From assembly GCF_000732535.1 (NCBI RefSeq), contig NZ_APNK01000006.1:1-64000 (forward strand): a stretch of DNA of 64,000 nt. The letters run 5' to 3'. The position numbers were made by a program, and so were the translations under genes. Shown here one piece after another: positions 1 through 64,000 of this stretch; positions within the stretch are counted from its first letter, which is position 1, and the number at the start of each line of letters is the position of its first letter. The DNA comes from Salinisphaera hydrothermalis C41B8. Lineage in GTDB: Bacteria; Pseudomonadota; Gammaproteobacteria; Nevskiales; Salinisphaeraceae. The notes beneath the pieces were generated by a model that did not search any database, was not told the DNA's origin, and saw nothing but the letters and a program-made list of their open reading frames with translations.

Positions 1-714
1 GATGTGCAGGGCGTGGTGCACGAGCAGGACGGCGCTCGGTGCGCTGGCGGTGCCTTGATGGCCGACGAACTGGCGCGGGTCGGCCAGGCCGACGTGGTCG
101 GAGCCGATGTCGACAGCGAGCCGGCCGTTGTCGATGCGATAGGCCTGGGCGTCGGCGTGCGAGCCGCCGTCGAGGGGGAAGTGGGCGTCGAGGAATTCAG
201 CCGCATGGGCGACGACCTTGGCGCCCCGCTTGGGGTTGTAGCTTTTGCCTTTTTCGGCGCCGTCGGTCTCGGGGATGATGTCGGCGCCGTAGAGGGCGTC
301 GTAGAGGCTGCCCCAACGGGCGTTGGCGGCGTTCAAGGCAAACCGGGCGTTGGTGATGGGCACGACGAGTTGCGGGCCGGGCACGGTGGCGATTTCGGGG
401 TCGACGTGGTCGGTGGAGACCGAGAAGTCGTCGACGTCCGGCACGATGTATTCGAGTTCGGTCAGCAGTTGACGGTATGCGTCGCGGTCGAAGGCGTCGC
501 CGCGATGTTCGCGATGCCATTTGTCCAGGGTTTCCTGGAGGTCGACACGGTGCTTGAGCAGGGCCGCGTTCTTGGGCCCGAATTCTTCGACCAGGGCCGC
601 CAGTTCGGCCCAGAACATGTCCGAGTCGATCCCGGTCCCCGGCAGGGCGCGCTCGATCAGGTCGTATAAAGGCTGGCCGATCTGCAGGCCGGCGCGTTCG
701 ATTCGCTGGGTCAT
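1..714 (-). CDS. glcB: Malate synthase G, N-terminal part (runs off the left edge)
   Basis: This enzyme condenses glyoxylate with acetyl-CoA to give malate in the glyoxylate shunt and glycolate use. The frame stays open from an ATG at 712-714 to base 1, showing 238 codons; the family is about 720 residues, so roughly the first third is present. The N-terminus (MTQRIERAGLQIGQPLYDLI, then ERALPGTGID and FWAEL) matches the conserved start of class G malate synthases, followed by VPGPQLVVPITNARFALNAA and ANARWGSLYDALYG typical of the family. A GAAAGG ribosome-binding site lies 7 bases upstream of the ATG. A weak promoter (TTTGCG, 17 bases, TATAGT on the minus strand, 821 down to 793) may drive it. 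The C-terminal catalytic barrel is outside the window. Confidence 0.93.
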   Translation of the reverse strand, partial: MTQRIERAGLQIGQPLYDLIERALPGTGIDSDMFWAELAALVEEFGPKNAALLKHRVDLQETLDKWHREHRGDAFDRDAYRQLLTELEYIVPDVDDFSVSTDHVDPEIATVPGPQLVVPITNARFALNAANARWGSLYDALYGADIIPETDGAEKGKSYNPKRGAKVVAHAAEFLDAHFPLDGGSHADAQAYRIDNGRLAVDIGSDHVGLADPRQFVGHQGTASAPSAVLLVHHALHI

Positions 715-833
715 GACTAGGCCTTTCTCGCTTGTAGACGTCGGTCGCGGCAAGCCGCGCTCGAAAAAATGTATTTTCAGACAGGACGACCGACTATAGC
801 GAAAGCCGTTGCCTGCGCAAACCGGCCGCTCAG

Positions 834-2303
834 TCAGGAAACGCCTTGTGTACGTGCCTCGAGCCGACGCAGGAATTCGGCCATGACGGCACGGTATAGC
901 GCTTTCCCTGCCACGGCATCCTCGATCCCGGCATCGATGCTCGGGTTGTCGTTGATCTCGATCACGCGCAGCCCGTCGGCGGTCTGCTTGATATCGACCC
1001 CGTAGAGCCCGTCGCCAATCAGACCGGCCGCCGTCACGGCGGTCTCGACCACCTCGGGCGGCGCGTCTGCTACGTCCAGCGTGCGGGAATCGCCCTCGCT
1101 GATGCCATCGGCGCCGTTGTAGTCCACCACTTGCCAGTGACCGCCCGCCATCATGTATTGACAGACATACAGCGCGCGTCCGCCCAGCACGCCCACGCGC
1201 CAATCGAATTCCGTCGGCATGAATTCCTGGGCCAGGGCCAGTTCCGAATCCTCCAGCAAACGCGCTGCGATGTCGTTGAGCTCGGCCATGTTCTCGGCCT
1301 TGAACACGCCTTTCGAGAATGCGCCCTCGGGGGCCTTGAGCACCATCGGGAACCCCAGCAGCTCGGGCAGACGGTCGATCTCGTGCTCGCCGAAGATCGC
1401 GGCTTTGGGCGCGGCCACGTTGTGGCGCGTGAGCAACTCGGCGAGATAAACCTTGTTGGTACAACGCAGAATGGAGATCGGATCGTCGATCACCACCAGC
1501 CCCTCCTGCTCCGCGCGGCGCGAAAACGCATAGGTGTGGTGGTTCAAGCGCGTGGTCTCGCGGATGAACAACGCATCGAATTCGGCCAGCCGCCCCAGAT
1601 CGCGCTTGGTGATCCGCTCGACTTCCAGGCCCAGTTCACGGCCCGCGGCGACGAAGCCAGCCAGCGCGGCCTCGTTGGACGGCGGCTGCGGGTCGCCGGG
1701 ATCCACCAGCATGGCGACGTCGAAACGCGCATGACGTCGATGGCCGGGCTGTTGCCAGCCGCGCGCCAGATAGGCGTTCATGGCCTCGGCCAGAAAATCG
1801 GCTTCGGCCCCGTCGAGTTGACGGATCGACAACGTGCGTACCGTCCCGACCCGAACCGAACCGGCGGTTTCGCGCAGTTCCAGATTGATCAACGGAACCG
1901 CGAACTGTTCGAAGACATGGCGTGCCACGCGTTCCAGCTCTGGATAACGACAACGCCCCAGCACGATATGACAGTCCTCCGGCAGCGCTTGCCACGTTCC
2001 CGCGTCGAGCGCGGCCAGCGCCTCGTTAATAGCCGGAATCTCACTGGAATACAGCAGTTTGCGCGACAGATCGGCGAGTCGAGCCACCGACGGGATTACC
2101 CGCTGGCCACGGGCCTCGGCCAATAACGAACAGTAATAGCCGAGGCTCTGATAACGGGTACTACGACAGAGATTGATCACATGCAGCCCGGCATCGGCGT
2201 AGACCGGATCGGCCAGGTAGTCGTCGGCCAGGACCAGACGGGCGGCCGGCGATGCGGCACGCCAGTCGCGCAGGGATTCAACCACGATTACAGGTTCGGC
2301 CAT
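834..2303 (-). CDS. RimK-like ATP-grasp ligase with N-terminal RLAN domain
   Basis: 489 residues. The N-terminal ~150 residues (from VIVVESLRDWRAASP through RYQSLGYYCSLLAEARGQRV to LLYSSEIPAINEAL) look like the RLAN domain that precedes one group of RimK-type ATP-grasp enzymes. The C-terminal ~220 residues are the ATP-grasp fold: RCTNKVYLAELL, FPMVLKAPEGAFSKGVFKAE, the acidic GVDIKQTADGLRVIEINDNPSID metal/ATP segment. Such enzymes form amide bonds between a carboxylate and an amino acid; the substrate here cannot be read. It is the last gene of a minus-strand operon with a GNAT (33-base gap) and an oxidoreductase. RLAN-RimK proteins are known to be linked with GNAT proteins, suggesting ligation and N-acetylation of a shared peptide-like product. 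Domain call firm, substrate unknown. Confidence 0.85.
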   Translation of the reverse strand: MAEPVIVVESLRDWRAASPAARLVLADDYLADPVYADAGLHVINLCRSTRYQSLGYYCSLLAEARGQRVIPSVARLADLSRKLLYSSEIPAINEALAALDAGTWQALPEDCHIVLGRCRYPELERVARHVFEQFAVPLINLELRETAGSVRVGTVRTLSIRQLDGAEADFLAEAMNAYLARGWQQPGHRRHARFDVAMLVDPGDPQPPSNEAALAGFVAAGRELGLEVERITKRDLGRLAEFDALFIRETTRLNHHTYAFSRRAEQEGLVVIDDPISILRCTNKVYLAELLTRHNVAAPKAAIFGEHEIDRLPELLGFPMVLKAPEGAFSKGVFKAENMAELNDIAARLLEDSELALAQEFMPTEFDWRVGVLGGRALYVCQYMMAGGHWQVVDYNGADGISEGDSRTLDVADAPPEVVETAVTAAGLIGDGLYGVDIKQTADGLRVIEINDNPSIDAGIEDAVAGKALYRAVMAEFLRRLEARTQGVS

Positions 2304-2336
2304 TCGGCGCTCCAGTACACCTACACAATCGCTGGA

Positions 2337-2843
2337 TTATGGCGAACCGGACCCCTCGTCGAATAGCAGGCGTTTCCCCAAACGCACGCCCGCTTCGTAA
2401 CCGCCGTCCGTATCCTCGTAATAATCGATGAGCCGGCCGGTCTCATCGAAGCCACAGGCCGCGAACAGTGCCCGCGACCCCGTGTTAGACAAGCGCGCCT
2501 CGGCACTGAGACGCGTACAGCCCGCGGCCTTCGCGCTTTGCTCGGCGTCGTCGATCAGGCGCCGTGCCAACCCTCGGCCGCGCGCTTGCGCATCAACCGC
2601 GATCGAATAAATCCGCGCCACCCGCGTCCCGCGTCGATACAACAGCATCAGATAACCCAGCAGGCGACCGCCGGCTTCGGCGATGCGCAGCTCGCCATGC
2701 GCGCGCTGGATCAGATGCCGCATGCTGCGCCGGGACTGTGCGTCCTGGGCGAAACAACGGTGTTCCAGCGCCATCAGGGCATCCAGATCGGTGAGAGCGG
2801 CCCGCCGGATCCGAATATCGTCGGCGGGCCGCGGCGCGCTCAC
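2337..2843 (-). CDS. GNAT family N-acetyltransferase (RimI-like)
   Basis: 168 residues with the GNAT core: IRRAALTDLDALMALEHRCF at the start, then YSIAVDAQARGRGLARRLIDD containing the acetyl-CoA-binding RGRGLA loop, and GSRALFAACGFDETGRL as motif B. The GTG start overlaps the TGA stop of the upstream oxidoreductase (GTGA), indicating translational coupling. The following gene is the RLAN-type ATP-grasp ligase. Other known RLAN neighbours carry an extra peptidase-like domain; this one is a bare GNAT. The acceptor substrate is not visible. By context I infer acetylation of the ligase product or of a small amine or peptide, not ribosomal protein S18. Confidence 0.8.
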   Translation of the reverse strand: MSAPRPADDIRIRRAALTDLDALMALEHRCFAQDAQSRRSMRHLIQRAHGELRIAEAGGRLLGYLMLLYRRGTRVARIYSIAVDAQARGRGLARRLIDDAEQSAKAAGCTRLSAEARLSNTGSRALFAACGFDETGRLIDYYEDTDGGYEAGVRLGKRLLFDEGSGSP

Positions 2844-3832
2844 GGTATGCGGACGACGATCTTGCCGAACTGCTGGTTCGATTCCATGTAACGATGCGCT
2901 TCCACGATATCGTCGAAATCGAAGACGCGATCGACCGTCGGCACCAGATCGCCGGACGCGATGCCGTCGAACACGAACTGCTTGCCGCGCGCGAAGGCCT
3001 GCTCGTCTGCGAAAATTTCCAGCACCGTATAACCCCGCAGCGTGAGCGCCTTGGCCAGGGCCGTGAACAGCGGAAACGGCGTTTCATCGGGGGCGAGCGC
3101 GCCATAGAGGAACATCGTCCCGCCCGGGCTCATGGCGTTGGCCAGATCGTTGACCGTGGATCCCGCAACCGGGTCGAACACGATCCGTGCGCCGGCATTG
3201 TTCGTCAGCCGCATCGTCTCGCCGGCAATGTCCTGGGACTCGGAGACGATCACATGCGCCGCGCCGGCCTTCTTGAGCTGCTCGACCTTGGCATTCGTGC
3301 GCGACATCGCGATCGGCGTCGCGCCGACGTGATTGGCGATCTGGATCGCGGCCAGGCCGACGCTGGACGACGCCGCAGGAATCAGCACCGCCTCGCCGGC
3401 TTGTAGCTGACCGAATTCGATCAGCGCGCCATAAGCGGTCAGATATGCCATCCAGATCGCCGCAGACTGGACCGCATCCAACCCCGCCGGGCGCACCGTG
3501 AGCGCGTGCGCCGGCACGATGGTGGATTCGGCATACATGCTGTAAGCGTTCATGGAAAACGCGGGCGCCACCGCCACAGCATCGCCCTCGGCGAAATCGC
3601 GCACGCCAGGCCCGACGGCCTCGACGATACCCGCGCCTTCATAACCCATACCGGCCGGCAGATTCGGCGATTCCAGATAAGCACCGTTGCGAAACATCAC
3701 TTCGGCCCGGTTCAGGCCGATCGCCTCAACCCGGATGCGAACTTCGCCTTCGCCCGGCTCACGCACGGTCACATCTTCGATCTTGAGCACGTCGGCATTG
3801 CCGGTTTCGTGAATACGTACGGCTCGCGTCAT
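2840..3832 (-). CDS. Zinc-free medium-chain reductase (quinone oxidoreductase-like)
   Basis: 330 residues of the MDR superfamily. The N-terminal GroES-like half has GEGEVRIRVEAIGLNRAEVMFR and GMGYEGAGIVEAVGPGV. The Rossmann half has GEAVLIPAASSSVGLAAIQIA, a variant of the usual AGGVG nucleotide-binding loop. The cysteines that hold catalytic and structural zinc in alcohol dehydrogenases are absent, as in the quinone oxidoreductase/enoyl reductase branch. The likely reaction is NADPH-dependent reduction of a quinone or an alpha,beta-unsaturated carbonyl in the cytosol. It is the first gene of an operon continuing into the overlapping GNAT gene. The physiological substrate is unknown. Confidence 0.85.
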   Translation of the reverse strand: MTRAVRIHETGNADVLKIEDVTVREPGEGEVRIRVEAIGLNRAEVMFRNGAYLESPNLPAGMGYEGAGIVEAVGPGVRDFAEGDAVAVAPAFSMNAYSMYAESTIVPAHALTVRPAGLDAVQSAAIWMAYLTAYGALIEFGQLQAGEAVLIPAASSSVGLAAIQIANHVGATPIAMSRTNAKVEQLKKAGAAHVIVSESQDIAGETMRLTNNAGARIVFDPVAGSTVNDLANAMSPGGTMFLYGALAPDETPFPLFTALAKALTLRGYTVLEIFADEQAFARGKQFVFDGIASGDLVPTVDRVFDFDDIVEAHRYMESNQQFGKIVVRIP

Positions 3833-3950
3833 GATCTTCCCGGCCCGAAGCCGGTCGTTGTTAAATGATGCCCTCAGCTTATCGCGTCGACGGCCGGCGA
3901 TGTCACGTGGTTGGCGGTTGCGGCGCGCAAGCGATCGCGATCCGTCGCCG

Positions 3951-5279
3951 CTACGCCCGGGCGCGAGGCAGCGTCATACGCACGACGAGGCCGCCCTCGG
4001 CCCGATTGCCCAGCGTGATATCGCCGCCGTGGCCGCGAATCACCGAGCGGGCGATCGACAGACCCAGGCCGACCCCGCCGGTATCCCGGCTCCGCGACGT
4101 CTCCAGCCGGACAAACGCGTCGAATACGGACGACATTGCCGATTCGGCAATACCCGGCCCGCGGTCCGCCACCTCGATCACCACCTGTCCCGGGCTTTCG
4201 ACGAGGCTCACCTCGGCGCTCTGGCCGTACGCCAGCGCGTTGTCGATGACGTTACGCAGCGCGCGCCGGATCGCCACCGGCCGACAGACCAGCGTGACCT
4301 GATCGCCGGTTTTGAATACCACCGGCGCATCGGCTGCGCGGTAATCCTCGACCACGGCATCCACCAGCGCGGTCAGATCCATGCGCCGGCTGGCTTCGGC
4401 GCTGGCTTCCTCGCGCATGAAGGTGAGCGCGGCCTCCGACATATGCGCCATATCCTCGAGCGTGGCGCGCATGGCCCGCGTATTGTCGTCGTTGGGCAGG
4501 AATTCCAGTCGCAGACGCAGTGCCGTAATGGGCGTGCGTAGATCATGGGCCAGTGCGGCCACCAGGCGCGTGCGTTCGGCCACGAATCGATCGATGCGCT
4601 CGTGCATCCGGTTGAACTCGATGATCGATCGCTTGATCTCGTCACCGCCGCGTTCCGGCACCGGATCGATGGCCTCGCCGCGCCCGAAGCGCTCGGCCGC
4701 GGTTGCCAGATCCCGCAGCGGCCGCGTAAAGCGACGCGAGGCCACGACCACCATCACGATCATGATCGCCAGCGTGATCAGTATGTTACGAAGAGTCTGG
4801 CCGCCCCAGCCGTGGCCCAAACCGGGCCGGCTAGCGCGAATCTCAAGCCAACGCCCGTCCTCACGCCGCACCGAGAACGCAATCGCCGGACGTTTCGGAT
4901 GGGCCGCCAGCAGTCCCGCGCCTACGCAGACCCGGGCGGCGTCGGGCGCCAGGCCGAGCTTGTCGGCCAGATCCTTGGCATAGGCCGGGCGCGGTGCGCT
5001 CGGCGGCGGGCAATGCAGCGGCCGATTCCGGATGGCATAGCTGGCAAAAGGATTCGACAGGCCCCGAACCGCGGCCCGTTCCTCACCCGGCTTGACGTGC
5101 CGGAGCATGCGATTGATCGAGGGTACCGTCTGGCTGAGATAATTGGTGAGAACGCGCTGTACCAAGTGGTCCTGGTTGTAGACGAAGCTCAGATAACCCA
5201 CGAGCTGCGAAACCAGCAGCGCCACCAACGTCAACAGAATGATGCGGGCCGACAACCCGCGCGGCAGCCAGCGTTTCAC
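3951..5279 (-). CDS. EnvZ-type membrane sensor histidine kinase
   Basis: 442 residues. One membrane segment near residues 12-34, a periplasmic sensor of about 125 residues, a second segment near 164-180, then a HAMP linker (RRFTRPLRDLATAAERFGRG). The dimerisation box ALAHDLRTPITALRLRLEF places the phospho-accepting histidine at residue 245. The ATPase domain shows NVIDNALAYG (N box), DRGPGIAE (G1) and GGVGLGLSIARSVIRGHGGD (G2). The start overlaps the end of the OmpR-type regulator gene by four bases (ATGA), so the two form one operon. The periplasmic part has two cysteines (90 and 118) that could form a disulfide. Signal unknown; osmotic or envelope sensing would fit the family but is inference. 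Confidence 0.9.
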   Translation of the reverse strand: MKRWLPRGLSARIILLTLVALLVSQLVGYLSFVYNQDHLVQRVLTNYLSQTVPSINRMLRHVKPGEERAAVRGLSNPFASYAIRNRPLHCPPPSAPRPAYAKDLADKLGLAPDAARVCVGAGLLAAHPKRPAIAFSVRREDGRWLEIRASRPGLGHGWGGQTLRNILITLAIMIVMVVVASRRFTRPLRDLATAAERFGRGEAIDPVPERGGDEIKRSIIEFNRMHERIDRFVAERTRLVAALAHDLRTPITALRLRLEFLPNDDNTRAMRATLEDMAHMSEAALTFMREEASAEASRRMDLTALVDAVVEDYRAADAPVVFKTGDQVTLVCRPVAIRRALRNVIDNALAYGQSAEVSLVESPGQVVIEVADRGPGIAESAMSSVFDAFVRLETSRSRDTGGVGLGLSIARSVIRGHGGDITLGNRAEGGLVVRMTLPRARA

Positions 5280-5998
5280 GCCGGCCCCACATCAGGCGTG
5301 AAGCGATAGCCGCCGCCCCACACGGTCTTGATCAGCGCGGGCGCCGCGGAGTCGCGCTCGATCTTGCGGCGCAGCCGCGAGACCTGATTGTCCACACTGC
5401 GATCGAATACCTCGGCCTCCCGGCCCTGGGTCAGATCGAGCAACTGCTCGCGTGACAGCACGCGGTTCGGATGACGTACGAAGGCCAGTAGGAGCCGGAA
5501 TTCGCCCGTCGACAGGGTTACCGACAGGCCGGTCTCGTCCTCCAGCTCCTGCCGCGCGACGTGAAACACCCAGCGATCGAAGCGCACGGTCTGTTCTTCG
5601 ATCGCATCGCGCTGGGTGGGCAAGGCCGCCGCGCGACGCAGCACCGCCCGTACGCGCGCCAGGAGTTCGCGCGGCGAGAACGGTTTGGTGACGTAATCGT
5701 CCGCGCCCATTTCCAGGCCGATCACGCGATCGGTCTCCTCGGCGACAGCGGTCAACAGAATCACCGGGATCGCGGTGGTCTCGCGCAGCCAACGGCACAG
5801 GCTCAGCCCGTCCTCGCCCGGCATCATGATGTCGAGAATGACCAGATCGAGCGCGGCATCGCGAACTTGCCGGCGTGCCGCGGCGGCATCGGCCGCAGCC
5901 GATACACGAAATCCGTGACCCGCGAGATAACGGGCCAGCGAGTCGCGGATATCGCGATGATCATCGACAACCAGAAGATGCGGGGTCGGCTCGGCCAT
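5276..5998 (-). CDS. OmpR/PhoB-family response regulator
   Basis: 240 residues from the ATG at 5998; an in-frame TTG four codons upstream is possible but less likely. The receiver domain has the DD pair (LLVVDDHRDIR), the phosphorylation site in LVILDIMMPGEDGL, the conserved threonine in LLTA and lysine in YVTKPFSPRELLARV. The C-terminal winged helix has VTLSTGEFRLLLAFVRHP, VLSREQLLDL and the recognition and wing segment RSVDNQVSRLRRKIE followed by IKTVWGGGYRF. It should bind DNA as a dimer on phosphorylation by the overlapping kinase gene. The intergenic space up to the divergent EF-hand gene at 6219 is a plausible target region, but no operator is recognisable. Confidence 0.92.
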   Translation of the reverse strand: MAEPTPHLLVVDDHRDIRDSLARYLAGHGFRVSAAADAAAARRQVRDAALDLVILDIMMPGEDGLSLCRWLRETTAIPVILLTAVAEETDRVIGLEMGADDYVTKPFSPRELLARVRAVLRRAAALPTQRDAIEEQTVRFDRWVFHVARQELEDETGLSVTLSTGEFRLLLAFVRHPNRVLSREQLLDLTQGREAEVFDRSVDNQVSRLRRKIERDSAAPALIKTVWGGGYRFTPDVGPA

Positions 5999-6218
5999 GG
6001 GGAGCGGCAATCGCTGTAAACGCTGGCGTCAATATAACGCGCAGCGTCCGGCCCGCCCGGCCGATCGTGTAACCGAGTCTGCCAGGCGGGCGCACTGACA
6101 CGGTTTGCGACAAAATCGCGCATCGACGACAGAGTTGCAGCACATTTCTGCGCGGTAATGAGCACCGTGGACAGCGCCGCACACGCGGCGACCACACTCA
6201 TCCGCAAAGGAGTACGTG

Positions 6219-6869
6219 ATGAACAAGTATCTGACCCTGTCGCTGATCGCCGCCGGCCTGTCGGTTTCGGCCGCCGGGTTCGCGGCCGACAACAACGCGC
6301 CCGGCCCGGACCGCGACAGCCAGGCCGTGTTCAAAAAGCTCGACACTAACGGCGACGGCAAACTCAGCGCGGCCGAAATGACCCGGCTGCCCGAAGTGAT
6401 GACGCAGCAGCGGCTCGACAAGATGGACACCAATCACGACGGCAAAATCGAAAAGAGCGAATTCGAGGCGCATGCCAAGGCCCGTGCCGATCGCATGTTC
6501 GCGCGGCTCGACACGAATCACGACGGCTCGATCTCAATCGACGAAATGGCGCAGCTGCGAGGCCGGCATCACATGGGCCCGCCCAAGCGCCCTTCCAATG
6601 GCGATATGCCGCCCCCGCCGCCCTCGGACGACGCGGGTAATGCGCCGCCGCCGAAACCGGACGACATGGCGCATCGAGGCCCCGACCCCGAGCATCACCG
6701 CTGGCACCGCCATGGCCGCCCGACCACGGACCAGATCTTCGCCCATATGGACACCAACAACGACGGCTATGTGTCGGCCCAGGAATGGCAGCAGGCCGCC
6801 CGGCAGTGGCGTCATCATCACGGCGCGCACCCGGCGAAACCGGCCCCGGCTGACGACAGCAACGGCTGA
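6219..6869 (+). CDS. Secreted four-EF-hand calcium-binding protein
   Basis: 216 residues from the ATG at 6219, chosen over a GTG one codon earlier because AAAGGAGT sits at 6206-6213. A signal peptide (MNKYLTLSLIAAGLSVSAAG, cut after AAGFA) sends it to the periplasm or outside. Four canonical EF-hand loops follow: DTNGDGKLSAAE, DTNHDGKIEKSE, DTNHDGSISIDE and, near the C-terminus, DTNNDGYVSAQE. Loops 3 and 4 are separated by about 70 residues rich in proline, histidine and acidic residues, an odd spacer that could bind other metals. It diverges from the OmpR/EnvZ-type pair. Calcium buffering or sensing is inferred. A strong terminator follows. Confidence 0.85.
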   Translation: MNKYLTLSLIAAGLSVSAAGFAADNNAPGPDRDSQAVFKKLDTNGDGKLSAAEMTRLPEVMTQQRLDKMDTNHDGKIEKSEFEAHAKARADRMFARLDTNHDGSISIDEMAQLRGRHHMGPPKRPSNGDMPPPPPSDDAGNAPPPKPDDMAHRGPDPEHHRWHRHGRPTTDQIFAHMDTNNDGYVSAQEWQQAARQWRHHHGAHPAKPAPADDSNG

Positions 6870-6901
6870 TCGGCCATCGACCGATACCGATCGGAACCCT
6901 C

Positions 6902-6935
6902 AAAGGGCCGGCGCCTGGCGCCGGCCCTTTGTTCG
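6902..6935 (+). terminator. Rho-independent terminator after the EF-hand gene
   Basis: A 14-base perfect inverted repeat (AAAGGGCCGGCGCC with its complement, 6902-6915 and 6917-6930) forms a very GC-rich hairpin; the 3' arm ends in CCCTTTGTT. The U tract is short. It lies 33 bases after the EF-hand stop. Confidence 0.75.
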
Positions 6936-7113
6936 ATGCGCCGCCCCAGCCGAGCGCCAACCCGCGGCGATATCGGCCGGTCCGAGGGCCATCGGTATCA
7001 TCAGGCTGGCTTCGCTACACCCGAACGGATGGTGGTCGCCGTCAGGCCCGCCTTGCCCCATAACCCACCGCGGGGCGTATTCTGGCGCAAATACTTCGCT
7101 CGACCCCGTCGCC

Positions 7114-7602
7114 ATGATCGCCCGCCCTGCCCGGATTGCCGCGGCGCTGTTTGTTCCGATCGCGGCGCTATTGTCCGCCTGCGCCAGCCATCCGCCGACC
7201 GGACCCGGTGATACGCGCTCGAGCGCCGACGTGCCCGATCGCTCGATTCTGGTGTCCGACAAGCATTCGTCAGCCCTGGCGCAGGGCCTGCGCCACGCGT
7301 TGAGCCAGCGCGGCTGGCATCTGGTCCGCTATCGCGGCGATCTGACGCATCCCGGCCGGCACTATCGGGCCATGGCACAACGCGCGAAATATCGTCTCAC
7401 GCTCACCGACACACCGGTCAGCGCATGCCGCGACGGCGATCCGGGCTATCGATATCGAATCGCGGTGATTCAAAACGACGGCGGCAACGTCCCGGTCACG
7501 TTATCCGGCGCGGCCTGCCTGAGCACGATCGTGCAGGACTTCGCCAGCGCGCTGGATCGCAATGGACTCGCCCGGGCCTCGCGTCAGGACGACTTGCCGT
7601 AA
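7114..7602 (+). CDS. Small predicted lipoprotein of unknown function
   Basis: 162 residues from an ATG at 7114. The N-terminus has two arginines, a hydrophobic stretch and the lipobox LLSAC at residues 18-22 followed by AS, so it should be lipidated and probably sent to the outer membrane. The mature part has a compact domain with SALAQGLRHALSQRGWHLVRY and two cysteines (in SACRDG and GAACLS) that could pair. No family recognised. The stop TAA is followed within 7 bases by the CCTAGG target of an IS481-family insertion, so the native 3' flank has been displaced but the reading frame is intact. Confidence 0.65.
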   Translation: MIARPARIAAALFVPIAALLSACASHPPTGPGDTRSSADVPDRSILVSDKHSSALAQGLRHALSQRGWHLVRYRGDLTHPGRHYRAMAQRAKYRLTLTDTPVSACRDGDPGYRYRIAVIQNDGGNVPVTLSGAACLSTIVQDFASALDRNGLARASRQDDLP

Positions 7603-7609
7603 ATCCGTC

Positions 7610-8560
7610 CTAGGTGTGTAAACCCACCACATTGTTCACGTTGAGCCGCAGCCGGCTGATCGGTGGTTGATGGTTCAGGCTGGCATGGGGTCGGTGCCAG
7701 TTGTAGTCATGCAGCCAGTACGGCAGATAGTCAGCGCGCTCATCGGCGTTTTGATAGCCATGGGCATACGCCGATTCGTGTAGCGCCGTCTGAATCCAGC
7801 GCTCGGCCTTGCCGTTGGTCCGCGGCCGGTACGGCCGCGTGCGCTTGTGTTCAAGCCCGAGTCGACGACAGGCGGTGGCAAAGCGCCGGGATTGATAGCA
7901 CGCCCCATTGTCGGTGAGGACGGCCTTGAACTGGACGCCCAAGCGGCGGTAGTAACGCAAGGCGGCGATCAGCGCTCGAACCGCACTGGCGCCGGTCTCA
8001 TCCGGCCAGATGGTGGCATGGGCCACCCGGCTGTGATCGTCGATGGCCATATGGAGGTAGTCCCAGCCGGCACCCCGCGACTTGCCGCGCCGGTCGCCGG
8101 TCACGCGATGACCGGGACGCGCAAAACGATTCACTTTCTTGATGTCCAGGTGCAACCGGTCGCCGGGGGCGTCGTGTTCGTAGCGTCGGACGGGCGGCGC
8201 GGGGTCCCGCGCCGACAATCGATTCAGGCCGCCCCGCTGGAGCACGCGCGCGCCCGTCGCGCGCGGCACGCCGGTCTGACGCGTGAGCGCCGAATAAATA
8301 CGTCGCTGGCGACGGAGACGGCGGATGCGCGCTTGCTGCGCGCCTGAAGTCCGATGCGGGCATCGGTGCGGCCGGCAGCTTCGGTCCCACAACCCCGCCC
8401 AGCCTTCGTTGCGATAGCGCGCCAGCCACTTGTAGACCGTGCGGGGCCTGACCGCCATGGCCTGGGCGACATCGACCGGCCTGAGCCCTTGTTCGCTCAC
8501 ACGATGGACCCGCACGTGTCGACTGTGAACGGTGAGGCACGCATTCTTGTGTGTGTTCAT
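7610..8560 (-). CDS. IS481-family DDE transposase
   Basis: 316 residues. The N-terminal helix-turn-helix part (EQGLRPVDVAQAMAVRPRTV, then KWLARYRNEGWAGLWDRS) precedes a retroviral-type integrase core: first Asp in DRLHLDIKKV, second in AVLTDNGACY, and Glu in RTNGKAERWIQ, with the IS481-typical YNWHRPHASLNHQPP near the end. The start is the ATG at 8560, with GGAGCG just upstream. The stop codon TAG (complement of 7610-7612) lies outside the element proper, in the CCTAGG target duplication; insertion at CTAG supplies it. Confidence 0.92.
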   Translation of the reverse strand: MNTHKNACLTVHSRHVRVHRVSEQGLRPVDVAQAMAVRPRTVYKWLARYRNEGWAGLWDRSCRPHRCPHRTSGAQQARIRRLRRQRRIYSALTRQTGVPRATGARVLQRGGLNRLSARDPAPPVRRYEHDAPGDRLHLDIKKVNRFARPGHRVTGDRRGKSRGAGWDYLHMAIDDHSRVAHATIWPDETGASAVRALIAALRYYRRLGVQFKAVLTDNGACYQSRRFATACRRLGLEHKRTRPYRPRTNGKAERWIQTALHESAYAHGYQNADERADYLPYWLHDYNWHRPHASLNHQPPISRLRLNVNNVVGLHT

Positions 8561-8647
8561 CCGGGTCGCTCCTTACGTCTGACGGATTTCAGCACCCATC
8601 AGCTTCAAGGCTTGCGGCTCGGATGAACAATCTACTGAGAGGTCACA
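7615..8647. mobile_element. IS481-family insertion sequence, 1033 bp
   Basis: The element is bounded by imperfect terminal inverted repeats: left TGTGTAAACCCACCACATTG, right (complement) TGTGACCTCTCAGTAGATTG, both continuing into TTCA. A 6-base duplication CCTAGG flanks it (7609-7614 and 8648-8653), matching the NCTAGN target known for IS481 of Bordetella. It holds one intact transposase gene on the minus strand. The intact frame and matching duplications suggest a fairly recent, possibly active copy. Confidence 0.9.
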
Positions 8648-8652
8648 CCTAG

Positions 8653-8933
8653 GGCGTGTTGAGGTTTCGTGCGGGTCCGCGCCAAGCGCTGTTTTACGGC
8701 AAGACGAGGCGTAGCGAACGTGGCGTAGTGAACCTACGCGAGAGAGCTATAACGCTGGATTGCCGCAAAACAGCGCTTGTCACTTCGGGTTGGGCCGCCC
8801 ATAAAAAATTAACTAGGGGCGCCCTGCGGTGTTGCGAATCTGGGTCGTGGCACGCCACGACGCGGCGACTCGCGCCTTGCCGGACACGATTTGCGGACGC
8901 CAACGCGGCGCTCGCACCAAACCTCAACACGCC
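8653..8933. repeat. Palindromic CTAG-flanked element, copy A (281 bp)
   Basis: Ends are perfect inverted repeats beginning GGCGTGTTGAGGTTT (8653 on) and its complement ending at 8933 (one mismatch further in), flanked both sides by CTAG (8649-8652 and 8934-8937). No coding frame. Inside: arms GCGCTGTTTTACGGCAA (8686-8702) and its near-complement (8760-8776); a 14-base tandem repeat GGCGTAGCGAACGT / GGCGTAGTGAACCT (8708-8735); and a second hairpin at 8834-8873 around CGTGGCACGCCACG. The same element recurs at 25948-26252 (inverted) and 62553-62845, with a solo end at 9776. It looks like a non-autonomous miniature transposable element. Confidence 0.88.
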
Positions 8934-8946
8934 CTAGGCTGTGTCG

Positions 8947-9710
8947 TCACGAGATCTTAAGCCAGAGGCAGAGACAGGCGATTTGCGCTTGGGCTAGAAA
9001 CGACGACAGTCGTTTCGCGTAGCGTGTGGCCAACCCACGCCAGCGTTTGAGTTGCTCGAATGCGTTTTCGACGAGGTGCCGGTGTTGATACAGCGCGGTA
9101 TCCAACGCGCGCGGTGTTTTACGATGAACGCGCGATGGAATCTGGACATGCATGCCCTGACTCTGGGCGTGCTCGACAATCGCGTTGCTGTCGTAACCTT
9201 TGTCTGCAATCAAATGCTCGGCCTCGACCCCGTGGATCAACTCGTCAGCTTCTGCACAATCCGCTCGGGTACCTGACGTTGTAAGAACTCGGAGCGGCAT
9301 ACCATGCGCATCCACGGCCAGGTGCAGCTTGGTGTTGAGCCCCCTTTTGTACGACCTATCCCGTCATTACCGCCGAGCGCGCCTGCGGCGGCCGCATGCG
9401 CTTTGCAATGGCTGGCATCGATCATCAGCCATTCGAAATCGGGCTCGTCGATCAACACCTCAAGCAGGGCTTCCCAGATCCCGCGATCCCGCCAGCGGCA
9501 AAAGCGTCGATGCGTGTTCTTCCAGTCGCCATAGGTCGGCGGCAAATCACGCCATGGCGACCCGGTGCGTAAAATCCACAGGACCGCATTGACGAATCGG
9601 CGATTATCCCGGGCCACGCCGCCCCATTGGCCGGCGCGGCCGGGCAAGTGGGGCTCAATCAACGCCCACTGATGGTCGGTCAGATCGTGGCGATGTTGGG
9701 CGTCTGACAT
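8947..9710 (-). CDS. IS5-family transposase, made by -1 frameshift
   Basis: The first frame (ATG at 9710; an earlier GTG at 9740 is possible) carries RHDLTDHQWALIEPHLP, the NRRFVNAVLWILRTGSPWRD motif and the first catalytic Asp in WLMIDASHCKAH. It would stop at 9237. The second frame (8947-9315) carries the second Asp in LIADKGYDSNAI and the Glu in LVENAFEQLKRWRGLATRY. Joining at the A-AAA-GGG-GG tract (complement of 9340-9348) by a -1 slip gives RTKGGLNTKLHLAVDAHGMP, exactly the conserved join of IS5-family enzymes. So this is a programmed frameshift and not a broken gene. The full DDE triad is present in the fusion of about 255 residues. Confidence 0.88.
9339..9350 (-). promoter_or_regulatory. 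Programmed -1 frameshift slippery site
   Basis: On the minus strand the tract ACAAAAGGGGGC lets the ribosome slip from ACA-AAA-GGG-GGC to read GGG-CTC next. The -1 frame continues the conserved transposase sequence at once, with no lost residue, which argues for a functional recoding signal. Confidence 0.75.
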
Positions 9711-9775
9711 GCTGTGATCGTCGCTCAGGTGTATCCGCACCCTATGAAAACATATCTCGTGACGACACGCCCTAG

Positions 9776-9801
9776 GGTCTGTTGAGGTTTCGTGCGAGTC
9801 C
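9776..9801. repeat. Solo end of the palindromic CTAG element
   Basis: GGTCTGTTGAGGTTTCGTGC followed by GAGTCC matches the first 26 bases of copies B and C (element type with GTTGAGG ends), preceded by CTAG at 9772-9775. The match stops there and the sequence runs into the 3' end of the next minus-strand gene. It is most simply a deletion remnant or decayed copy. Confidence 0.75.
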
Positions 9802-9815
9802 TCGGCGCAAGACCG

Positions 9816-10691
9816 TCAGCAGGCGCGCGCGTCGCCGCGCAGGCTGGCTTCCAGCCCATCGCGATAATCGGGGAAGACCAGCGAATAGCCGGTATCGGCC
9901 AGCAATCGTGCGTTCGACAGTCGCCGCGACTCGGCCAGGAACGACAGCCGCATGGCCGAAAATCGCTGCTGCGCCTCGGTCCAGTCGATCTTTGGCGGCG
10001 CCGGTACGCCGAGTAGCGCAGCCAGCGTGTCGTAATAGGCTTCGCGACGCGTCGGCGCGCCGTCGCAGGCGTTGTAGATCGTATGCGCCGGTTGCTTGGT
10101 CGCCACCTGCCAGACCATGCCGGCGAGATCGTCGATATGGACCCGATTGGTCCAGCCACCCGCCGTGTCGGCCAGCACCGGTTCTCCGGCCAACACACGA
10201 TCGACCGGGATGCGGCCCGGGCCGTATATTCCCGGCGCACGCAAAATCACGGCCTGCGGCGCCCAGGCCGCGATCCGCCGTTCTGCATCCACGCGGCGCC
10301 TGGCGCGCGGGGTGTCCGGGGCCACGGCCCGAGTCTCGTCGACCCAGGCCTCGCCGCAGTCGCCGTAGACGCCGCTGGTACTGATGTATACGACATGCTC
10401 CGGTGCCACCGGCAAGGCCGCCAGCACGCGCGCCATGCGCGCGTCGGCCTCGCCCGCACGGCCCGGCGGCGCGCTGTAGATCAGGCGCCGACAAGCCGGC
10501 AAGACCTCGATCTCGGCATCCAGATCGATACGCAACGCACGGGCGCCCACCGAGCGCACCCGCATGGCAGACGCCGGGCTGCGAACCACACCGGTCACGC
10601 GCTCACCCGCGGCCACGGCACGCGCGGCCACGCGCACGCCGGTATCGCCGCATCCGACGATGAGCGTCGACACCTCAGCCGATGCGCTCAA
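9816..10691 (-). CDS. Atypical short-chain dehydrogenase (YeeZ-like NAD-binding epimerase fold)
   Basis: 291 residues. The N-terminus STLIVGCGDTGVRVAARAVA is a Rossmann loop of the GxGxxG type. VVYISTSGVYGDCGE and PRARRRVDAERRIAAW occupy the place of the extended-SDR active-site region, but the YxxxK pair is degraded, as in the YeeZ-like atypical SDRs. NRVHIDDLAGMVW and ACDGAPTRREAYYD match the substrate-side motifs of sugar-nucleotide-epimerase-like proteins. It lies 27 bases after hemY on the same strand and may be co-transcribed with the hem cluster. Its 3' end sits 14 bases from the insertion pile, but the frame appears complete. Biological reaction unknown. Confidence 0.8.
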   Translation of the reverse strand: MSASAEVSTLIVGCGDTGVRVAARAVAAGERVTGVVRSPASAMRVRSVGARALRIDLDAEIEVLPACRRLIYSAPPGRAGEADARMARVLAALPVAPEHVVYISTSGVYGDCGEAWVDETRAVAPDTPRARRRVDAERRIAAWAPQAVILRAPGIYGPGRIPVDRVLAGEPVLADTAGGWTNRVHIDDLAGMVWQVATKQPAHTIYNACDGAPTRREAYYDTLAALLGVPAPPKIDWTEAQQRFSAMRLSFLAESRRLSNARLLADTGYSLVFPDYRDGLEASLRGDARAC

Positions 10692-10718
10692 CGCGTCGCC
10701 TCGATCCGGCCCGCCGTC

Positions 10719-11900
10719 TCACGACGAGGTGCGCAACTCCAGACCCCGACGATAAGCCGAGCGCGCCTGATCCGCCTCATCAATCTGCTCGAACAGATGA
10801 CCCAGCTCCAGGAGCGCGTCAGCACGCGAATGCTGCGTCTGGCTGGCCTCGAAATAACTGCGGGCGCGTCCCCAGAGCTGGTTTCGCAGACACAGCCGAC
10901 CGGCGACCAGCATCAACTCGGGCTCACGCCCGTGGATCTTGATCCATTCTTCGACGGTCGCGAGCTGTTCGGTCTGATCGCTGCAGTCGAGATCGCCGAA
11001 GATCAGCGCCAGCGCGGGGACCCACTGCTTCTTCAAGGCATTGCGAATCACGTTGGCGGCTTCGTCGTCGGCGCCCTGCTGTTTCAGGCACACCGCGTAG
11101 TGACGCAGGATTTCCGGTTCCTGCCGCAAATCCTTCGGCACATGACGCCAGGTTGCGGTAAGCCCGCCGATATCAGCCTGCTGACTCAGACGATGCTGAT
11201 AGGCCGCAATCGACATCTCGCGTACGCGTTGTTTCGACAACGCTGAATGCTTGCCGAGTTCCGGCAACAACTCGTAGACCCGACCGTAATCGCCACAGGC
11301 CATCGCGTGCTCGGCATACATCCGCAACACCCAGGGATGCCGCGGCTCCAGTTCGTACAGTCGCGCCAACGTGGCCTGGGCCTCGGCCGTCTGACCCGCC
11401 TCAATCTGCAGCTGCGCCTGGGTGATAAGCACCGCGAGTTCGCTGACCGATTTACGCGACGACGCTTTGCGTAGATAACGGTCGCGATCGCCCAGATGAT
11501 CCTGGTACTGCGCGGCGCGCGCCGAGAACAGATGATTCAGACCCGGCGCCTCGTTGGACTCGGCCAAGGCCTGCAGATCAGCTTCGGCCAGCGCCCAGCG
11601 GGCTTCGGCCATATGCTCGAGCCCAACATAGAGCGAGCGCCGCGCCTTGCGTTGACGACGTCGTCCGAAGAAACCGCGAATATTGCGCGGTGCAAACACC
11701 AGCGCAACCAGGATGCGCCAGGCCATCGCCAGCACCCACACGCCGAGGATTACGGCCGCACAGGCAAACAACAACGAGGTTTCGATCTGCCATCCGTTGA
11801 ACGCGATCAGGACATAGCCCTGATGATTTCGGAACACCAGCGACAGCAGAATTCCGAGCAGCAGGAATACGAAGAAAGCCAGCAGCAGGCGACGCATCAC
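10719..11900 (-). CDS. hemY: HemY, inner-membrane TPR protein of the hem cluster
   Basis: 393 residues with two N-terminal membrane segments (about 4-24 and 40-64) and a cytoplasmic or periplasmic tail of TPR-like helical repeats (HLFSARAAQYQDHLGDRDRY, ATLARLYELEPRHPWVLRMY and others). The start RRLLLAFFVFLLLGILLSLV and motif NHQGYVLI are typical of proteobacterial HemY. This is not the protoporphyrinogen oxidase that carries the same name in Gram-positives. It overlaps the upstream hemX gene by four bases (ATGA). In other species it is implied in late haem or tetrapyrrole handling, with no proven catalytic role. Confidence 0.92.
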   Translation of the reverse strand: MMRRLLLAFFVFLLLGILLSLVFRNHQGYVLIAFNGWQIETSLLFACAAVILGVWVLAMAWRILVALVFAPRNIRGFFGRRRQRKARRSLYVGLEHMAEARWALAEADLQALAESNEAPGLNHLFSARAAQYQDHLGDRDRYLRKASSRKSVSELAVLITQAQLQIEAGQTAEAQATLARLYELEPRHPWVLRMYAEHAMACGDYGRVYELLPELGKHSALSKQRVREMSIAAYQHRLSQQADIGGLTATWRHVPKDLRQEPEILRHYAVCLKQQGADDEAANVIRNALKKQWVPALALIFGDLDCSDQTEQLATVEEWIKIHGREPELMLVAGRLCLRNQLWGRARSYFEASQTQHSRADALLELGHLFEQIDEADQARSAYRRGLELRTSS

Positions 11901-13948
11901 GAGCTCCCCGCCGTATCGGCGCTGTCGGTCGCATCAGTGTTCGACTGGCCCTGGCCCTTCGTGGCGCCCTTGTCCTTCGACGTGCCGGGCTTACCCGCCT
12001 GGGACTGGCCGGACTGGGACTGTCCCGATTGATCGGACTTGCTGGCCTGGCTGCCGCTGTTGCGATCACGCGCCATGATCTGGCGCAGCGTCTTGAGACT
12101 GCCGGACAGATCGGGCGCCTGCCAGGAGAGCTTGACGTGCGACAGCTGCGACAGATCGTCGAGCACCGCCGACACCGACGAATCGCTGGTATCGAAATAC
12201 TTCTGGACCCAGTCGCGCGCTTCGGACAAGGCATCGTGATAGGTCTGCGCGTTACCGTTGAGCAACGCCAGACGCGCCGTACGCAGCTGCAGCTGCAGAT
12301 TCTGGACCAGGAAATAAGCCTGATCCGGCGCCATCAGCGCCGGCGCGTTCTCGGTGCCGTTCGCACGACGGATCGTGACCATCCGCGACAGGGCGTTGCC
12401 AACCGAGTTGACGAACTCATGCCACTTCTTCGCCAGCTTGATTCCGGCGAATTCCATCGAATCGCCGTTGTTCTGGCTATTGTCAGCCGTCTTGTTCGAG
12501 CCCGAAGCCTGATCGCCAGCCTGCGGCGGCTGGTAGGTGCTCGGCACGTTCGATTTGACCGGCAGTTTCGGGATCTGCTGAATCAGATTAGACAGCTTGA
12601 GCGACATCCCTTCGATATCGGGATTGGGCAACGCTTTAAGCGCGGCCATCTCGTCCGCGATCTGGGCCCGCACCGGATGTAGTTCGGGGTCGCCGCTGCG
12701 TTTGATGGCCTGATCGGCGAGCGAGAGCGCCTGAGCTGCGCCCTGCGGGTCGCGCGCGACCTGCAGGCGCTGGTTAGCCGCTTCCAGCAACAGGGCAATG
12801 CGCTGTTCAACAAACTGCGAGTGATCGCCGCCCAGTTGATCGGACAGCTGCTTGTTCTGGCTCTGGACGTGCTCGATCGTCTGCTGCAGCTGCGCGATCT
12901 GCTGCTTGCGCTGGTCCAACGCCTGCGACAGCTGATCCACCCGCTGCGAGAACTTGCCGATGCGATCGCTCATATCGGAGAGCTTCGGCATGACCACTTT
13001 CTGGACGTTGTTCTGCAGCCCTTTCTCGACGGTGTTGATCCGCGAGTCCAGATCGGCGATGCGCTGCTGGCCGCGATACCAGAGATAACCGGTCGAAGCC
13101 GCGGCCAGAACCGCCACGATCAGCGCGACGATCGCCACGAGCAGGCCGAGCTTGCGGCCCTGGCCGCCCCGTTTCGTGCTGCCGGAAGCCGGCGTACCCG
13201 TACGGTTGCCGCCGGCGGAACCCGAAGCGGCGCTACGCGCGCTGCCGGACGAGGTCGACGGGCTGTTACCCGCAGAGCTCGTCGAGGGCGAGGCGGCCGA
13301 AGAACTCGACGTACTCGAACGCGGCCCCGAGGTGCTGCTGGCGCCCGCGGATGGCTTGTTGCCGGCACTGCTGCTCTTGGCCGTGGCGGCACTCGTCGAG
13401 GCCGCGCCGGAGGCGGCCGTCGCCTTGTGCTTGCCCTTGTCAGACGTTTTGGGTCCGCTCGAGCTGGTGGTGGACGCCGATCCCGATGAGGACGAGGCCG
13501 AGCCGCTGCTGGACGCGGCCTTGTTGCCGGTGTTCTGCGCCCCGGACGACTTGCTCGGGCCGTTGCCGGTATCCGAGGCGCTCTTCGTCCCGGCGCCACT
13601 CGCGGATTTCGTCGTGCCGGACTCGCCGCTCTTGGCGCTCGATTTGTCGGCACCGGCCGTGCTGCTGGGTCCGGATTGCGAAGCCGCGCTCGACTTTCCG
13701 CCGTTCGACGACGACGCGCTCGATCCGGACGCGGTCTGGCGATCCGAGCCGGCGCCCGAACTCGCGCTCGTCGACTGGGCCGATCCCGCCGATGAGGCGT
13801 CCGATTTCCCGGCGTCGCTCGTCTTGTCCTTGGGCGGAGCGGCAGACTCCGACGGCTTGTTGCTGGCGCTCGATTGGCTCTTGTCGTCGGACGGGGCCGA
13901 GGACTTGGCTCGATCGGCGTTGTTCTGGTCGCGCTTGTCTTGACTCAT
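11897..13948 (-). CDS. hemX: HemX with an exceptionally long Ser/Ala/Thr-rich N-terminus
   Basis: 683 residues, well over the 370-400 usual for gammaproteobacterial HemX. Residues 1-265 are almost wholly serine, alanine, glycine, threonine, lysine and aspartate. Then comes one membrane span (about 266-291, KLGLLVAIVALIVAVLAAAS), a coiled coil (about 300-370, LSQALDQRKQQIAQLQQTIE), and the conserved HemX periplasmic domain (VEQRIALLLEAANQRLQVAR, ARLALLNGNAQTYHDALSEA). The C-terminus is again Ser/Gln/Lys-rich. Topology predicts the low-complexity tail in the cytoplasm. It sits between hemD and hemY. The role is scaffold-like and unproven; the old annotation as uroporphyrinogen methyltransferase is not supported by any SAM motif. 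Confidence 0.9.
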   Translation of the reverse strand: MSQDKRDQNNADRAKSSAPSDDKSQSSASNKPSESAAPPKDKTSDAGKSDASSAGSAQSTSASSGAGSDRQTASGSSASSSNGGKSSAASQSGPSSTAGADKSSAKSGESGTTKSASGAGTKSASDTGNGPSKSSGAQNTGNKAASSSGSASSSSGSASTTSSSGPKTSDKGKHKATAASGAASTSAATAKSSSAGNKPSAGASSTSGPRSSTSSSSAASPSTSSAGNSPSTSSGSARSAASGSAGGNRTGTPASGSTKRGGQGRKLGLLVAIVALIVAVLAAASTGYLWYRGQQRIADLDSRINTVEKGLQNNVQKVVMPKLSDMSDRIGKFSQRVDQLSQALDQRKQQIAQLQQTIEHVQSQNKQLSDQLGGDHSQFVEQRIALLLEAANQRLQVARDPQGAAQALSLADQAIKRSGDPELHPVRAQIADEMAALKALPNPDIEGMSLKLSNLIQQIPKLPVKSNVPSTYQPPQAGDQASGSNKTADNSQNNGDSMEFAGIKLAKKWHEFVNSVGNALSRMVTIRRANGTENAPALMAPDQAYFLVQNLQLQLRTARLALLNGNAQTYHDALSEARDWVQKYFDTSDSSVSAVLDDLSQLSHVKLSWQAPDLSGSLKTLRQIMARDRNSGSQASKSDQSGQSQSGQSQAGKPGTSKDKGATKGQGQSNTDATDSADTAGSS

Positions 13949-13981
13949 AAGGTAGCGGCATTCCCCCGGTATCGGTGGCCG

Positions 13982-14758
13982 TTATTGTCCACGGGCCGGC
14001 CAGACCCGGTCCAGCGCGGCCACGGCACCCGCAGCATCCATGCGTTCGATCACGACGGGCGCGATAGCCCAATCGACGTCGTAGCCGGCTTGTTGTACCA
14101 CACGGCGGCTGGCAGCCACCAACCGCAGGCGCGCCAGGCGGGCGCGCTCCGGGCCCTCGGCCAAAGCCAGCAAATGTCGCCACGCCTCCACGCTGGTCAC
14201 CACCACGGCATCGGCCGCAAGCAGTCGTTCGAGCCGCGCGCGTTCGATCCGGGCCGCCACGCGTCGATATAGCACGATCTTGTCGAGCTGCGCGCCGCGC
14301 GTCGTCAAAGCCTCGGTGAGTGCTTCGCGTCCGCCCTGACCGGCCAGCAACGCCACCCGACACCCGGCGACGTCACGCAGTGCCGGCATGGCGAGCAGTC
14401 CCTCGCTATCCGATCGCGCCGGGGTCGCCACGGCCCGCCCGCTATAGTCGGCCAGTGCCGCGGCCGTTGCGTCGCCCACGGCCAACAGTTGACCAGTCGG
14501 TGTCCAACGCGGGCACAGGCGCGCCGCGCCCGCGATCGCATTGGCCGAAGTGGCTATGACGATATCTGCGGTTTCGGCGCGGGCCAGCCCGGCTCGGGCA
14601 GCCGGCTCGTCTTCAGGCGCCTCGATCACGAGCAATGGCTCGATCAACACCTCGGCCCCGGCCGCCTCGAACGCGCGCCGCCAGGATTCGGCGCCCGCGA
14701 TCGGCCGTGTCAGCCAGACCGTGGCACCCGACAGATCGGGGGGCGACGCGCTACTCAC
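13982..14758 (-). CDS. hemD: Uroporphyrinogen-III synthase
   Basis: 258 residues from a GTG at 14758, placed 8 bases after the hemC stop; an upstream ATG in the same frame (14911) would add an alien N-terminus inside hemC and is rejected. The start SGATVWLTRPIAGAESWRRA, the segment ADIVIATSANAIAGAARL and AADAVVVTSVEAWRHLL follow the weakly conserved two-domain HemD fold. It cyclises hydroxymethylbilane with inversion of ring D, the step after HemC, yielding uroporphyrinogen III for haem, sirohaem and cobalamin. The gene order hemC-hemD-hemX-hemY confirms the call. Confidence 0.92.
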   Translation of the reverse strand: MSSASPPDLSGATVWLTRPIAGAESWRRAFEAAGAEVLIEPLLVIEAPEDEPAARAGLARAETADIVIATSANAIAGAARLCPRWTPTGQLLAVGDATAAALADYSGRAVATPARSDSEGLLAMPALRDVAGCRVALLAGQGGREALTEALTTRGAQLDKIVLYRRVAARIERARLERLLAADAVVVTSVEAWRHLLALAEGPERARLARLRLVAASRRVVQQAGYDVDWAIAPVVIERMDAAGAVAALDRVWPARGQ

Positions 14759-14765
14759 GCTGCGC

Positions 14766-15686
14766 TCAGCCGAGATCGGCCAGAATACGATCCGCACCGG
14801 CCACCAGCAGCCGTTCCGCCAGGGCATGCCCAAGCGCCGCGGCCTCGTCGACCGGCCCGCTGATTTCATCGCGGACCATCTCGGAGCCGTCGGGACGACC
14901 AACGCAGGCACGCAGGCGCAAGGTCACGCCGTCGTGTGTGGCATGCGCGGCGATGGGCAAATGACAGCTGCCCTCGAGCCGGCTATTCACCGCGCGCTCG
15001 GCGTCGATGCGCACGTGCGTATATTCGTCGTCGAGCGCGGCGATGGCCGCGGCCGTCTCGTCGTCTCCGACCCGGATTTCGATGCCGAGCACACCCTGCC
15101 CGATCGCCGGCAGGCTCTGCTCCGGCGTCAGTTCGCTACGAATACGCGCCGCCAGTTCGAGGCGCTCCAGACCGGCACAGGCCAGCAGGATAGCGTCGTA
15201 TTCGCCGGCATCCAGCTTGGCGAGACGCGTCTGTACGTTGCCGCGCAGGTTGCGAATCTCCAGATCCGGCCGCAGGTGCTTGATCATGGCCGACCGCCGC
15301 AGGCTGGATGTGCCCACGATCGCCCCCGCCGGCATGGCCTCCGGGTTGTCGTAGGTATTCGACACAAAGGCATCCAGCGGACTGGCCGGGGCCAGCACCA
15401 CCGGCAGCACGAAGCCTTCGGGCAGCTCGGCCGGCACATCCTTCATGGAATGCACGGCCAGATCGGCCTCGCCGTTCGCCATCGCCGCTTCCAGTTCCTT
15501 GAGAAACAGGCCCTTGCCGCCGATCGCGGACAGCGGCCGATCAGTCACGCGATCGCCTTCGGTGCGGATCGGCAGCAGTTCGACGGTGGTCTCGGGCAGT
15601 GCCACGGCCAGGCGCGCCTGAACGTGGCGGGCCTGCCACAGCGCCAGTTGGGACTGCCGGGTAGCGATACGGAGGGTCTTGGGCAT
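14766..15686 (-). CDS. hemC: Porphobilinogen deaminase (hydroxymethylbilane synthase)
   Basis: 306 residues, the standard length. It polymerises four porphobilinogens. Conserved pieces are LRIATRQSQLALWQA at the start, DRPLSAIGGKGLFLKELEAA, AVHSMKDVP with the catalytic Asp83, and VGTSSLRR with the substrate-binding arginines. Cys241 in LEGSCHLPIAA anchors the dipyrromethane cofactor. It starts the hemCDXY run and lies 52 bases downstream of algR on the same strand, an arrangement known from Pseudomonas. Confidence 0.97.
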   Translation of the reverse strand: MPKTLRIATRQSQLALWQARHVQARLAVALPETTVELLPIRTEGDRVTDRPLSAIGGKGLFLKELEAAMANGEADLAVHSMKDVPAELPEGFVLPVVLAPASPLDAFVSNTYDNPEAMPAGAIVGTSSLRRSAMIKHLRPDLEIRNLRGNVQTRLAKLDAGEYDAILLACAGLERLELAARIRSELTPEQSLPAIGQGVLGIEIRVGDDETAAAIAALDDEYTHVRIDAERAVNSRLEGSCHLPIAAHATHDGVTLRLRACVGRPDGSEMVRDEISGPVDEAAALGHALAERLLVAGADRILADLG

Positions 15687-15738
15687 GAACTCTCGCTCGT
15701 GAAGGTTTTCAGAGATGGCCGGTCGCCTAGGCGAAGTC

Positions 15739-16470
15739 CTAAGAATCCAGCAGCGCGCGCACCTCGGCCAGGCGGCGGCGCGAAACGGGCACGGCAGTGT
15801 CGATATGGCGTAGGGTCAGGCTGGCGCTGCCGTCGCTATTGTATTTGAGCCCGGTGACATGGGCACGAGCCACCAGCGCCTTGCGATGCACCCGCATGAA
15901 GTTGTCGGACAGCGATTGCTCCAGCGTGGCCAACGACTGTTCGATCAGCAGCTCGCCATGCAGATGGAACACCGACGTATATTTCCGATCGGCCCAAAAA
16001 TACAGAATGTCGCGAATCGCAACGCGCTCGATGCCGTCGCGGGTACGGGCGCTGACATAACCCATGGGGCCGCTACCGTCGGGCTGTCCAGCGAGCGCCG
16101 CGTACTGGGCTCGGCTCGGTCGGCGGGCCCGCGCCAGCGCTTCGGCCAAATCCTCACGCCGTACGGGTTTGAGCAGGTAACCGTCGGCCTGACTGTTATG
16201 CGCCGACAAGGCGTGCTCGCTGTGCGCCGTCACGAAGATCACCGCCGGCGGCAGTTCGGTTGTCGCGAGCTCACGCGCGACCCGCAGGCCGTCGATACCG
16301 GGCATATGGACATCCAGCAGCACGGCATCCGGCGCGAGTTCAGCCACACGCTCGATCGCGGAACGCCCTTCGGAAGCCTCGCCGACCACGACATGGTCCG
16401 GGAAGCTCTCGATCATGCGGCGTAGCCGCTCGCGAGCGAGCGGTTCGTCGTCGACGATCATGACATTCAT
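15739..16470 (-). CDS. algR: AlgR-like LytTR response regulator
   Basis: 243 residues. The receiver domain (MIVDDEPLARERLRRMI, phospho-acceptor Asp53 in LLDVHMPGIDGL, Lys in YLLKPVRREDL) is followed by a LytTR DNA-binding domain (RTRDGIERVAIRDILYFWAD, MRVHRKALVARAHVTG). In Pseudomonas AlgR controls alginate, type IV pili and virulence, with AlgZ/FimS as kinase. The four-base overlap with the kinase gene and the linkage to argH and hemC match that locus. Whether this organism makes alginate cannot be told from the window. Confidence 0.92.
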   Translation of the reverse strand: MNVMIVDDEPLARERLRRMIESFPDHVVVGEASEGRSAIERVAELAPDAVLLDVHMPGIDGLRVARELATTELPPAVIFVTAHSEHALSAHNSQADGYLLKPVRREDLAEALARARRPSRAQYAALAGQPDGSGPMGYVSARTRDGIERVAIRDILYFWADRKYTSVFHLHGELLIEQSLATLEQSLSDNFMRVHRKALVARAHVTGLKYNSDGSASLTLRHIDTAVPVSRRRLAEVRALLDS

Positions 16471-17522
16471 GGGGGTGCGTCTTCTCGATCTTGTTGGGGC
16501 ACTGCAAGCCTTACCGTGAACCAGGTCGCGTCCTGAGTGAAGTCAAGCCGGGCTCGCCCCTCGTAGGCCAGCGCGAGCCGACGTCGGATGTTCGACAACG
16601 CTTGTCGATGCCCCGGCGCCCGTTCCGCGGCGGAGGCCACCGGGTTGCGCACCTCCGCGAACAACATGCCATCCGCTATCCACGCGCGTACTCGTACCGT
16701 GCCCCCATCGGGCAACCGGGCGACACCGTGGCCGATCGCGTTCTCGACCAGCGGCTGCAGACACAATGACGGCAAGCGGCCTTCGCGCGCCGCTGGCGAC
16801 AAATCCACCTCCATCGCCAGCCGGTCGCCCAGACGCAGCTGCTCTATACGCACATAGGCCTCGACCAGTCGCATCTCGTCGACCAGCCGAATCGCGGTCG
16901 GCGTCTCGGCCTTCAGGCGGGCCCGCAGCAGCGTGGCCAGGTCTTCGAGTGCGGTTTCGGCCTCGGCCGGGCGATGCTCGATCAATGCGGCCACACTGTT
17001 GAGCGTATTGAACAGAAAATGCGGTTCGATACGCGCCTGCAACGCTTCCAGTCGCGCTCGCAACTCTGCCTCGGCGTGTACGGCCCAAGAGGCCCGCAAC
17101 CAGAAATAGCGCAGCGCCAAGGCGGCCACTACGGCACAGATCCCCAGGCTGCGAGCGAGAAATATCTCCTGACTGCTGTGCTCGATGATCAGGCCGAAAC
17201 CGGTGAAGCGGCCGGCCACGAAAATGATCTCGGTGACTGCCAGCGTCACCAGCAATAGGCAGAGATAGGACAGTCCGACCACCGTACGCGTACTCATGCG
17301 GCCGGCATGGCGTCGGATCAGACACAGGGCGGCGGCGCTGCACACACCGATCCATTGCAGGTAGACCGATAACAGGAACAGGCGGCGCCATAAATCGCCG
17401 GACATGGAACTGCCCAGCGCCAGTACGATCGCCACGGCCTCGCACACGATCAGAACCCGAACAACACGCGAGCCGGTGCAGAAATCCGGCAGGATGGCGG
17501 TCGGTTGTTCGGGCTCGGACAT
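16467..17522 (-). CDS. algZ: AlgZ/FimS-like LytS-family sensor histidine kinase
   Basis: 351 residues. Four or so membrane helices in residues 20-140 (ALGSSMSGDLWRRLFLLSVY, GLSYLCLLLVTLAVTEIIFV) lead to a His_kinase family box IEPHFLFNTLNSVAALIEHR with the phospho-accepting histidine at 168. The ATP-binding half has LCLQPLVENAIGHGVA and a degenerate G2 (GHRQALSNIRRRLALAY). Such kinases act on LytTR regulators; the partner algR overlaps by four bases. It diverges from argH, with 139 bases between the start codons. Confidence 0.9.
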   Translation of the reverse strand: MSEPEQPTAILPDFCTGSRVVRVLIVCEAVAIVLALGSSMSGDLWRRLFLLSVYLQWIGVCSAAALCLIRRHAGRMSTRTVVGLSYLCLLLVTLAVTEIIFVAGRFTGFGLIIEHSSQEIFLARSLGICAVVAALALRYFWLRASWAVHAEAELRARLEALQARIEPHFLFNTLNSVAALIEHRPAEAETALEDLATLLRARLKAETPTAIRLVDEMRLVEAYVRIEQLRLGDRLAMEVDLSPAAREGRLPSLCLQPLVENAIGHGVARLPDGGTVRVRAWIADGMLFAEVRNPVASAAERAPGHRQALSNIRRRLALAYEGRARLDFTQDATWFTVRLAVPQQDREDAPP

Positions 17523-17661
17523 TGGCGACAGTGTTTGAACAGCGCCGCATCGGCGTCAAGCCCGGCTGCCGGCCGCCGGGCCGGCATTGCTATACTCGCG
17601 CGCTGTCCGAGACCGCTCCGCGGCACGCGCGGGCGGCGCCCATCACCACCGGAGCACGCCG

Positions 17662-19053
17662 ATGAGCACGCAATCGAGTCACCAGACCTGGGGCGGCCGT
17701 TTCGCCGAAGGCCCGGATGCCCGGGTCGCCGCGTTCACCGAATCGATTTCGTTCGAAACACGCCTCGCGCCGTACGATATCCGCGGCTCGATCGCGCATG
17801 CGCGCATGCTCTCGACCATCGGTGTGCTGAGCGCCGACGAATTCGGCGAGATCGAAGCCGGGCTGAAAGCCATCGAGGCCCGTATCGCTGCTGGCGACTT
17901 CCCGTGGGACGCCGCGCTCGAAGACGTGCACATGAACATCGAGGCGCGGCTGACCGACGACATCGGCGCGCTCGGCAAGAAGCTGCACACCGCCAGATCT
18001 CGCAACGATCAGGTCGCCACCGACGTGCGCCTGTGGCTGCGCGACACGCTCGATGCGCTTATCGACGAAGTGAAGCGTCTGCGCGCCGGCCTCATCGAGC
18101 TCGCCGAGCGGGAAGCGGACACGATCATGCCCGGCTTCACCCACATGCAGGTGGCCCAGCCGGTGACCTTCGGCCACCACATGCTGGCCTGGCAGGCGAT
18201 GCTGGCGCGCGACAGTGAGCGGCTGGCCCAGATCCGGGCGCGGGCCAACGTCCTTCCCTTGGGCGCGGCCGCGCTGGCGGGCACCACGTTCGCCATCGAT
18301 CGCGAAATGGTCGCCCAGGAACTGGGCTTCGACGGCGTCATCGACAACTCGCTGGATGCGGTCTCGGATCGTGATTTCGCGATCGAGTTCGTCTCGGCCG
18401 CGGCCACGATCATGATGCATCTGTCGCGGTTCTCCGAAGAGCTCATCCTCTGGATGAGCCCGGCGTTCGATTTCGTCGAGCTGCCCGATCGCTACTGCAC
18501 CGGCAGCTCGATCATGCCGCAGAAGAAGAACCCGGATGTCGCCGAACTCACGCGCGGCAAGACGGCGCGCGTACAGGGCCATCTCACCGCCCTGCTCACG
18601 CTGATGAAGGGCCAGCCGCTGGCCTACAACCGCGATAATCAGGAAGACAAGGTGCCGATGTTCGACACCGCCGACACGGTGGGCGCCTGTGTCGCTCTGT
18701 TCGCCGATATGGCCCCGCATATCATGGTCAAGCGCGAACAATGCCGGGAAGCCGCGCGCCGTGGCTTCGCCACCGCCACCGATCTGGCCGATTACCTGGT
18801 GCGGGCCGGCGTCGCCTTTCGCGATGCCCACGAAATCGTCGGCAACTGTGTGTCGCGCGCCATCCGCGAAGGCTGCGATCTGGCCGAACTGGAACTCACC
18901 ACCCTGCGTGAATATTCCGATGCCATCGGCGAAGACGTCTACGAAGTGCTGACGTTGGAAGGCTCCGTCGCCGCCCGCAACCACATCGGCGGCACCGCAC
19001 CCGACCAGGTGCGCGCGGCCGCTGCGCGGGCGCGTCACGCCCTGGAAAGCTAG
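17662..19053 (+). CDS. argH: Argininosuccinate lyase
   Basis: 463 residues from the ATG at 17662, with CGGAG ten bases upstream; an earlier in-frame GTG/ATG extension lacks family sequence. It cleaves argininosuccinate to arginine and fumarate, the last step of arginine synthesis. Conserved segments: [56 protein letters not shown] with the catalytic His, and the flexible signature [12 protein letters not shown] with catalytic Ser. A TATACT box at 17591 could be its -10, but no good -35 is seen. Arginine made here feeds speA further on. The stop TAG is part of a CTAG. Confidence 0.97.
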
Positions 19054-19064
19054 TTAAGAACATC

Positions 19065-19147
19065 GTCCGCAAATGAACACTAACCGGCGCAAATATAAAA
19101 CAAAGATATGTATTGATTGGCGTCTAGTTTCGCGTTCATTTGCGGAC
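19065..19147. repeat. 83-base AT-rich hairpin element between convergent genes
   Basis: Two perfect 14-base inverted repeats, GTCCGCAAATGAAC (19065-19078) and its complement (19134-19147), enclose 55 bases that are much richer in A and T than the surroundings. It lies 11 bases after the argH stop and 24 before the stop of the minus-strand dehydrogenase. There is no U tract, so it is not a typical terminator. It could be a small mobile-element remnant or a structured 3' end. Confidence 0.6.
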
Positions 19148-19171
19148 TAATCGGCCTGCCCGCCAGCGACG

Positions 19172-20038
19172 CTATTTATCGAACAGATCCGCTCGGGCGC
19201 GATACAGCGCCGAGATATCCTCGTCGCCGTGGCCGTCGGCCATGAGCTGTTCGTATTCCTCGCGCGTCTTGGCCGATAACGGCAGCTTGCCCTGCTTCAG
19301 GCTCGCCATGTGCAGGCAGATGCCGAGATCCTTGTGGTGGTGCTTGAGCTTGAAGCCCGGATCGAAGACATCCTTGACCATGGTCTTGCCGCGGTGATTG
19401 ACGAACCAGTTGCCCGCCGCGCCGGAACCGACCACATCGACCACCTTGTCCAGCGGCAGCTCCATGGCCGCAGCAAACCGCATGGCCTCGCACACCGCCT
19501 GATTGATGCCGGCAACCATGATCTGGTTGACGGCCTTGGTCGCCTGACCGAAGCCGATCGGACCCATCAGCGTGATCCCCGCGCCCATCGCCTCGAGCAC
19601 GGGCGTGACCCGTTGAAACACGGCCTCGTCGGCACCGACCATGATCGAGAGCGTGCCGTTCTTGGCGCCTTCCGTGCCGCCGGACACCGGGGCATCGACG
19701 AATGCGGCCCCGGTTTCGCCGACACGCCGGGCGGCTTCCTTGGCGGTATCGCTGGCCACGGTGGAGCAATCGATCACGACGTGTCGCTCGGTAAGCGCGC
19801 CACATAGCGCATCGACCATTTCCAGCACGTCGTCGTCCGCGGACACACACAGGACGATGGCCTCGGCGTGGGCCGCGGCTTCGGCCGGATCGGTGACCAC
19901 ACGCACATCGTGTTCGCCGGCGAAATCCTCGGCCCGGCTCGTGGTCCGGTTATAGACCGCGGTCAGCAGCCCCGCCTTGTGTAGATTGGCCGCCATGCCG
20001 TGGCCCATGCCGCCGAGACCGAGAAATGCGCTGTTCAT
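19172..20038 (-). CDS. 3-hydroxyisobutyrate dehydrogenase-family oxidoreductase
   Basis: 288 residues. N-terminal Rossmann motif AFLGLGGMGHGMAANLHKAG, with NRTTSR suggesting NADP preference. FVDAPVSGGTEGAKNGTLSIMV is the substrate-binding signature, and GQATKAVNQIM carries the catalytic Lys168. The all-helical C-terminal domain includes KDLGICLHMASLK. The family oxidises 3-hydroxyisobutyrate, tartronate semialdehyde or similar beta-hydroxy acids. Neighbours (argH, the DUF748 protein) do not indicate which. It is monocistronic and divergent from the next gene, with 71 bases between starts. Confidence 0.85.
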   Translation of the reverse strand: MNSAFLGLGGMGHGMAANLHKAGLLTAVYNRTTSRAEDFAGEHDVRVVTDPAEAAAHAEAIVLCVSADDDVLEMVDALCGALTERHVVIDCSTVASDTAKEAARRVGETGAAFVDAPVSGGTEGAKNGTLSIMVGADEAVFQRVTPVLEAMGAGITLMGPIGFGQATKAVNQIMVAGINQAVCEAMRFAAAMELPLDKVVDVVGSGAAGNWFVNHRGKTMVKDVFDPGFKLKHHHKDLGICLHMASLKQGKLPLSAKTREEYEQLMADGHGDEDISALYRARADLFDK

Positions 20039-20109
20039 GACATCGTTTCCATGCGTGATTTTCGTTCGATGATAAGCTCTTGATACCCAGGGCCCAAACC
20101 GGCGAATAC

Positions 20110-23100
20110 ATGGCAGTCAGACGTGGCGCGCGATGGGCGCTGATCGCAACCGGCGCGCTGATCGTGGTGATTGCGGCCACGCTGATCATCGCCCCGCCGT
20201 TCGTCGTGCGCTATGCCCTGCAGCATTATCTGAAAGCCGAGGGTGTGACCGTTGATATCGGCGGGGTCGATGCCAACGTATTCACCGGTCAGGTTTCGCT
20301 CGACGACGTCCAAGGCCGCGGCCCGCACCACCGTCAGTTCAACATCGGGCACGTGGCGGTCGATATCGATTACCGGCCGCTGGCCGATCACCATATCGAT
20401 CTGACCGTGATTCGTCTCAGCAAGGCCCGCATCGATGTCGGACGCAATGCCGACGGTCAGCTCACGGTTGCCGGCGTGCCCATTCCGCTCGGCAGCGGCG
20501 GCGCATCGAGCGGCTGGGGGTTCGGCGTGGGCGGCGTCACGCTCGGCAATGTCACGCTGCACTACCGCGAACCGGTCAACGGCGATCGGCCTGCGGTGGA
20601 CGAAACGCTCGGCATCGACAGCCTGCATATCGGCAAGATTGCGACCTGGCAACCAAGCCAGGCCACGCCGGTACGGGCCCGGCTCAAGGTTGCCAATGGC
20701 CAGCTCGATCTCGACGGCCACCTTAGCCCTCTCGGTGCCACCCGCCGGGCCAACTTTGCCGTCCAAGCCAAGAATTTCGAGATGAAAGCATTCACGCCGC
20801 TGGCACGGCTGGGCTACATCACGAGACTCGAAGGCCGGTTCGACGCCGATCAACAATTGTCCATCACCTACGGTGCCGACGGCACCCTGCAAGGTCGCCT
20901 GAAGGGGCAGAGCAGTTGGCATGACGCCCGCATGACCGCTACCGACGGCACCCATCTTCGTGGCGACACGCTGTCCTGGCAGGGCGACGAACACGCCACC
21001 CTCTGGCCCGGCAACGGCCAGCCGGGCACGATCACGGCAGACGGCACGTTACGGCTGGCCGGCATTGTCGCCAAGCGCGCGAGCCAGCTCGATTTCACCC
21101 AGAAAAGCGCTTCCTGGAAGGGCAAGGCCAAGGCCACGCTCGGGCAGACGAGCACCCGCGTGACCACGACCGGCCAGCTGGACGCCGAGAAAACCAACCT
21201 CGCCTCCGGCAACTGGCTGGACCTGGCCAGTGATGCCGAGCACCTCACCGGTGGCCTCGACCTGACGCTCACCCCCGATGAAACCCGCATCGACACCGAT
21301 GGCGGTTTCAAAGCCAGCGGCATGGCGTTTTCGGTACCCAACACGGTGCGCATGAAAAGCCATGCGCTGGACTGGACCGGCAAGACCACCACCCGACTGG
21401 CCGGCCACGGCACCCGCATCGACACGAACGGCTCGCTGGCCAGCGATCAGCTGGTCTTCGACGTGCCGCAAACCAGTCACGTCACGGCCGACCATGTGAA
21501 CTGGAAAGGCGACGTCGCCCTGCACAGCGCCCATCTGTTCTCTCGCCGCGCGAAAGGACAGCTGGATGCCAGCGACGTCCGGCTGGATATTCCCGGCGCG
21601 CCGATTCGCATGTCAGCGGCCCATTTCGGCTTCGATGGCAACTATGCGGAACAGCCCGACACATCCGGCCAGGCATTGCGCCTGACCCTGTCGGGCGAAG
21701 CCCATAGTCACAAGCTCGATGCTATCGACACCGCCATCGACGCGCCCTGGGTCGCCCTATTGCAGACCGAGGCGAGCGGCATTGATATCAACGGACTGAA
21801 TTCGATCAATGTCGGCAGCCTGAAATCCAGCGGTGTCCGTATCCTGGGCGATACCAATACCGACAGCGCCGTCATCCAGGCCGTATCGATCAAGGCGACC
21901 CGGTTCTCACTACAGGATCTGCTGCACTACAGCGTTCACGACCTGGAACTCGACGGCGCGAACATCCATACCCGCCGCGACGCCCACGGCATGGGCGTGA
22001 TCAGCGAGTTTGTCGACAGCATGTCGAACAGCACCGGCAAGACCAAAAGCCAAGCAAGCCCGGCAAGCTCCAGCTCCGACGCTGCCGGCCAGACCACGGC
22101 CTCGCATTCGGCAACCTCGACCTACGCGGTGGACCATCTGCATCTGTCCGGCCCGGCCATCGCATTCGTCGACACCACCATGACGCCGACCGTCAACGTC
22201 ACCGGCTCGAAGCTGGATTTCACGCTCGATCATCTCGACACCGCCAAACCCGATCAAAGCGCGAATTACACCCTGGGCCTCGACGTCGGCGCCTACGGCC
22301 ATCTGGACAGCCGCGGCAAAATCGCGCCGTTCGCGCCCGGCGGTATTCACATGGATCTCGACGCCTGGCTGCGCTCGCTGGCACTGGCACCCATGTCGGG
22401 TTATCTCAACGCGGCCATGGGCCGCAAGATCTCCAACGGCGTCGCCGACGGCACGCTCAACCTCAAGGCCACCAAGGGCCAACTCAACGGTGTGCTGGAT
22501 ACCACCATCACCAATTTCCGCCTGGCCAACAGCGCCACCAAGGAAACGGATATCGCCTACGGCATATCGATGAACACGGCGCTCGGCCTGATCCGCGGCC
22601 AAAACGACATCATCCATTTCCGCACCAAGATCCTGGGCGACGTCACCAACCCGTACTTCTCGATCGACAACCTGATCCGCGAGGCCGTGCTCGCCGGCCT
22701 GCGTACGGCGCTGCTGTCGAATTATTCGCCGGTCGGGCTGCTCAACAACATCAAGAACGGTTTCCTCAACCTGTTCCGGTCGGTCGAGGATCGGCCCGCT
22801 ATCTTTGCCAAGGGCAAGCATTACGTGCGGCCGGAAGACCGCAAGTATCTGGCACTGATCGCCAAGGCGATGCGCCAACATCCGCCGTGGGTCCTGCATC
22901 TGGCCGGCCAGGCCGTACCGGCCGATGCCAAGGCAATGAAGCTGGATGGCTCGGCCGCGGCACAGCATGCCAAGCTCGAGCAACTGGCCCGACAGCGCCA
23001 GCAGGCCGTGCGCGATTATCTGGCCGCGCGCAACGTCAATCCGGCCCGGCTGATCGGCGGTAACCCGTCAGTTAAGACCAACGATCAGGCCAAGCCGGCG

Positions 23101-23136
23101 GTCAAGTTCTCGCTCAACAAGAACGACAAGGATTGA
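20110..23136 (+). CDS. Large AsmA/DUF748-like envelope protein
   Basis: 1008 residues from the ATG at 20110; a TTG at 20080 would add ten residues but lacks support. One N-terminal membrane anchor (WALIATGALIVVIAATLIIA) is followed by the DUF748/AsmA-like pattern LQHYLKAEGVTVDIGGVDAN and VAVDIDYRPLADHHIDLTVI. Then come hundreds of residues of repeating beta-strand units (recurring HxLDWTGK/VNWKGDV-type blocks), and a C-terminal portion with GDVTNPYFSIDNLIREAVLA and a late region resembling an OmpA-like tail (KYLALIAKAMRQHPPWVLHL). Long beta-groove proteins of this group are thought to span the periplasm and move lipids or keep the outer membrane intact. The exact role is inferred. Confidence 0.8.
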   Translation: MAVRRGARWALIATGALIVVIAATLIIAPPFVVRYALQHYLKAEGVTVDIGGVDANVFTGQVSLDDVQGRGPHHRQFNIGHVAVDIDYRPLADHHIDLTVIRLSKARIDVGRNADGQLTVAGVPIPLGSGGASSGWGFGVGGVTLGNVTLHYREPVNGDRPAVDETLGIDSLHIGKIATWQPSQATPVRARLKVANGQLDLDGHLSPLGATRRANFAVQAKNFEMKAFTPLARLGYITRLEGRFDADQQLSITYGADGTLQGRLKGQSSWHDARMTATDGTHLRGDTLSWQGDEHATLWPGNGQPGTITADGTLRLAGIVAKRASQLDFTQKSASWKGKAKATLGQTSTRVTTTGQLDAEKTNLASGNWLDLASDAEHLTGGLDLTLTPDETRIDTDGGFKASGMAFSVPNTVRMKSHALDWTGKTTTRLAGHGTRIDTNGSLASDQLVFDVPQTSHVTADHVNWKGDVALHSAHLFSRRAKGQLDASDVRLDIPGAPIRMSAAHFGFDGNYAEQPDTSGQALRLTLSGEAHSHKLDAIDTAIDAPWVALLQTEASGIDINGLNSINVGSLKSSGVRILGDTNTDSAVIQAVSIKATRFSLQDLLHYSVHDLELDGANIHTRRDAHGMGVISEFVDSMSNSTGKTKSQASPASSSSDAAGQTTASHSATSTYAVDHLHLSGPAIAFVDTTMTPTVNVTGSKLDFTLDHLDTAKPDQSANYTLGLDVGAYGHLDSRGKIAPFAPGGIHMDLDAWLRSLALAPMSGYLNAAMGRKISNGVADGTLNLKATKGQLNGVLDTTITNFRLANSATKETDIAYGISMNTALGLIRGQNDIIHFRTKILGDVTNPYFSIDNLIREAVLAGLRTALLSNYSPVGLLNNIKNGFLNLFRSVEDRPAIFAKGKHYVRPEDRKYLALIAKAMRQHPPWVLHLAGQAVPADAKAMKLDGSAAAQHAKLEQLARQRQQAVRDYLAARNVNPARLIGGNPSVKTNDQAKPAVKFSLNKNDKD

Positions 23137-23146
23137 TCGCCGGGCG

Positions 23147-25000
23147 TCAGGATTCCAGCAGATAGGTATAGCCGGCCAGGCCGGCTTCCAGCAGCGCTTC
23201 GCATTCCGCGCGCTGGCCCGGCGCCAGGCCAGCGGCATTCAGCTTGCGACGATAAGCGCGACGCAATGCTTCCGGCTCGAAGTGCACATAGGTCAGCAGC
23301 TCATCGGTCCGATCGCCGTGCTGGGCATCGCCGAGATGCCAGGCGCCATCGCGAATCTCGACGTTCACCACGTCGGTATCGCCGAACAGATTGTGCATGT
23401 CGCCCAGGTTTTCCTGGTAGGCGCCGACCATGAAGATGCCGAGGCGGTAGGTCTCGTCGTCGCGCAGCGCATGCAGCGGCAGCGTCGAATCCAAGCCGTT
23501 CTCGTCCACATAACGATCGAGCCGGCCGTCCGAGTCGCAGGTCAGATCGCACAGCCGAGCATTCTGATCGGGCGCTTCGTCGAGACGCGCGAGCGGCATG
23601 ACCGGAAACACCTGATCCAGCGCCCAGACGTCCGGCACCGACTGAAACACCGAGAAATTCACGAAATACTTGGTCGCGAGTTTTTCACGCGCCGCCGTGA
23701 CCGCGGCGCGGTCGTCGGCATCGTCCGGTGCGAGCCGCGCCAGCGCGCGATAGACCGAAGCGGCCTCACGCTCGGCCTCGGCGCGGTCGGCGAGATTGAG
23801 CTCGCCGGCCACGAAACGGGCCTGAACATCCGCCAGATGCGCGCCCACTCGATCGAGCTGGGCCGAGGCCGAGAGCTTGTCGTCCAACACCGCCGGCGCG
23901 ACTGCCACGCTGGTCTCGCTGTCGATGACCTGGGTGAGCAACACCGCGTGGTGTGCGGTCAGTGCCCGACCGGATTCGCTGATGATATTCGGCTGCGGTA
24001 GATCGAACCGCTCGGCCACCCGCGCCAGCGCGCCGACCACGACATCGGCGTAATCGGGCACGCCATAGTTCATGGAACAGAACGAACGGGCCCCACGGCC
24101 TTCATAATCCACCGCCAGACCGCCGCCGACATCCACCGTGTCCACGGGCGCACCCAGCGCGCGCAGGCTGCGATACAGATGCGCGGTTTCGTCCATGGCG
24201 CGGGCAAGCGCGGCATGATCGGCCACCTGCGAGCCGACGTGCACGTGCAGCATCGACACACAATCCAGAATGCCCAATTCGCGCATCCGCGCGACTGCGG
24301 TCACCACTTGATCGGCCGTCAGGCCGAACTTGGATTTCTCGCCCCCGGTGTTCTGCCAGTGGCCCGCCGCGACGCTTGCGAGGCGCACTCGTAGCCCGAG
24401 CCGCGGGCGCAGCCCCAGCGCGTCGGCCAGCTCGGCGATCGGCGCCAGTTCCGACGGTTTTTCCACCACGATGTAGACGCGGTGGCCGAGTTGTTGTCCG
24501 GCCAGGGCCAGCCGCAGGAAGGAGCGGTCCTTGTAACCGTTGCACACAATAGTGGAGCCCGGTCGGGCCAGCGCCAGCACGGCCATCAGTTCGGGCTTGC
24601 TACCAGCTTCCAGTCCGGCGCGATCGCCCCCGGCGGTGACCAACTGCTCGACCACGGCGCGCTGCTGGTTCACCTTGACCGGGTAGACCACCGTATAACG
24701 CCCGGCATAGTCATGGGCGCCGCGCGCGGCGTCGAACGCATCGGCCAGACGATTGAGCCGGTCGCCCAGAATATCGGTGAAACGCACCAGCACCGGCAGG
24801 CGCAGCCCGGCGTCGCGGATCTCGTCGGCCAGCGCGTCCAGATCGATGCCGGGCTGGTCGGCGGCCGGCCGTACTTCGGCGTGGCCGGCCTCGTTGATCC
24901 CGAAATAACCGTCGCCCCAGGTGGCGACCCGATACAGGCGGCGCGCGTCTTCCAGCGTCCAGCCGTCGGCGACTGCTTCTCGAGCGGATACGGACATCAT
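23147..25000 (-). CDS. speA: Biosynthetic arginine decarboxylase
   Basis: 617 residues, near the 630-660 usual for the fold-III PLP enzyme. It makes agmatine from arginine, the first step of the putrescine route. The PLP lysine is Lys109 in VVYPVKVNQQRAVVEQL. Other conserved parts: LEAGSKPELMAVLALA, ICNGYKDRSFLRLAL, MLHVHVGSQ, TVDVGGGLAVDYEG (phosphate loop), ISESGRALTAHHAVLL, and near the end AYQENLGDMHNLFGDTDVVN. It diverges from speE with only 62 bases between starts, so the promoters must overlap; a TATACT at 25002 faces speE. Confidence 0.97.
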   Translation of the reverse strand: MMSVSAREAVADGWTLEDARRLYRVATWGDGYFGINEAGHAEVRPAADQPGIDLDALADEIRDAGLRLPVLVRFTDILGDRLNRLADAFDAARGAHDYAGRYTVVYPVKVNQQRAVVEQLVTAGGDRAGLEAGSKPELMAVLALARPGSTIVCNGYKDRSFLRLALAGQQLGHRVYIVVEKPSELAPIAELADALGLRPRLGLRVRLASVAAGHWQNTGGEKSKFGLTADQVVTAVARMRELGILDCVSMLHVHVGSQVADHAALARAMDETAHLYRSLRALGAPVDTVDVGGGLAVDYEGRGARSFCSMNYGVPDYADVVVGALARVAERFDLPQPNIISESGRALTAHHAVLLTQVIDSETSVAVAPAVLDDKLSASAQLDRVGAHLADVQARFVAGELNLADRAEAEREAASVYRALARLAPDDADDRAAVTAAREKLATKYFVNFSVFQSVPDVWALDQVFPVMPLARLDEAPDQNARLCDLTCDSDGRLDRYVDENGLDSTLPLHALRDDETYRLGIFMVGAYQENLGDMHNLFGDTDVVNVEIRDGAWHLGDAQHGDRTDELLTYVHFEPEALRRAYRRKLNAAGLAPGQRAECEALLEAGLAGYTYLLES

Positions 25001-25062
25001 CTATACTGCCAACTCATCCAGTGAATCGAACCGCCGACAACGGCGAAGGAGCATACCGCGCC

Positions 25063-25911
25063 ATGGTAGCGGACGAATCGTGGTTCACCGAGGCCAGCGA
25101 CGAGCTGGGCGTCGGCTTTTCGTTGAAAATCCGAGACAAACTCCATGAGGAGACCTCGGACTACCAGACCATCGCCGTCTACGAGACCGAAACATTCGGC
25201 CGCCTGATGACGATCGACGGTCTGGTGATGCTGACCGATCGCGACAACTTCGTCTATCACGAGATGATGACCCACCCCGCCCTGTTCGCCCATGGCCGGG
25301 CGCGCAACGTGGTGATCATCGGCGGTGGCGATTGCGGCACGCTGCGCGAGGTCCTCAAGCACGACACGGTCGAATCGGTCACCCAGATCGATATCGACGA
25401 ACGCGTGACTCGTGTGGCTGAGCGTTATTTCCCGCGGCTGGTCGAATCCAACGACGACCCGCGGGCCCGGCTGGCCTTTGAGGACGGCGTGGCCTGGATG
25501 GCGGCCGCCGGCGATGCCACGGTGGATCTGATCATCATCGACAGCACCGACCCGATCGGCCCGGCCGAAGGGCTGTTCAACGAGGCTTTCTACCGGCAAT
25601 GCCATCGCGTGCTCGCCCCGCACGGCCTGCTCGTGCAGCAGAGCGAATCGCCGCTGGCACACGCCACCCTGATTCATGACATGCATCGCGGCTTCAAGCG
25701 AGCCGGCTTTGCCGCCACGCACCTGCTGAGTTTCCCGCAGCCGAGCTATCCCACCGGCTGGTGGTCCGCCACGCTAGCCGCACGCGACGACCTCGCCCTG
25801 GCCGTGCCGACCGCGGAGCTGGATTTCCATACCGAGTACTACACGCCGGCGATGCACCACGCGGCATTCGCGCAACCGGCCTTCATCCAGCGCGCCCTGG
25901 CCGGCGACTGA
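25063..25911 (+). CDS. speE: Spermidine synthase
   Basis: 282 residues from the ATG at 25063; AAGGAG sits at 25046-25051. It transfers an aminopropyl group from decarboxylated SAM to putrescine. Signatures: GRLMTIDGLVMLTDRDNFVY, HEMMTHPALFAHG, VVIIGGGDCGTLREVLKH, QIDIDERV and IIIDSTDPIGPAEGLF, with the catalytic Asp in the last. It is divergent from speA, so one short promoter region serves both polyamine genes. No speD (SAM decarboxylase) or agmatinase is in the window. The gene is followed by palindromic element B. Confidence 0.97.
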   Translation: MVADESWFTEASDELGVGFSLKIRDKLHEETSDYQTIAVYETETFGRLMTIDGLVMLTDRDNFVYHEMMTHPALFAHGRARNVVIIGGGDCGTLREVLKHDTVESVTQIDIDERVTRVAERYFPRLVESNDDPRARLAFEDGVAWMAAAGDATVDLIIIDSTDPIGPAEGLFNEAFYRQCHRVLAPHGLLVQQSESPLAHATLIHDMHRGFKRAGFAATHLLSFPQPSYPTGWWSATLAARDDLALAVPTAELDFHTEYYTPAMHHAAFAQPAFIQRALAGD

Positions 25912-25947
25912 GCGCGACAGGACGCTGCGACGCGGGCTCAGCCCCAG

Positions 25948-26252
25948 GGCATGTTGAGGTTTCGTGCGAGCGCCGCGTTGGCGTCCGCAAATCGTGTCCG
26001 GCAAGGCGCGAGTCTGGGTCGTGGCGTGCCACGACCCAGACTCGCAACGCCGCAGGGCGCCCCTGGTTAATTTTTAATGGGCGGCCCAACCCGAAGGGAC
26101 AAGCGCCCTTAAATTAACGACACGACGGCAATACAGCGTTATAGCTCTCTCGCGTATGTCCACTACGCCACGTTCGCTACGCCTCGTCTTGCCGCCCCTA
26201 GTTAATTTTCAGGGAGCGCTTGGCACGGACTCGCACGAAACCTCAACACGCC
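25948..26252. repeat. Palindromic CTAG-type element, copy B (305 bp, inverted)
   Basis: Same family as copy A but in the opposite orientation. Ends GGCATGTTGAGG (25948) and the complement of GGCGTGTTGAGG (to 26252). The right flank is CTAG, the left flank CCAG. It holds a perfect hairpin with 18-base arms and a 2-base loop (26008-26025 with 26028-26045), longer than in A or C. It fills the space between speE and the convergent gene, and its right CTAG contains that gene's TAG stop. Confidence 0.88.
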
Positions 26253-27305
26253 CTAGCCCAGCGCCTTGGCGAATTCTTTCGAGCCATAGAAATCGGCCAG
26301 CTGGTCGCGCACCAGCGTCTCGAGCAGGCCGGTGTCGGCCAGTCCGGCGATCAGGTCAGGCGCCAGCGCGGCCACTTCGTCGGCCACGACCTGGCGATCG
26401 ATACCGACATGGCCCATCAGCTCGGCCAGCGTATCGTCGCCGTGTCGGGCGAAATACGCCTGCACGCCCTGGTCGATCATAACGCCGAGATATTCGGTCT
26501 CGCGCAGCGAGCGCCAGACCTGCAGGCCATAATCGACCAGCCGCTGGAGCTCGTGCGAGGCCACGGCATCGGCGATGGACAAGGGCTGGTCCGCCATCGC
26601 GGCCCAGATCTCGTCGGCCAGCGCGCGCAGACGGTCGCCGTCCAGTGAATCGAGCAACAACGCTTCAGTACGCGCGAGCGTGCGCGCGGTGTTGGCCTCG
26701 ATATAGGCTTTCACCCGGCTCTCGACCTGTGCCTCGAGGCCCGGCATGCGACGGCTGACCGCACTCGACGACCCTTTGATCAGCCGCGATACGCCTGGGA
26801 TCGACCGAATCGCACCGGAATCCGAAAAAATATAATCCTTGATGCCCTGATACAGCACGTCGGACGCCAGCGCCGTGTAGACCGGGCTTTTCAGCAGACG
26901 CTGGATCAGCCGCACCCGCAGGTTTTCCAGTTCTACCGCCAGCGCCACGCCGTCGTCGAACAACGCCTGATCGATCACGTCGCGTACACGCGTTTCACGA
27001 TTGACGTCGAGCCGTACCAGTTCGTCGGCGATGCTGCCGATGACGGCCGCCAGTTGATCGGGCAGCTCGAGGTCCAGCGCCAGTCGTTCGGCCGCGCCGC
27101 GCACGGTATCGCAATCGATCACCTCGGCCAGCGTGGTGCGTTCGGCCCAATCCCAGAAGGCGTCGACCAGACGCGCCAGCCGCTTATCGCCGCGGCGGCC
27201 GCGCCAGGCCGCCAGCTCATGGGCGACATGGGCTTCGAACAATCGGTCGGCGATATCAGGGCGGGCGGTTTCAGGCATGACGCGGGCATCGATGAGCGTG
27301 GACAT
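26253..27305 (-). CDS. Conserved-looking helical protein of unknown function
   Basis: 350 residues. I do not recognise a family. It is predicted to be almost entirely alpha-helical and acidic, with no signal peptide and no clear membrane span. Recognisable stretches include RLARLVDAFWDWAERTTLAE, LLKSPVYTALASDVLYQGIK and DIIFSD-like KDYIFSDSGAIRSIPGVSRL, then LRETEYLGVMIDQGVQAYFA. The composition and length suggest a cytoplasmic or membrane-associated protein. The stop codon TAG lies in the CTAG flanking palindromic element B, so the insertion abuts the coding end without changing it. Divergent from the csbD-like stress gene. Confidence 0.6.
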   Translation of the reverse strand: MSTLIDARVMPETARPDIADRLFEAHVAHELAAWRGRRGDKRLARLVDAFWDWAERTTLAEVIDCDTVRGAAERLALDLELPDQLAAVIGSIADELVRLDVNRETRVRDVIDQALFDDGVALAVELENLRVRLIQRLLKSPVYTALASDVLYQGIKDYIFSDSGAIRSIPGVSRLIKGSSSAVSRRMPGLEAQVESRVKAYIEANTARTLARTEALLLDSLDGDRLRALADEIWAAMADQPLSIADAVASHELQRLVDYGLQVWRSLRETEYLGVMIDQGVQAYFARHGDDTLAELMGHVGIDRQVVADEVAALAPDLIAGLADTGLLETLVRDQLADFYGSKEFAKALG

Positions 27306-27456
27306 CGAGCTTAATGATTATGGCTGGCCCGGGCGACCATCCGCCGGTATCCGGCCGCAGCAATACGCCTGCTGGAAACGATAGGTAGTTGCCCGGATGG
27401 TGTGCTCGCCACACGCTGATAGCGTTCGTCATACAGTTTCCAACCGTGAGTTCGCT

Positions 27457-27654
27457 ATGAACGACGATCAGTTCGAAGGCAAATGGGATCGTATGAAAGG
27501 CTCGGTGCGCGAGCATCTGGGCCGTCTCACCGACGACGATGTCGAAGAGGTTCGCGGCAAGCGCGAAAACCTGCTTGGCAAGATCCAGGAGAAGTACGGC
27601 GACACCAAGGAAGCCGCCGAAGAAAAACTCCAGGAGTTCGAACGCAAGTTCTAA
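27457..27654 (+). CDS. CsbD-family small stress protein
   Basis: 65 residues from the ATG at 27457. DDQFEGKWDRMKGSVREHLG and EVRGKRENLLGKIQEKYGDT are the CsbD-like signature; the protein is highly charged and helical. Family members are abundant under general stress and stationary phase; the molecular role is unknown. It begins a run of three small same-strand genes (this one, the attachment-type protein 38 bases on, and a DUF1328 protein), which looks like a stress cluster. Confidence 0.85.
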   Translation: MNDDQFEGKWDRMKGSVREHLGRLTDDDVEEVRGKRENLLGKIQEKYGDTKEAAEEKLQEFERKF

Positions 27655-27691
27655 GACCGACCGTCGGGTGGCACCGACAAAGCGAGGTTTC

Positions 27692-28129
27692 ATGGCCAAG
27701 CAATGGATTCTGGTCGCCGACGCGGCAGCGGCTCGCCTGTTTTCTCGCGAGAACGCTGGCTCGCTGTCGCGCGTGAATGCGTTCTATCACGACGACAGTC
27801 GCAAGCACGAAGGCGATCTGCGAACCGGAGGCAAAGGCGAGATCGAGGATTCGGCGGCGCACGGGCGTCATCAGGCCGATCCTCAGACCCGCACCAGCGA
27901 AAAACACGAAGACATCTTCGCCAAGGAGGTCGTGGGCAAGCTCAAGGCCGGCCTGAACGACGATGCCTTCGACGAGCTGGTGCTGGTGGCAGCGCCTCAG
28001 TTTCTCGGTCGGCTGCGCGATCATCTCGACAGCCCGCTGTCGCAGCGCGTGGCCGCGACCATCGACAAGGACTGGACCAACCAGAACGATTCCGAGATCC
28101 AAAAACATCTCGATTCGCAGCTCGGTTGA
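27692..28129 (+). CDS. Host-attachment-family protein (baeRF-like)
   Basis: 145 residues. KQWILVADAAAARLFSRENA, the central HGRHQADPQTRTSEKHEDIF and VLVAAPQFLGRLRDHLDS match the family named from an Agrobacterium protein thought to be needed for attachment to host cells; the fold relates to the eRF1 domain-2-like group. In this non-plant context the name is probably misleading and a stress or translation-related role is as likely. It follows the csbD-like gene by 38 bases and is probably co-transcribed. Confidence 0.75.
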   Translation: MAKQWILVADAAAARLFSRENAGSLSRVNAFYHDDSRKHEGDLRTGGKGEIEDSAAHGRHQADPQTRTSEKHEDIFAKEVVGKLKAGLNDDAFDELVLVAAPQFLGRLRDHLDSPLSQRVAATIDKDWTNQNDSEIQKHLDSQLG

Positions 28130-28294
28130 TATCGTCTCTCTCAAGAGACGTTTTCACGTCGTGTGGTTCATGCCTCGTACATGAAACCACGCGATACTCA
28201 AACTGTGCCGGGCGACCGGCTGGGATGAATTTTCAATGATTGGATTCATTCCGGCCGGGCCGCTCGAACCCGCACAACAACAAGGAGGCGGATC

Positions 28295-28471
28295 ATGCTC
28301 GGATGGGCTGTCGTATTTTTCGTTATCGCCATTATCGCGGCGGTGTTCGGTTTCGGGGGAATTGCCGCCGGAGCGGCTGGCATCGCTAAGATTCTGTTCT
28401 TTATCTTTGTCGTGCTCTTCGTACTGGCGTTGATATCCAACGCAGTCCGAGGTCGCGGGCCGAAGATATAG
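28295..28471 (+). CDS. DUF1328-family small membrane protein
   Basis: 58 residues from the ATG at 28295, preceded by AAGGAGG at 28282-28288. [20 protein letters not shown], then [20 protein letters not shown] and a short basic tail, gives two membrane helices joined by a glycine/alanine turn. This is the YtjA/DUF1328 pattern, usually seen with stress genes. Function unknown. A hairpin terminator follows 10 bases after the stop. Confidence 0.85.
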
Positions 28472-28480
28472 CTCGATGAA

Positions 28481-28511
28481 AAAAGCCGCTGATCAATGAT
28501 CAGCGGCTTTT
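28481..28511. terminator. Bidirectional terminator
   Basis: A 15-base perfect inverted repeat (28481-28495 with 28497-28511), with A tracts on the left and T tracts on the right, so it can stop transcription from both the DUF1328 gene and the convergent response regulator at 28561. Confidence 0.85.
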
Positions 28512-28560
28512 CGGACTACGCCGGGCAACTTTTTGTTTTGGCGTGCGAAACCTGGCGCTT

Positions 28561-29178
28561 TTAGCTTTCCTGTTGCGCGCCCGCGGCTAGCCAGATGCGC
28601 ACAAGATGCGCCAGTGAATCGGCCTGAAGCTTTTGCATGATATGTACGCGGTGTGTTTCCACCGTACGCGCACTAATGCCTAGATCGGCCGCGACCTGCT
28701 TGTTCGCTTTTCCGTCGACGATGCCGCCAAGCACCTGTTTTTCGCGCGGTGTCAGGGTATCGATCAGCGCTGCGCGCTGACGCGCATCGCGCTGAAGCCG
28801 TTCGTTGGTATCGCTGGCCCGCGAAAGCTCGTACAGTTGCTTTAGCAGGTAGTCGGGATCGAACGGTTTTTCGAGAAAGTCGACCGCTCCCAGGCGCATG
28901 GCTTCCACGGCGTGTTCAATATCGCCGTACGCACTCATCATCACGATATCGATTTGAATCTGGCGTGCGATCAATTCCTTCTGCAGGGCGATGCCGTCCA
29001 TATCCTGCAGCCGAAGATCAATCAGCGCACAGCCGGTGGCCGATTCGCAACGATCGAGAAAAGCCGAGGCGCTGGGGTAGCAAAAGGCCGGATATTCGGA
29101 GCCACGCACCAGTGTTTTCATCGACTCCCGAACGCCGGGGTCATCATCTACGATATGGATAGCAAAATCATTACGCAT
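28561..29178 (-). CDS. FixJ-family response regulator
   Basis: 205 residues. The receiver has IHIVDDDPGVRESMKTLV, Asp in CALIDLRLQDMDGIAL, MMSAYGD and FLEKPFDPDYLL. The C-terminal LuxR-type helix-turn-helix shows TLTPREKQVLGGIVDGKANK and ISARTVETHRVHIMQKL, the FixJ/TtrR subgroup. It diverges from a PAS-domain kinase with 114 bases between starts, and the two are surely partners. Target genes are not visible; the nearby stress cluster is one possibility. Confidence 0.9.
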   Translation of the reverse strand: MRNDFAIHIVDDDPGVRESMKTLVRGSEYPAFCYPSASAFLDRCESATGCALIDLRLQDMDGIALQKELIARQIQIDIVMMSAYGDIEHAVEAMRLGAVDFLEKPFDPDYLLKQLYELSRASDTNERLQRDARQRAALIDTLTPREKQVLGGIVDGKANKQVAADLGISARTVETHRVHIMQKLQADSLAHLVRIWLAAGAQQES

Positions 29179-29292
29179 AGCGTCTCCCGGCTGCTCGGCT
29201 TCGATCTGCCATGTTCAACCACGGCGATCGTACGCAAAGCCGATATCTTATGGCCGCCTCGGTCATTTCGCCACCGTTAACCGATCGGTCCC

Positions 29293-30528
29293 ATGTCATC
29301 TACACCAAATTCCTCGACATCGCTGCCTGCAGATCTCGCCACAGCGCATGAACAGATCAAGTCGCTGCGCTCCGATCTGACGCACTGCGAGAAGCGCGTC
29401 AACGCGGCAGAACGCGAAACCCGCTGTTTTCGCGAGCTTGCCGAACATATTCAAGAAGTGTTCTGGATGACCAACCCCCTCGGCGACGAGCTGATTTATA
29501 TCAGCCCTGCGTACGAGCACATCTGGGGACAACCCTGTAACAGCCTCTATGAAGACCCGGGGCGGCGACTCGCCTGGGTGCATGAGAGTGACCGGGACCG
29601 CGTTTTAAAGGCGTTCAAGCGCGACGCCGCCAAGGGCCTTTATGACGAGACTTTCCGGATCAATCGGCCGGACGGCGAAGTCCGCTGGATTCGCGATCGC
29701 GCCTTTCCGGTGTACGACAGCTCGGGCGAGATTTATCGTCTGGCCGGCTTCGCCATCGACCTGACCGACGAAGTTGAAAGTCAGGATCGAATGAACGAGC
29801 TGCAGAACCTGATCGCCATGCGCGAACGCATCAGCGTATTTGCCTCGTTGGGCACCGGGCTGGCGCACGACCTGGGGCAGCCGCTGACCTCGGCCCGTAA
29901 TTTCGTGACCCGGGCCCTGACGGTCGCCCGCGACGAAGGCAGCGCCGAAACCGATCTGCTGGTACGAGCCGACTATCAGATCCAGCGTGCTTCCGCGATC
30001 ATCCGTCATCTGCGCGATTTCGCGCGGGAAGGACGCCCGACCATCAACCAGCAGTCGCTCTTCCCGGTGTTGAGCGAAGTCCGCGACCTGCTCGAACCCA
30101 GCCTCCGCGCCGAGCGTGTCTTGTTCTGCTGGCCCAATCAGCTCGAACTATCCAATATCGAACTGCCGATGGACCGCGTCTTCACCCAGCAGGTATTGCG
30201 CAATCTCATCAGCAATGCGATCGAAGCCCTGGCCCAATCCTCGGTCGCGACCGACAATCGCCGCATTACGCTAACCGTCGATAACACGAACGATGCACGG
30301 GTCGACATCTATGTGGCCGACAACGGGGGCGGCATCGCTGAGGATGTCGAATTATTTTCCCCGTTCACCACGACCAAGAGCAACGGTCTTGGCCTCGGTC
30401 TGAGCGTGAGCCGCTCTCTGGCCCGCAGCCACGGCGGCGACCTGTATCTCGTGCATCACGGACGGGGCGGTAGCGACCCGACCTGCTTCATGCTCCGTCT
30501 GCCGCGCAAGTTCGTGGCCGCCGCCTGA
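29293..30528 (+). CDS. Cytoplasmic PAS-domain sensor histidine kinase
   Basis: 411 residues and no membrane span. An N-terminal coiled coil (about 10-45) leads into a PAS domain (about 45-155: HIQEVFWMTNPLGDELIYIS, RRLAWVHESDRDRVLKAF, RRWIRDRAFPVYDSSGEIYR-like PAC motif). The transmitter has GTGLAHDLGQPLTSARNF with the phospho-accepting His, an N box VLRNLISNAIEALAQS, and G boxes in VADNGGGIAEDVELFSPFTT and GLGLGLSVSRSLARSHGG. The layout matches FixL/TodS-like kinases paired with FixJ regulators; the divergent regulator is the likely partner. No haem-binding His of true FixL is evident, so the ligand is open. Confidence 0.88.
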   Translation: MSSTPNSSTSLPADLATAHEQIKSLRSDLTHCEKRVNAAERETRCFRELAEHIQEVFWMTNPLGDELIYISPAYEHIWGQPCNSLYEDPGRRLAWVHESDRDRVLKAFKRDAAKGLYDETFRINRPDGEVRWIRDRAFPVYDSSGEIYRLAGFAIDLTDEVESQDRMNELQNLIAMRERISVFASLGTGLAHDLGQPLTSARNFVTRALTVARDEGSAETDLLVRADYQIQRASAIIRHLRDFAREGRPTINQQSLFPVLSEVRDLLEPSLRAERVLFCWPNQLELSNIELPMDRVFTQQVLRNLISNAIEALAQSSVATDNRRITLTVDNTNDARVDIYVADNGGGIAEDVELFSPFTTTKSNGLGLGLSVSRSLARSHGGDLYLVHHGRGGSDPTCFMLRLPRKFVAAA

Positions 30529-30704
30529 CGGCATCGGCCCGCATCGAGATACGGCCGGGCGGTTGAAACAAGCGTCACGCCGCGCCCGGCGCAGACGCTT
30601 CGGGCGCTTTCCGTTATGAAATCCGTCGCGGATCGAGGCCATGTGTCGCGAGGCGTCGGCACGCGGTCGCCACGAGCCTGTTGGCTCAGACTCGGACCAT
30701 CAAT

Positions 30705-31130
30705 TCAGCGCGGCGGATGGAAAAGGCGCATCAGCAACGCGAATCCGAGCCCGTAGGCCGCGTTCGCGGCGAGCGCGACACCGATCGCATTCATCGAATA
30801 ACCCACGAGCAATACGCCGAACAGGCCCATGCCCAGCCACGGCGTTACCGCCAACGCCACGCCCGTCAGCAGTACAGCCCCGAGGATGATGGCGCCGACA
30901 TAGTAGCCAGCGGCCTCGGCTCGGCGTATGAGCAGCCAGATCACCAAGCCCCAAAGCCCGCCCCAGAGCGCCTGCCAGGCGATGACGGGAACATCGGTAT
31001 GCATAAGACCCTGGGTACTCCAGGTCGCAACCTGAGCAAACCCCGCGCGATCGATCAACCAGAGCGCGCCCTGATTGAACACGACAATGGCGATGAGCCC
31101 AGCGACAAAAGCCTTGATGAACGCGAACAC
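30705..31130 (-). CDS. Small integral membrane protein, unknown function
   Basis: 141 residues, with four predicted membrane helices (FIKAFVAGLIAIVVFNQGAL, ALWGGLWGLVIWLLI, VGAIILGAVLLTGVALAV, YSMNAIGVALAANAAYGLGF). No family recognised beyond a general resemblance to short proteobacterial membrane proteins with NQG and WGG motifs. Convergent with the PAS kinase across 176 bases. Confidence 0.65.
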   Translation of the reverse strand: MFAFIKAFVAGLIAIVVFNQGALWLIDRAGFAQVATWSTQGLMHTDVPVIAWQALWGGLWGLVIWLLIRRAEAAGYYVGAIILGAVLLTGVALAVTPWLGMGLFGVLLVGYSMNAIGVALAANAAYGLGFALLMRLFHPPR

Positions 31131-31182
31131 GAGCTCTTTCTCCTGGAGGGCGTAACGAAGCCGGGAATTGTACTGGTCGCGC

Positions 31183-31902
31183 TCACTCGCGCGAAGGCGT
31201 CGCGGCCGTGTTTGCCGTCTGCTCGAACAAACGGCGGCGGGCCGCTTCGTTTTTGGGTTGCCCGCCCCGCCACTGCTTGCCCAGATCCACGCCGCGCTGA
31301 ACCGCCGGGCGCTGCTTCACGCGTGCGCGCCAGGCCGCCACGCACGGAAAATCATCCAGCGGTTGGCCCATGGCCTTGGCGATGAGTACCCAGGGCCAGT
31401 TGACGATATCAGCGATCGTGTAGGTGTCGCCGACCAGATAGTCGCGCTCGGCCAGCCGACGCTCCAGCACGCCGAGGCAGCGATGATACTCGTTGCGATA
31501 ACGCCGCTCCGAGTACGGATGATCGCCCGGCGCATAATTGACATAGTGGCTCATCTGGCCGCCCATCGGGCCCAGGTTGCCCACCTGCCAGAACAGCCAT
31601 TCGTCGATCTCGGTACGCAGACGCGCGTCCGGTGGATAGAACCGGCCGGTCTTGATGGCCAGATAGCGCGCGATCGCGCCCGACTCGAATACCGAAACCG
31701 CGCCCGGGCCGTATTCGGCCGTAGGCTCGTGATCGACGATCGCCGGCATGCGATTGTTGGGCGAAATCGCCAGAAACTCGGGATCGAATTGATCGCCGGC
31801 GTTGATATCGACTGGCACGGTCCGGTACGCCACGCCGAGCTCTTCCAGCAGGATCGAGATCTTCCAGCCATTCGGCGTGGGCCAATAGTAGAAATCGATC
31901 AC
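31183..31902 (-). CDS. Nu-class (YfcG/Ure2-like) glutathione S-transferase
   Basis: 239 residues. The thioredoxin-like N-domain begins MIDFYYWPTPNGWKISILLE, with Thr9 and Asn11 in the positions used by E. coli YfcG, which acts as a disulfide-bond reductase with two bound glutathiones. NNRMPAIVDHE is the cis-Pro loop and VFESGAIARYLA the glutathione gamma-Glu binding site. The helical domain has TYTIADIVNWPWV. Its start overlaps the end of the upstream CoA-transferase gene by four bases, so the two are translationally coupled. Likely a cytosolic thiol-disulfide enzyme. The functional link to a CoA-transferase is unclear. Confidence 0.87.
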   Translation of the reverse strand: MIDFYYWPTPNGWKISILLEELGVAYRTVPVDINAGDQFDPEFLAISPNNRMPAIVDHEPTAEYGPGAVSVFESGAIARYLAIKTGRFYPPDARLRTEIDEWLFWQVGNLGPMGGQMSHYVNYAPGDHPYSERRYRNEYHRCLGVLERRLAERDYLVGDTYTIADIVNWPWVLIAKAMGQPLDDFPCVAAWRARVKQRPAVQRGVDLGKQWRGGQPKNEAARRRLFEQTANTAATPSRE

Positions 31903-33107
31903 TCCTCACCTCCCGCGTCGGCGCTGGCCGCCGCGCCGGTTTCGATCAACGCGTCGATCGTGGCGTCGTCGTAGCCGACGTCGGCCAGTACCGTACGCGT
32001 GTCGGCCGCGAGCGGCGGGGCACCGCGTACCGGCGTTTCTTCAACGCCCGAAAAACGCGCGGCCGGCCGCGCCTGGCGCAATCGCCCCGCGATATCGTGC
32101 TCGGTTTCCAGCAGGATATCGTTGGCCCGGATCTGCGGATGATCGATGAGATCCGAACGGGTCAACACCGGCGCACACGGCACGCCGTATTCTTCCAGAC
32201 GTTCGAGCCAGTATTCGGCACTCGCCTCGCGCAGCCGCGACTGCGTCAGCTCCAGCCGCGCATCGATATGATCCTGGCGATCGGCCGGCGTGGCGAAGCG
32301 CGGGTCGTCGCGCCAGTGCGGCGTCTCGAGCGCTTCGGTCAGCGCATGCCACTGATCGTCGGTCTGCACCGCGACGCTGATGTAATCCGTCGTGGTTTCA
32401 TAGATCAGATCGATAAAGCTCGCCGCCTCCGACTGCGCCATCGCGTCGCCGACGAAAGTCTGGCTGTTCATGTCCGAATGCCAGAGGAAATCGATCACCG
32501 CGTCCAGCATGGATACGCGAATATGCTGGCCGGCGCCGCCGTTGGTTCGTGCCAGCAATGCCGCAGTAATCGCCTGAGCCGCTACATAACCGGTGAGTTT
32601 GTCGGGCACGATGGTGCGGACGAGTCGCGGACGCGCCGTGTCTGCCCCGCCCTGAATGCTGGCGAGCCCCGACAGCGCCTGAACCAGCGGATCGTAGACC
32701 GGCTTGGTGGCGTAGGGCCCGTTCTCGCCAAAACCGCTGATCGAGACATAGATGATGTCCGGCGCTACGCCGCGAATCGCCTGTTCGCCGATGCCGATCC
32801 GCTCGGCCACCCCGGGGCGGAAGTTCTGTACGAACACATCCGAGGTGGCCGCGATCCGCTTGAGCGCCTCCAGTCCCTCCGGGTGTTTGATATCGAGCGC
32901 GACCGAGCGCTTGTTGCGATTGTTGTTGAGAAAACTGGCTGACATGCCGGCGCGTCGATTGGAGGCCAGTCGCGTGTAGTCACCCACGCCCGGACGTTCG
33001 ATCTTGATGACATCCGCCCCTTGATCCGCCAACTGCATGGTGGCCAACGGCCCGGAAATCATGGCGGTGAGGTCGCAGACGCGGTAGCCGTTGAGCGGTT
33101 GTTTCAT
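31899..33107 (-). CDS. CaiB/BaiF family (class III) CoA-transferase
   Basis: 402 residues, the usual size. LNGYRVCDLTAMISGPLATM, GADVIKIERPGVGDYTR, FLNNNRNKRSVALDIKHPEG, DVFVQNFRPG and IYVSISGFGENGPYATKPVY follow the family step by step. HIRVSMLDAVIDFLW is the region of the catalytic Asp seen in formyl-CoA transferase. It moves CoA between carboxylic acids. The acceptor and donor cannot be read. First gene of a two-gene operon with the GST. Confidence 0.88.
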   Translation of the reverse strand: MKQPLNGYRVCDLTAMISGPLATMQLADQGADVIKIERPGVGDYTRLASNRRAGMSASFLNNNRNKRSVALDIKHPEGLEALKRIAATSDVFVQNFRPGVAERIGIGEQAIRGVAPDIIYVSISGFGENGPYATKPVYDPLVQALSGLASIQGGADTARPRLVRTIVPDKLTGYVAAQAITAALLARTNGGAGQHIRVSMLDAVIDFLWHSDMNSQTFVGDAMAQSEAASFIDLIYETTTDYISVAVQTDDQWHALTEALETPHWRDDPRFATPADRQDHIDARLELTQSRLREASAEYWLERLEEYGVPCAPVLTRSDLIDHPQIRANDILLETEHDIAGRLRQARPAARFSGVEETPVRGAPPLAADTRTVLADVGYDDATIDALIETGAAASADAGGEE

Positions 33108-33441
33108 GCGTTGTATCCAGATTCCGACGATCTTTGCCCAAGAGACGGGCGCTGCGCTATAAGCCGTGCAAGATCTCGATCATGGCTCGTCACGCCCACC
33201 TGGAGCAACGCCGACCGCCATAGCTTGTTGAACTTTCCCCATGCTGGACCGCAAATCGTAGGCGTACCAGAGGGGGCCGGAATCCAATGGTTGGTGAGGC
33301 CGAACAGATCGGACGCGACAGATCAATCCCCAAAGCCCCTTATTCAGAAAGTATCAAGGCACGCGTAGGCTAAAATGTCGTCTATCGGGGGCCAAAAATG
33401 AATTCAGCCTCCGGGGGTTCATCCTATATTCAGGAGAAAAC
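33108..33441. other. Intergenic space with no gene
   Basis: 334 bases between the divergent CoA-transferase and small lipoprotein starts. No frame, repeat or hairpin of note. It should hold both promoters; only the AGGAG ribosome-binding site of the lipoprotein (33432-33436) is clear. Confidence 0.5.
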
Positions 33442-33666
33442 GTGAATAAAAAGATTTCGACGTTGCTGATCGCCGCGATTCTCGGCCTGACCACGCTGAC
33501 GCTGGCGGCCTGTGACAACGATGATGGTCCGGCGGAAAAAGCGGGCCAGAAAATCGATAACGCCGCCGATAATACTTCCGACGCCATGGAAGATGCCGGC
33601 GACAAGGCTTCGGATGCAGCCGACGACGCCGCGGACAAAGCCAAGGATGCGACCGACAACGACTAG
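33442..33666 (+). CDS. Small acidic alanine/aspartate-rich lipoprotein
   Basis: 74 residues from a GTG with AGGAG six bases upstream. A lipoprotein signal (KKISTLLIAAILGLTTLTLA, cysteine at residue 24 in LAAC) is followed by DNDDGPAEKAGQKIDNAADN and heptad-like repeats of A-x-D-K/A. The mature part is strongly acidic and probably a helical rod anchored in the outer membrane. Similar short proteins are common in stress-resistant proteobacteria; function unknown. A strong terminator follows. Confidence 0.75.
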   Translation: MNKKISTLLIAAILGLTTLTLAACDNDDGPAEKAGQKIDNAADNTSDAMEDAGDKASDAADDAADKAKDATDND

Positions 33667-33710
33667 TCGGAACCCGACGATGGCTAGCCGGCTGCCTGTC
33701 GGCAACGAGG

Positions 33711-33741
33711 AAACCCGCCGCAATACCGGCGGGTTTTTTTT
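33711..33741 (+). terminator. Rho-independent terminator
   Basis: AAACCCGCCG (33711-33720) pairs with CGGCGGGTTT (33727-33736) around a 6-base loop, followed by an eight-T run. Confidence 0.88.
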
Positions 33742-33792
33742 GTCTGTCTGGCGGCGCATCATCCGACACCAGAGTTCACCCCATATTTCCGC

Positions 33793-34569
33793 ATGTCAGC
33801 TCCCGATAAGATCTGTCTCGTCACCGGCGCCGCGCAGGGCATCGGCCGAGCCATTACACGTCGTTTGCTCGCCGACGGGCATATCGTGTGGTGTCTTGAC
33901 CACGACCAGGGCGCGCTGGACGACCTGGCCGCCGGCGTCGACGCCACGCAGACGACGCGGGTGCATACGATCGTCGCCGATGTGTCCTGCGAGGACGATG
34001 TCGCCGCCGCGGCCCAAGCCATCAAACAGCAGCACGGCCGGCTCGATCTTGTGGTCAACAACGCCGGCATCTCGGGGCCTTTCAACGGGCCGATCGATGC
34101 GCTCGCCCTGGCCGACTGGCAGCGGGTGATCGACGTCAATCTCACCGGCTTTTTCCTGGTCGTTAAGCACACCGTCCCGCTACTGCGGTCCAGCAGCCAA
34201 AACGCCACGATCGTGAACATGGCATCCAGTCGCGCCTACCAATCCGAGCCGCAAACCGAAGCGTATGCGGCGTCCAAGGGCGGCATTCACGCATTAACCC
34301 ATGCCTTGGCCATCAGCCTTGGGCCGGACATTCGGGTCAATGCCGTGGCGCCCGGCTGGATCGACGTGCGCAGCGAGCAGACCGGCGCCGACACCCCCGA
34401 GCCGTTGCGCGAGATCGATCACGCCCAGCATCCGACCGGCCGCGTCGGCCGCGGAGAAGATATCGCCGGCATTGTCGCGTTCCTGGCCAGTGCCGACGCC
34501 GCCTTCATCACCGGACAGACTCTGGTCGCCGATGGCGGCATGACCCGCAAGATGATTTACGAACACTAG
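33793..34569 (+). CDS. Short-chain dehydrogenase/reductase
   Basis: 258 residues of the classical SDR type: cofactor loop CLVTGAAQGIGRAI, DHDQ at the end of beta-2 suggesting NAD, NNAGISGPF, the active-site Ser in NMASSRAYQSE and Tyr-Lys in EAYAASKGG, and the terminal TGQTLVADGGMTRKMIY. Substrate unknown. It is monocistronic, between two terminators. Confidence 0.87.
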   Translation: MSAPDKICLVTGAAQGIGRAITRRLLADGHIVWCLDHDQGALDDLAAGVDATQTTRVHTIVADVSCEDDVAAAAQAIKQQHGRLDLVVNNAGISGPFNGPIDALALADWQRVIDVNLTGFFLVVKHTVPLLRSSSQNATIVNMASSRAYQSEPQTEAYAASKGGIHALTHALAISLGPDIRVNAVAPGWIDVRSEQTGADTPEPLREIDHAQHPTGRVGRGEDIAGIVAFLASADAAFITGQTLVADGGMTRKMIYEH

Positions 34570-34621
34570 ATACGCCGTCGCATGACGACACACCCTTAAT
34601 CCGCCCGCGACAACGGGCATA

Positions 34622-34657
34622 AAAAACCGCCGCCGGAGTGCTCCGGCGGCGGTTTTT
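34622..34657. terminator. Strong bidirectional terminator
   Basis: A 17-base perfect inverted repeat (34622-34638 with 34641-34657) with a 2-base loop, A run on the left and T run on the right. It serves both the SDR gene and the convergent transporter gene. Confidence 0.9.
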
Positions 34658-34682
34658 GTCAGACGCGTCGTACGACGCAGAA

Positions 34683-36038
34683 TCAAGCGGCAGGCGCCGG
34701 CTCCTTGCGCGGTCCGCTACCGCCGGCATATTGCGCCTTCGAGCCCGGCAGCGGCCGGCGAGCGGTTTCCGGTATCAGCAATATCGGAATCAGCGCGACG
34801 GCCGCGGCCGTCATCAGATAAAACGCCGGTACCGACTTATTTCCGGTCACGCCGATCAACCACTGGATGACATACGGCGCCGTGCCGCCGAACAAGGCAG
34901 TCGAGATGTTGTAGGCGATCGCGAACCCGCCATAACGGACGTTGGTCGGAAAAATCGCCGGTAGCGTCGAAGGCATGCTACCTGCCAGAGACACGGTCAG
35001 CAGGCCGAGGATCACCAGACCGGCCACGATGCCCCAGACCTGCGTGGTCTGCAGCATGGCAAAAGCCGGATAGGACAGCAGAATAAAGCCAATGCAGGCC
35101 CCGACCAGAACCGGCTTGCGCCCCACCCTGTCGCACAGACCGCCGAACAGATAGATCACGCACATCATGCCGACCATCGTCACCACGAGGAGTAGGGTCG
35201 ATTCGATCGAGCCAATTTTCAGCTCGGTGGTCAGATACGACGGCAGGTAAGTCAGAATTGCGTAATAGGCCACGTTGAGGATAAGCACCAGGCCCATGCA
35301 CAGAATCAGCTGGCGCAGGTGATTGGACACCACTTCACCGAGCGATCCCTTGGCCTTGCCCTCTTCCTTGACGGCTTCGAAGGCCGGGCTGTCTTCCAGC
35401 TTGAGCCGCAGATACAGGCCAAACAGCCCCAGAGGCGCGGCAAACAGGAACGGGATACGCCAGCCCCAGCTATGGAAGGCGGCGTCGCCCATCAGCAGCT
35501 GCGTGCACAGCACCAGTAGCGCGCCGATGATGTAGCCGCCCAGCGTGCCGAACTCGAGAAAGCTGGCCAGAAAGCCGCGGTTCTTGTCGGGCGAATACTC
35601 ACAGATGAAGGTCGCGGCCCCGCCATACTCGCCGCCGGTAGAAAACCCCTGCACCAGACGCGCCAGTACCAGCAGTATCGGGGCCCAGATACCAATACTC
35701 TCGAAGCTGGGCAGAACGCCGATCGCGAACGTGCCGATCGACATCAGGATGATGGTGGTGGCCAGCACCGCCGAGCGTCCGACCTTGTCGCCCAAGGGGC
35801 CAAAGAACAGGCCGCCAAGCGGCCGCACCATGAAGGCCACGGCAAAGCCGGCGAAGGCCGCCAGCAACGAGGCCGACTGGCTGTGTGACGGAAAGAACAC
35901 GCTGCCGATAGTGGCCGCCATGTAGGAATACACGCTGAAGTCGAACCACTCCAGCGCGTTGCCCATGGCGGCCGCCATGACCGCGCGCTGTACGTCGTCG
36001 TTATCGACGGAAAAACTGTCGTCGGTCGTGTCGCTCAT
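34683..36038 (-). CDS. MHS-type major facilitator (ProP-like proton symporter)
   Basis: 451 residues from the ATG at 36038; an ATG seven codons earlier is possible, and neither has a good ribosome-binding site. Twelve membrane helices. The MHS signature includes GNALEWFDFSVYSYMAATIG at the start, RPLGGLFFGPLGDKVGR between helices 2 and 3, ARLVQGFSTGGEYGGAATFI, and SPDKNRGFLASFLEFGTLGG. ProP, KgtP and citrate carriers belong here; substrates are betaine, proline, or organic acids. The C-terminus lacks the coiled coil of ProP, so osmosensing is not indicated. Uptake of an organic acid or osmolyte is inferred. Confidence 0.85.
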   Translation of the reverse strand: MSDTTDDSFSVDNDDVQRAVMAAAMGNALEWFDFSVYSYMAATIGSVFFPSHSQSASLLAAFAGFAVAFMVRPLGGLFFGPLGDKVGRSAVLATTIILMSIGTFAIGVLPSFESIGIWAPILLVLARLVQGFSTGGEYGGAATFICEYSPDKNRGFLASFLEFGTLGGYIIGALLVLCTQLLMGDAAFHSWGWRIPFLFAAPLGLFGLYLRLKLEDSPAFEAVKEEGKAKGSLGEVVSNHLRQLILCMGLVLILNVAYYAILTYLPSYLTTELKIGSIESTLLLVVTMVGMMCVIYLFGGLCDRVGRKPVLVGACIGFILLSYPAFAMLQTTQVWGIVAGLVILGLLTVSLAGSMPSTLPAIFPTNVRYGGFAIAYNISTALFGGTAPYVIQWLIGVTGNKSVPAFYLMTAAAVALIPILLIPETARRPLPGSKAQYAGGSGPRKEPAPAA

Positions 36039-36239
36039 TATTTTTGGCGATGCCCGCATTATCGAGTCGTATTTTTGAAACTAGCAGTATCAGAAGAGCT
36101 CCACAAATCAGGAATTCGGCGGATTGCAAAGGCCGCCTGGGCCATCTGCGACCGGCGTCCGGATACGGATTCATCTTGTCTTCGCAACACGCGCGACGTA
36201 GATTCGTGGCGGTACATCGAAAACGCAAAGGAGCAATCG

Positions 36240-36665
36240 ATGCCCGTACGCAAGGCCAATGCTCAATGGCAGGGCGACCTGAAATCCGGCAAAGGCAACA
36301 TGGCGCTCGGCAGCGGCGCCTATGAAGGCCAGTTCTCGTACAAGACCCGCTTCGAGGAAGGCAACGGGACCAATCCGGAAGAACTGCTCGGCGCGGCCCA
36401 TGCCGGCTGTTTCTCGATGCAGTTCTCCGCCATGCTCGCCGCCGACGGTCATACGCCCGATTCGATCCAGACCGAGGCGAAAGTGCACTTCTCGCTCGAC
36501 GATACGCCGACCATCACGCAGATCGATCTGATCTGTCACGGCAAGGTACCGGGTATCGACGAAGAGACCTTCCGGCAGACGGCGAACAAGGCCAAGGATG
36601 CCTGCCCGGTCTCGCGGCTGTTCAAGGGCGCCGAGATCACCCTCACCGCGGCCCTGGACGGCTGA
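36240..36665 (+). CDS. osmC: OsmC-family peroxiredoxin
   Basis: 141 residues from the ATG at 36240 with AAAGGAG just upstream. It reduces organic hydroperoxides. Both catalytic cysteines are seen: one in [16 protein letters not shown] and one in [28 protein letters not shown] is the classical OsmC (not Ohr) form, and [16 protein letters not shown] the N-terminal strand region. Monocistronic with its own terminator. The OhrR-like regulator at 50064 is far away, so control by it is only possible. Confidence 0.92.
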
Positions 36666-36685
36666 TTGGCGCGATGGCAGCGCCC

Positions 36686-36715
36686 AAGCCGGGCGATATT
36701 ACGCCCGGCTTTTTA
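36686..36715 (+). terminator. Rho-independent terminator after osmC
   Basis: AAGCCGGGCG (36686-36695) pairs with CGCCCGGCTT (36702-36711), loop of 6, followed by TTT. Confidence 0.85.
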
Positions 36716-36840
36716 TGCCACGACTTGTCGTTCGCCCGAAGGCGACAACCATCGAATTGACGATCCGGCATTGTATTTTCCGCAATCGTCGCAACGTTTG
36801 ATCGCTCACGAATAAAGCACTCAGAATCAAAGAGGCCAAT

Positions 36841-37323
36841 ATGCAAGCGCAGCGCGACAACGTCGTCAGCATTCACTACGTCCTGCGCGATACCGAGGGC
36901 GAAGTGATCGATCAGTCCGCCGAAGGACAACCGCTTTCCTATCTGCACGGCCACGAAAACATCGTGCCCGGCCTGGAAAAAGCCATCGAAGGCCATGCCG
37001 AAGGCGACGAGGTTCGCGCGACGGTCGAGCCCGAAGAAGGCTACGGCCCCTATCGCGAAGAACTGGTTCAGAAGGTCAACCGCGAAGCGTTCCAGGGCGT
37101 GGACGAACTTGCCCCGGGCATGAGCTTCCGTGCCGAATCCGACGCTGGCCCGATGATCGTCACGATCAAGGAAGTCGAGGGCGACGAAGTCACGGTCGAC
37201 GGTAACCACGTGCTGGCCGGCCAGACGCTGGACTTCACGGTGAACGTAGCGGGCATCCGGCCGGCGACCGACACCGAGATCGAGCACGGACACGTGCACG
37301 ACGAAAACCACACGCACGAATAA
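36841..37323 (+). CDS. slyD: SlyD-type FKBP peptidyl-prolyl isomerase
   Basis: 160 residues. The FKBP part (NVVSIHYVLRDTEGEVIDQS, PLSYLHGHENIVPGLEKAIE) is split by the insert-in-flap domain (GDEVRATVEPEEGYGPYREE through VTVDGNHVLAGQTLDFTVNV), the SlyD arrangement that gives chaperone activity. The C-terminal tail (HGHVHDENHTHE) is short but histidine-rich, so some metal binding as in SlyD of nickel-using bacteria is possible. An A/G-rich leader (CAAAGAGG) serves as ribosome-binding site. Confidence 0.93.
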   Translation: MQAQRDNVVSIHYVLRDTEGEVIDQSAEGQPLSYLHGHENIVPGLEKAIEGHAEGDEVRATVEPEEGYGPYREELVQKVNREAFQGVDELAPGMSFRAESDAGPMIVTIKEVEGDEVTVDGNHVLAGQTLDFTVNVAGIRPATDTEIEHGHVHDENHTHE

Positions 37324-37367
37324 TCGAAGCCGGCGATCGCGCTTCGGAATCGGCTCGGGAGTCGAAA

Positions 37368-38060
37368 ATGAGTGACGCAGTGCTTCTCATTACCGGCGGG
37401 TCGACCGGCATCGGCGCGGCTACGGCCCGCGCGGCCGTGGCCGATGGCTGGCGCGTGGCCCTGGCCGCGCGTACCGCCTCCAAGCTGGACGATCTGGTCG
37501 AGGAACTCGGCGGTGAAGCCCATGCGATGGCCGTCGCATGCGACGTGACCGACAAGGCCTCGCAACAGGCCATGGTCGACACGACGCTGGAACGCTTCGG
37601 CCGTATCGACGCGGTGTTCGCCAACGCCGGCATTGGCGGCAAGCCCGGTGGTTTCACCGGCGCCGATAGCGACGTCTGGAAGGACATGATCCTGACCAAC
37701 GTCTACGGTGTCGGCCTGACGATCCAGTGCACGGCCCCCGCGCTCAAGGCCAGCCGTGGCCACTTGCTGATCACCGGTTCAGCCGCCGGACGCGTTACCA
37801 TTCCCGGGTCGATGTACAGCGCCACCAAGTGGGCGGTGTCGGCCATTGGCTATGGCGTTCGCGAAGAACTCCGCGGCACCGGCGTTCGTACGACGCTGAT
37901 CGAGCCGGGGATGGTGGATACGCCTTTCTTCGACGAAAAACCCGAGCATGCCTTGACCGATCGAGACATCGCGGCCTCGGTCATGTACGCGCTGTCGCAA
38001 CCGGCGCATGTGGACGTCAACGAAATCCTGATTCGGCCGACGCCGCCGATCGCGGATTGA
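37368..38060 (+). CDS. Short-chain dehydrogenase/reductase
   Basis: 230 residues. LLITGGSTGIGAATARAAVA, AARTASKLDDLV suggesting NADP, CDVTDKASQQAMVD, FANAGIGGKPGG, the catalytic Ser in ITGSAAGRV and Tyr-Lys in SMYSATKWAVSAIG, and a PG motif in IEPGMVDTPFF. It is of the YdfG-like, 3-hydroxy-acid-dehydrogenase-like subtype. It lies 44 bases after slyD, possibly in the same transcript, and ends before a clear terminator. Confidence 0.85.
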   Translation: MSDAVLLITGGSTGIGAATARAAVADGWRVALAARTASKLDDLVEELGGEAHAMAVACDVTDKASQQAMVDTTLERFGRIDAVFANAGIGGKPGGFTGADSDVWKDMILTNVYGVGLTIQCTAPALKASRGHLLITGSAAGRVTIPGSMYSATKWAVSAIGYGVREELRGTGVRTTLIEPGMVDTPFFDEKPEHALTDRDIAASVMYALSQPAHVDVNEILIRPTPPIAD

Positions 38061-38090
38061 TGCCCATAAACGCGTGTTGAAGCGTGATCA

Positions 38091-38119
38091 AAGCCGCTCT
38101 TATCGAGCGGCTTTTTTTT
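38091..38119 (+). terminator. Rho-independent terminator
   Basis: AAGCCGCTC (38091-38099) pairs with GAGCGGCTT (38105-38113), loop of 5, followed by a T run. Confidence 0.88.
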
Positions 38120-38206
38120 GGTCATGGAGGAAACAGCCCCGCGGGGGCTGCGACAGCAATGCCGTGCCGTCGCCAGTTACATGCCGCGAATCACGGAGCT
38201 CGGTCT

Positions 38207-39652
38207 TTACTGCGAAACGAGCAGATAACCCGCGACCCAGCCCTTCATGCCGCCCGGGGTGCGGACATAACGCCAGCCATTGTGCTCGTCGAGCAACTTG
38301 ACCCGATCGCCGCGATGCAACTGACCGACCACCCGGGCCCCGCCGGCGGCCTTGGCGCGCAGATTGGCCGCGTCGACGCCCACGGTGGCGTGGGTCGGCG
38401 CCGGCGTCGACTTCTTGCTCGCCGATGGCGCCTTCGGCGTCGCCTTGGCCGGCGCCGTTGTCTTGCCAGCCGGGTGCGAGGCGCCAGCCGACGCCTGCTT
38501 CGGCGTGGCGGACGTCTTGGACGCGGCAATCGCGGGCGCCGTGCTCGACGGCTCAGGCTGGGCCTGCGAGTGATCGGCTGGTTGTTTCGATTGATCAGCC
38601 GGCTCCGAGCCGGCGGCCGGCGGCTCCGCCGATGACGCGGTCTTTGTTTCCGGCGGCGCCTTGGTGGTCGCCTGCGAACCGGTGGCCGACGGTCCGGGCG
38701 CCGAGCGACGATCGAGCGTCAGGTCTTTCCCGCTGGCATGAGTCGGCGCTTCGGCTTGGGTCGGCTCGGGGTTCGACTGCGGCTGCGGCGGTTTTGCCGG
38801 TGCGGCGTTCGCTTGAGCCTGGCCGGCGCTGTTTGCGTTGGGCGCCGGCGTGCTCGAGCTCGTCGCTATCGATCCGGTATGGCCCGGCTTCGACGATGCC
38901 GGCGCCGGTTGCGGCATGGCGTTGCCGGCCAGCGGGGCCTGGCTATCGGAGAGCAGGAAATTCGCCACCCAACCTAACGTGTAGTCGTCCGGCAAGAGAA
39001 CCTGAGTCCAGTGATCCCGGCGCGAGAGCACAACGGCCACCGTGTCGCTGTCGACGTGGCCAACGACGCGCGACTCACGATTCGGCTGATCGCGAACGTT
39101 GACGTTCTCGGCGTTGACATGGATATGCGGCAAGCCGGCGATGATGCGCGGCAGGTTATCGATGGCAGCGCTATTGCCGCCAGCCGCCGCCTTGGCCGCC
39201 CAGAATGCCGCCTTGCCGGTATTCTGAGGCACGCCCTCGCCTTTCATGTAGAGCACGGCAAGGTTGTTCTGGGAGGCGGTCTGGCCATCGTCGGCACCAC
39301 GACGGAACCAGTGTGCCGCCTTGCTTGGATCGCGCGGGACACCCTTGCCTGCCTCGTACATGATGCCGAGATTGTGTTCGGCGCGGGCGTAGTGCTGGGC
39401 CGCAGCCTTCTCGTACCACTGCCGAGCCTTGGCATAATCGCGCTTGACGCCATAGCCGCGGTCGTACAGCACGCCCATGTTGTATTGCGCGCTGGCATCG
39501 CCTTGCTTGGCCAACGGGCGGTTCTGCTCCAGGATCTGCTCGGCACGCGCGGGGGCCGGGGCGTCGCTTCCGGCGCTCCAGGCGACCGTGGGCGCGGCGA
39601 CGAGCGTCGCGGCAATAACGATGGCAAGCCGAACGTCGGCCCTTGCGCTCAT
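38207..39652 (-). CDS. Secreted Sel1-repeat protein with two SH3 domains
   Basis: 481 residues. Signal peptide (ADVRLAIVIAATLVAAPTVA, cleavage after AWSA), then at least three Sel1 repeats (AQYNMGVLYDRGYGVKRDYA, AEHNLGIMYEAGKGVPRDPS, SQNNLAVLYMKGEGVPQNTG; residues about 50-165). A first bacterial SH3 domain follows (NVNVRDQPNRESRVVGHVDS), then a disordered Pro/Ala/Ser/Thr linker of about 170 residues, and a second SH3 domain at the C-terminus (ANLRAKAAGGARVVGQLHRG, MKGWVAGYLLVSQ). Likely periplasmic, binding peptidoglycan or partner proteins. The long linker is of the same compositional style as the HemX tail. Confidence 0.85.
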   Translation of the reverse strand: MSARADVRLAIVIAATLVAAPTVAWSAGSDAPAPARAEQILEQNRPLAKQGDASAQYNMGVLYDRGYGVKRDYAKARQWYEKAAAQHYARAEHNLGIMYEAGKGVPRDPSKAAHWFRRGADDGQTASQNNLAVLYMKGEGVPQNTGKAAFWAAKAAAGGNSAAIDNLPRIIAGLPHIHVNAENVNVRDQPNRESRVVGHVDSDTVAVVLSRRDHWTQVLLPDDYTLGWVANFLLSDSQAPLAGNAMPQPAPASSKPGHTGSIATSSSTPAPNANSAGQAQANAAPAKPPQPQSNPEPTQAEAPTHASGKDLTLDRRSAPGPSATGSQATTKAPPETKTASSAEPPAAGSEPADQSKQPADHSQAQPEPSSTAPAIAASKTSATPKQASAGASHPAGKTTAPAKATPKAPSASKKSTPAPTHATVGVDAANLRAKAAGGARVVGQLHRGDRVKLLDEHNGWRYVRTPGGMKGWVAGYLLVSQ

Positions 39653-39745
39653 GTAGGGATCCTTGGAAACAGCGACAACAGGCCTCGCTACACTAACCCC
39701 AGCGCCGCACGAACGCGAGCCCGGCCATCGATCGGCGCACGCCTT

Positions 39746-40396
39746 TCAATCCGTGGGGTAAACGGTGGCGTAGCGTGCGGTAAAAGTCGCCACCGCCTCG
39801 GCAATGGCCGGGTCGCGTTCGGCCGCATCGGGCGATTGACCCAGCAGGATGCGCATATGCAGATCGCCCCGTAGCAGGCTCAGAAACTGCTCGGCTGCGC
39901 GGCGTGTATCGCAATCGATCAACCAGCCCTGGCGCCGGGCCCGATCGAGATAGCAGGTCACGCTCGTCAGCGTCTGCCCGGGCGCGCTGTCGTAATAGAT
40001 CTGGCCGAGTTCGGGGAAACGTGTCGATTCGGCGATCACCATGCGCAGCAGACCCACGATCTCCGGCGACATCAGCGTATCGAGAAAGGCTCGGCCGATA
40101 TGCGTCAACGCCTCCTCCAGCGAGCGATGCGCCACCAGATCGTCGCCGATCGCCATGCGGGCGACGGCACGACGGCACTCACGACGCGCCGTCGCCGCGA
40201 ATAAGACTTCCTTGCTTTCGTAGTGCGCATAGATCGTCGCCTTGGAGACACCGGCGGCGGCGGCCAATGCATCCATATTGGTGGCGCCGAAACCATGCTC
40301 GACGAACAGTCGCCGAGCGGCATCGAGTACCTGTTCGGCTTTCTTGGACGGGGATTTACAGGAGGACACGGCAAACACGAATACGCGGATGAACAA
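39746..40396 (-). CDS. TetR-family repressor, likely controller of the efflux operon
   Basis: 216 residues. Helix-turn-helix in the N-terminal 60 residues: AEQVLDAARRLFVEHGFGAT and AGVSKATIYAHYESKEVLFA. The C-terminal ligand domain resembles the AcrR/TetR_C group with LDTLMSPEIVGLLRMVIAES. It diverges from the three-gene efflux operon with 110 bases between starts, where a sharp inverted repeat overlaps the operon's start region. The natural inference is that it represses the pump and is released by a pump substrate. Confidence 0.88.
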   Translation of the reverse strand: MFIRVFVFAVSSCKSPSKKAEQVLDAARRLFVEHGFGATNMDALAAAAGVSKATIYAHYESKEVLFAATARRECRRAVARMAIGDDLVAHRSLEEALTHIGRAFLDTLMSPEIVGLLRMVIAESTRFPELGQIYYDSAPGQTLTSVTCYLDRARRQGWLIDCDTRRAAEQFLSLLRGDLHMRILLGQSPDAAERDPAIAEAVATFTARYATVYPTD

Positions 40397-40420
40397 GGTA
40401 TCGAACGACGGTATGTGTAT

Positions 40421-40449
40421 TTGACAGGCATACCGCCAGCGACTAAATT
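40421..40449 (+). promoter_or_regulatory. Sigma-70 promoter of the efflux operon
   Basis: TTGACA (40421-40426), a 17-base spacer and TAAATT (40444-40449): a perfect -35, the ideal spacing and a -10 with four of six consensus bases. It is directed at the outer-membrane-factor gene at 40507. Confidence 0.75.
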
Positions 40450-40456
40450 AACGCAC

Positions 40457-40479
40457 CTGAACTAAACCGTACAGTTCAG
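40457..40479. promoter_or_regulatory. Probable TetR operator
   Basis: The inverted repeat CTGAACT-N9-AGTTCAG (23 bases) begins 7 bases after the -10, so it covers the expected transcription start. Its size and place suit a TetR-family dimer encoded by the divergent gene. Confidence 0.65.
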
Positions 40480-40506
40480 TCCTGAACCCCCACCGGATCG
40501 GGTCCC

Positions 40507-42072
40507 ATGCGAACCGTCTTGCTCACACGCTCCCGGGCTCAGCGTCCCGCGCTGACTGCCGCGTTCATGTTGATTACGTTGATCACCGGCTGCACCGTCG
40601 GCCCGGATTATCATCCGCCGGCTGCGCCCGCGAGCAACGCGTACGACATCAATGGCTCGACGACCGGCGACGAGAATGCCGAGGCGTCCGACAGCCGCGA
40701 ATCGATTCCGAAGCAGGCCTTCGAGCGCGCCAGCAAGGTCCGGGCGGACTGGTACAAAGTGTTTGGCTCCGACAAGCTCGATGCGCTGATCGGCCGAGCT
40801 ATCCAGCACAGCCCGACGCTGGCCGCGGGCCGCGCCCGTATCAAGGCGGCGCGAGAAGTGGTGAAAGAAAACAAGGCCGCGCTGTATCCGCAGATCGGCG
40901 TCAACGGGGGTTACTCGCGCAACCGGGTGACCGGGGCCCAGTTCGGCATCACGCAATCCTCGTTCACCAACGTCTTCAACTTGTATCAGGCGCAGGCGAC
41001 GGCGAGCTACGACCTCGATCTGTTCGGCAAGACCCGGCGCATGATAGAAGCCAGTAACGCCCAGCTCGATGAGCAGCAGTATCAGGTCATCAATACCTAC
41101 GTCACGCTGATTAACAACGTGGTGGCCACCGCGATTACCGAGGCGGGCCTGAACGCTGCCATCGAAACCACCCGTGATATCGCCAAGAGCCAGGCCGATG
41201 CATTGGCTATCGTGCGCAAGCAGATCAAATATGGCGCGGCGATCGACGCCGACGCCACCCAGATCCAGACCCAGCTCGCCCGCACGCGTGCGTCGCTCGA
41301 GCCGCTGCTCAAGCAAAAGACGCTGGCGGTCAATCGGCTCGCCGTGCTGGTCGGCAGCAACCCGGGTGATTTCAGCGACCCCGATTTCACGCTCGATCAG
41401 CTACGCCTGCCGCACAAACTGCCGGTGAGCGTGCCGGGGCAACTCGTCGAGCAGCGCCCGGATATCCTGGCGGCGGCCGCAGCGGTACACGCGGCCAGCG
41501 CCCGAATCGGCGTGGCCACCGCCAATCTGCTGCCGGACATCAGCATCAGCGGGTCCTACAGCCGCTCGGCGCTCACGCCGTCGGATCTCGGCGATCCGGC
41601 TTTTGCGCTGTATTCGCTCGGCGCCTCGCTGAGCGCGCCGCTGTTCGAGGGTGGGCGCCTGCACGCCGCCAAGCGCCAGGCGCAGGATCTGTTCGTGGCG
41701 GCCCTGTCGGATTATCGCGCCACCACGCTCTCGGCCTTTGGCGAAGTGGCTAACAGTCTGCGCTCCATTGAATCCGATGCGCGCGCGCTGGAAGCCCAGC
41801 GTACGGCGCTCAGGGCCGCCCGAAACAACCTGCAGACCGTACGTACGCAGCTGAAGAACGGGGCCGCGGATTACGTCAATCTGTATACGGCCCAGGCGCA
41901 ATATCAGAGTGCGGAACTCGATTACACCGAAGCGCGGGTCACGCGTTATCGGGATACAGCTGACCTGTTCCGGGCCCTGGGCGGCGGCTGGGCGAAAGGT
42001 GATCGCATGCCAACAGCCCGCACGACCGATGCCAGCCGCCATAGCGATTCCGCCAACGCTCATACGGACTAG
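40507..42072 (+). CDS. Outer-membrane efflux factor (NodT/TolC family lipoprotein)
   Basis: 521 residues. Lipoprotein signal with LITGC at residues 25-29 and the family start TVGPDYHPPAAP. Two repeats of the OEP fold follow (QHSPTLAAGRARIKAAREVV, SYDLDLFGKTRRMIEASNAQ, then QRPDILAAAAAVHAASARIG, SLGASLSAPLFEGGRLHAAK and YTEARVTRYRDTADLFRALG GG). It forms the trimeric outer-membrane channel of a tripartite pump. First gene of the operon; the membrane-fusion gene follows by 6 bases. Confidence 0.92.
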   Translation: MRTVLLTRSRAQRPALTAAFMLITLITGCTVGPDYHPPAAPASNAYDINGSTTGDENAEASDSRESIPKQAFERASKVRADWYKVFGSDKLDALIGRAIQHSPTLAAGRARIKAAREVVKENKAALYPQIGVNGGYSRNRVTGAQFGITQSSFTNVFNLYQAQATASYDLDLFGKTRRMIEASNAQLDEQQYQVINTYVTLINNVVATAITEAGLNAAIETTRDIAKSQADALAIVRKQIKYGAAIDADATQIQTQLARTRASLEPLLKQKTLAVNRLAVLVGSNPGDFSDPDFTLDQLRLPHKLPVSVPGQLVEQRPDILAAAAAVHAASARIGVATANLLPDISISGSYSRSALTPSDLGDPAFALYSLGASLSAPLFEGGRLHAAKRQAQDLFVAALSDYRATTLSAFGEVANSLRSIESDARALEAQRTALRAARNNLQTVRTQLKNGAADYVNLYTAQAQYQSAELDYTEARVTRYRDTADLFRALGGGWAKGDRMPTARTTDASRHSDSANAHTD

Positions 42073-42078
42073 ACGCTC

Positions 42079-43302
42079 ATGGCCGACAACGACAACGCCT
42101 CGTCGAAAGACAGCAGCCAACGTAAGTCAGGACGCCGCAAATGGTATCTGCTGGGTCTGGCCGCGATCTTCATCGTGGCCGGCGCGGCGTACGCGGTCTA
42201 TTACTTCACGGTCGCCCAGTTCTATGCCCAGACCGACGATGCCTACGTCAAAGGCAATCGGATCGAGCTGACACCGCAGATCAGCGGCACGGTAACGTCG
42301 ATCGCCGCCGACGACACCGACCTCGTCCATGCCGGCGACATCGTGGTGCGACTCGACCCGACCGATGCGCGCAATTCGCTCGATGCGGCCGAGGCCCGGT
42401 TGGCCGAAACCGTGCGCTCCGTCCACCAGCTCTATGCCCAGGTCGCCGAGCAGCAAGCGATCATCGATCAACGACAGAGTACGCTGGCGCAGGCCAAGCG
42501 TGACTACGAACGAGACCGCCGCCTGGTCCGCGCCAATGGCGTGACCCGTCAGGCGTTCGAGCGTTCGCGTGCGACGTACCATGAAGATCGGGCCGCGCTC
42601 TCGGCTGCCCGACACAAACTGACGGAACTCAAGGCCCAGACCGACGGCACGACCGTGCGCGATCATCCGCGCGTGAAACAGGCCGAAAGCGCGCTCCGAA
42701 ACGCTTACCTCAACCTCCAGCGCACGAAAATTCCGGCGCCGGTCACCGGCCATATCGCCCAACGCGAGGTCCAGGTCGGCGAGCGGGTCGATCCATCCAA
42801 GCCGATGTTATCGATCGTGCCGAGCAACCAGGTATGGGTGGACGCCAACTTCAAGGAAACCGATCTCGCGTCGATGCGCATCGGCCAACCGGTCACCGTG
42901 ACCTCGGATTTCTATGGCAGCAACGTGACATATCACGGCCATGTCGCCGGTATCAGCGCGGGTACCGGCTCGGCGTTCGAGCTGCTGCCGCCGCAGAACG
43001 CGACCGGCAACTGGATCAAGATCGTGCGCCGCGTGCCGGTACGTATCGTGCTGGACAACCAGCACCACGCGCTTGACAAATATCCGCTGCGGCTCGGCCT
43101 GTCGATGAGCGTCACGGTCAATCTGCACAACACCAGTGGGCCGCGGCTTTCGCGCGAGGCGCCGAAAGAACCCCGCTATCGCACCGAGGTCTATCAGCAT
43201 CGGCTGGCCGGCGCGAACCAGTTGATCCGGCGCATCGTCGAAGCCAATGACGGCTCGACGTCGAACAGCGCGGCCGGCACGAGCCATACGAAGGGCTCAT
43301 GA
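42079..43302 (+). CDS. EmrA-type membrane fusion protein (HlyD family)
   Basis: 407 residues. Cytoplasmic basic N-terminus, one membrane helix (YLLGLAAIFIVAGAAYAVYY), then a beta-barrel/lipoyl first half (YAQTDDAYVKGNRIELTPQI, VHAGDIVVRLDPTDA). A helical hairpin (about 95-200) and the lipoyl second half (IPAPVTGHIAQREVQVGERV, VWVDANFKETDLASMRIGQP) follow. It bridges the inner-membrane MFS pump and the outer-membrane factor. The C-terminal tail of about 40 residues beyond the usual end is unremarkable. Overlaps the next gene by four bases. Confidence 0.92.
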   Translation: MADNDNASSKDSSQRKSGRRKWYLLGLAAIFIVAGAAYAVYYFTVAQFYAQTDDAYVKGNRIELTPQISGTVTSIAADDTDLVHAGDIVVRLDPTDARNSLDAAEARLAETVRSVHQLYAQVAEQQAIIDQRQSTLAQAKRDYERDRRLVRANGVTRQAFERSRATYHEDRAALSAARHKLTELKAQTDGTTVRDHPRVKQAESALRNAYLNLQRTKIPAPVTGHIAQREVQVGERVDPSKPMLSIVPSNQVWVDANFKETDLASMRIGQPVTVTSDFYGSNVTYHGHVAGISAGTGSAFELLPPQNATGNWIKIVRRVPVRIVLDNQHHALDKYPLRLGLSMSVTVNLHNTSGPRLSREAPKEPRYRTEVYQHRLAGANQLIRRIVEANDGSTSNSAAGTSHTKGS

Positions 43303-44834
43303 GCGAGCGCGGCGAGGCCGCAGCGGACGCCGCCAACGCGCCGCTGCCCACCGGTGCGCTGGTCATGGTCACCCTGAGCCTAGCGCTCGCGGTGTTCATG
43401 AACGTGCTGGATGTGTCGATCGCCAACGTCTCGATCCCGACCATCGCCGGCAATCTGGCGGTGTCCTCGAGCCAGGGGACCTGGGTCATCACCTCGTTCG
43501 CGGTGGCCAACGCCATCGCTGTGCCGGTCTCCGGCTGGCTGGCCAAGCGCGTCGGCGAAGTGAAACTCTTCGTGCTCTGCACCGCGTTGTTCACCGCGGC
43601 TTCGTTCGCCTGTGGCATCGCGCCGAGTTTCTATTTCCTGCTCGCCATGCGCGCAGCACAGGGCCTGGTCGCAGGGCCCATGATCCCCCTTTCACAAAGC
43701 CTGTTGCTCGCCAACTATCCGCCGGAACGACGCGGCTTCGCCAACGGCATCTGGGGCATGACGGCCGTGGTCGGACCGGTCGCCGGACCGATCATGGGCG
43801 GCTGGATCACCGACAACATCAGCTGGTCGTGGATCTTCTACATCAACGTCCCGGTCGGTATCTTCTCGGCCTTGGTGACCTGGTTCGTCCTACGCGAGCG
43901 TGAGACCGAAACCTCCCGCCTACCGCTGGACGTGGTCGGGCTGGTGCTGCTGACCATCGGCGTCGGCGCGCTCCAGATCATGCTCGACAAAGGCAACGAG
44001 GATGCCTGGTTCCAGTCCAACTTCATTACGATACTGGCGATCGTCGCGGTGGTGTTCCTGGCATTCTGGATCGTCTGGGAACTCACCGACGACAATCCCG
44101 TGGTCGATCTTCGGCTGTTCGCACGGCGCAACTTCACGGTTGCAACGCTGTGCGTCACCTTCGGTTTCATGACCTACTTCGCGGGTGTCGTGCTGCTGCC
44201 CCTGTGGCTGCAGAACGTACAGAACTACACGGCGACCTGGGCCGGGCTGACCACCGCATCGCTCGGGCTGCTCGGCGCCATCTTCTCGCCCATCGTCGGT
44301 CGGCTGACCGACAAGATTGACCTTCGACTGATCGTCACCTTCGGCATGATGCTGTTTGCCGTGCTGTCGTTCGTCAAAGCCGACGCCAATACCAGCATTA
44401 GCTTCGAGCGGTTGTTCCTGACCCGGCTGCCCTGGGGTATCGGGCTGGCTTGTTTCTTCATTCCGCTGATCACGCTTTCGCTCACCGGCCTGCCCTCGAA
44501 CAAGATCGCCAGCGCGTCGGGGTTGTTCAACTTCATGCGGCTGATCGCGCTCGCCATCGGCACGTCGCTGTCTCAGACGCTGTGGGACTGGCGCGAGGCC
44601 TTCCACGACCATGTGCTGTCGGCCCACACGGCCGTCGCCGATCCGGCCACCGAACACTGGCTGGCCCAGGCTCAGGCAGCCGGACTCACCCAAGGCCAGG
44701 CTTACGGCGCCATGGCCGGGGTGATCAAACAGCAGTCATTCATGATCGGGCTCAATGAGATGTACACCCTTGCCGGCTGGGTCTTCCTTGGGCTCACGGT
44801 GCTGATCTGGTTGTCCAAGCCACACGCACGCTGA
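43299..44834 (+). CDS. EmrB-type DHA2 drug:proton antiporter
   Basis: 511 residues, 14 membrane helices. Motif A-like GWLAKRVGEVKLFV, the DHA2 motif C TAVVGPVAGPIMGGWITDNI, the first-helix motif LDVSIANVSIPTIAGNLAVS and NISWSWIFYINVPVGIFSAL identify the EmrB/QacA branch. It exports hydrophobic toxicants or uncouplers through the EmrA-like and TolC-like partners. Translational coupling (ATGA overlap) with the fusion protein gene fixes 1:1:1 expression. Confidence 0.93.
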   Translation: MSERGEAAADAANAPLPTGALVMVTLSLALAVFMNVLDVSIANVSIPTIAGNLAVSSSQGTWVITSFAVANAIAVPVSGWLAKRVGEVKLFVLCTALFTAASFACGIAPSFYFLLAMRAAQGLVAGPMIPLSQSLLLANYPPERRGFANGIWGMTAVVGPVAGPIMGGWITDNISWSWIFYINVPVGIFSALVTWFVLRERETETSRLPLDVVGLVLLTIGVGALQIMLDKGNEDAWFQSNFITILAIVAVVFLAFWIVWELTDDNPVVDLRLFARRNFTVATLCVTFGFMTYFAGVVLLPLWLQNVQNYTATWAGLTTASLGLLGAIFSPIVGRLTDKIDLRLIVTFGMMLFAVLSFVKADANTSISFERLFLTRLPWGIGLACFFIPLITLSLTGLPSNKIASASGLFNFMRLIALAIGTSLSQTLWDWREAFHDHVLSAHTAVADPATEHWLAQAQAAGLTQGQAYGAMAGVIKQQSFMIGLNEMYTLAGWVFLGLTVLIWLSKPHAR

Positions 44835-45017
44835 TATTGATCCAGTATCACCACGGCTGCCCCATCAGCGGGTTTAAAAGGCGTCGCGGCGGACGGTCGC
44901 GACGCGCATGCATCCTCGCGCTATCCCCCTGACCAGTCGTCTGTTTTGCGTACAAGACGCATAACGCAGCTTGCACGCCGGCTCATTATGTTATTTTATA
45001 ACGATACCTGAAACACG

Positions 45018-45830
45018 GTGTCCGTCGACATGGTGCGCCTTCCGTTTATCACCCCGGCCGCTCATCACGCGGCCCTGCGTGGCCTACCATCGCTGTGCCT
45101 GATCGCCGCGGCATGTTGGCTCGTGCTGGTAGTCGCCGCCGGCCGCGACGGGCTCTGGGTGCTGACGACGCTGACCGTGTTCAGTGCCGCTGCGTTTCTG
45201 GCCGGCGCCGCCATCAGCGCGCTGCCCCATGACCCGCGACTCATCACGCGCATCGATGCGGCCGCAGCCGGCGCCATGCTCGCCTCGGCGCTCGTGCTGG
45301 TGGTCCCGCATGCACTGGCTGAACATGCCCGCACCGGCGCCATCGGCCTCGTCGTCGGGCTACTGGTGGGGGTAGGCCTGCAAATCGCCGCTTCGGGCCG
45401 GGGGAGTCGCTCGATTCTCGGCGCCCTCACCCTTCATTCGATCTGCGACGGCATCGTACTGGGCGCGTTGTACACCCTCATGCCGGCTCTCGGCTGGGGC
45501 GTAGGGCTCGCGATTCTGGCGCACAAGGCACCGGCCGGATACGTGCTTGCCAGGCGCCTGGCGGCCCATCCTGGACACCGGATATTAGTCGTACTTCCGG
45601 CCCTGGGGACTGGACTCGGTGCGCTTTGTGTTGCAATCATGCCTGCGGCGGTGGCCCTGCCTGCCGGTCTGATCTTCGGCGCGGCCGCCGGATTGTTTCT
45701 GTTTGTGGCCCTGGCATTTTTTGCCGCGAGCGCCAAGACCGGGGCGCACGATACTGCGGATTGGGCCGCATTCGTCTTGGGTGGCATGGCTATTGCCTTG
45801 ACCGGATGGATAGCGCCACACGGCATCTAG
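45018..45830 (+). CDS. ZIP-like metal transporter family membrane protein
   Basis: 270 residues, about eight membrane helices. Helix 4 has LHSICDGIVLGAL and helix 5 has AILAHKAPAGYVLA, the positions of the HNxxEG and HExP metal-binding motifs of ZIP transporters, here as HSxxDG and HKxP. Two of the usual metal ligands are thus replaced (E to D, E to K), so transport may be altered or lost. Start is GTG at 45018; an ATG at 45030 is an alternative. It stands alone. Confidence 0.72.
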   Translation: MSVDMVRLPFITPAAHHAALRGLPSLCLIAAACWLVLVVAAGRDGLWVLTTLTVFSAAAFLAGAAISALPHDPRLITRIDAAAAGAMLASALVLVVPHALAEHARTGAIGLVVGLLVGVGLQIAASGRGSRSILGALTLHSICDGIVLGALYTLMPALGWGVGLAILAHKAPAGYVLARRLAAHPGHRILVVLPALGTGLGALCVAIMPAAVALPAGLIFGAAAGLFLFVALAFFAASAKTGAHDTADWAAFVLGGMAIALTGWIAPHGI

Positions 45831-45962
45831 ACCGGGCGCTGCAACGAACCAGACGAACAAGAAACTTTATCGGCGATAGCCGGTCGAAGGGTTTGATTTT
45901 TTCGCTAAACAGGCGTGGTGCCGGCACGGACGACAGACCGGTCACGTCATCGAGGGTTGGGA

Positions 45963-47411
45963 ATGCAACACAAGCGCGTGCTACGTGCCGGTGCCGCCGG
46001 CGCGCTCGGTGTAACTTTATGTTTTTGCGGTGGAGCTCAGGCTTCTCCCGGCAAATCCGACAGCACCGGCATCCGCGCTTCCAGCCAACAAAAGACCCAC
46101 CTCGAAATCCAGCCGCTCGCTGCCAATCAGATGCAGGCAGCCAAGGCGCTCGGTCTGATCACGACGCCGCAAATCACCCCCTGGCAACAGATCAGCGTAC
46201 GATCCGGCGATACTCTTTCGGGCGTGTTCTCGCGCGCCGGGCTAGGCGCCTCCCAGTGGCAGAAACTGCTCAAACTGGGCAAGTCGACTGACGCTCTGCG
46301 TCACATTCACCCCGGAGACACGCTGGAAATCCGCAAGACGCCGACGGGGAAACTCGCCGAATTGCGCTATCGATTGAACTCGATCAAGACGCTGCATGTG
46401 AACCGTCGGGGCGGCCGCCTCCAAGCCAGCATCGAGAAGCGCGCGACTCAGACCCGTGAGATCACCGCCACCGGCACGGTGGGCAAATCCTTGTCGCACT
46501 CGATGACCGCCGACGGCGTCCCGGCGAGCGTGGCCGATCAGATGGCCCGGATTTATCGCTATCGTCACAACCTGCGCCATCTACACCCGGGCGACCAGTT
46601 TGCCGTGGTCTATCGCGCAACCTACAGTGACGGGCAACAGATCGCTACCGGGCCGGTGTTAGCCGCCAGTATCACGACCAACCACCATAACTACAAAGCC
46701 TTTCGTGCCAAGGGTGCGAACGGCAACTTCGGTTATTTCGACACCACCGGTACCTCTTACAAGCCGGCCTTCACACGCAAGCCGGTGGCCTATACGCGCA
46801 TTAGCAGCCCCTTCAATCTGCATCGCATGAATCCGGTCACGCATCATGTACGACCGCATAAGGGCGTGGACATGGCCGCGCCCATGGGCACCCCGATCCA
46901 CGCGGCCGCCGAAGGCACAGTCAAATATGCCGGCTGGATGCACGGCTACGGGCGTATCGTCGAGCTCACCAATTTCGACGGTTACAGCACCCGCTACGCT
47001 CATATGCACAAGATCCGTTCGAAGCTGCATGTCGGCGAGCATGTCACCAAGGGTGAGGTGATCGGGTATGTTGGCGAATCCGGCGAAGCAACCGGGCCGC
47101 ATCTGCATTTCGAAATCCGCCGCAACGGCGTGGCTTACAACCCGCTGACCGTGAAGCTACCGGCCGGGCAGTCACTACCGCACAGCGAACTGGCGGCTTA
47201 TACCCATAAGATTCAGCCGCTAATCGCCAAGCTGTCGCCGGCGCCGACTACGCTTCTGGCCAAAACGGCGTCGACCCCGACCAACAACAACAGCTGTACC
47301 CGCGCGGTTTCGCTCAACGCCACCCTGGCGCTGGACCCGGTGGGTGCGGCCCGTCGACACAGCCTAAGCAACATTTTCTGCGTGGTCCGACATCACGCGA
47401 CCAACGCCTAG
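45963..47411 (+). CDS. M23 metallopeptidase of the MepM (YebA) type
   Basis: 482 residues from the ATG at 45963. Signal region AGAAGALGVTLCFCGGAQAS, an OapA/LysM-like domain (QISVRSGDTLSGVFSRAGLG, HIHPGDTLEIRKTPTGKLAE), a second Csd3-like domain (QMARIYRYRHNLRHLHPGDQ), and the M23 catalytic core: HVRPHKGVDMAAPMGTPIHA with His and Asp, and GPHLHFEIRRNG with the HxH pair. It cuts peptidoglycan cross-links in the periplasm during growth. The last 60 residues past the core look disordered. The TAG stop (47409-47411) is part of the CTAG flanking palindromic element D. Confidence 0.9.
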   Translation: MQHKRVLRAGAAGALGVTLCFCGGAQASPGKSDSTGIRASSQQKTHLEIQPLAANQMQAAKALGLITTPQITPWQQISVRSGDTLSGVFSRAGLGASQWQKLLKLGKSTDALRHIHPGDTLEIRKTPTGKLAELRYRLNSIKTLHVNRRGGRLQASIEKRATQTREITATGTVGKSLSHSMTADGVPASVADQMARIYRYRHNLRHLHPGDQFAVVYRATYSDGQQIATGPVLAASITTNHHNYKAFRAKGANGNFGYFDTTGTSYKPAFTRKPVAYTRISSPFNLHRMNPVTHHVRPHKGVDMAAPMGTPIHAAAEGTVKYAGWMHGYGRIVELTNFDGYSTRYAHMHKIRSKLHVGEHVTKGEVIGYVGESGEATGPHLHFEIRRNGVAYNPLTVKLPAGQSLPHSELAAYTHKIQPLIAKLSPAPTTLLAKTASTPTNNNSCTRAVSLNATLALDPVGAARRHSLSNIFCVVRHHATNA

Positions 47412-47676
47412 GGCATGTCGTCATGAGATACCCCGCCGCACCCGCGCCCGTGAGGTGGCAAGACAAGGCCTCGTGAGCGTCGCGTGGCCCGGCCACGGGA
47501 GCGAACGATAACGCCGGATTGCCGGCTCCCGGGCCCGGGCCCTGCGGGTGAGGCCCGCCCACCGCGCCAGGCGGCGTTGCATGCCTTGACCGTGGGCCCG
47601 CCACGCTCGGCGGCATGCGCCTTGCCTGACACGATGGGCGGGCCTCATGCGGTGGCGTCTCTCGTGACAACATGCC
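47412..47676. repeat. Palindromic CTAG-flanked element, type D (265 bp)
   Basis: Ends GGCATGTCGTCATGAGATAC (left) and GGCATGTTGTCACGAGAGAC (right, complement) are flanked by CTAG at 47408-47411 and 47677-47680. The ends resemble those of the IS5-family element at 8938-9771, not those of copies A-C. Yet the core (47457-47524 and 47571-47635) follows copies A-C: GGCAAGAC...GGATTGCCG and GGCGTTGC...GCGCCTTGCC-GACACGAT. No coding frame. A non-autonomous element related to A-C but carrying different termini. Confidence 0.85.
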
Positions 47677-47680
47677 CTAG

Positions 47681-48146
47681 AGCAACGAGCACAGCCTGGC
47701 TTGGTCGGCAACCGCTCGACGCATGCGCCGCCGGGGTCGCCCGGACCGCTGCCGGCAACTCGGCCCACCCACCCTATCGGCGACACGCACCACTGGGTGG
47801 GCTGATCTGACGATCGCGGCGATCGACAATGCGTCGGATACGGCGCCAAGGGCCGGGGATACGTAAAACCCTGAGGCGTTTTGTTTGTAGTGCGGTCTCG
47901 TTGCACTGCGACGGTGACCCCAGCACAGGGCCGGGTGCTGTGGCCCCTGGATTACGTCATCTTGATCAAGCAAGCACGGCGACTCGCGCTACAGCACGAA
48001 ACCGAAGATCGGCGAAGACGGAGGAACGAGGCTTTCCTCCGTTTCTCCTTGGTATGCGTTCTCACCCAAACGACACACCGAGCAATTGGCGAGCACTCAA
48101 CCCTGAACTGTCAGGATTAGCCGAACGCGATAACCTTAATGCCACT
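47681..48146. other. Unassigned 466-base stretch rich in hairpins
   Basis: No convincing gene; the only sizeable frame (minus, 47677-47973) matches nothing I know. Hairpins: GCCCACCCA (47763-47771) with TGGGTGGGC (47794-47802); a compact set around CAGCAC...GTGCTG (47921-47940); and ACGGAGGAA...TTCCTCCGT (48017-48041) followed by TTCTCC. It could hide a structured RNA or a decayed mobile element. Confidence 0.45.
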
Positions 48147-48147
48147 C

Positions 48148-48183
48148 AAAAAAAGGCCGCGCGGCGAAACCGCACGGCCTTTT
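48148..48183 (-). terminator. Terminator of the glycine-zipper gene
   Basis: AAAAGGCCGCGCGG (48151-48164) pairs with CCGCACGGCCTTTT (48170-48183), one mismatch, 5-base loop. On the minus strand it ends in seven T. It may also act on plus-strand transcripts. Confidence 0.85.
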
Positions 48184-48234
48184 GAACAATCAGCCACCGC
48201 CAGCCGCGCCGACCGGCCCGGTGCGCGGAAATCG

Positions 48235-48576
48235 CTAGCGCCAGTCGCGCCGATCCCAGCCATGATGACGCCACCGATCGTGATCGCGGTGCCCGTAATG
48301 GACGTCACGACGGCGATGATCCCAGTCGCGACCGCGATAATGGTCGTCATCATGCTCGTTGTATTTGCCGGCGAGAATCGCGCCACCGGCGCCGCCGAGG
48401 CCGCCGCCGATCACGGCGCCGGTCTGCCCACCCATGGAACCGCCAATCGCCGCACCAATGGCGCCGCCCAGACCGCCGCCCAGCGCGTTATTGAAGGTAT
48501 CGCTGGCCATGGCGGCCGAGCTGCCACCCGCTAATGTCAACGCCACGACCCACGGAATAATGTGCTTGCTACGCAT
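48235..48576 (-). CDS. Secreted glycine-zipper protein with His/Asp/Arg-rich tail
   Basis: 113 residues from the ATG at 48576, with AGGG 8 bases upstream; a GTG three codons earlier is less likely. Signal peptide (IIPWVVALTLAGGSSAAMAS). Then a glycine zipper (NALGGGLGGAIGAAIGGSMG, GAVIGGGLGGAGGAILAGKY) able to form membrane-inserting helices, and a tail of repeated H, D, R and W (DHRRRDVHYGHRDHDRWRHH). Similar proteins sit in the envelope of many proteobacteria; the tail could bind metals. Function unknown. Confidence 0.8.
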   Translation of the reverse strand: MRSKHIIPWVVALTLAGGSSAAMASDTFNNALGGGLGGAIGAAIGGSMGGQTGAVIGGGLGGAGGAILAGKYNEHDDDHYRGRDWDHRRRDVHYGHRDHDRWRHHGWDRRDWR

Positions 48577-48736
48577 GTTCGTCACCCTGTCTTTTCGAGA
48601 CTTGAGCGTAAGCCTATACCTGAGCGTTTAACCAAATCTGAACAGAATGAATGGACAGCGCTGCGCTTCGTTCAGCCGCGGTCGTAGCGGTAACGTCAAA
48701 CTGTAAGTCTGTTACCCAAGGCTTCCACGACACACC

Positions 48737-48898
48737 ATGGACCTCATTCGTATCTTGTTGTCGATCCTGTTGCCGCCGGTCGGCGTATTTCTCCAGGTCG
48801 GCATCGGTCTTCAATTCTGGATCAATATTCTGTTGACGCTGCTCGGTTACATCCCCGGCGTCGTGCATGCCGTCTATATCATTGCGACACGGGACTGA
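48737..48898 (+). CDS. Pmp3/YqaE-family small membrane protein
   Basis: 53 residues from the ATG at 48737. MDLIRILLSILLPPVGVFLQ, then GLQFWINILLTLLGYIPGVV and HAVYIIATRD: two helices with the LPPxGVFLQ and N-LLT-LGYIPG-xHA motifs of the Pmp3 family. These proteins help keep membrane potential under salt or cold stress in yeast and plants; the bacterial role is inferred to be similar. Confidence 0.88.
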   Translation: MDLIRILLSILLPPVGVFLQVGIGLQFWINILLTLLGYIPGVVHAVYIIATRD

Positions 48899-48980
48899 CG
48901 GCGGTTGCGGGCGCGCCCTATGAAATCGGCGGGTGCGCCCCCATCGTGATCGATATCGAATCACGACTTCGTAACTTGTC

Positions 48981-49973
48981 ATGTCCATTGATCTTTCCGT
49001 GCTCGATCTGGTCCCGGTCCCGAGCGGCACGGCGCCCTCGCAAGCCGTCCGCGACAGCATCGATCTCGCGATGCTGGCCGAGAGTCACGGCTATAAGCGC
49101 TACTGGATCTCCGAGCACCACAGTATGCCGGCGATCGCCAGTTCTTCGCCGGAAGTTCTATTATCCCGGATCGGCGCGCTGACCGAGCGTATCCGGATCG
49201 GCTCCGGCGGCATCATGTTGCCCAACCATGCCCCGATGCGGGTCGCGGAGCACTTCCGCACGCTGGAGGCCCTCTACCCTGGCCGTGTAGACCTGGGTCT
49301 CGGACGTGCGCCGGGTTCGGATATGCGTGCCAATCGGGCATTGCACGCCCGCTCGGGCGAGCACTTCGCCGAAATGCTCGACGAAATGCGCTCGCTCTCG
49401 GAGGACCGCTACGCCGCCGACCACCCCTATGCCGGGGTCAAGGTCGTGCCCGAGGATGTACCGCTACCGCCAATTTGGATTCTCGGCTCGTCGGGCGCAA
49501 GTGCCGATATGGCAGGCGCCGGAGGCTACGGCTATAGCTTTGCCAGCCATTTCAGCCCGATGCCGGCCGAACCCGCGCTCGAACGCTATCGCTATGCGTT
49601 CGAACCATCAGCGCAATTCAGCCAGCCACATACCATCCTGGGTGTATCGGTCATCTGCGCGCCGACCGACGAAGAAGCCGAGGAACTGGCCGCCACGGTC
49701 GATCTGATGTGGCTACGGTTGCGCAAAGGACAATTCCTGCCTCTGCCATCACCGGCCGAGGCCCATGCCTATTCCTACAGCGATATCGAGCGCAATGCGA
49801 TCAAGGAAAACCGCGCGCGCCATATCATCGGCTCCCCCGAAACGGTGCGCGCCGGCCTTGAGGACGTCGCGAGCCGCACCCGTGCCGACGAGTTGATGAT
49901 CGTGTCCAACATTCACGACGCCGAAGCTCGACTTCGTTCGTACGCGCTGGTCGCCGACGCGCTATCGACCTGA
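48981..49973 (+). CDS. Luciferase-like (LLM class) flavin-dependent oxidoreductase
   Basis: 330 residues. LSVLDLVPVPSGTAPSQAVR at the start, RYWISEHHSMPAIASSSPEV, RIRIGSGGIMLPNHAPMRVA, FRTLEALYPGRVDLGLGRAP and PPIWILGSSGASADMAGAGG are the signature of the MsnO8/YhbW group of luciferase-like monooxygenases. It uses FMN supplied by a partner reductase and oxygen. Substrate unknown. The OhrR-like regulator gene follows 90 bases on, same strand. Confidence 0.88.
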   Translation: MSIDLSVLDLVPVPSGTAPSQAVRDSIDLAMLAESHGYKRYWISEHHSMPAIASSSPEVLLSRIGALTERIRIGSGGIMLPNHAPMRVAEHFRTLEALYPGRVDLGLGRAPGSDMRANRALHARSGEHFAEMLDEMRSLSEDRYAADHPYAGVKVVPEDVPLPPIWILGSSGASADMAGAGGYGYSFASHFSPMPAEPALERYRYAFEPSAQFSQPHTILGVSVICAPTDEEAEELAATVDLMWLRLRKGQFLPLPSPAEAHAYSYSDIERNAIKENRARHIIGSPETVRAGLEDVASRTRADELMIVSNIHDAEARLRSYALVADALST

Positions 49974-50063
49974 TTACGGCGGGCGGCGTTTTTCCACAAA
50001 GATGACGCCGCCTACCTGTACAGCGCACAATACCGGCGCATATACATTGAGGATGAGTTCGCC

Positions 50064-50519
50064 ATGACCGCCCAATCCGCGCCTGTAGACGCCGACTTTC
50101 CGGCGCTCGACGACCAGTTGTGCTTCGCGTTGTATACCGCGACACATCGAATAACTCGAGCGTATCGCCCGTTGCTTGAGCCGCTGGGGCTCACTTATGT
50201 TCAGTATCTGGTGATGCTGGTGCTTTGGGAAGCCGCCCCGCGCTCGGTAGGCGAACTCGGCCAGGCGTTATATCTGGACAGCGGCACGCTCACGCCTTTG
50301 CTCAAACGCATGGAAAAGGCCGGCATGGTCACGCGGCAGCGGGATAACAACGATGAGCGGCGCGTGCTCATTCATCTGACCGAGCACGGCGCCAGCCTCA
50401 AATCGCAGGCTCGAAACATTCAGGACGAATTACTCTGCCGGATGGAGCTGACACGCGAACAGTCGCGCGAGCTCAAGGTCCGGGTGATGACGCTGATCGA
50501 CAAGCTCGAAGATCACTAG
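50064..50519 (+). CDS. ohrR: OhrR-like MarR-family redox regulator
   Basis: 151 residues. LDDQLCFALYTATHRITRAY carries the redox-sensing cysteine (Cys20) in the position used by OhrR, with TYVQYLVMLVLWE after it. The winged helix has SVGELGQALYLDSGTLTPLL and RMEKAGMVTRQRDNNDERRV. OhrR proteins repress organic-hydroperoxide resistance genes until the cysteine is oxidised. No Ohr peroxidase is adjacent; the preceding luciferase-like gene or the OsmC gene at 36240 are possible targets. Symbol by similarity. Confidence 0.82.
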   Translation: MTAQSAPVDADFPALDDQLCFALYTATHRITRAYRPLLEPLGLTYVQYLVMLVLWEAAPRSVGELGQALYLDSGTLTPLLKRMEKAGMVTRQRDNNDERRVLIHLTEHGASLKSQARNIQDELLCRMELTREQSRELKVRVMTLIDKLEDH

Positions 50520-50526
50520 GGCCTAG

Positions 50527-51930
50527 CTAGACGGATGCCGACGGCACCAGATCGCGCCAGGCCGGGGGAATAGTCGTCAGCCGCGGGTAGCCGGTATCGG
50601 CGAGTTGGTCGGCCTCGGCCAGCCAGGGGGCGTGGCGCTGCTTACGCGGCAAAGCACGCAGTTCGGGGATCCAGTAGCTGACATATTCGGCCTCACCGTC
50701 GTAATGCAGCGCCTGAGACATTACGTTGAACCCTTCGTCGCGCTTGTCGGTGCCCACACCGGCGATATTCGCCCAGTTGCCCCAGTTGCTGGCGACGTCG
50801 TAATCGACGAGCTGTGCCTCGAACCAGGCCGCGCCCCAGCGCCAGTCCTGACGCAGATCACGGATGAAATAGCTGGCCACGTTTTGGCGGCCGCGATTGG
50901 ACATGTAGCCGGTCGCGGCCAGTTCCCGCATATTGGCATCGACGAACGGCATACCCGTCCGCCCAGCTTTCCAAGCATCGATGACGGCAGCATCGACAGC
51001 GTCCGGACGATCATGGCGGTCGAGCAGCCCGCTACGCGCGAACAAGCGCACGCCATGGCGCGCGAGGACCCAGTAGAAAAATTCACGCCAACGCAGCTCG
51101 AGCATCAGCCAGTACGTCGATTCATTGGCGAGCACCGAGGACTCGAAGCGCGATAATTCGTCCGCGACCCGCCGAACCGACAAACAACCGCTTGCGAGCC
51201 ACGGCGAGAGCTTCGACGAGAAATGCTCACCCAACAGCCGGTTACGAGTCTGCTTATAGTGAGTCACGGCCCGCGTCTGCCAGAGGTAGTGCGACAAGCG
51301 AGCCCGGGCCACATCTTCGCCCCCGACGAACGGCACGTCGGTCGCCGGCGGGTCGCTGGAATCGACCCACGCCACCCCGGACAAATCCGGATCCTCGATA
51401 CCGCGGCACCAGTCCGGCGGATCGATCGGGGGTGCCGGACGCGCAGCCCGCTCGATACGGCGGCGGAACCGCGTGAACACGCGGGGCATTTCTGCCAGCT
51501 CGAACGGCAGCTCATCCCGAGCGTGCAGTGTATTCGGGCGGGTTTCGTACAACGTGACGTCGACACGCGCGAGCGCATCGCGTACGCGTTGCATCTGCCA
51601 TCTTTCCTCGGGTGCGATTTCTGCCACGGTCCACACCGAATCCACGCCGTTTTTGACGGCCAGGCGCACCATTACGTCCTCGGGCTCGCCGACGGCCACC
51701 ACAAGACGAACGCCCAGGCTGGCTAGGCGCTCGTGCAATGCCGCCAGTGCTTGCGCGATAAAATCGCGGCGGTGTGCGCCCATTCGCGGCGCCCCGTAGG
51801 CGCTGTCACCCGCGCATCGTGCTTCCAGGCAATAAACCGCGAGTAATGCCCCCGCCCGCGCAGCGGACGTCAGCGCGGGGTTGTCGTCTATCCGAAGATC
51901 GTTCTTGAACCAGCAGATCGCGCGGCTCAT
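50527..51930 (-). CDS. Cryptochrome/photolyase of the DASH type
   Basis: 467 residues from the ATG at 51930, where the protein starts MSRAICWFKNDLRIDDNPAL. The N-terminal alpha/beta domain binds the antenna cofactor; the helical domain binds FAD, with KLSPWLASGCLSVRRVADEL, YWLMLELRWREFFYWVLARH, AWKAGRTGMPFVDANMRELA, TGYMSNRGRQNVASYFIRDL and DYDVASNWGNWANIAGVGTD, all DASH hallmarks. DASH proteins repair UV dimers in single-stranded DNA or act as blue-light sensors. It is the last gene of an operon and overlaps the DUF2256 gene by four bases, a pairing seen widely for this family. Confidence 0.93.
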   Translation of the reverse strand: MSRAICWFKNDLRIDDNPALTSAARAGALLAVYCLEARCAGDSAYGAPRMGAHRRDFIAQALAALHERLASLGVRLVVAVGEPEDVMVRLAVKNGVDSVWTVAEIAPEERWQMQRVRDALARVDVTLYETRPNTLHARDELPFELAEMPRVFTRFRRRIERAARPAPPIDPPDWCRGIEDPDLSGVAWVDSSDPPATDVPFVGGEDVARARLSHYLWQTRAVTHYKQTRNRLLGEHFSSKLSPWLASGCLSVRRVADELSRFESSVLANESTYWLMLELRWREFFYWVLARHGVRLFARSGLLDRHDRPDAVDAAVIDAWKAGRTGMPFVDANMRELAATGYMSNRGRQNVASYFIRDLRQDWRWGAAWFEAQLVDYDVASNWGNWANIAGVGTDKRDEGFNVMSQALHYDGEAEYVSYWIPELRALPRKQRHAPWLAEADQLADTGYPRLTTIPPAWRDLVPSASV

Positions 51931-52100
51931 CTTGCCACTCCACGCCCCGCAGTAAGCGCCTTGGATGCCGACCGGCAGGCCTTGCTGCAGTATTTGACCT
52001 GATGCCAGTCGCGCGCCCATTTACGGCGCCAAGTGAACGGCCGACCACAGTGCACACAACTCTTCGTGGGCAAGTCGCCCTTCCTGCGCATCCGCGCCAT
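51927..52100 (-). CDS. DUF2256 small zinc-ribbon protein
   Basis: 57 residues from the ATG at 52100 (an ATG three codons later is possible). KGDLPTKSCVHCGRPFTWRR and KWARDWHQVKYCSKACRSAS give a four-cysteine CxxC...CxxxC zinc-ribbon-like arrangement. The family is short and is often found beside cryptochrome-DASH or photolyase genes. Its role is unknown; binding nucleic acid next to the photolyase is a reasonable guess. It overlaps the photolyase start (ATGA). Confidence 0.85.
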   Translation of the reverse strand: MARMRRKGDLPTKSCVHCGRPFTWRRKWARDWHQVKYCSKACRSASKALTAGRGVAR

Positions 52101-52134
52101 GAAACCGCATCTCCGTCGGAGTCCCGACGATGGC

Positions 52135-52641
52135 CTACGCACCGCTCCCGTCGCCGGATGCAGCACCTGGGGGCCGGCGCATGATGTCCTCGCCGTGCAC
52201 GCGTCGTCCGGTGTCCTCGAACCCCAGACGGGCGTACAAACGTCGCGCCGCGGTATTGTCGGGCTTCAGGCTGATCGTCACGGCCGCGGTCGGGCATTCT
52301 GCGGCAAGTTCTTCCAGGAGCCGCGCCAGACCGGCACGACCGTAGCCATAACCCTGCCAGGCAACATCGATCATGAAACGAGGAATGTTGAAGATCTCCT
52401 CGGCCGCCACGTATTCGTACATGGCGAAACCCACGACCGTACGCCCGGCGACGATGGCGCGCGGTCGACAACGTGGCTCGACATAGGCCTCGGCAAGCGA
52501 ATAAAGGTTGGATGCCAGGTTCCCCGCCTGATCGTTGGCGACACGCAAGGCGATGACCGCCTGCCAGTTGGCCGGCGTCACCGGCGCCAACGTAACCGCC
52601 AGCTTGGTGCCTTGCGTTTCGCTCGGGTCGTGACCGGTCAT
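52135..52641 (-). CDS. GNAT acetyltransferase (polyamine acetyltransferase-like)
   Basis: 168 residues. VTLAPVTPANWQAVIALRVA, EEIFNIPRFMIDVAWQGYGY with GRAGLARLLEEL as the acetyl-CoA loop, and TISLKPDNTAARRLYARLGF. The pattern (LRV, N-LY-AEAYVEP, FMID--QGKGYG) resembles the BltD/PaiA-like spermine/spermidine acetyltransferases. Its start overlaps the end of a histone-deacetylase-family gene by four bases, an acetylation and deacetylation pair in one operon. Polyamine as substrate is inferred from the family and from that pairing. Confidence 0.82.
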   Translation of the reverse strand: MTGHDPSETQGTKLAVTLAPVTPANWQAVIALRVANDQAGNLASNLYSLAEAYVEPRCRPRAIVAGRTVVGFAMYEYVAAEEIFNIPRFMIDVAWQGYGYGRAGLARLLEELAAECPTAAVTISLKPDNTAARRLYARLGFEDTGRRVHGEDIMRRPPGAASGDGSGA

Positions 52642-53744
52642 TCCATGTCCGCGAACGCCGACCGATGAAATTCGGCGATCTTCGCGACCTCATCCACGCC
52701 CGGCTCGTTCAGCGGGCTCGGGGCGCCCCCGGCCATTACTTCCAGCGTCGTGCGCGTACATCGGGCCAACGTATCCGGGTTGTAGCCGCCTTCGAGCGCC
52801 ATCACGAGCCGGCCATCGCAATAGGTATCGGCCAGCGCCTGCACGATGCCGGTCAGCTTGCTAAAGCCGTCGAACGTCATGGTCAGGCACATCTCGTTGA
52901 TGTGGGCATCCATGCCGGCCGACACCATCACCAGATCCGGTTTGAACCAGTCGGCGGCGGGCACGAGGATATCCTCGAAGGCCCGGACGATCGCCCGATC
53001 GCCGGCTTCGCCGGGCAGCGGTACGTTGACGGTGGTGCCCTCGCCCAGACCTTCGCCCACGTTGTCCATCTGCCCGGTGCCGGGGTAGAACGGCGCCGCG
53101 CGGTGCGTATCGAAGAACAGCACGCTCGGGTCGGCGGCAAAGATATCCTGGGTGCCATTACCATGGTGGGCATCCCAGTCAACGATCAATATGCGCTCGG
53201 CATCCCAATGCGCCTGGGCGTGCGCGGCGCCCACCGCGATGTTGTTGACCAAACAAAAGCCGCGCGCCCGCACCGCATTGGCGTGATGCCCCGGCGGTCG
53301 CGACACGACGAAGGCCGAGCCAGTGCGCTTATCGAATACGGCATCCACCGCCGCCACGACCGACCCGGCGGCGACTTCGGCTGCTTCCAGGCTGCCGGCA
53401 GAAACAGCGGTGGTATCCACATCCAGCCAGGCCTGCTTGCCCTTGAGATGCTGCAGGCTTTCCAGATAGGACGTGGTATGCACGCGCTGGAGCTGTTCCA
53501 TGGTGGCCGGTCGCCCGCCCTCGAAGCGCACGCCCGGCACCGGTTCGGCATGGAGCAACTCGTTGATCGCGGTCACGCGGCCGGGATGTTCCGGATAGCT
53601 CCATTTGGCCTCCATGCCGAGGCCCTGAAGAATGTGCTGCACGCGGCTGTTCATTCGGCCCGGTAGAAAAGGCTCTTGAGCCTCGGGCCGATGCAGCAGC
53701 ACGCGTTCGTCGTAGAACACCGTCACATCTCGATCACCGATCAC
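52638..53744 (-). CDS. HDAC-superfamily deacetylase (acetylpolyamine amidohydrolase-like)
   Basis: 368 residues from a GTG at 53744, selected because GGAGG lies 7 bases upstream; a longer start at 53813 lacks this. Zinc and catalytic residues: VVSRPPGHHANAVRARGFCL with the His pair, ILIVDWDAHHGNGTQDIF with Asp and His ligands, and VMVSAGMDAH with the second Asp. MALEGGYN supplies the loop and Tyr is in EGGYNPD. The N-terminal DVTVFYDERVLLHRPEAQEP is typical of the bacterial class II/APAH branch. It heads the operon deacetylase-GNAT-DUF2256-photolyase. Confidence 0.9.
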   Translation of the reverse strand: MIGDRDVTVFYDERVLLHRPEAQEPFLPGRMNSRVQHILQGLGMEAKWSYPEHPGRVTAINELLHAEPVPGVRFEGGRPATMEQLQRVHTTSYLESLQHLKGKQAWLDVDTTAVSAGSLEAAEVAAGSVVAAVDAVFDKRTGSAFVVSRPPGHHANAVRARGFCLVNNIAVGAAHAQAHWDAERILIVDWDAHHGNGTQDIFAADPSVLFFDTHRAAPFYPGTGQMDNVGEGLGEGTTVNVPLPGEAGDRAIVRAFEDILVPAADWFKPDLVMVSAGMDAHINEMCLTMTFDGFSKLTGIVQALADTYCDGRLVMALEGGYNPDTLARCTRTTLEVMAGGAPSPLNEPGVDEVAKIAEFHRSAFADME

Positions 53745-53822
53745 GCTTGACCCTCCAGTGCGGACCGTCTCGCAGCATAGCGTGTGGCCCCGCCGCTGCG
53801 ATAGCGGCAACACCCGGCCACC

Positions 53823-54764
53823 CTACCCGATCGAGCCGGATTCGCGCGCACGCATACGGATCAGCGTCTGCAGTGTATGCAGCCGCGGCACGGCCACGCC
53901 GAGGCGCTCGGCCTTGGTCACCACGTTGCCGAGAATGGCGTCAATCTCCAGCGCCCGGCCGGCGCGATAATCCAGCGCCATGCTGTTGCGATAGGCCGGC
54001 ATACGCCGTGTCGCTTCGATATTGCGGTCGATCGCGTCGTCCGGCAGCGGGTATCCATCGGCAGCGGCGACCGCCATCACCTCGGCCATCGCCGCCCGCG
54101 CCAGTGCCTCGCCGCCCGGGGTCTCCAGCAGGGTGACCGTATCGGTGCCGTCGGCCAGAACCGAGATCGGGTTAAACGGCGTATTCCAAAGGCTTTTGGC
54201 CCAGCGCTCTCGCACGATCGACTCGCGGCATTTTGCGTCCACGCCGCCGGCCTCGAACCATTGCGCCAGCTGGCGCGCTTCCTCACTCACGCCTTGGGGC
54301 CAAGCGCCGAGCGTAAGCCGCCCGTAGGCACGATGCTCGATCTCGCCCGGCCCCCGTCGGCTGACCGCGATAAAGGCCAGCGCGCTGATCAGCGGATGAT
54401 CCGGCAGTGCTTCGGCCACGGCGGGCTCGATATCCAGCCCGTTCTCGATCAGGGCGATGGCCGATTGCGGGCCAAGCCACGGCGCAATCAGCGCCGCGCG
54501 ATCGATATCGGGCAATACCTTCACGCAACAGATCACGAAATCGGCGCCGGGCACGGGCGTATCCTCGGGGCCGTAGACCGCAGCAGGCCGGTACGACAGA
54601 TCGCCCAGCGGGCTGTCGATACAGAACCCGCGCTCGCGCACGACCGCGGCATCCGAACGCAGTACGACCTCCACCCGTGCGCCGGCGCGCTGCAGGATCG
54701 CGCCGTAGAAAGCACCGATCGCCCCGGCCCCGACGATCACGACCCGCGGCGCGTGCGTTGTCAT
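53823..54764 (-). CDS. panE: 2-dehydropantoate 2-reductase (ketopantoate reductase family)
   Basis: 313 residues from the ATG at 54764, which overlaps the surE stop (ATGA). RVVIVGAGAIGAFYGAILQR is the NADP-binding loop. KVLPD in FVICCVKVLPDIDRA, ALIENGLD in place of the usual TLQNG, and ERWAKSLWNTPFNPISVLAD with the catalytic Lys follow the PanE/ApbA family. It may make pantoate for coenzyme A, but the variant NGLD site and the surE pairing leave other 2-keto acids possible. Confidence 0.83.
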   Translation of the reverse strand: MTTHAPRVVIVGAGAIGAFYGAILQRAGARVEVVLRSDAAVVRERGFCIDSPLGDLSYRPAAVYGPEDTPVPGADFVICCVKVLPDIDRAALIAPWLGPQSAIALIENGLDIEPAVAEALPDHPLISALAFIAVSRRGPGEIEHRAYGRLTLGAWPQGVSEEARQLAQWFEAGGVDAKCRESIVRERWAKSLWNTPFNPISVLADGTDTVTLLETPGGEALARAAMAEVMAVAAADGYPLPDDAIDRNIEATRRMPAYRNSMALDYRAGRALEIDAILGNVVTKAERLGVAVPRLHTLQTLIRMRARESGSIG

Positions 54765-55573
54765 CCGGCGCCCCGCGCCGTGGCCGGCGTGTCGCCCAAT
54801 GGCCATTCATGACCGACACCCACGGCCTCCAGCCGCGCCTCGTCGCAGCGCTCGCGCTTGAGCGGCATGGCCGAGACATAGCCTTCGCGCAGTGCGACCG
54901 CATCCGAATGTGCGTGATCGACCGCTTCCAGACCGCGCTCGAACGCGATCCAGCGATAGGATTGCCCGCGTGAATCCTGTTGTTCGACCAGCCGAGGCGA
55001 GGCCATGCTGCCACCGACCTGACGCGTGAAACGCAGGCCCTGGATCCGCGCCGGATCGCCCGTCGGGAAATTCACATTCCAGACACAGCCATGTGCCTCG
55101 CGCGCGGCCCAGAGCGCTTCGACCGCCGCCCGGGCCCAGGTTTCGGTGACGGCGAAATCGAAAGCCGCTCGATCGGTAAATGCCTGGCTGAGTGCGATCG
55201 CCGGCAGATTGAAATGCGCCGCGGCCACGGCCGCGCCCACGGTGCCGGAATACATCACCGAATCGGACAGATTGTGGCCCCAGTTCACGCCGGACAGTAC
55301 GAGATCCGGTCGTGCACCGTCCATCAGCTCGGTACCGAGCGCCACCATCACGCAGTCGGCCGGTGTGCCGGTCACGGAATAGCGCCGAGCCCCGTGTTCG
55401 CCCACGCGCAGCGGATGATGCATCGACAGCGCCTGGGCCATGCCGCTCTGGTCGGTCGCGGGCGCGAACACCCACACTTCTTCAGCCAGCTCAGCGGCCA
55501 GACGTTCCGCCACGGCCAGGCCCGGCGCATCAATGCCGTCGTCGTTGGTCACGACGATGCGTTTGAGTTTCAT
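54761..55573 (-). CDS. surE: 5'/3'-nucleotidase SurE
   Basis: 270 residues. KLKRIVVTNDDGIDAPGLAV carries the metal-binding Asp-Asp, FAPATDQSGMAQALSMHHPL the Ser, VTGTPADCVMVAL and DLVLSGVNWGHNLSDSVMYS the Asn and GTVGAA motifs of SurE. It dephosphorylates nucleoside monophosphates and is linked with survival in stationary phase and with damaged-protein repair genes elsewhere. Here it forms an operon with panE instead. GGAG lies 8 bases upstream of the ATG. Confidence 0.93.
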   Translation of the reverse strand: MKLKRIVVTNDDGIDAPGLAVAERLAAELAEEVWVFAPATDQSGMAQALSMHHPLRVGEHGARRYSVTGTPADCVMVALGTELMDGARPDLVLSGVNWGHNLSDSVMYSGTVGAAVAAAHFNLPAIALSQAFTDRAAFDFAVTETWARAAVEALWAAREAHGCVWNVNFPTGDPARIQGLRFTRQVGGSMASPRLVEQQDSRGQSYRWIAFERGLEAVDHAHSDAVALREGYVSAMPLKRERCDEARLEAVGVGHEWPLGDTPATARGAG

Positions 55574-55763
55574 CGAAGCAGATCTCCAGCTTCTTCAAAG
55601 GACGCCCAGCTTAGCGTTTCAACCGTACGCCCGGTAATCATTCCGGGCGACCGCCATCGACACCCGTCGGCGGGTCGACGATCGCCGAAGACGGCCGACT
55701 TGCCCCACGCCGCCACAACGGTTTACATACGGTGGAGTATCTTCATCGTTGCACGAGTTGTTC

Positions 55764-56549
55764 ATGACCGAAACCGAGCTGCAGAGCGGCTTTGTCCGCG
55801 CCGAGATCGACGACCACGTCCTGCGCATCACGCTCGATCGCGCCGACAAGCGCAACGCCCTCACCCGAGCGATGTACGCCGATCTGGGCCGGGTTCTGAA
55901 CAACGGCATCAACGATGCTTCGGTCCATGTCATCGTGCTCGACGGCAACGGCCAGATGTTCTGTGCCGGCAACGACATCGCGGATTTCGCCCACGTCGAC
56001 ATCGACTCCGGGGATGCCGGCCCGACCGGGCCGGCGCTGAGTTTCATCCGCGCGATGGCCGAATGCGACAAGCCGATCGTCGTAGCCGTCCAGGGTCAGG
56101 CCACCGGCATCGGCACCACGTTGCTGCTCCACGCCGATCTGGTGATTGCCGCCGACGACGCGCGTTTCTATACCGCCTTCATCGATCTCGGCCTGGTCCC
56201 GGAAGCCGGCTCGAGCCGGCTGCTGCCGGCGGTGCTCGGACGCCAGAACGCCGCCCGCCTGCTGCTGGCCGGCGATACGCTGACCGCCGAGGAAGCCGAG
56301 CGCATGGGGTTAATCGCCTATCGCGTTCCGGCCGCCGAGCTGGCCGAGCGCACCCGTGAACTGGCAGCCCGGCTGGCGGCCAAGCCGCCGGGCGCGATGG
56401 CCGCTAGCAAGCAGCTGCTACGTGAAGGGATGGACCACGCCGCGACCATCGCCCAGATCGAGCGCGAGGCCGACGTATTCGGCCAGCGTCTCGTCAGCAC
56501 CGAGGTCCGCGACATCATGAACGCGTTTCTGAACCGCAAGAAACGTTGA
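55764..56549 (+). CDS. Enoyl-CoA hydratase/isomerase family protein
   Basis: 261 residues from the ATG at 55764 (a TTG five codons earlier is rejected). Crotonase fold: LRITLDRADKRNALTRAMYA, oxyanion hole parts MFCAGNDIADFAHVD and VQGQATGIGTTLLLHADLVI, then FIDLGLVPEAGSSRLLPAVL with the Glu-type catalytic position, and RLLLAGDTLTAEEAERMGLI. It hydrates or isomerises an enoyl-CoA in fatty or aromatic acid breakdown. The thiolase gene follows 143 bases on, same strand, so together they form a short degradation unit. Confidence 0.88.
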   Translation: MTETELQSGFVRAEIDDHVLRITLDRADKRNALTRAMYADLGRVLNNGINDASVHVIVLDGNGQMFCAGNDIADFAHVDIDSGDAGPTGPALSFIRAMAECDKPIVVAVQGQATGIGTTLLLHADLVIAADDARFYTAFIDLGLVPEAGSSRLLPAVLGRQNAARLLLAGDTLTAEEAERMGLIAYRVPAAELAERTRELAARLAAKPPGAMAASKQLLREGMDHAATIAQIEREADVFGQRLVSTEVRDIMNAFLNRKKR

Positions 56550-56692
56550 CGGGCGCCGGCTCGTTGCCGTCTTGACGGGGCCGGACGGCCTTTCCATACT
56601 CCGGCGTATGTCAGGTGCCGGCTTCCGGCCCGCTCGCCGCGCGCCCGCGGCCCTCGTCAGATTTCTCCCGTTCGACCCGGCAAGGAGTTGCC

Positions 56693-57895
56693 ATGCGTCA
56701 GGCCGTTATCGTATCCACCGCCCGTACGCCGATCGGCAAGGCGTATCGCGGCGCCTTCAACGACACCCAGGCCCAGGCACTCGGCGCGCACGCCATCGAG
56801 CACGCCGTGGCGCGCGCTCGTCTCGCCCCGGCCGAAATCGAGGATGTCGTGCTCGGCGCGGCCATGCAGCAGGGCTCGACTGCGCCCAATATCGCGCGCC
56901 AGTGCGCCCTGCGCGCCGGCCTGCCGGTGACGGTGCCCGGCATGAGCATCGACCGGCAGTGTGCGTCGGGACTCATGGGCATCGCCAGCGCGGCGCATCA
57001 GATCGTGCACGACGGCATGAACGTGGTCGTCGGCGGCGGGCTCGAATCGATCTCGCTGGTCCAGAACGAACACATGAATCATTTTCGAGCCCGCGATCCG
57101 TGGCTGGACGAACACGTCCCCGCGCTGTATATGAGCATGCTCGAAACCGCCGAGATCGTGGCCGAACGCTACGGCATCTCGCGCGAAGCACAGGACGAAT
57201 ACGCCTGGCAATCGCAGATGCGCACGGCGGATGCCCAGGCCGCCGGTCGTTTCGACGACGAAATCGTGCCGATGGCCACGCACAAGCAGGTCCTGGACAA
57301 GACCACCGGCGAAACCCATACCGAAGCGGTCACGCTCGAACGCGACGAAGGCAATCGTCCGGACACTACGCTGGAGGGCCTCGCCTCGCTCAAACCGGTC
57401 TTCCGGCACGGTCAGCAAGTCGAGACCGGCGCGTACGTCACCGCCGGCAATGCCTCGCAGCTGTCCGACGGCGCCTCGGCCAGCGTACTCATGGAAGCTG
57501 CCGAAGCCGAGCGCCGCGGACTGGAACCGCTCGGCGCCTATCTCGGTATGGCGGTGGCCGGCTGCGCGCCCGAGGAAATGGGGATCGGCCCGGTCTTCGC
57601 CGTACCCAAGCTGCTCGATCGGTTCGGCCTCACGATCGACGACATCGGGCTGTGGGAACTCAACGAAGCATTCGCCAGCCAGTGCTTCTACTGCCGCGAC
57701 ACCCTCGGCATCGACCCGTCGATCTACAACGTCGACGGCGGCTCCATCGCCATCGGCCATCCCTACGGCATGTCGGGGGCGCGCATGACCGGGCATGCAT
57801 TGATCGAGGGCCGTCGCCGCGGCGCGAAGTACGTGGTCGTAACCATGTGCGTCGGCGGCGGCATCGGCGCTGCCGGCCTGTTCGAAGTGTTCTGA
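56693..57895 (+). CDS. Acetyl-CoA acyltransferase (thiolase)
   Basis: 400 residues from the ATG at 56693 with AAGGAG at 56682-56687. It splits 3-ketoacyl-CoA into acetyl-CoA and a shorter acyl-CoA, or the reverse. Nucleophile Cys90 is in [29 protein letters not shown] and [17 protein letters not shown] hold the NEAF Asn/Glu region and catalytic His; [16 protein letters not shown] holds the second Cys. Ends before a clear terminator. Confidence 0.94.
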
Positions 57896-57994
57896 AGCAA
57901 ACCGCGGCAGCCGACATCGTGCTTTGAAATGATCGCTGGCGGGCCACGCCAGCCTCCGCCGCGGTCCACGCTGGCGACGCACCCGGCGAAGCCG

Positions 57995-58027
57995 AAAGCC
58001 GCTATCGGTCGATAGCGGCTTTTTTTA
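57995..58027 (+). terminator. Rho-independent terminator after the thiolase
   Basis: A 13-base perfect inverted repeat (57995-58007 with 58010-58022) with a 2-base loop and a T run continuing to 58027. Confidence 0.88.
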
Positions 58028-58088
58028 TGGTTCTGCCCTTAAAGACACCGCGGACGCCGCATCCGGCACGGTTGCCGCCGTCACTCCA

Positions 58089-58451
58089 TCAGGACCCCGC
58101 ACGCGCGCGCCGGACGTAATCGTCCAGCGCCTGAGTCACCCGACGGCGCCAGACCAGCGCCTGCTGGGCGCCCAGCTGATCGGCCATGTCGTAACTATCG
58201 GACGCCACCGTGCGGCGCACCATCGCGATCTGGCGCGCCCGATACACCTGATACGAGTCGTTACAGTGTGCCTGGGCACGCAGTGCAGCCTCTCGCGATG
58301 TCAGGTTGCGTTGATTGACATATGGCCGAACGGCTTGGCTCGCGCATGCCCAGTATTGGTTGTACGCATCCTGCGTCTGGGACGCGGGATGCGAGGCGCA
58401 ACCGGCCAACCCGGCCAGCACCGAAGCAGCCACCAGCATTCGTCGCATCAT
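58089..58451 (-). CDS. Small lipoprotein of unknown function
   Basis: 120 residues. Signal and lipobox LAGLAGC with the cysteine at residue 18, then SHPASQTQDAYNQYWACASQ and a helical body with three more cysteines' worth of possible pairing (Cys36 and Cys63 seen). No family recognised. The composition (Arg- and Gln-rich, helical) suggests an envelope component. Divergent from the NlpE/META lipoprotein gene. Confidence 0.65.
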   Translation of the reverse strand: MMRRMLVAASVLAGLAGCASHPASQTQDAYNQYWACASQAVRPYVNQRNLTSREAALRAQAHCNDSYQVYRARQIAMVRRTVASDSYDMADQLGAQQALVWRRRVTQALDDYVRRARAGS

Positions 58452-58570
58452 GAGCTATCTCCCTGAAAGCTAAAGCCAGATCGGCCTCACTATAGCGTGT
58501 GCTCGGCACCCTGTCGGCGGCGAGTTGATAACATGCCGCCAGACTTCGCTTAATCGCAGGATCTGACGTC

Positions 58571-59341
58571 ATGGCGCATGTCTTTTCAACCTACCGATGG
58601 CTGCTCGGGCTCGGTTTTTGCCTGGCCCTGCTGACAGCGGCCGGCTGTGCGCACCGGGCGGAGACATCGGCCGAACTCGGCCATCTCCCGTCTCACTACC
58701 AAGGCACGCTGCCCTGCTCCGACTGTGCGGGTATCGACTACAGCCTGTGGCTATCGGCCGACCATGTATACGTCCTGCGAGAACATTACCGGAGCGATCA
58801 GCCGGTCGGCGACGTGATCGAGACCGGCCGCTGGCGTGTGCGCAAAGCGGTAAACCAGCTGCGACTGACCCCCTCCGATACCGACGCGCGCTTCACCAGC
58901 CTGTGGCGCATCGATGGGCGTCACGGCCTCACCGCGCTGGACGAACATGGCCAGCCGATCGATTCGGGCGCCCATTACACGCTCAAGCGCGCGGCCGATC
59001 CCATCAAGCGCCATCTCGCCGGTCCGCGATGGATGCTGGTCGATGCCCCGGATCGGCCTGGGGCCAGTCCGGCGTTCATTCGTTTCGATCACAAGACCCG
59101 GCGCGTAACGGGCTCGACTGGCTGCAATCGATTGATGGCGCATTATCAGCGCAAGGACGACCAGCTACATATCGCGCAAGCCGCCACGACCCGCCGCGCC
59201 TGTCCGGAACAGGCCGACACCGAGCAGGCGCTCGACGAAGCATTGCGTCGTACGCGGCACTTCGAAACCCTGGGCCGATTCTTGTTACTTTACGGCGCCG
59301 ACAGCGACCCGTCGCCGCTCGCGGTCTTCAGCGCTGCCTGA
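58571..59341 (+). CDS. Lipoprotein joining an NlpE-like and a META (HslJ-like) domain
   Basis: 256 residues. Lipobox LTAAGC (Cys26). The N-terminal part (about 40-145: YQGTLPCSDCAGIDYSLWLS with the CxxC of NlpE, YVLREHYRSDQPVGDVIETG, TALDEHGQPIDSGAHYTLKR) resembles the NlpE barrel, which senses lipoprotein trafficking in E. coli through the Cpx pathway. The C-terminal part (about 150-256: RWMLVDAPDRPGASPAFIRF, GSTGCNRLMAHYQRKDDQLH, TTRRACPEQ) is a META domain as in HslJ. It is likely on the outer membrane. The fusion occurs in several gammaproteobacteria; its role is inferred to be envelope stress sensing. Confidence 0.82.
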   Translation: MAHVFSTYRWLLGLGFCLALLTAAGCAHRAETSAELGHLPSHYQGTLPCSDCAGIDYSLWLSADHVYVLREHYRSDQPVGDVIETGRWRVRKAVNQLRLTPSDTDARFTSLWRIDGRHGLTALDEHGQPIDSGAHYTLKRAADPIKRHLAGPRWMLVDAPDRPGASPAFIRFDHKTRRVTGSTGCNRLMAHYQRKDDQLHIAQAATTRRACPEQADTEQALDEALRRTRHFETLGRFLLLYGADSDPSPLAVFSAA

Positions 59342-59485
59342 GCGAGGGTCAGCACGACGCTCAGAGGGTCTGACGGAGCCGCCACGCCCGGCGACTCGCC
59401 GCATTCCGCGACACCGCTACCGATACGGCGATGACAATCGCGACACCGGGTCGCACCATGGCCTGCCACGCGATGCAGGGGTTGT

Positions 59486-61222
59486 TCAGAACGTCGCCCA
59501 GTCGGCGTCGTCCGGCTCGTCGGCTTCTTTGCGTCTCGGTTCAGCCGCCGGCGCTGGCCTTTTTGTTTCGGCCGGCGCATCGTCGCCAGCGAGCGTCGGT
59601 TGCGCTACAGCAATCGGAACCGATGCGCGTTTCGGCGCGTTGTCGTGTGCCACCGCTGCGGATTCGGCCTCGTTGTCGAGCCGGAAGAAAGCGACTTCGG
59701 CGATCAACTCACGAGCCTGTTCAGTCAACGAACGACTGGCGGCCGCCGACTCTTCGACCAAGGCCGCGTTCTGCTGTGTCATGCCGTCCATTTGTGTCAC
59801 GGCCTGGTTGACCTGCTCGATCCCGCCGGTCTGTTCCTTGCTGGCGGCGGCGATCTCGGCGACGACATCACTGACCTGATTGATACTGCCGGTGATCTGC
59901 TGCAACGTCTCGCCCGATCGGCCGACATCGCGCGAGCCCTCGGCCACCTTAGCGGTGCTGTCGGTCACCAGCGCGTTGATTTCCTTGGCGGCGGCGGCGC
60001 TTCGCGTGGCGAGATTACGCACTTCCGTGGCCACCACCGCGAAACCGCGCCCCTGCTCGCCAGCCCGGGCCGCTTCGACCGAAGCATTGAGCGCGAGCAG
60101 ATTGGTCTGGAAGGCGATGTCGTCGATCAGGCTGATATTTTCGGCGATACGGCGGCTGACCTCGTCGATCGCCTGCATCGAAGCTACCGCCTGCCCGACG
60201 ATATCGGCCCCTGAACGTGCTTGGTCGCGTACCGTGCGCGCCAGCTGGTCGGCCTGCGCGGCGTTGTCCGCATTCTGACGCACGGTCGAGGTCATCTGCT
60301 CCATCGAGGCGGCGGTTTCTTCGAGGCTCGCGGCCTGTTGCTGGGTCCGGGTACTGAGTTCTTCGTTGCCCGAGGCGATCTCGCCGACGCCGCCGGAAAC
60401 CGACTCGGCGTGCCCTCGTACGCGCGCTACTACGCGCGCCAGGCGTTCGCGCATGACTTCGATAGCGCCCAGCATGGCACCAAATTCATCGCGATAAGGG
60501 TTATTGATGGTCGCGCTAAGGTTACCGTCGGCGATGGCTTCCACAGCGCCGCGCGCGGCCGCCAAAGGCCGCATGATCATGCGCACCAGCCAGATCATCG
60601 AGAGGAGCGTCACCAGAAGCACCGCCCCACCAAAGCCCATCAGCCCTAGCCGCGCCAGATGCGCAATATGCTGTTCCTCGGCAAAGGCCTTGGCACCCGC
60701 CTTGCTCTGATAACCGGCCAACGTGTCGAACTCGTCGTTGAGCTGTTCGAACGGTTGCCGCAGTGACATACCATAGAACGTCGCCGCACCCAGCGTCCCC
60801 TGGTCCTTGATGGTATCGACGAAACGGCCGAGCGCAGCGTCGATCTGTTTCAATTCCGCCTGGGTTTTCTTGGCGGCCCGGGCTTCGTCGCCGGCGCCCG
60901 CGAGCGCCGGATAATATTGGGCCCACGCTGCGTTGACACGCTGGCGTACACGGGTAATTTCCTTGGGCAGGTCGTGGACGTTGGCCGACTGCGCTGACGA
61001 ATTGAGTGCGATCTTGATGTCGCCGTTCAGCCCGGAGAGCAATGCCTGGCTGCGAGCAATAGCCTTACCACCAACGATATTGCTGCGATAGATTTCGGTC
61101 GTAGCGCGATTCACTAGCGTTATCGCGCCCACCGACACCGCGACCAAAGCGGCCACCAGAACAAACGTCAGCCCCAGACCCAGGCCCAGCTTCGCCCGTA
61201 CGCTCTTTCTGACATTCAGCAT
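59486..61222 (-). CDS. Methyl-accepting chemotaxis protein with a CheR-tether tail
   Basis: 578 residues. Membrane helix 1 at about 12-36, a periplasmic four-helix-bundle type sensor to about 190, helix 2 ([20 protein letters not shown]), a HAMP segment ([20 protein letters not shown]), then the signalling hairpin with the absolutely conserved tip [20 protein letters not shown] and [20 protein letters not shown]. Methylation-type glutamines and glutamates flank it. The last residues DDADWATF end in a W-x-x-F pentapeptide that binds CheR/CheB in major chemoreceptors. No che genes are near. Confidence 0.93.
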
Positions 61223-61464
61223 CCTGTCATTTCTCCGCTCTCTCCGCCGGAGCTCCGGCTGCCGACGCCGTCCATGCGTCGCTTACCGACTGCTTATCGG
61301 CGTTTGGCCATAAATCTTGAGCCTCGGATACCGACCAAGCAGCGCGCGCGGCCGCGAAGTTGCCCATAACCGCCAAACCTGATCTCATGCGCACCGCGAG
61401 GGAAACTGGAGGCGCATACGCGCCGGGGCCGGATCGATCGATCATATTCATGAGGTCCGACCTG

Positions 61465-62526
61465 ATGTCCCATTCGCGCTCCGTGTCACGCGCTCTGCCC
61501 CTGATCGCCCTGCTGCTCACGAGCGGGTGCGCGCCCGCGGCCTCGCCTTCCGTGGTGACCGTGTCCTCGTTGGACGGTTTGCAGACCGCCATCGACAATG
61601 CATCCGCCGGCGAGACGATCATCCTGGCGCCCGGCGTCTACCACGAAACGCGCGCGATCCGGATTGCGGGTCGACACGATCTGACCATCACCGGCGCCAC
61701 CAAGGATTACGCCGACACAGTCATCCGCGGACCGGGCATGAACGATCCGAGCCTGCAGTCGAATATTCGTCTGAATAACGCCGACGGCATCACGCTCGAA
61801 AATCTGACGCTGCGCGACAGCTATTATCACGGCGTCCAGGTCAACAACGACTCCGACCGCTTCACCGCGGACAACGTCCGCACGCTCGACAACGGCGAAT
61901 CGGGGTTCAAGGTCACCAGCCCGACCAATGCCAGCGGCCCCGCCGCCTATTCCGACAAGGGCACCATCGAGAACTGCTGGATCGGGTTCACCACCACCGG
62001 GCGGCGCGGTGTGGTCGAGGGCGTGGACATCGTCGCCGGCAATGGCTGGCATCTGCTCGGCAATCATTTCGTCAATATCCGGCGCGCCGATGGCGGGCCG
62101 GCGTATGCGGCCTTCGCCAAGGGCAACGCGCATAACCCAGTGTTTGCCGACAACGAGGTCGAAAACAGCTTTATCGGGCTCTCGTTCGGCGGGGGCGGGA
62201 CCGATGGCGTCTACTTCCGCAACGGCGATACACGCTACGAGACGCAGGGCGGCGTGATGCGACACAACGTGATCCACGACACCGACGATGCCGGCATCTA
62301 TCTCAACAAAGCCCACGATTTTTTGATCGAAGGCAACACCGTTTTGCGCAACGGCCCCGGCACGGGCGCGATCGAGTCACGCTTTACTCAAAGCACGGGC
62401 ACGATCCGTGATAACCGAGTCAGCGGCCCGATCAAGATGCGCGACGGCGGAACCGCAGTGACCCGAAACAATCAGACCGTGCCGGCCGATACGCATGCCC
62501 CTGATCCCAACGGCGACGCCGACTAA
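61465..62526 (+). CDS. Right-handed beta-helix lipoprotein
   Basis: 353 residues from the ATG at 61465, with an AGGT-type site 8 bases upstream; an ATG five codons earlier (61450) is an alternative. Lipobox TSGC in LPLIALLLTSGCAP. Then repeating coils of the parallel beta-helix: AIDNASAGETIILAPGVYHE, IRIAGRHDLTITGATKDYAD, ITLENLTLRDSYYHGVQVNN, GGVMRHNVIHDTDDAGIYLN, HDFLIEGNTVLRNGPGTGAI. This fold is shared by polysaccharide lyases, NosD and carbohydrate-binding surface proteins. No lyase catalytic pair is evident. Likely a surface or periplasmic carbohydrate-related protein. Confidence 0.82.
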   Translation: MSHSRSVSRALPLIALLLTSGCAPAASPSVVTVSSLDGLQTAIDNASAGETIILAPGVYHETRAIRIAGRHDLTITGATKDYADTVIRGPGMNDPSLQSNIRLNNADGITLENLTLRDSYYHGVQVNNDSDRFTADNVRTLDNGESGFKVTSPTNASGPAAYSDKGTIENCWIGFTTTGRRGVVEGVDIVAGNGWHLLGNHFVNIRRADGGPAYAAFAKGNAHNPVFADNEVENSFIGLSFGGGGTDGVYFRNGDTRYETQGGVMRHNVIHDTDDAGIYLNKAHDFLIEGNTVLRNGPGTGAIESRFTQSTGTIRDNRVSGPIKMRDGGTAVTRNNQTVPADTHAPDPNGDAD

Positions 62527-62552
62527 TAGGCGCGTGTTCCAATAGGCCCGAG

Positions 62553-62845
62553 GGTCTGTTGAGGTTTCTTGGGAGTCCGCGCCAAGCGCAGTTTTGCGGC
62601 AAGACGAGGCGTAGCGAACGTGGCGTAGTGAACCTACGCGAGAGAGCTATAACGCTGGATTGCCGTCGTGTCGTTAATTCATGGGCGCTTGTCCCTTCGG
62701 GTTGGGCCGCCCATAAAAAATTAACCATGGACGCCCGGCGGCGTTGCGAGTCTGGGGCGTGGCACGCCACGACGCAGCGACTCGCGCCTTGCCGGACACG
62801 ATTTGCGGACGCCAACGCGGCGCTCGCACGAAACCTCAACAGACC
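62553..62845. repeat. Palindromic CTAG-type element, copy C (293 bp)
   Basis: Same orientation and core as copy A (62553-62845), with ends GGTCTGTTGAGG and its complement. The flanks are CGAG (62549-62552) and CCAG (62846-62849), both one base off CTAG. It lies between the convergent beta-helix and PHY-GGDEF genes, 26 and 9 bases from their stops. The tandem 14-base repeat and hairpins GCGTAG/CTACGC (62623-62639) and GCGAGTC/GACTCGC are intact. Confidence 0.88.
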
Positions 62846-62854
62846 CCAGGTCTG

Positions 62855-64000
62855 TCAGCGCGAGTCTTTGACGCCGACCGGGCGGCGGGCCGGGCCGCCC
62901 GAGCCTGCGCGTGCGCTGCCCGCACGGTAGCGTTCCTTCTCGGCATATAAGCCGGCGTCGGCATATTCATGCAACGCCTTGGCGCCGCGCCCGTCGTCCG
63001 GATAGATCGCCGTGCCGATACTCGCGCCGACGCGGATACTGTGACCCTCCAGCACCATCGGCTGTTCCAGCACGCTGGTCACACGATCGGCAAGGCGCGT
63101 GGCGTCGCGACTATCCTCCACATGCCATTGCATGATCGCGAACTCGTCGCCGCCCAGCCTTGCCACCACGTCCTCGCGCCGCGCAAGCGCGCTCATGAGG
63201 ACCGCAATCTCCTTCAGCAGAGCGTCGCCGGTGCCGTGACCATAGGTGTCGTTGATCGGCTTGAAGCGATCGAGATCGATCAGATGCAGCGCAAAGCGTT
63301 CGCCGGTTCGCTCGCAGTGCTCGATCTTGTCCGTCATCGCCTGTTCAAAAGCGTGTCGGTTGGCCACGCCAGTCAGTGGATCCTGATAAGCCAACTCCTT
63401 GTGATACGCCGCCTGCAAAAATTCCGCGAGCATGCCGCGCAGCTCTTCGGCGATTCGGAGCACCGCGACATCCCAGCGCTTGGCCCGATGCCGTACGCTC
63501 TCCGACCACGCAGCAAAGGAATGCCGCGGTGACAGGGACTGGACGACCGAGCCGTCCGGGGGCTGGCCAGCCCAGGTAATCTTCTCGACCTGTTCCTTGC
63601 GCACGGCGATCACGTCACAGCGTTCGCCGAACGGTAGATACAGCACGCCGGCGGCATCCGCACACAACCCGGGCCGATCGCGTAGATCCGGCGGCAACGC
63701 ATCGAAATGCGTGCAATGCCCTTCCACGTGCTGATCGTGCAGCCAGGACTCCAGCGCGGCCAGATCGTACTCCTCGGGCAATTCGCCGCGACGATAGACA
63801 GTGCCCCCCCAGCGCAGACAGACCCCGTCGGCATCGAGCAACAGGCAGATCTGGCGCAACTGGCCGGCCAAAATCGCCCCCGTGTCCTCGAGCGCGGGGT
63901 CGAGCGCCCGATTCATGACCGACAACCGTTCGCGCAGAATCGAATGCAGCGTGGCCTCTTCCAGGCGGGCCAGATTGGCCAGATGAAGACTGGCCAGCCG
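62855..64000 (-). CDS. Phytochrome-type PHY domain with GGDEF diguanylate cyclase (C-terminal part)
   Basis: The frame is open to the right edge, so at least 381 C-terminal residues of a longer protein are seen. The visible start HLANLARLEEATLHSILRER leads into LLDADGVCLRWGGTVYRRGE, then VEKITWAGQPPDGSVVQSLS and SPRHSFAAWSESVRHRAKRW, the PHY domain of phytochromes. A coiled coil joins it to a GGDEF domain: DPLTGVANRHAFEQAMTDKI, LIDLDRFKPINDTYGHGTGD, RLGGDEFAI with the intact active site, and RRED five residues before GGDEF as the product-inhibition I-site. It should make cyclic di-GMP under red/far-red control if the missing N-terminus carries PAS-GAF with a bilin cysteine. Confidence 0.88.
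   Translation of the reverse strand, partial: RLASLHLANLARLEEATLHSILRERLSVMNRALDPALEDTGAILAGQLRQICLLLDADGVCLRWGGTVYRRGELPEEYDLAALESWLHDQHVEGHCTHFDALPPDLRDRPGLCADAAGVLYLPFGERCDVIAVRKEQVEKITWAGQPPDGSVVQSLSPRHSFAAWSESVRHRAKRWDVAVLRIAEELRGMLAEFLQAAYHKELAYQDPLTGVANRHAFEQAMTDKIEHCERTGERFALHLIDLDRFKPINDTYGHGTGDALLKEIAVLMSALARREDVVARLGGDEFAIMQWHVEDSRDATRLADRVTSVLEQPMVLEGHSIRVGASIGTAIYPDDGRGAKALHEYADAGLYAEKERYRAGSARAGSGGPARRPVGVKDSR

Follow-up and report, generated by a model that had tools for sequence, protein, structure and literature searches.

The window analyzed here, a 64,000-nt stretch of the Salinisphaera hydrothermalis C41B8 genome, contains an element (D) that shares its interior with three others (A to C) while its ends differ, and in which whole stems appear to have been exchanged without loss of pairing. 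This raises the question of whether the pairing is selected and what kind of element carries it. The reading we favor, with a probability of roughly 0.6, is that D and A to C belong to a phylum-wide superfamily of non-autonomous transposons that bear the ends of resident insertion sequences (ISs) and a structured core kept by selection, their movement in trans being inferred. The MITE-like nature of the elements, the shared core, its kept pairing, the wide spread and the varied ends are solid.

Element D, a whole non-autonomous element, occupies positions 47411 to 47677 of the forward strand and has terminal inverted repeats, with a TA on both flanks inside CTAG. The sequence-only reading had thus found the right locus (47412 to 47676), but the limits lie one base further out on each side. 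The left repeat, GGGCATGTCGTCATGAGATAC, spans 47411 to 47431 (forward strand), and the right one, GGGCATGTTGTCACGAGAGAC, spans 47657 to 47677 (reverse strand); in other copies, D-type ends read GGGCGTGTCGTCATGAGATACA. The left CTAG of D provides the M23 peptidase gene at 45915 to 47411 with its stop codon, and the open reading frame of D that was tested (47314 to 47673, reverse strand) had no Pfam match. The core of D was also present in element A (8652 to 8934, forward strand; A-type ends, GGGCGTGTTGAGGTTTCGTGCG), element B (62552 to 62846, forward strand; ends GGGTCTGTTGAGG) and element C (25947 to 26253, reverse strand; A-type ends). The proposal of a shared core with different ends was therefore borne out, and the finding proved larger than first reported. 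The ends of A to C are GGGCGTGTTGAGGTTTCGTGCG or close variants of it, unlike those of D; the common ends initially ascribed to all three had to be corrected for B and for the low end of C, which is GGGCATGTTGAGG. The target context of B is CGAG/CCAG, not CTAG. As to the stems that had been named, GCGTGGCCCGGCCACG was indeed found in D against GCGTAG..CTACGC in A to C, and so was GCATGCC/GGCATGC against GCGAGTC/GACTCGC, except that A carries one mismatch in the latter (GCGAATC).

The different ends of D and of A to C turned out to be terminal repeats common to two groups of IS5-type elements, which makes these elements MITE-like. The window itself contains an IS5-type insertion sequence with D-type ends (8937 to 9772, reverse strand), which touches element A and is a candidate source of transposase for D. 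Its right end, GGGCGTGTCGTCACGAGATA, is 1 base in 20 off the D-type end of other copies, and its two overlapping frames gave Pfam matches to DUF4096 (PF13340) on 9237 to 9740 and to DDE_Tnp_1 on 8947 to 9315. Used whole as a query, this IS proved to be a single copy in its own genome, matching only itself, and the interior of D is thus not derived from it. Four further DUF4096 matches were found in the same genome. All the ends recognized around these matches are A-type: L124 and L125 each belong to an element of ∼860 bp bounded on either side by CTAGGGCGTGTTGAGGTTTC, and L126 has GGGTCTGTTGAGGTTTCG on one side, the opposite end being a variant. No A-type ends were seen for the fourth match (L122). 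A lone A-type end, GGGTCTGTTGAGGTTTCGTGCGAGTCC, lies at 9775 to 9801, right after the window IS and without a core behind it, and an IS481-type transposase gene is located at 7610 to 8560, near element A.

A MITE is expected to be short and non-coding, with terminal inverted repeats, and to match an autonomous element at its ends. D fulfills the first part of this description (267 nt, with repeats of ∼20 bp), and the D- and A-type ISs of its own genome fulfill the second, with movement being inferred and the comparison of the A-type ISs with the elements covering the ends only. Of 171 Salinisphaera elements whose ends were recognized, 98 have a TA on each flank, which indicates target duplication as judged without a comparison with empty sites. 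Chimeras joining a D end to an A end were observed at G000:C2:93165-93399 (L008), G000:C3:62477-62605 (L014) and G010:C56:31411 (L088). Copies are many in genomes G009 (42 matches to A) and G001 and few in G013, and a search limited to DUF4096 found no such transposase in these three (G009 being one contig).

The core common to both kinds of ends is ∼200 nt long and comprises a hairpin H1, a small hairpin H2 and a hairpin H3. In D, all three on the forward strand, H1 (47441 to 47539, approximate limits) consists of a variable outer stem and an inner unit, GGCAAGACAAGGC ... AACGCCGGATTGCC; H2 (47540 to 47548) is CCC TGC GGG; and H3 (47551 to 47645, approximate limits) contains GCGCCAGGCGGCGTTGC ... 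GCGCCTTGCCTGACACG, roughly the reverse complement of the H1 unit. As a consequence of this complementarity, the covariance model hits almost all elements on either strand, the antisense match in D covering 47444 to 47647 of the reverse strand with 68 bits. In general layout, the variable outer stem of H1 is followed by GGCAA-gacAA-GGC, a stem-loop, AAC-GCC and gga-TTGCC; H2 is CCC-NNN-GGG; and H3 has an outer stem, GGC-GTT, a stem-loop and GCC-TT. Read as a single unit, the bulged hairpin is CAA-GGC[G] ... CAA-CGCC. Among 97 distant cores, CAAGGC was found in 76, GCGTTGC in 64 and GCGCCTTG in 67, and AAC followed by any base and then C or A was found in 89. The fold of D was far stronger than those of its dinucleotide shuffles (z scores of −8.58 as RNA and −6.32 as DNA), none of 200 shuffles being as good in either case.

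The middle part is longer in B and C than in A. By eye, B and C (62552 to 62846 and 25947 to 26253) apparently have a larger middle hairpin, with arms GTTAATTT..AAATTAAC, in place of part of the outer stems of H1 and H3, which we read, again by eye, as modules swapped with their pairing retained. In the G000 copies, the H2 loop region was either CCCTTCGGG (35 copies) or its reverse complement, CCCGAAGGG (14 copies); both TTC and GAA loops are present among related copies, hinting at occasional loop inversion. No gathering-level Rfam match was obtained in the window, and a known RNA family was discarded; Rfam searches of 11 distant loci gave three tRNAs and two chance-level matches only. The boxes of integron attC sites follow the consensus RYYYAAC / GTTRRRY, and the AAC/GTT contexts of the core did not appear to fit it on visual inspection, which was confined to alignments A1 and A4.

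These elements are far from confined to the window. The S. hydrothermalis genome (4.28 Mb in 91 contigs) contains 6 further near-full copies of D at 94 to 95% identity, one chimeric copy, several partial ones, at least 40 A-type copies and 208 ends of either type, as counted by pattern. BLAST searches with D gave a match in all 14 Salinisphaera genomes, its own included, and those with A gave one in 16 of 17 genomes of the family. A pattern scan of named genomes yielded at least 80 loci, and those listed were labeled Salinisphaera except for Endozoicomonas sp. G2_2 and Lysobacterales bacterium SP48, apparently genomes placed in Salinisphaera (G011 and G007). Two covariance models were built, R1 from the Salinisphaera-family alignment and R2 from 40 diverse cores. 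In a sample of 369 genomes of the class, R1 matched 94 (74 of 271 genera), 3 of the 94 being Salinisphaera, and its best match in another family reached 155 bits. For its part, R2 gave matches in 132 of the 398 genomes sampled across the phylum; by manual count, 78 of these lie outside the class, in 16 families, one of which accounts for 53, and a match of 177 bits was obtained in another class (G502). As a control, R2 run over the 64-kb window up to an E value of 10 returned only A to D, each on both strands (8 matches). Both models were searched within the phylum only, with strict filters and rough E values, and chance may account for the weak matches (E near 1e-4).

Outside chromosomes, two distant members used as queries matched an identical set of 4 among 72,556 plasmid records, and a third matched 2 of those; distant members are thus rare on plasmids (Halomonas, Azotobacter and Pseudomonas), and element D had no match in the plasmid records. 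Among 50,697 phage records, nothing was found with the one distant member used as a query. On these few queries, phage or plasmid cargo was rejected, the plasmid matches being few and the phage matches none. One query found no match in Escherichia coli genomes, and one exact H3 pattern found none in IMG/VR.

It had been argued that replacement of whole stems with pairing kept is a mark of selected RNA or single-stranded DNA structure. In an alignment of 48 Salinisphaera-family cores (47 from the genus and one from another genus), both-sided changes were present in 32 of the 47 predicted pairs, and in the 40 diverse cores, they were present in 48 of 57, so the replacement is real. The null model for covariation was home-made, R-scape-like but not R-scape itself; inferred substitutions were placed on the tree at random columns, with a threshold of E ≤ 0.05. 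With the 40 diverse cores, aligned by sequence alone for this purpose, the test singled out 17 column pairs among 19,701, of which 16 belong to the 57-pair structure, and this places covariation above the phylogenetic background. A first test with 118 Salinisphaera copies had given no significant pairs, we think because the two end types diverge deeply, which broadens the null, and the covariation result therefore rests on the wider sample. The criterion for a structured RNA, a conserved structure with significant covariation, was thus met, although not on Salinisphaera alone. In the 40 diverse cores, 92.7% of the cells were paired, versus 70.5% in shuffles and 32 to 43% in slid controls, and 496 cells were changed on both sides, versus 148.9 in shuffles; in these counts, the structure was derived from the very alignment counted.

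The timing of the changes pointed in the same direction. Between the closest Salinisphaera copies, stem differences were single and mostly pair breaking, and the ratio of kept double changes to all stem changes rose with distance from 0.000 through 0.028, 0.074, 0.20 and 0.35 up to 0.73, with a slight dip at the largest distances (0.55). Similarly, terminal branches carried 82.5 pair-keeping versus 108.5 pair-breaking changes, whereas internal branches carried 78.4 versus 30.8 (averages over 10 parsimony reconstructions; Fisher P value of 2e-6, on rounded averages). Thus, copies decay after insertion, and the continuing lineages are those with intact pairing. This pattern fits selection for spreading or persisting, not for service at each site. 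The rate of change at paired sites was roughly half that at unpaired sites in either kind of branch (ratios of 0.53 and 0.58), and this would be compatible with a degree of constraint on individual copies as well. Covariation and timing together supported the claim of selected structure, leaving unsettled whether RNA or single-stranded DNA is involved.

A G-T pair on one strand is an A-C pair on the other, and a structure needed only as double-stranded DNA would therefore give equal counts of both. In H1, G-T pairs outnumbered A-C pairs by 208 to 30 over the 97 distant loci (or 152 to 30 once the pair contributing 56 is left out), with a G-T excess at 80 loci, an A-C excess at 3 and ties at 14. 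The Salinisphaera H1 gave 112 to 40, its outer stem being even (25 to 25). H3 gave 43 to 35 over the 97 loci, 17 to 32 when three bulge-adjacent pairs were dropped after the fact, and 10 to 27, mostly from one pair, in its inner part in Salinisphaera. The rules used for the structure and the covariance model alignment permit G-U pairs but no A-C pairs on the analyzed strand, which biases the counts toward G-T; yet H3, treated in the same way, showed no excess. The excess in H1 and not in H3 indicates that it is probably as a single strand, in the orientation read, that H1 is important. The H3 ratio indicates no strand, so that the notion of a single unit on each strand is inferred from inspecting the sequence. 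Nor can G-U pairs separate RNA from single-stranded DNA.

Within the reading we favor, the IS5-type terminal repeats, the TA/CTAG targets, the selection on core pairing and the constancy of the core under host-varying ends are shown or strongly supported, while the mechanism is inferred. The transposase of any resident element with matching ends would move D- and A- to C-like elements in trans, and the ends would have been replaced, or would have drifted, many times while transposases came and went. Less surely, and without binding data, the core may be the site bound by a factor, of the host or related to the element, that reads a folded single strand, which could be either single-stranded DNA during replication or nascent RNA. 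With two inverted copies of the bulged unit, either strand would show one correctly folded unit near its 5′ end, whatever the direction of insertion. Selection would then decide which copies found new lineages and not the fate of each inserted copy.

Bacterial MITEs are usually described as families defined by their ends, the interior being a leftover. The family of D reverses this picture over much of the phylum, with an interior that is conserved and selected and ends that are replaceable. It could be used to test how non-autonomous elements outlast the transposases on which they depend, and it provides a candidate structured nucleic acid absent from Rfam 15. No paper describing this core was found in the open literature, most subscription journals being outside our coverage. 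Among known systems, MITEPsy1 of Pseudomonas syringae resembles D in being short and non-coding, with repeats near-identical to those of a resident IS and a CTAG/YTAA target, but it is 100 nt long, and the accessible part of its report describes no conserved structured core with varying ends (PMC3189936). According to the same partial text, well-conserved copies occur only in P. syringae pathovars, with weaker similarity in other Gammaproteobacteria, and MITEPsy1-like sequences are suggested to be possibly widespread. QMITE1 and QMITE2 of Coxiella are, like D, multicopy, strongly folding MITEs often placed at the 3′ ends of genes, and some are transcribed; unlike for the core of D, no orthologues of QMITE1 were found elsewhere by the authors, and QMITE2 carries a GTAG REP, with no core common to other MITE families being described in the sections available (PMC5896051). 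The Tn3-derived TIMEs are also miniature, non-autonomous and bounded by terminal repeats, but these are of the Tn3 type, and no shared structured core is described in what could be consulted of that work.

Genomic context was studied, with home-made gene calls and without computing a formal expectation, in the 81 elements whose flanks reached 600 bp on either side. Seventy-seven were intergenic, 3 lay within gene calls and 1 lay at an edge; facing gene 3′ ends lay within 30 bp in 47 of 81 cases, versus 20 of 73 for 5′ ends. The alternative that survives best, although we consider it unlikely, is that of a host-useful RNA, in which read-through transcripts use the hairpins for processing, stabilizing or two-way termination and hosts retain the elements. 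It would account for the intergenic location and the proximity of 3′ ends, and it is compatible with the strong fold, with the G-T preference of H1 and with the neighborhoods in the S. hydrothermalis genome (9 convergent, 10 tandem and 3 divergent), where B, C and D lie between convergent genes. However, no excess of convergent genes was observed over all genomes (21 convergent, 39 tandem and 17 divergent; 1, 12 and 8 in G009), no promoter-like site and only one weak terminator-like match (0.4 expected by chance) were found around D, and broken pairs build up in individual copies. Moreover, CTAG holds a stop codon and could alone place insertions beside 3′ ends. Two narrower candidates were also discarded: a terminator or insulator between convergent genes, hinted at by B, C, D and the own genome (9 of 23) but not upheld over the 81 elements, and a small RNA gene, in the absence of a promoter-like site around D.

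A further possibility, rather doubtful, is that the core is a single-stranded DNA signal for a REP-type (HUH) transposase, that is, a REPIN-like pair of hairpins inside DDE-type ends, for which there are no HUH data. In E. coli, the REP transposase binds the folded single-stranded REP and not its inverse, and REP has a conserved AA-GC mismatch bulge, as far as the part of the report available indicates (PMC8266576). The unit found here has an unpaired AA beside GGC[G]/CGCC, and its two inverted units are arranged as in paired REPs. REP, BIME and REPIN sequences thus share with the core of D paired inverted hairpins, a bulge beside the inner stem and, on the same partial source, strand-specific recognition of the single strand (PMC8266576). 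In contrast, the units here are longer than REPs, and no GTAG tag was identified by eye beside H1. REPs measure 20 to 40 bp, by the portion of PMC3733652 available, are GTAG tagged and depend on HUH enzymes, whereas D has ∼270 nt, DDE-type ends and TA targets.

Pairing could also be kept without any structural selection if template switching or arm-to-arm gene conversion kept the arms of a palindrome complementary. The occurrence of the H2 loop and its reverse complement among related copies is what switching could make, the chimeric ends reveal recombination and the covariation test was negative in Salinisphaera alone. Correction in one step, however, would give double changes first, while single, mostly broken ones were observed first and doubles late, and broken pairs concentrate on terminal branches. 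Unpaired and bulge-flanking motifs are conserved as well (CAAGGC in 76 of 97 and GCGCCTTG in 67 of 97), and the G-T excess of H1 would not be expected from repair of double-stranded DNA. Such correction as the whole explanation therefore appears quite improbable.

The ends proved to vary widely among hosts. Ends were found in 94 of the 97 distant loci and formed 26 single-linkage clusters, one of 63 members (GGGCCTGTT...) and the others of 1 to 4; these include duplicates due to offset, truncation and close variants, and about 13 end types were distinguished by eye. Examples of unlike ends are AGAGCCTGTCTATGAATAAATC, GGGAAACACTGATTGATG, TGTCCCGTCTGGCTAATTCG and GTACTCCGTCCAGGCATTATT. The distance from core to end was 29 to 38 nt on the left and 32 to 40 nt on the right in 89 of the 94 loci. 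As a tentative extension that we would not rate above a possibility, the core may be an ancient folded single-stranded module, a chassis with exchangeable ends, that persisted across Pseudomonadota by donning the ends of successive, unrelated transposase systems and that presents a single bulged hairpin to a host factor on the exposed strand, whichever that is.

The end TGTCCCGTCTGGCTAATTCG occurs at 13 sites of genome G441. Two of these bound the core-bearing element L436, and the remaining ones correspond to core-less palindromes of 45 to 51 bp at five places (L433, L434 and L441 of one kind, and L435 and L440 of another) and to single ends. That the core itself is mobile and inserts in the middle of palindromes, the "ends" being its target sites, is suggested by the many dissimilar ends and by these core-less palindromes with identical ends, but is very improbable given the nearly constant distance from core to end, the absence of a close facing pair among the 100 listed of the 208 end sites of the S. 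hydrothermalis genome and the explanation of the core-less forms as deletions. The junctions of these forms fall at CGA and TGGCT repeats found in L436, and each form has one full and one truncated end; we thus read them as deletions that later multiplied. Against the reading of D and A to C as transposons with a selected core stands the fact that, since the core-less forms multiplied, the core is dispensable in cis for multiplication in G441. One of the single ends, L444, was considered as part of an IS and discarded, its two main open reading frames being a ferrochelatase and a sulfate transporter. The G441 palindromes resemble microhomology deletions that spread.
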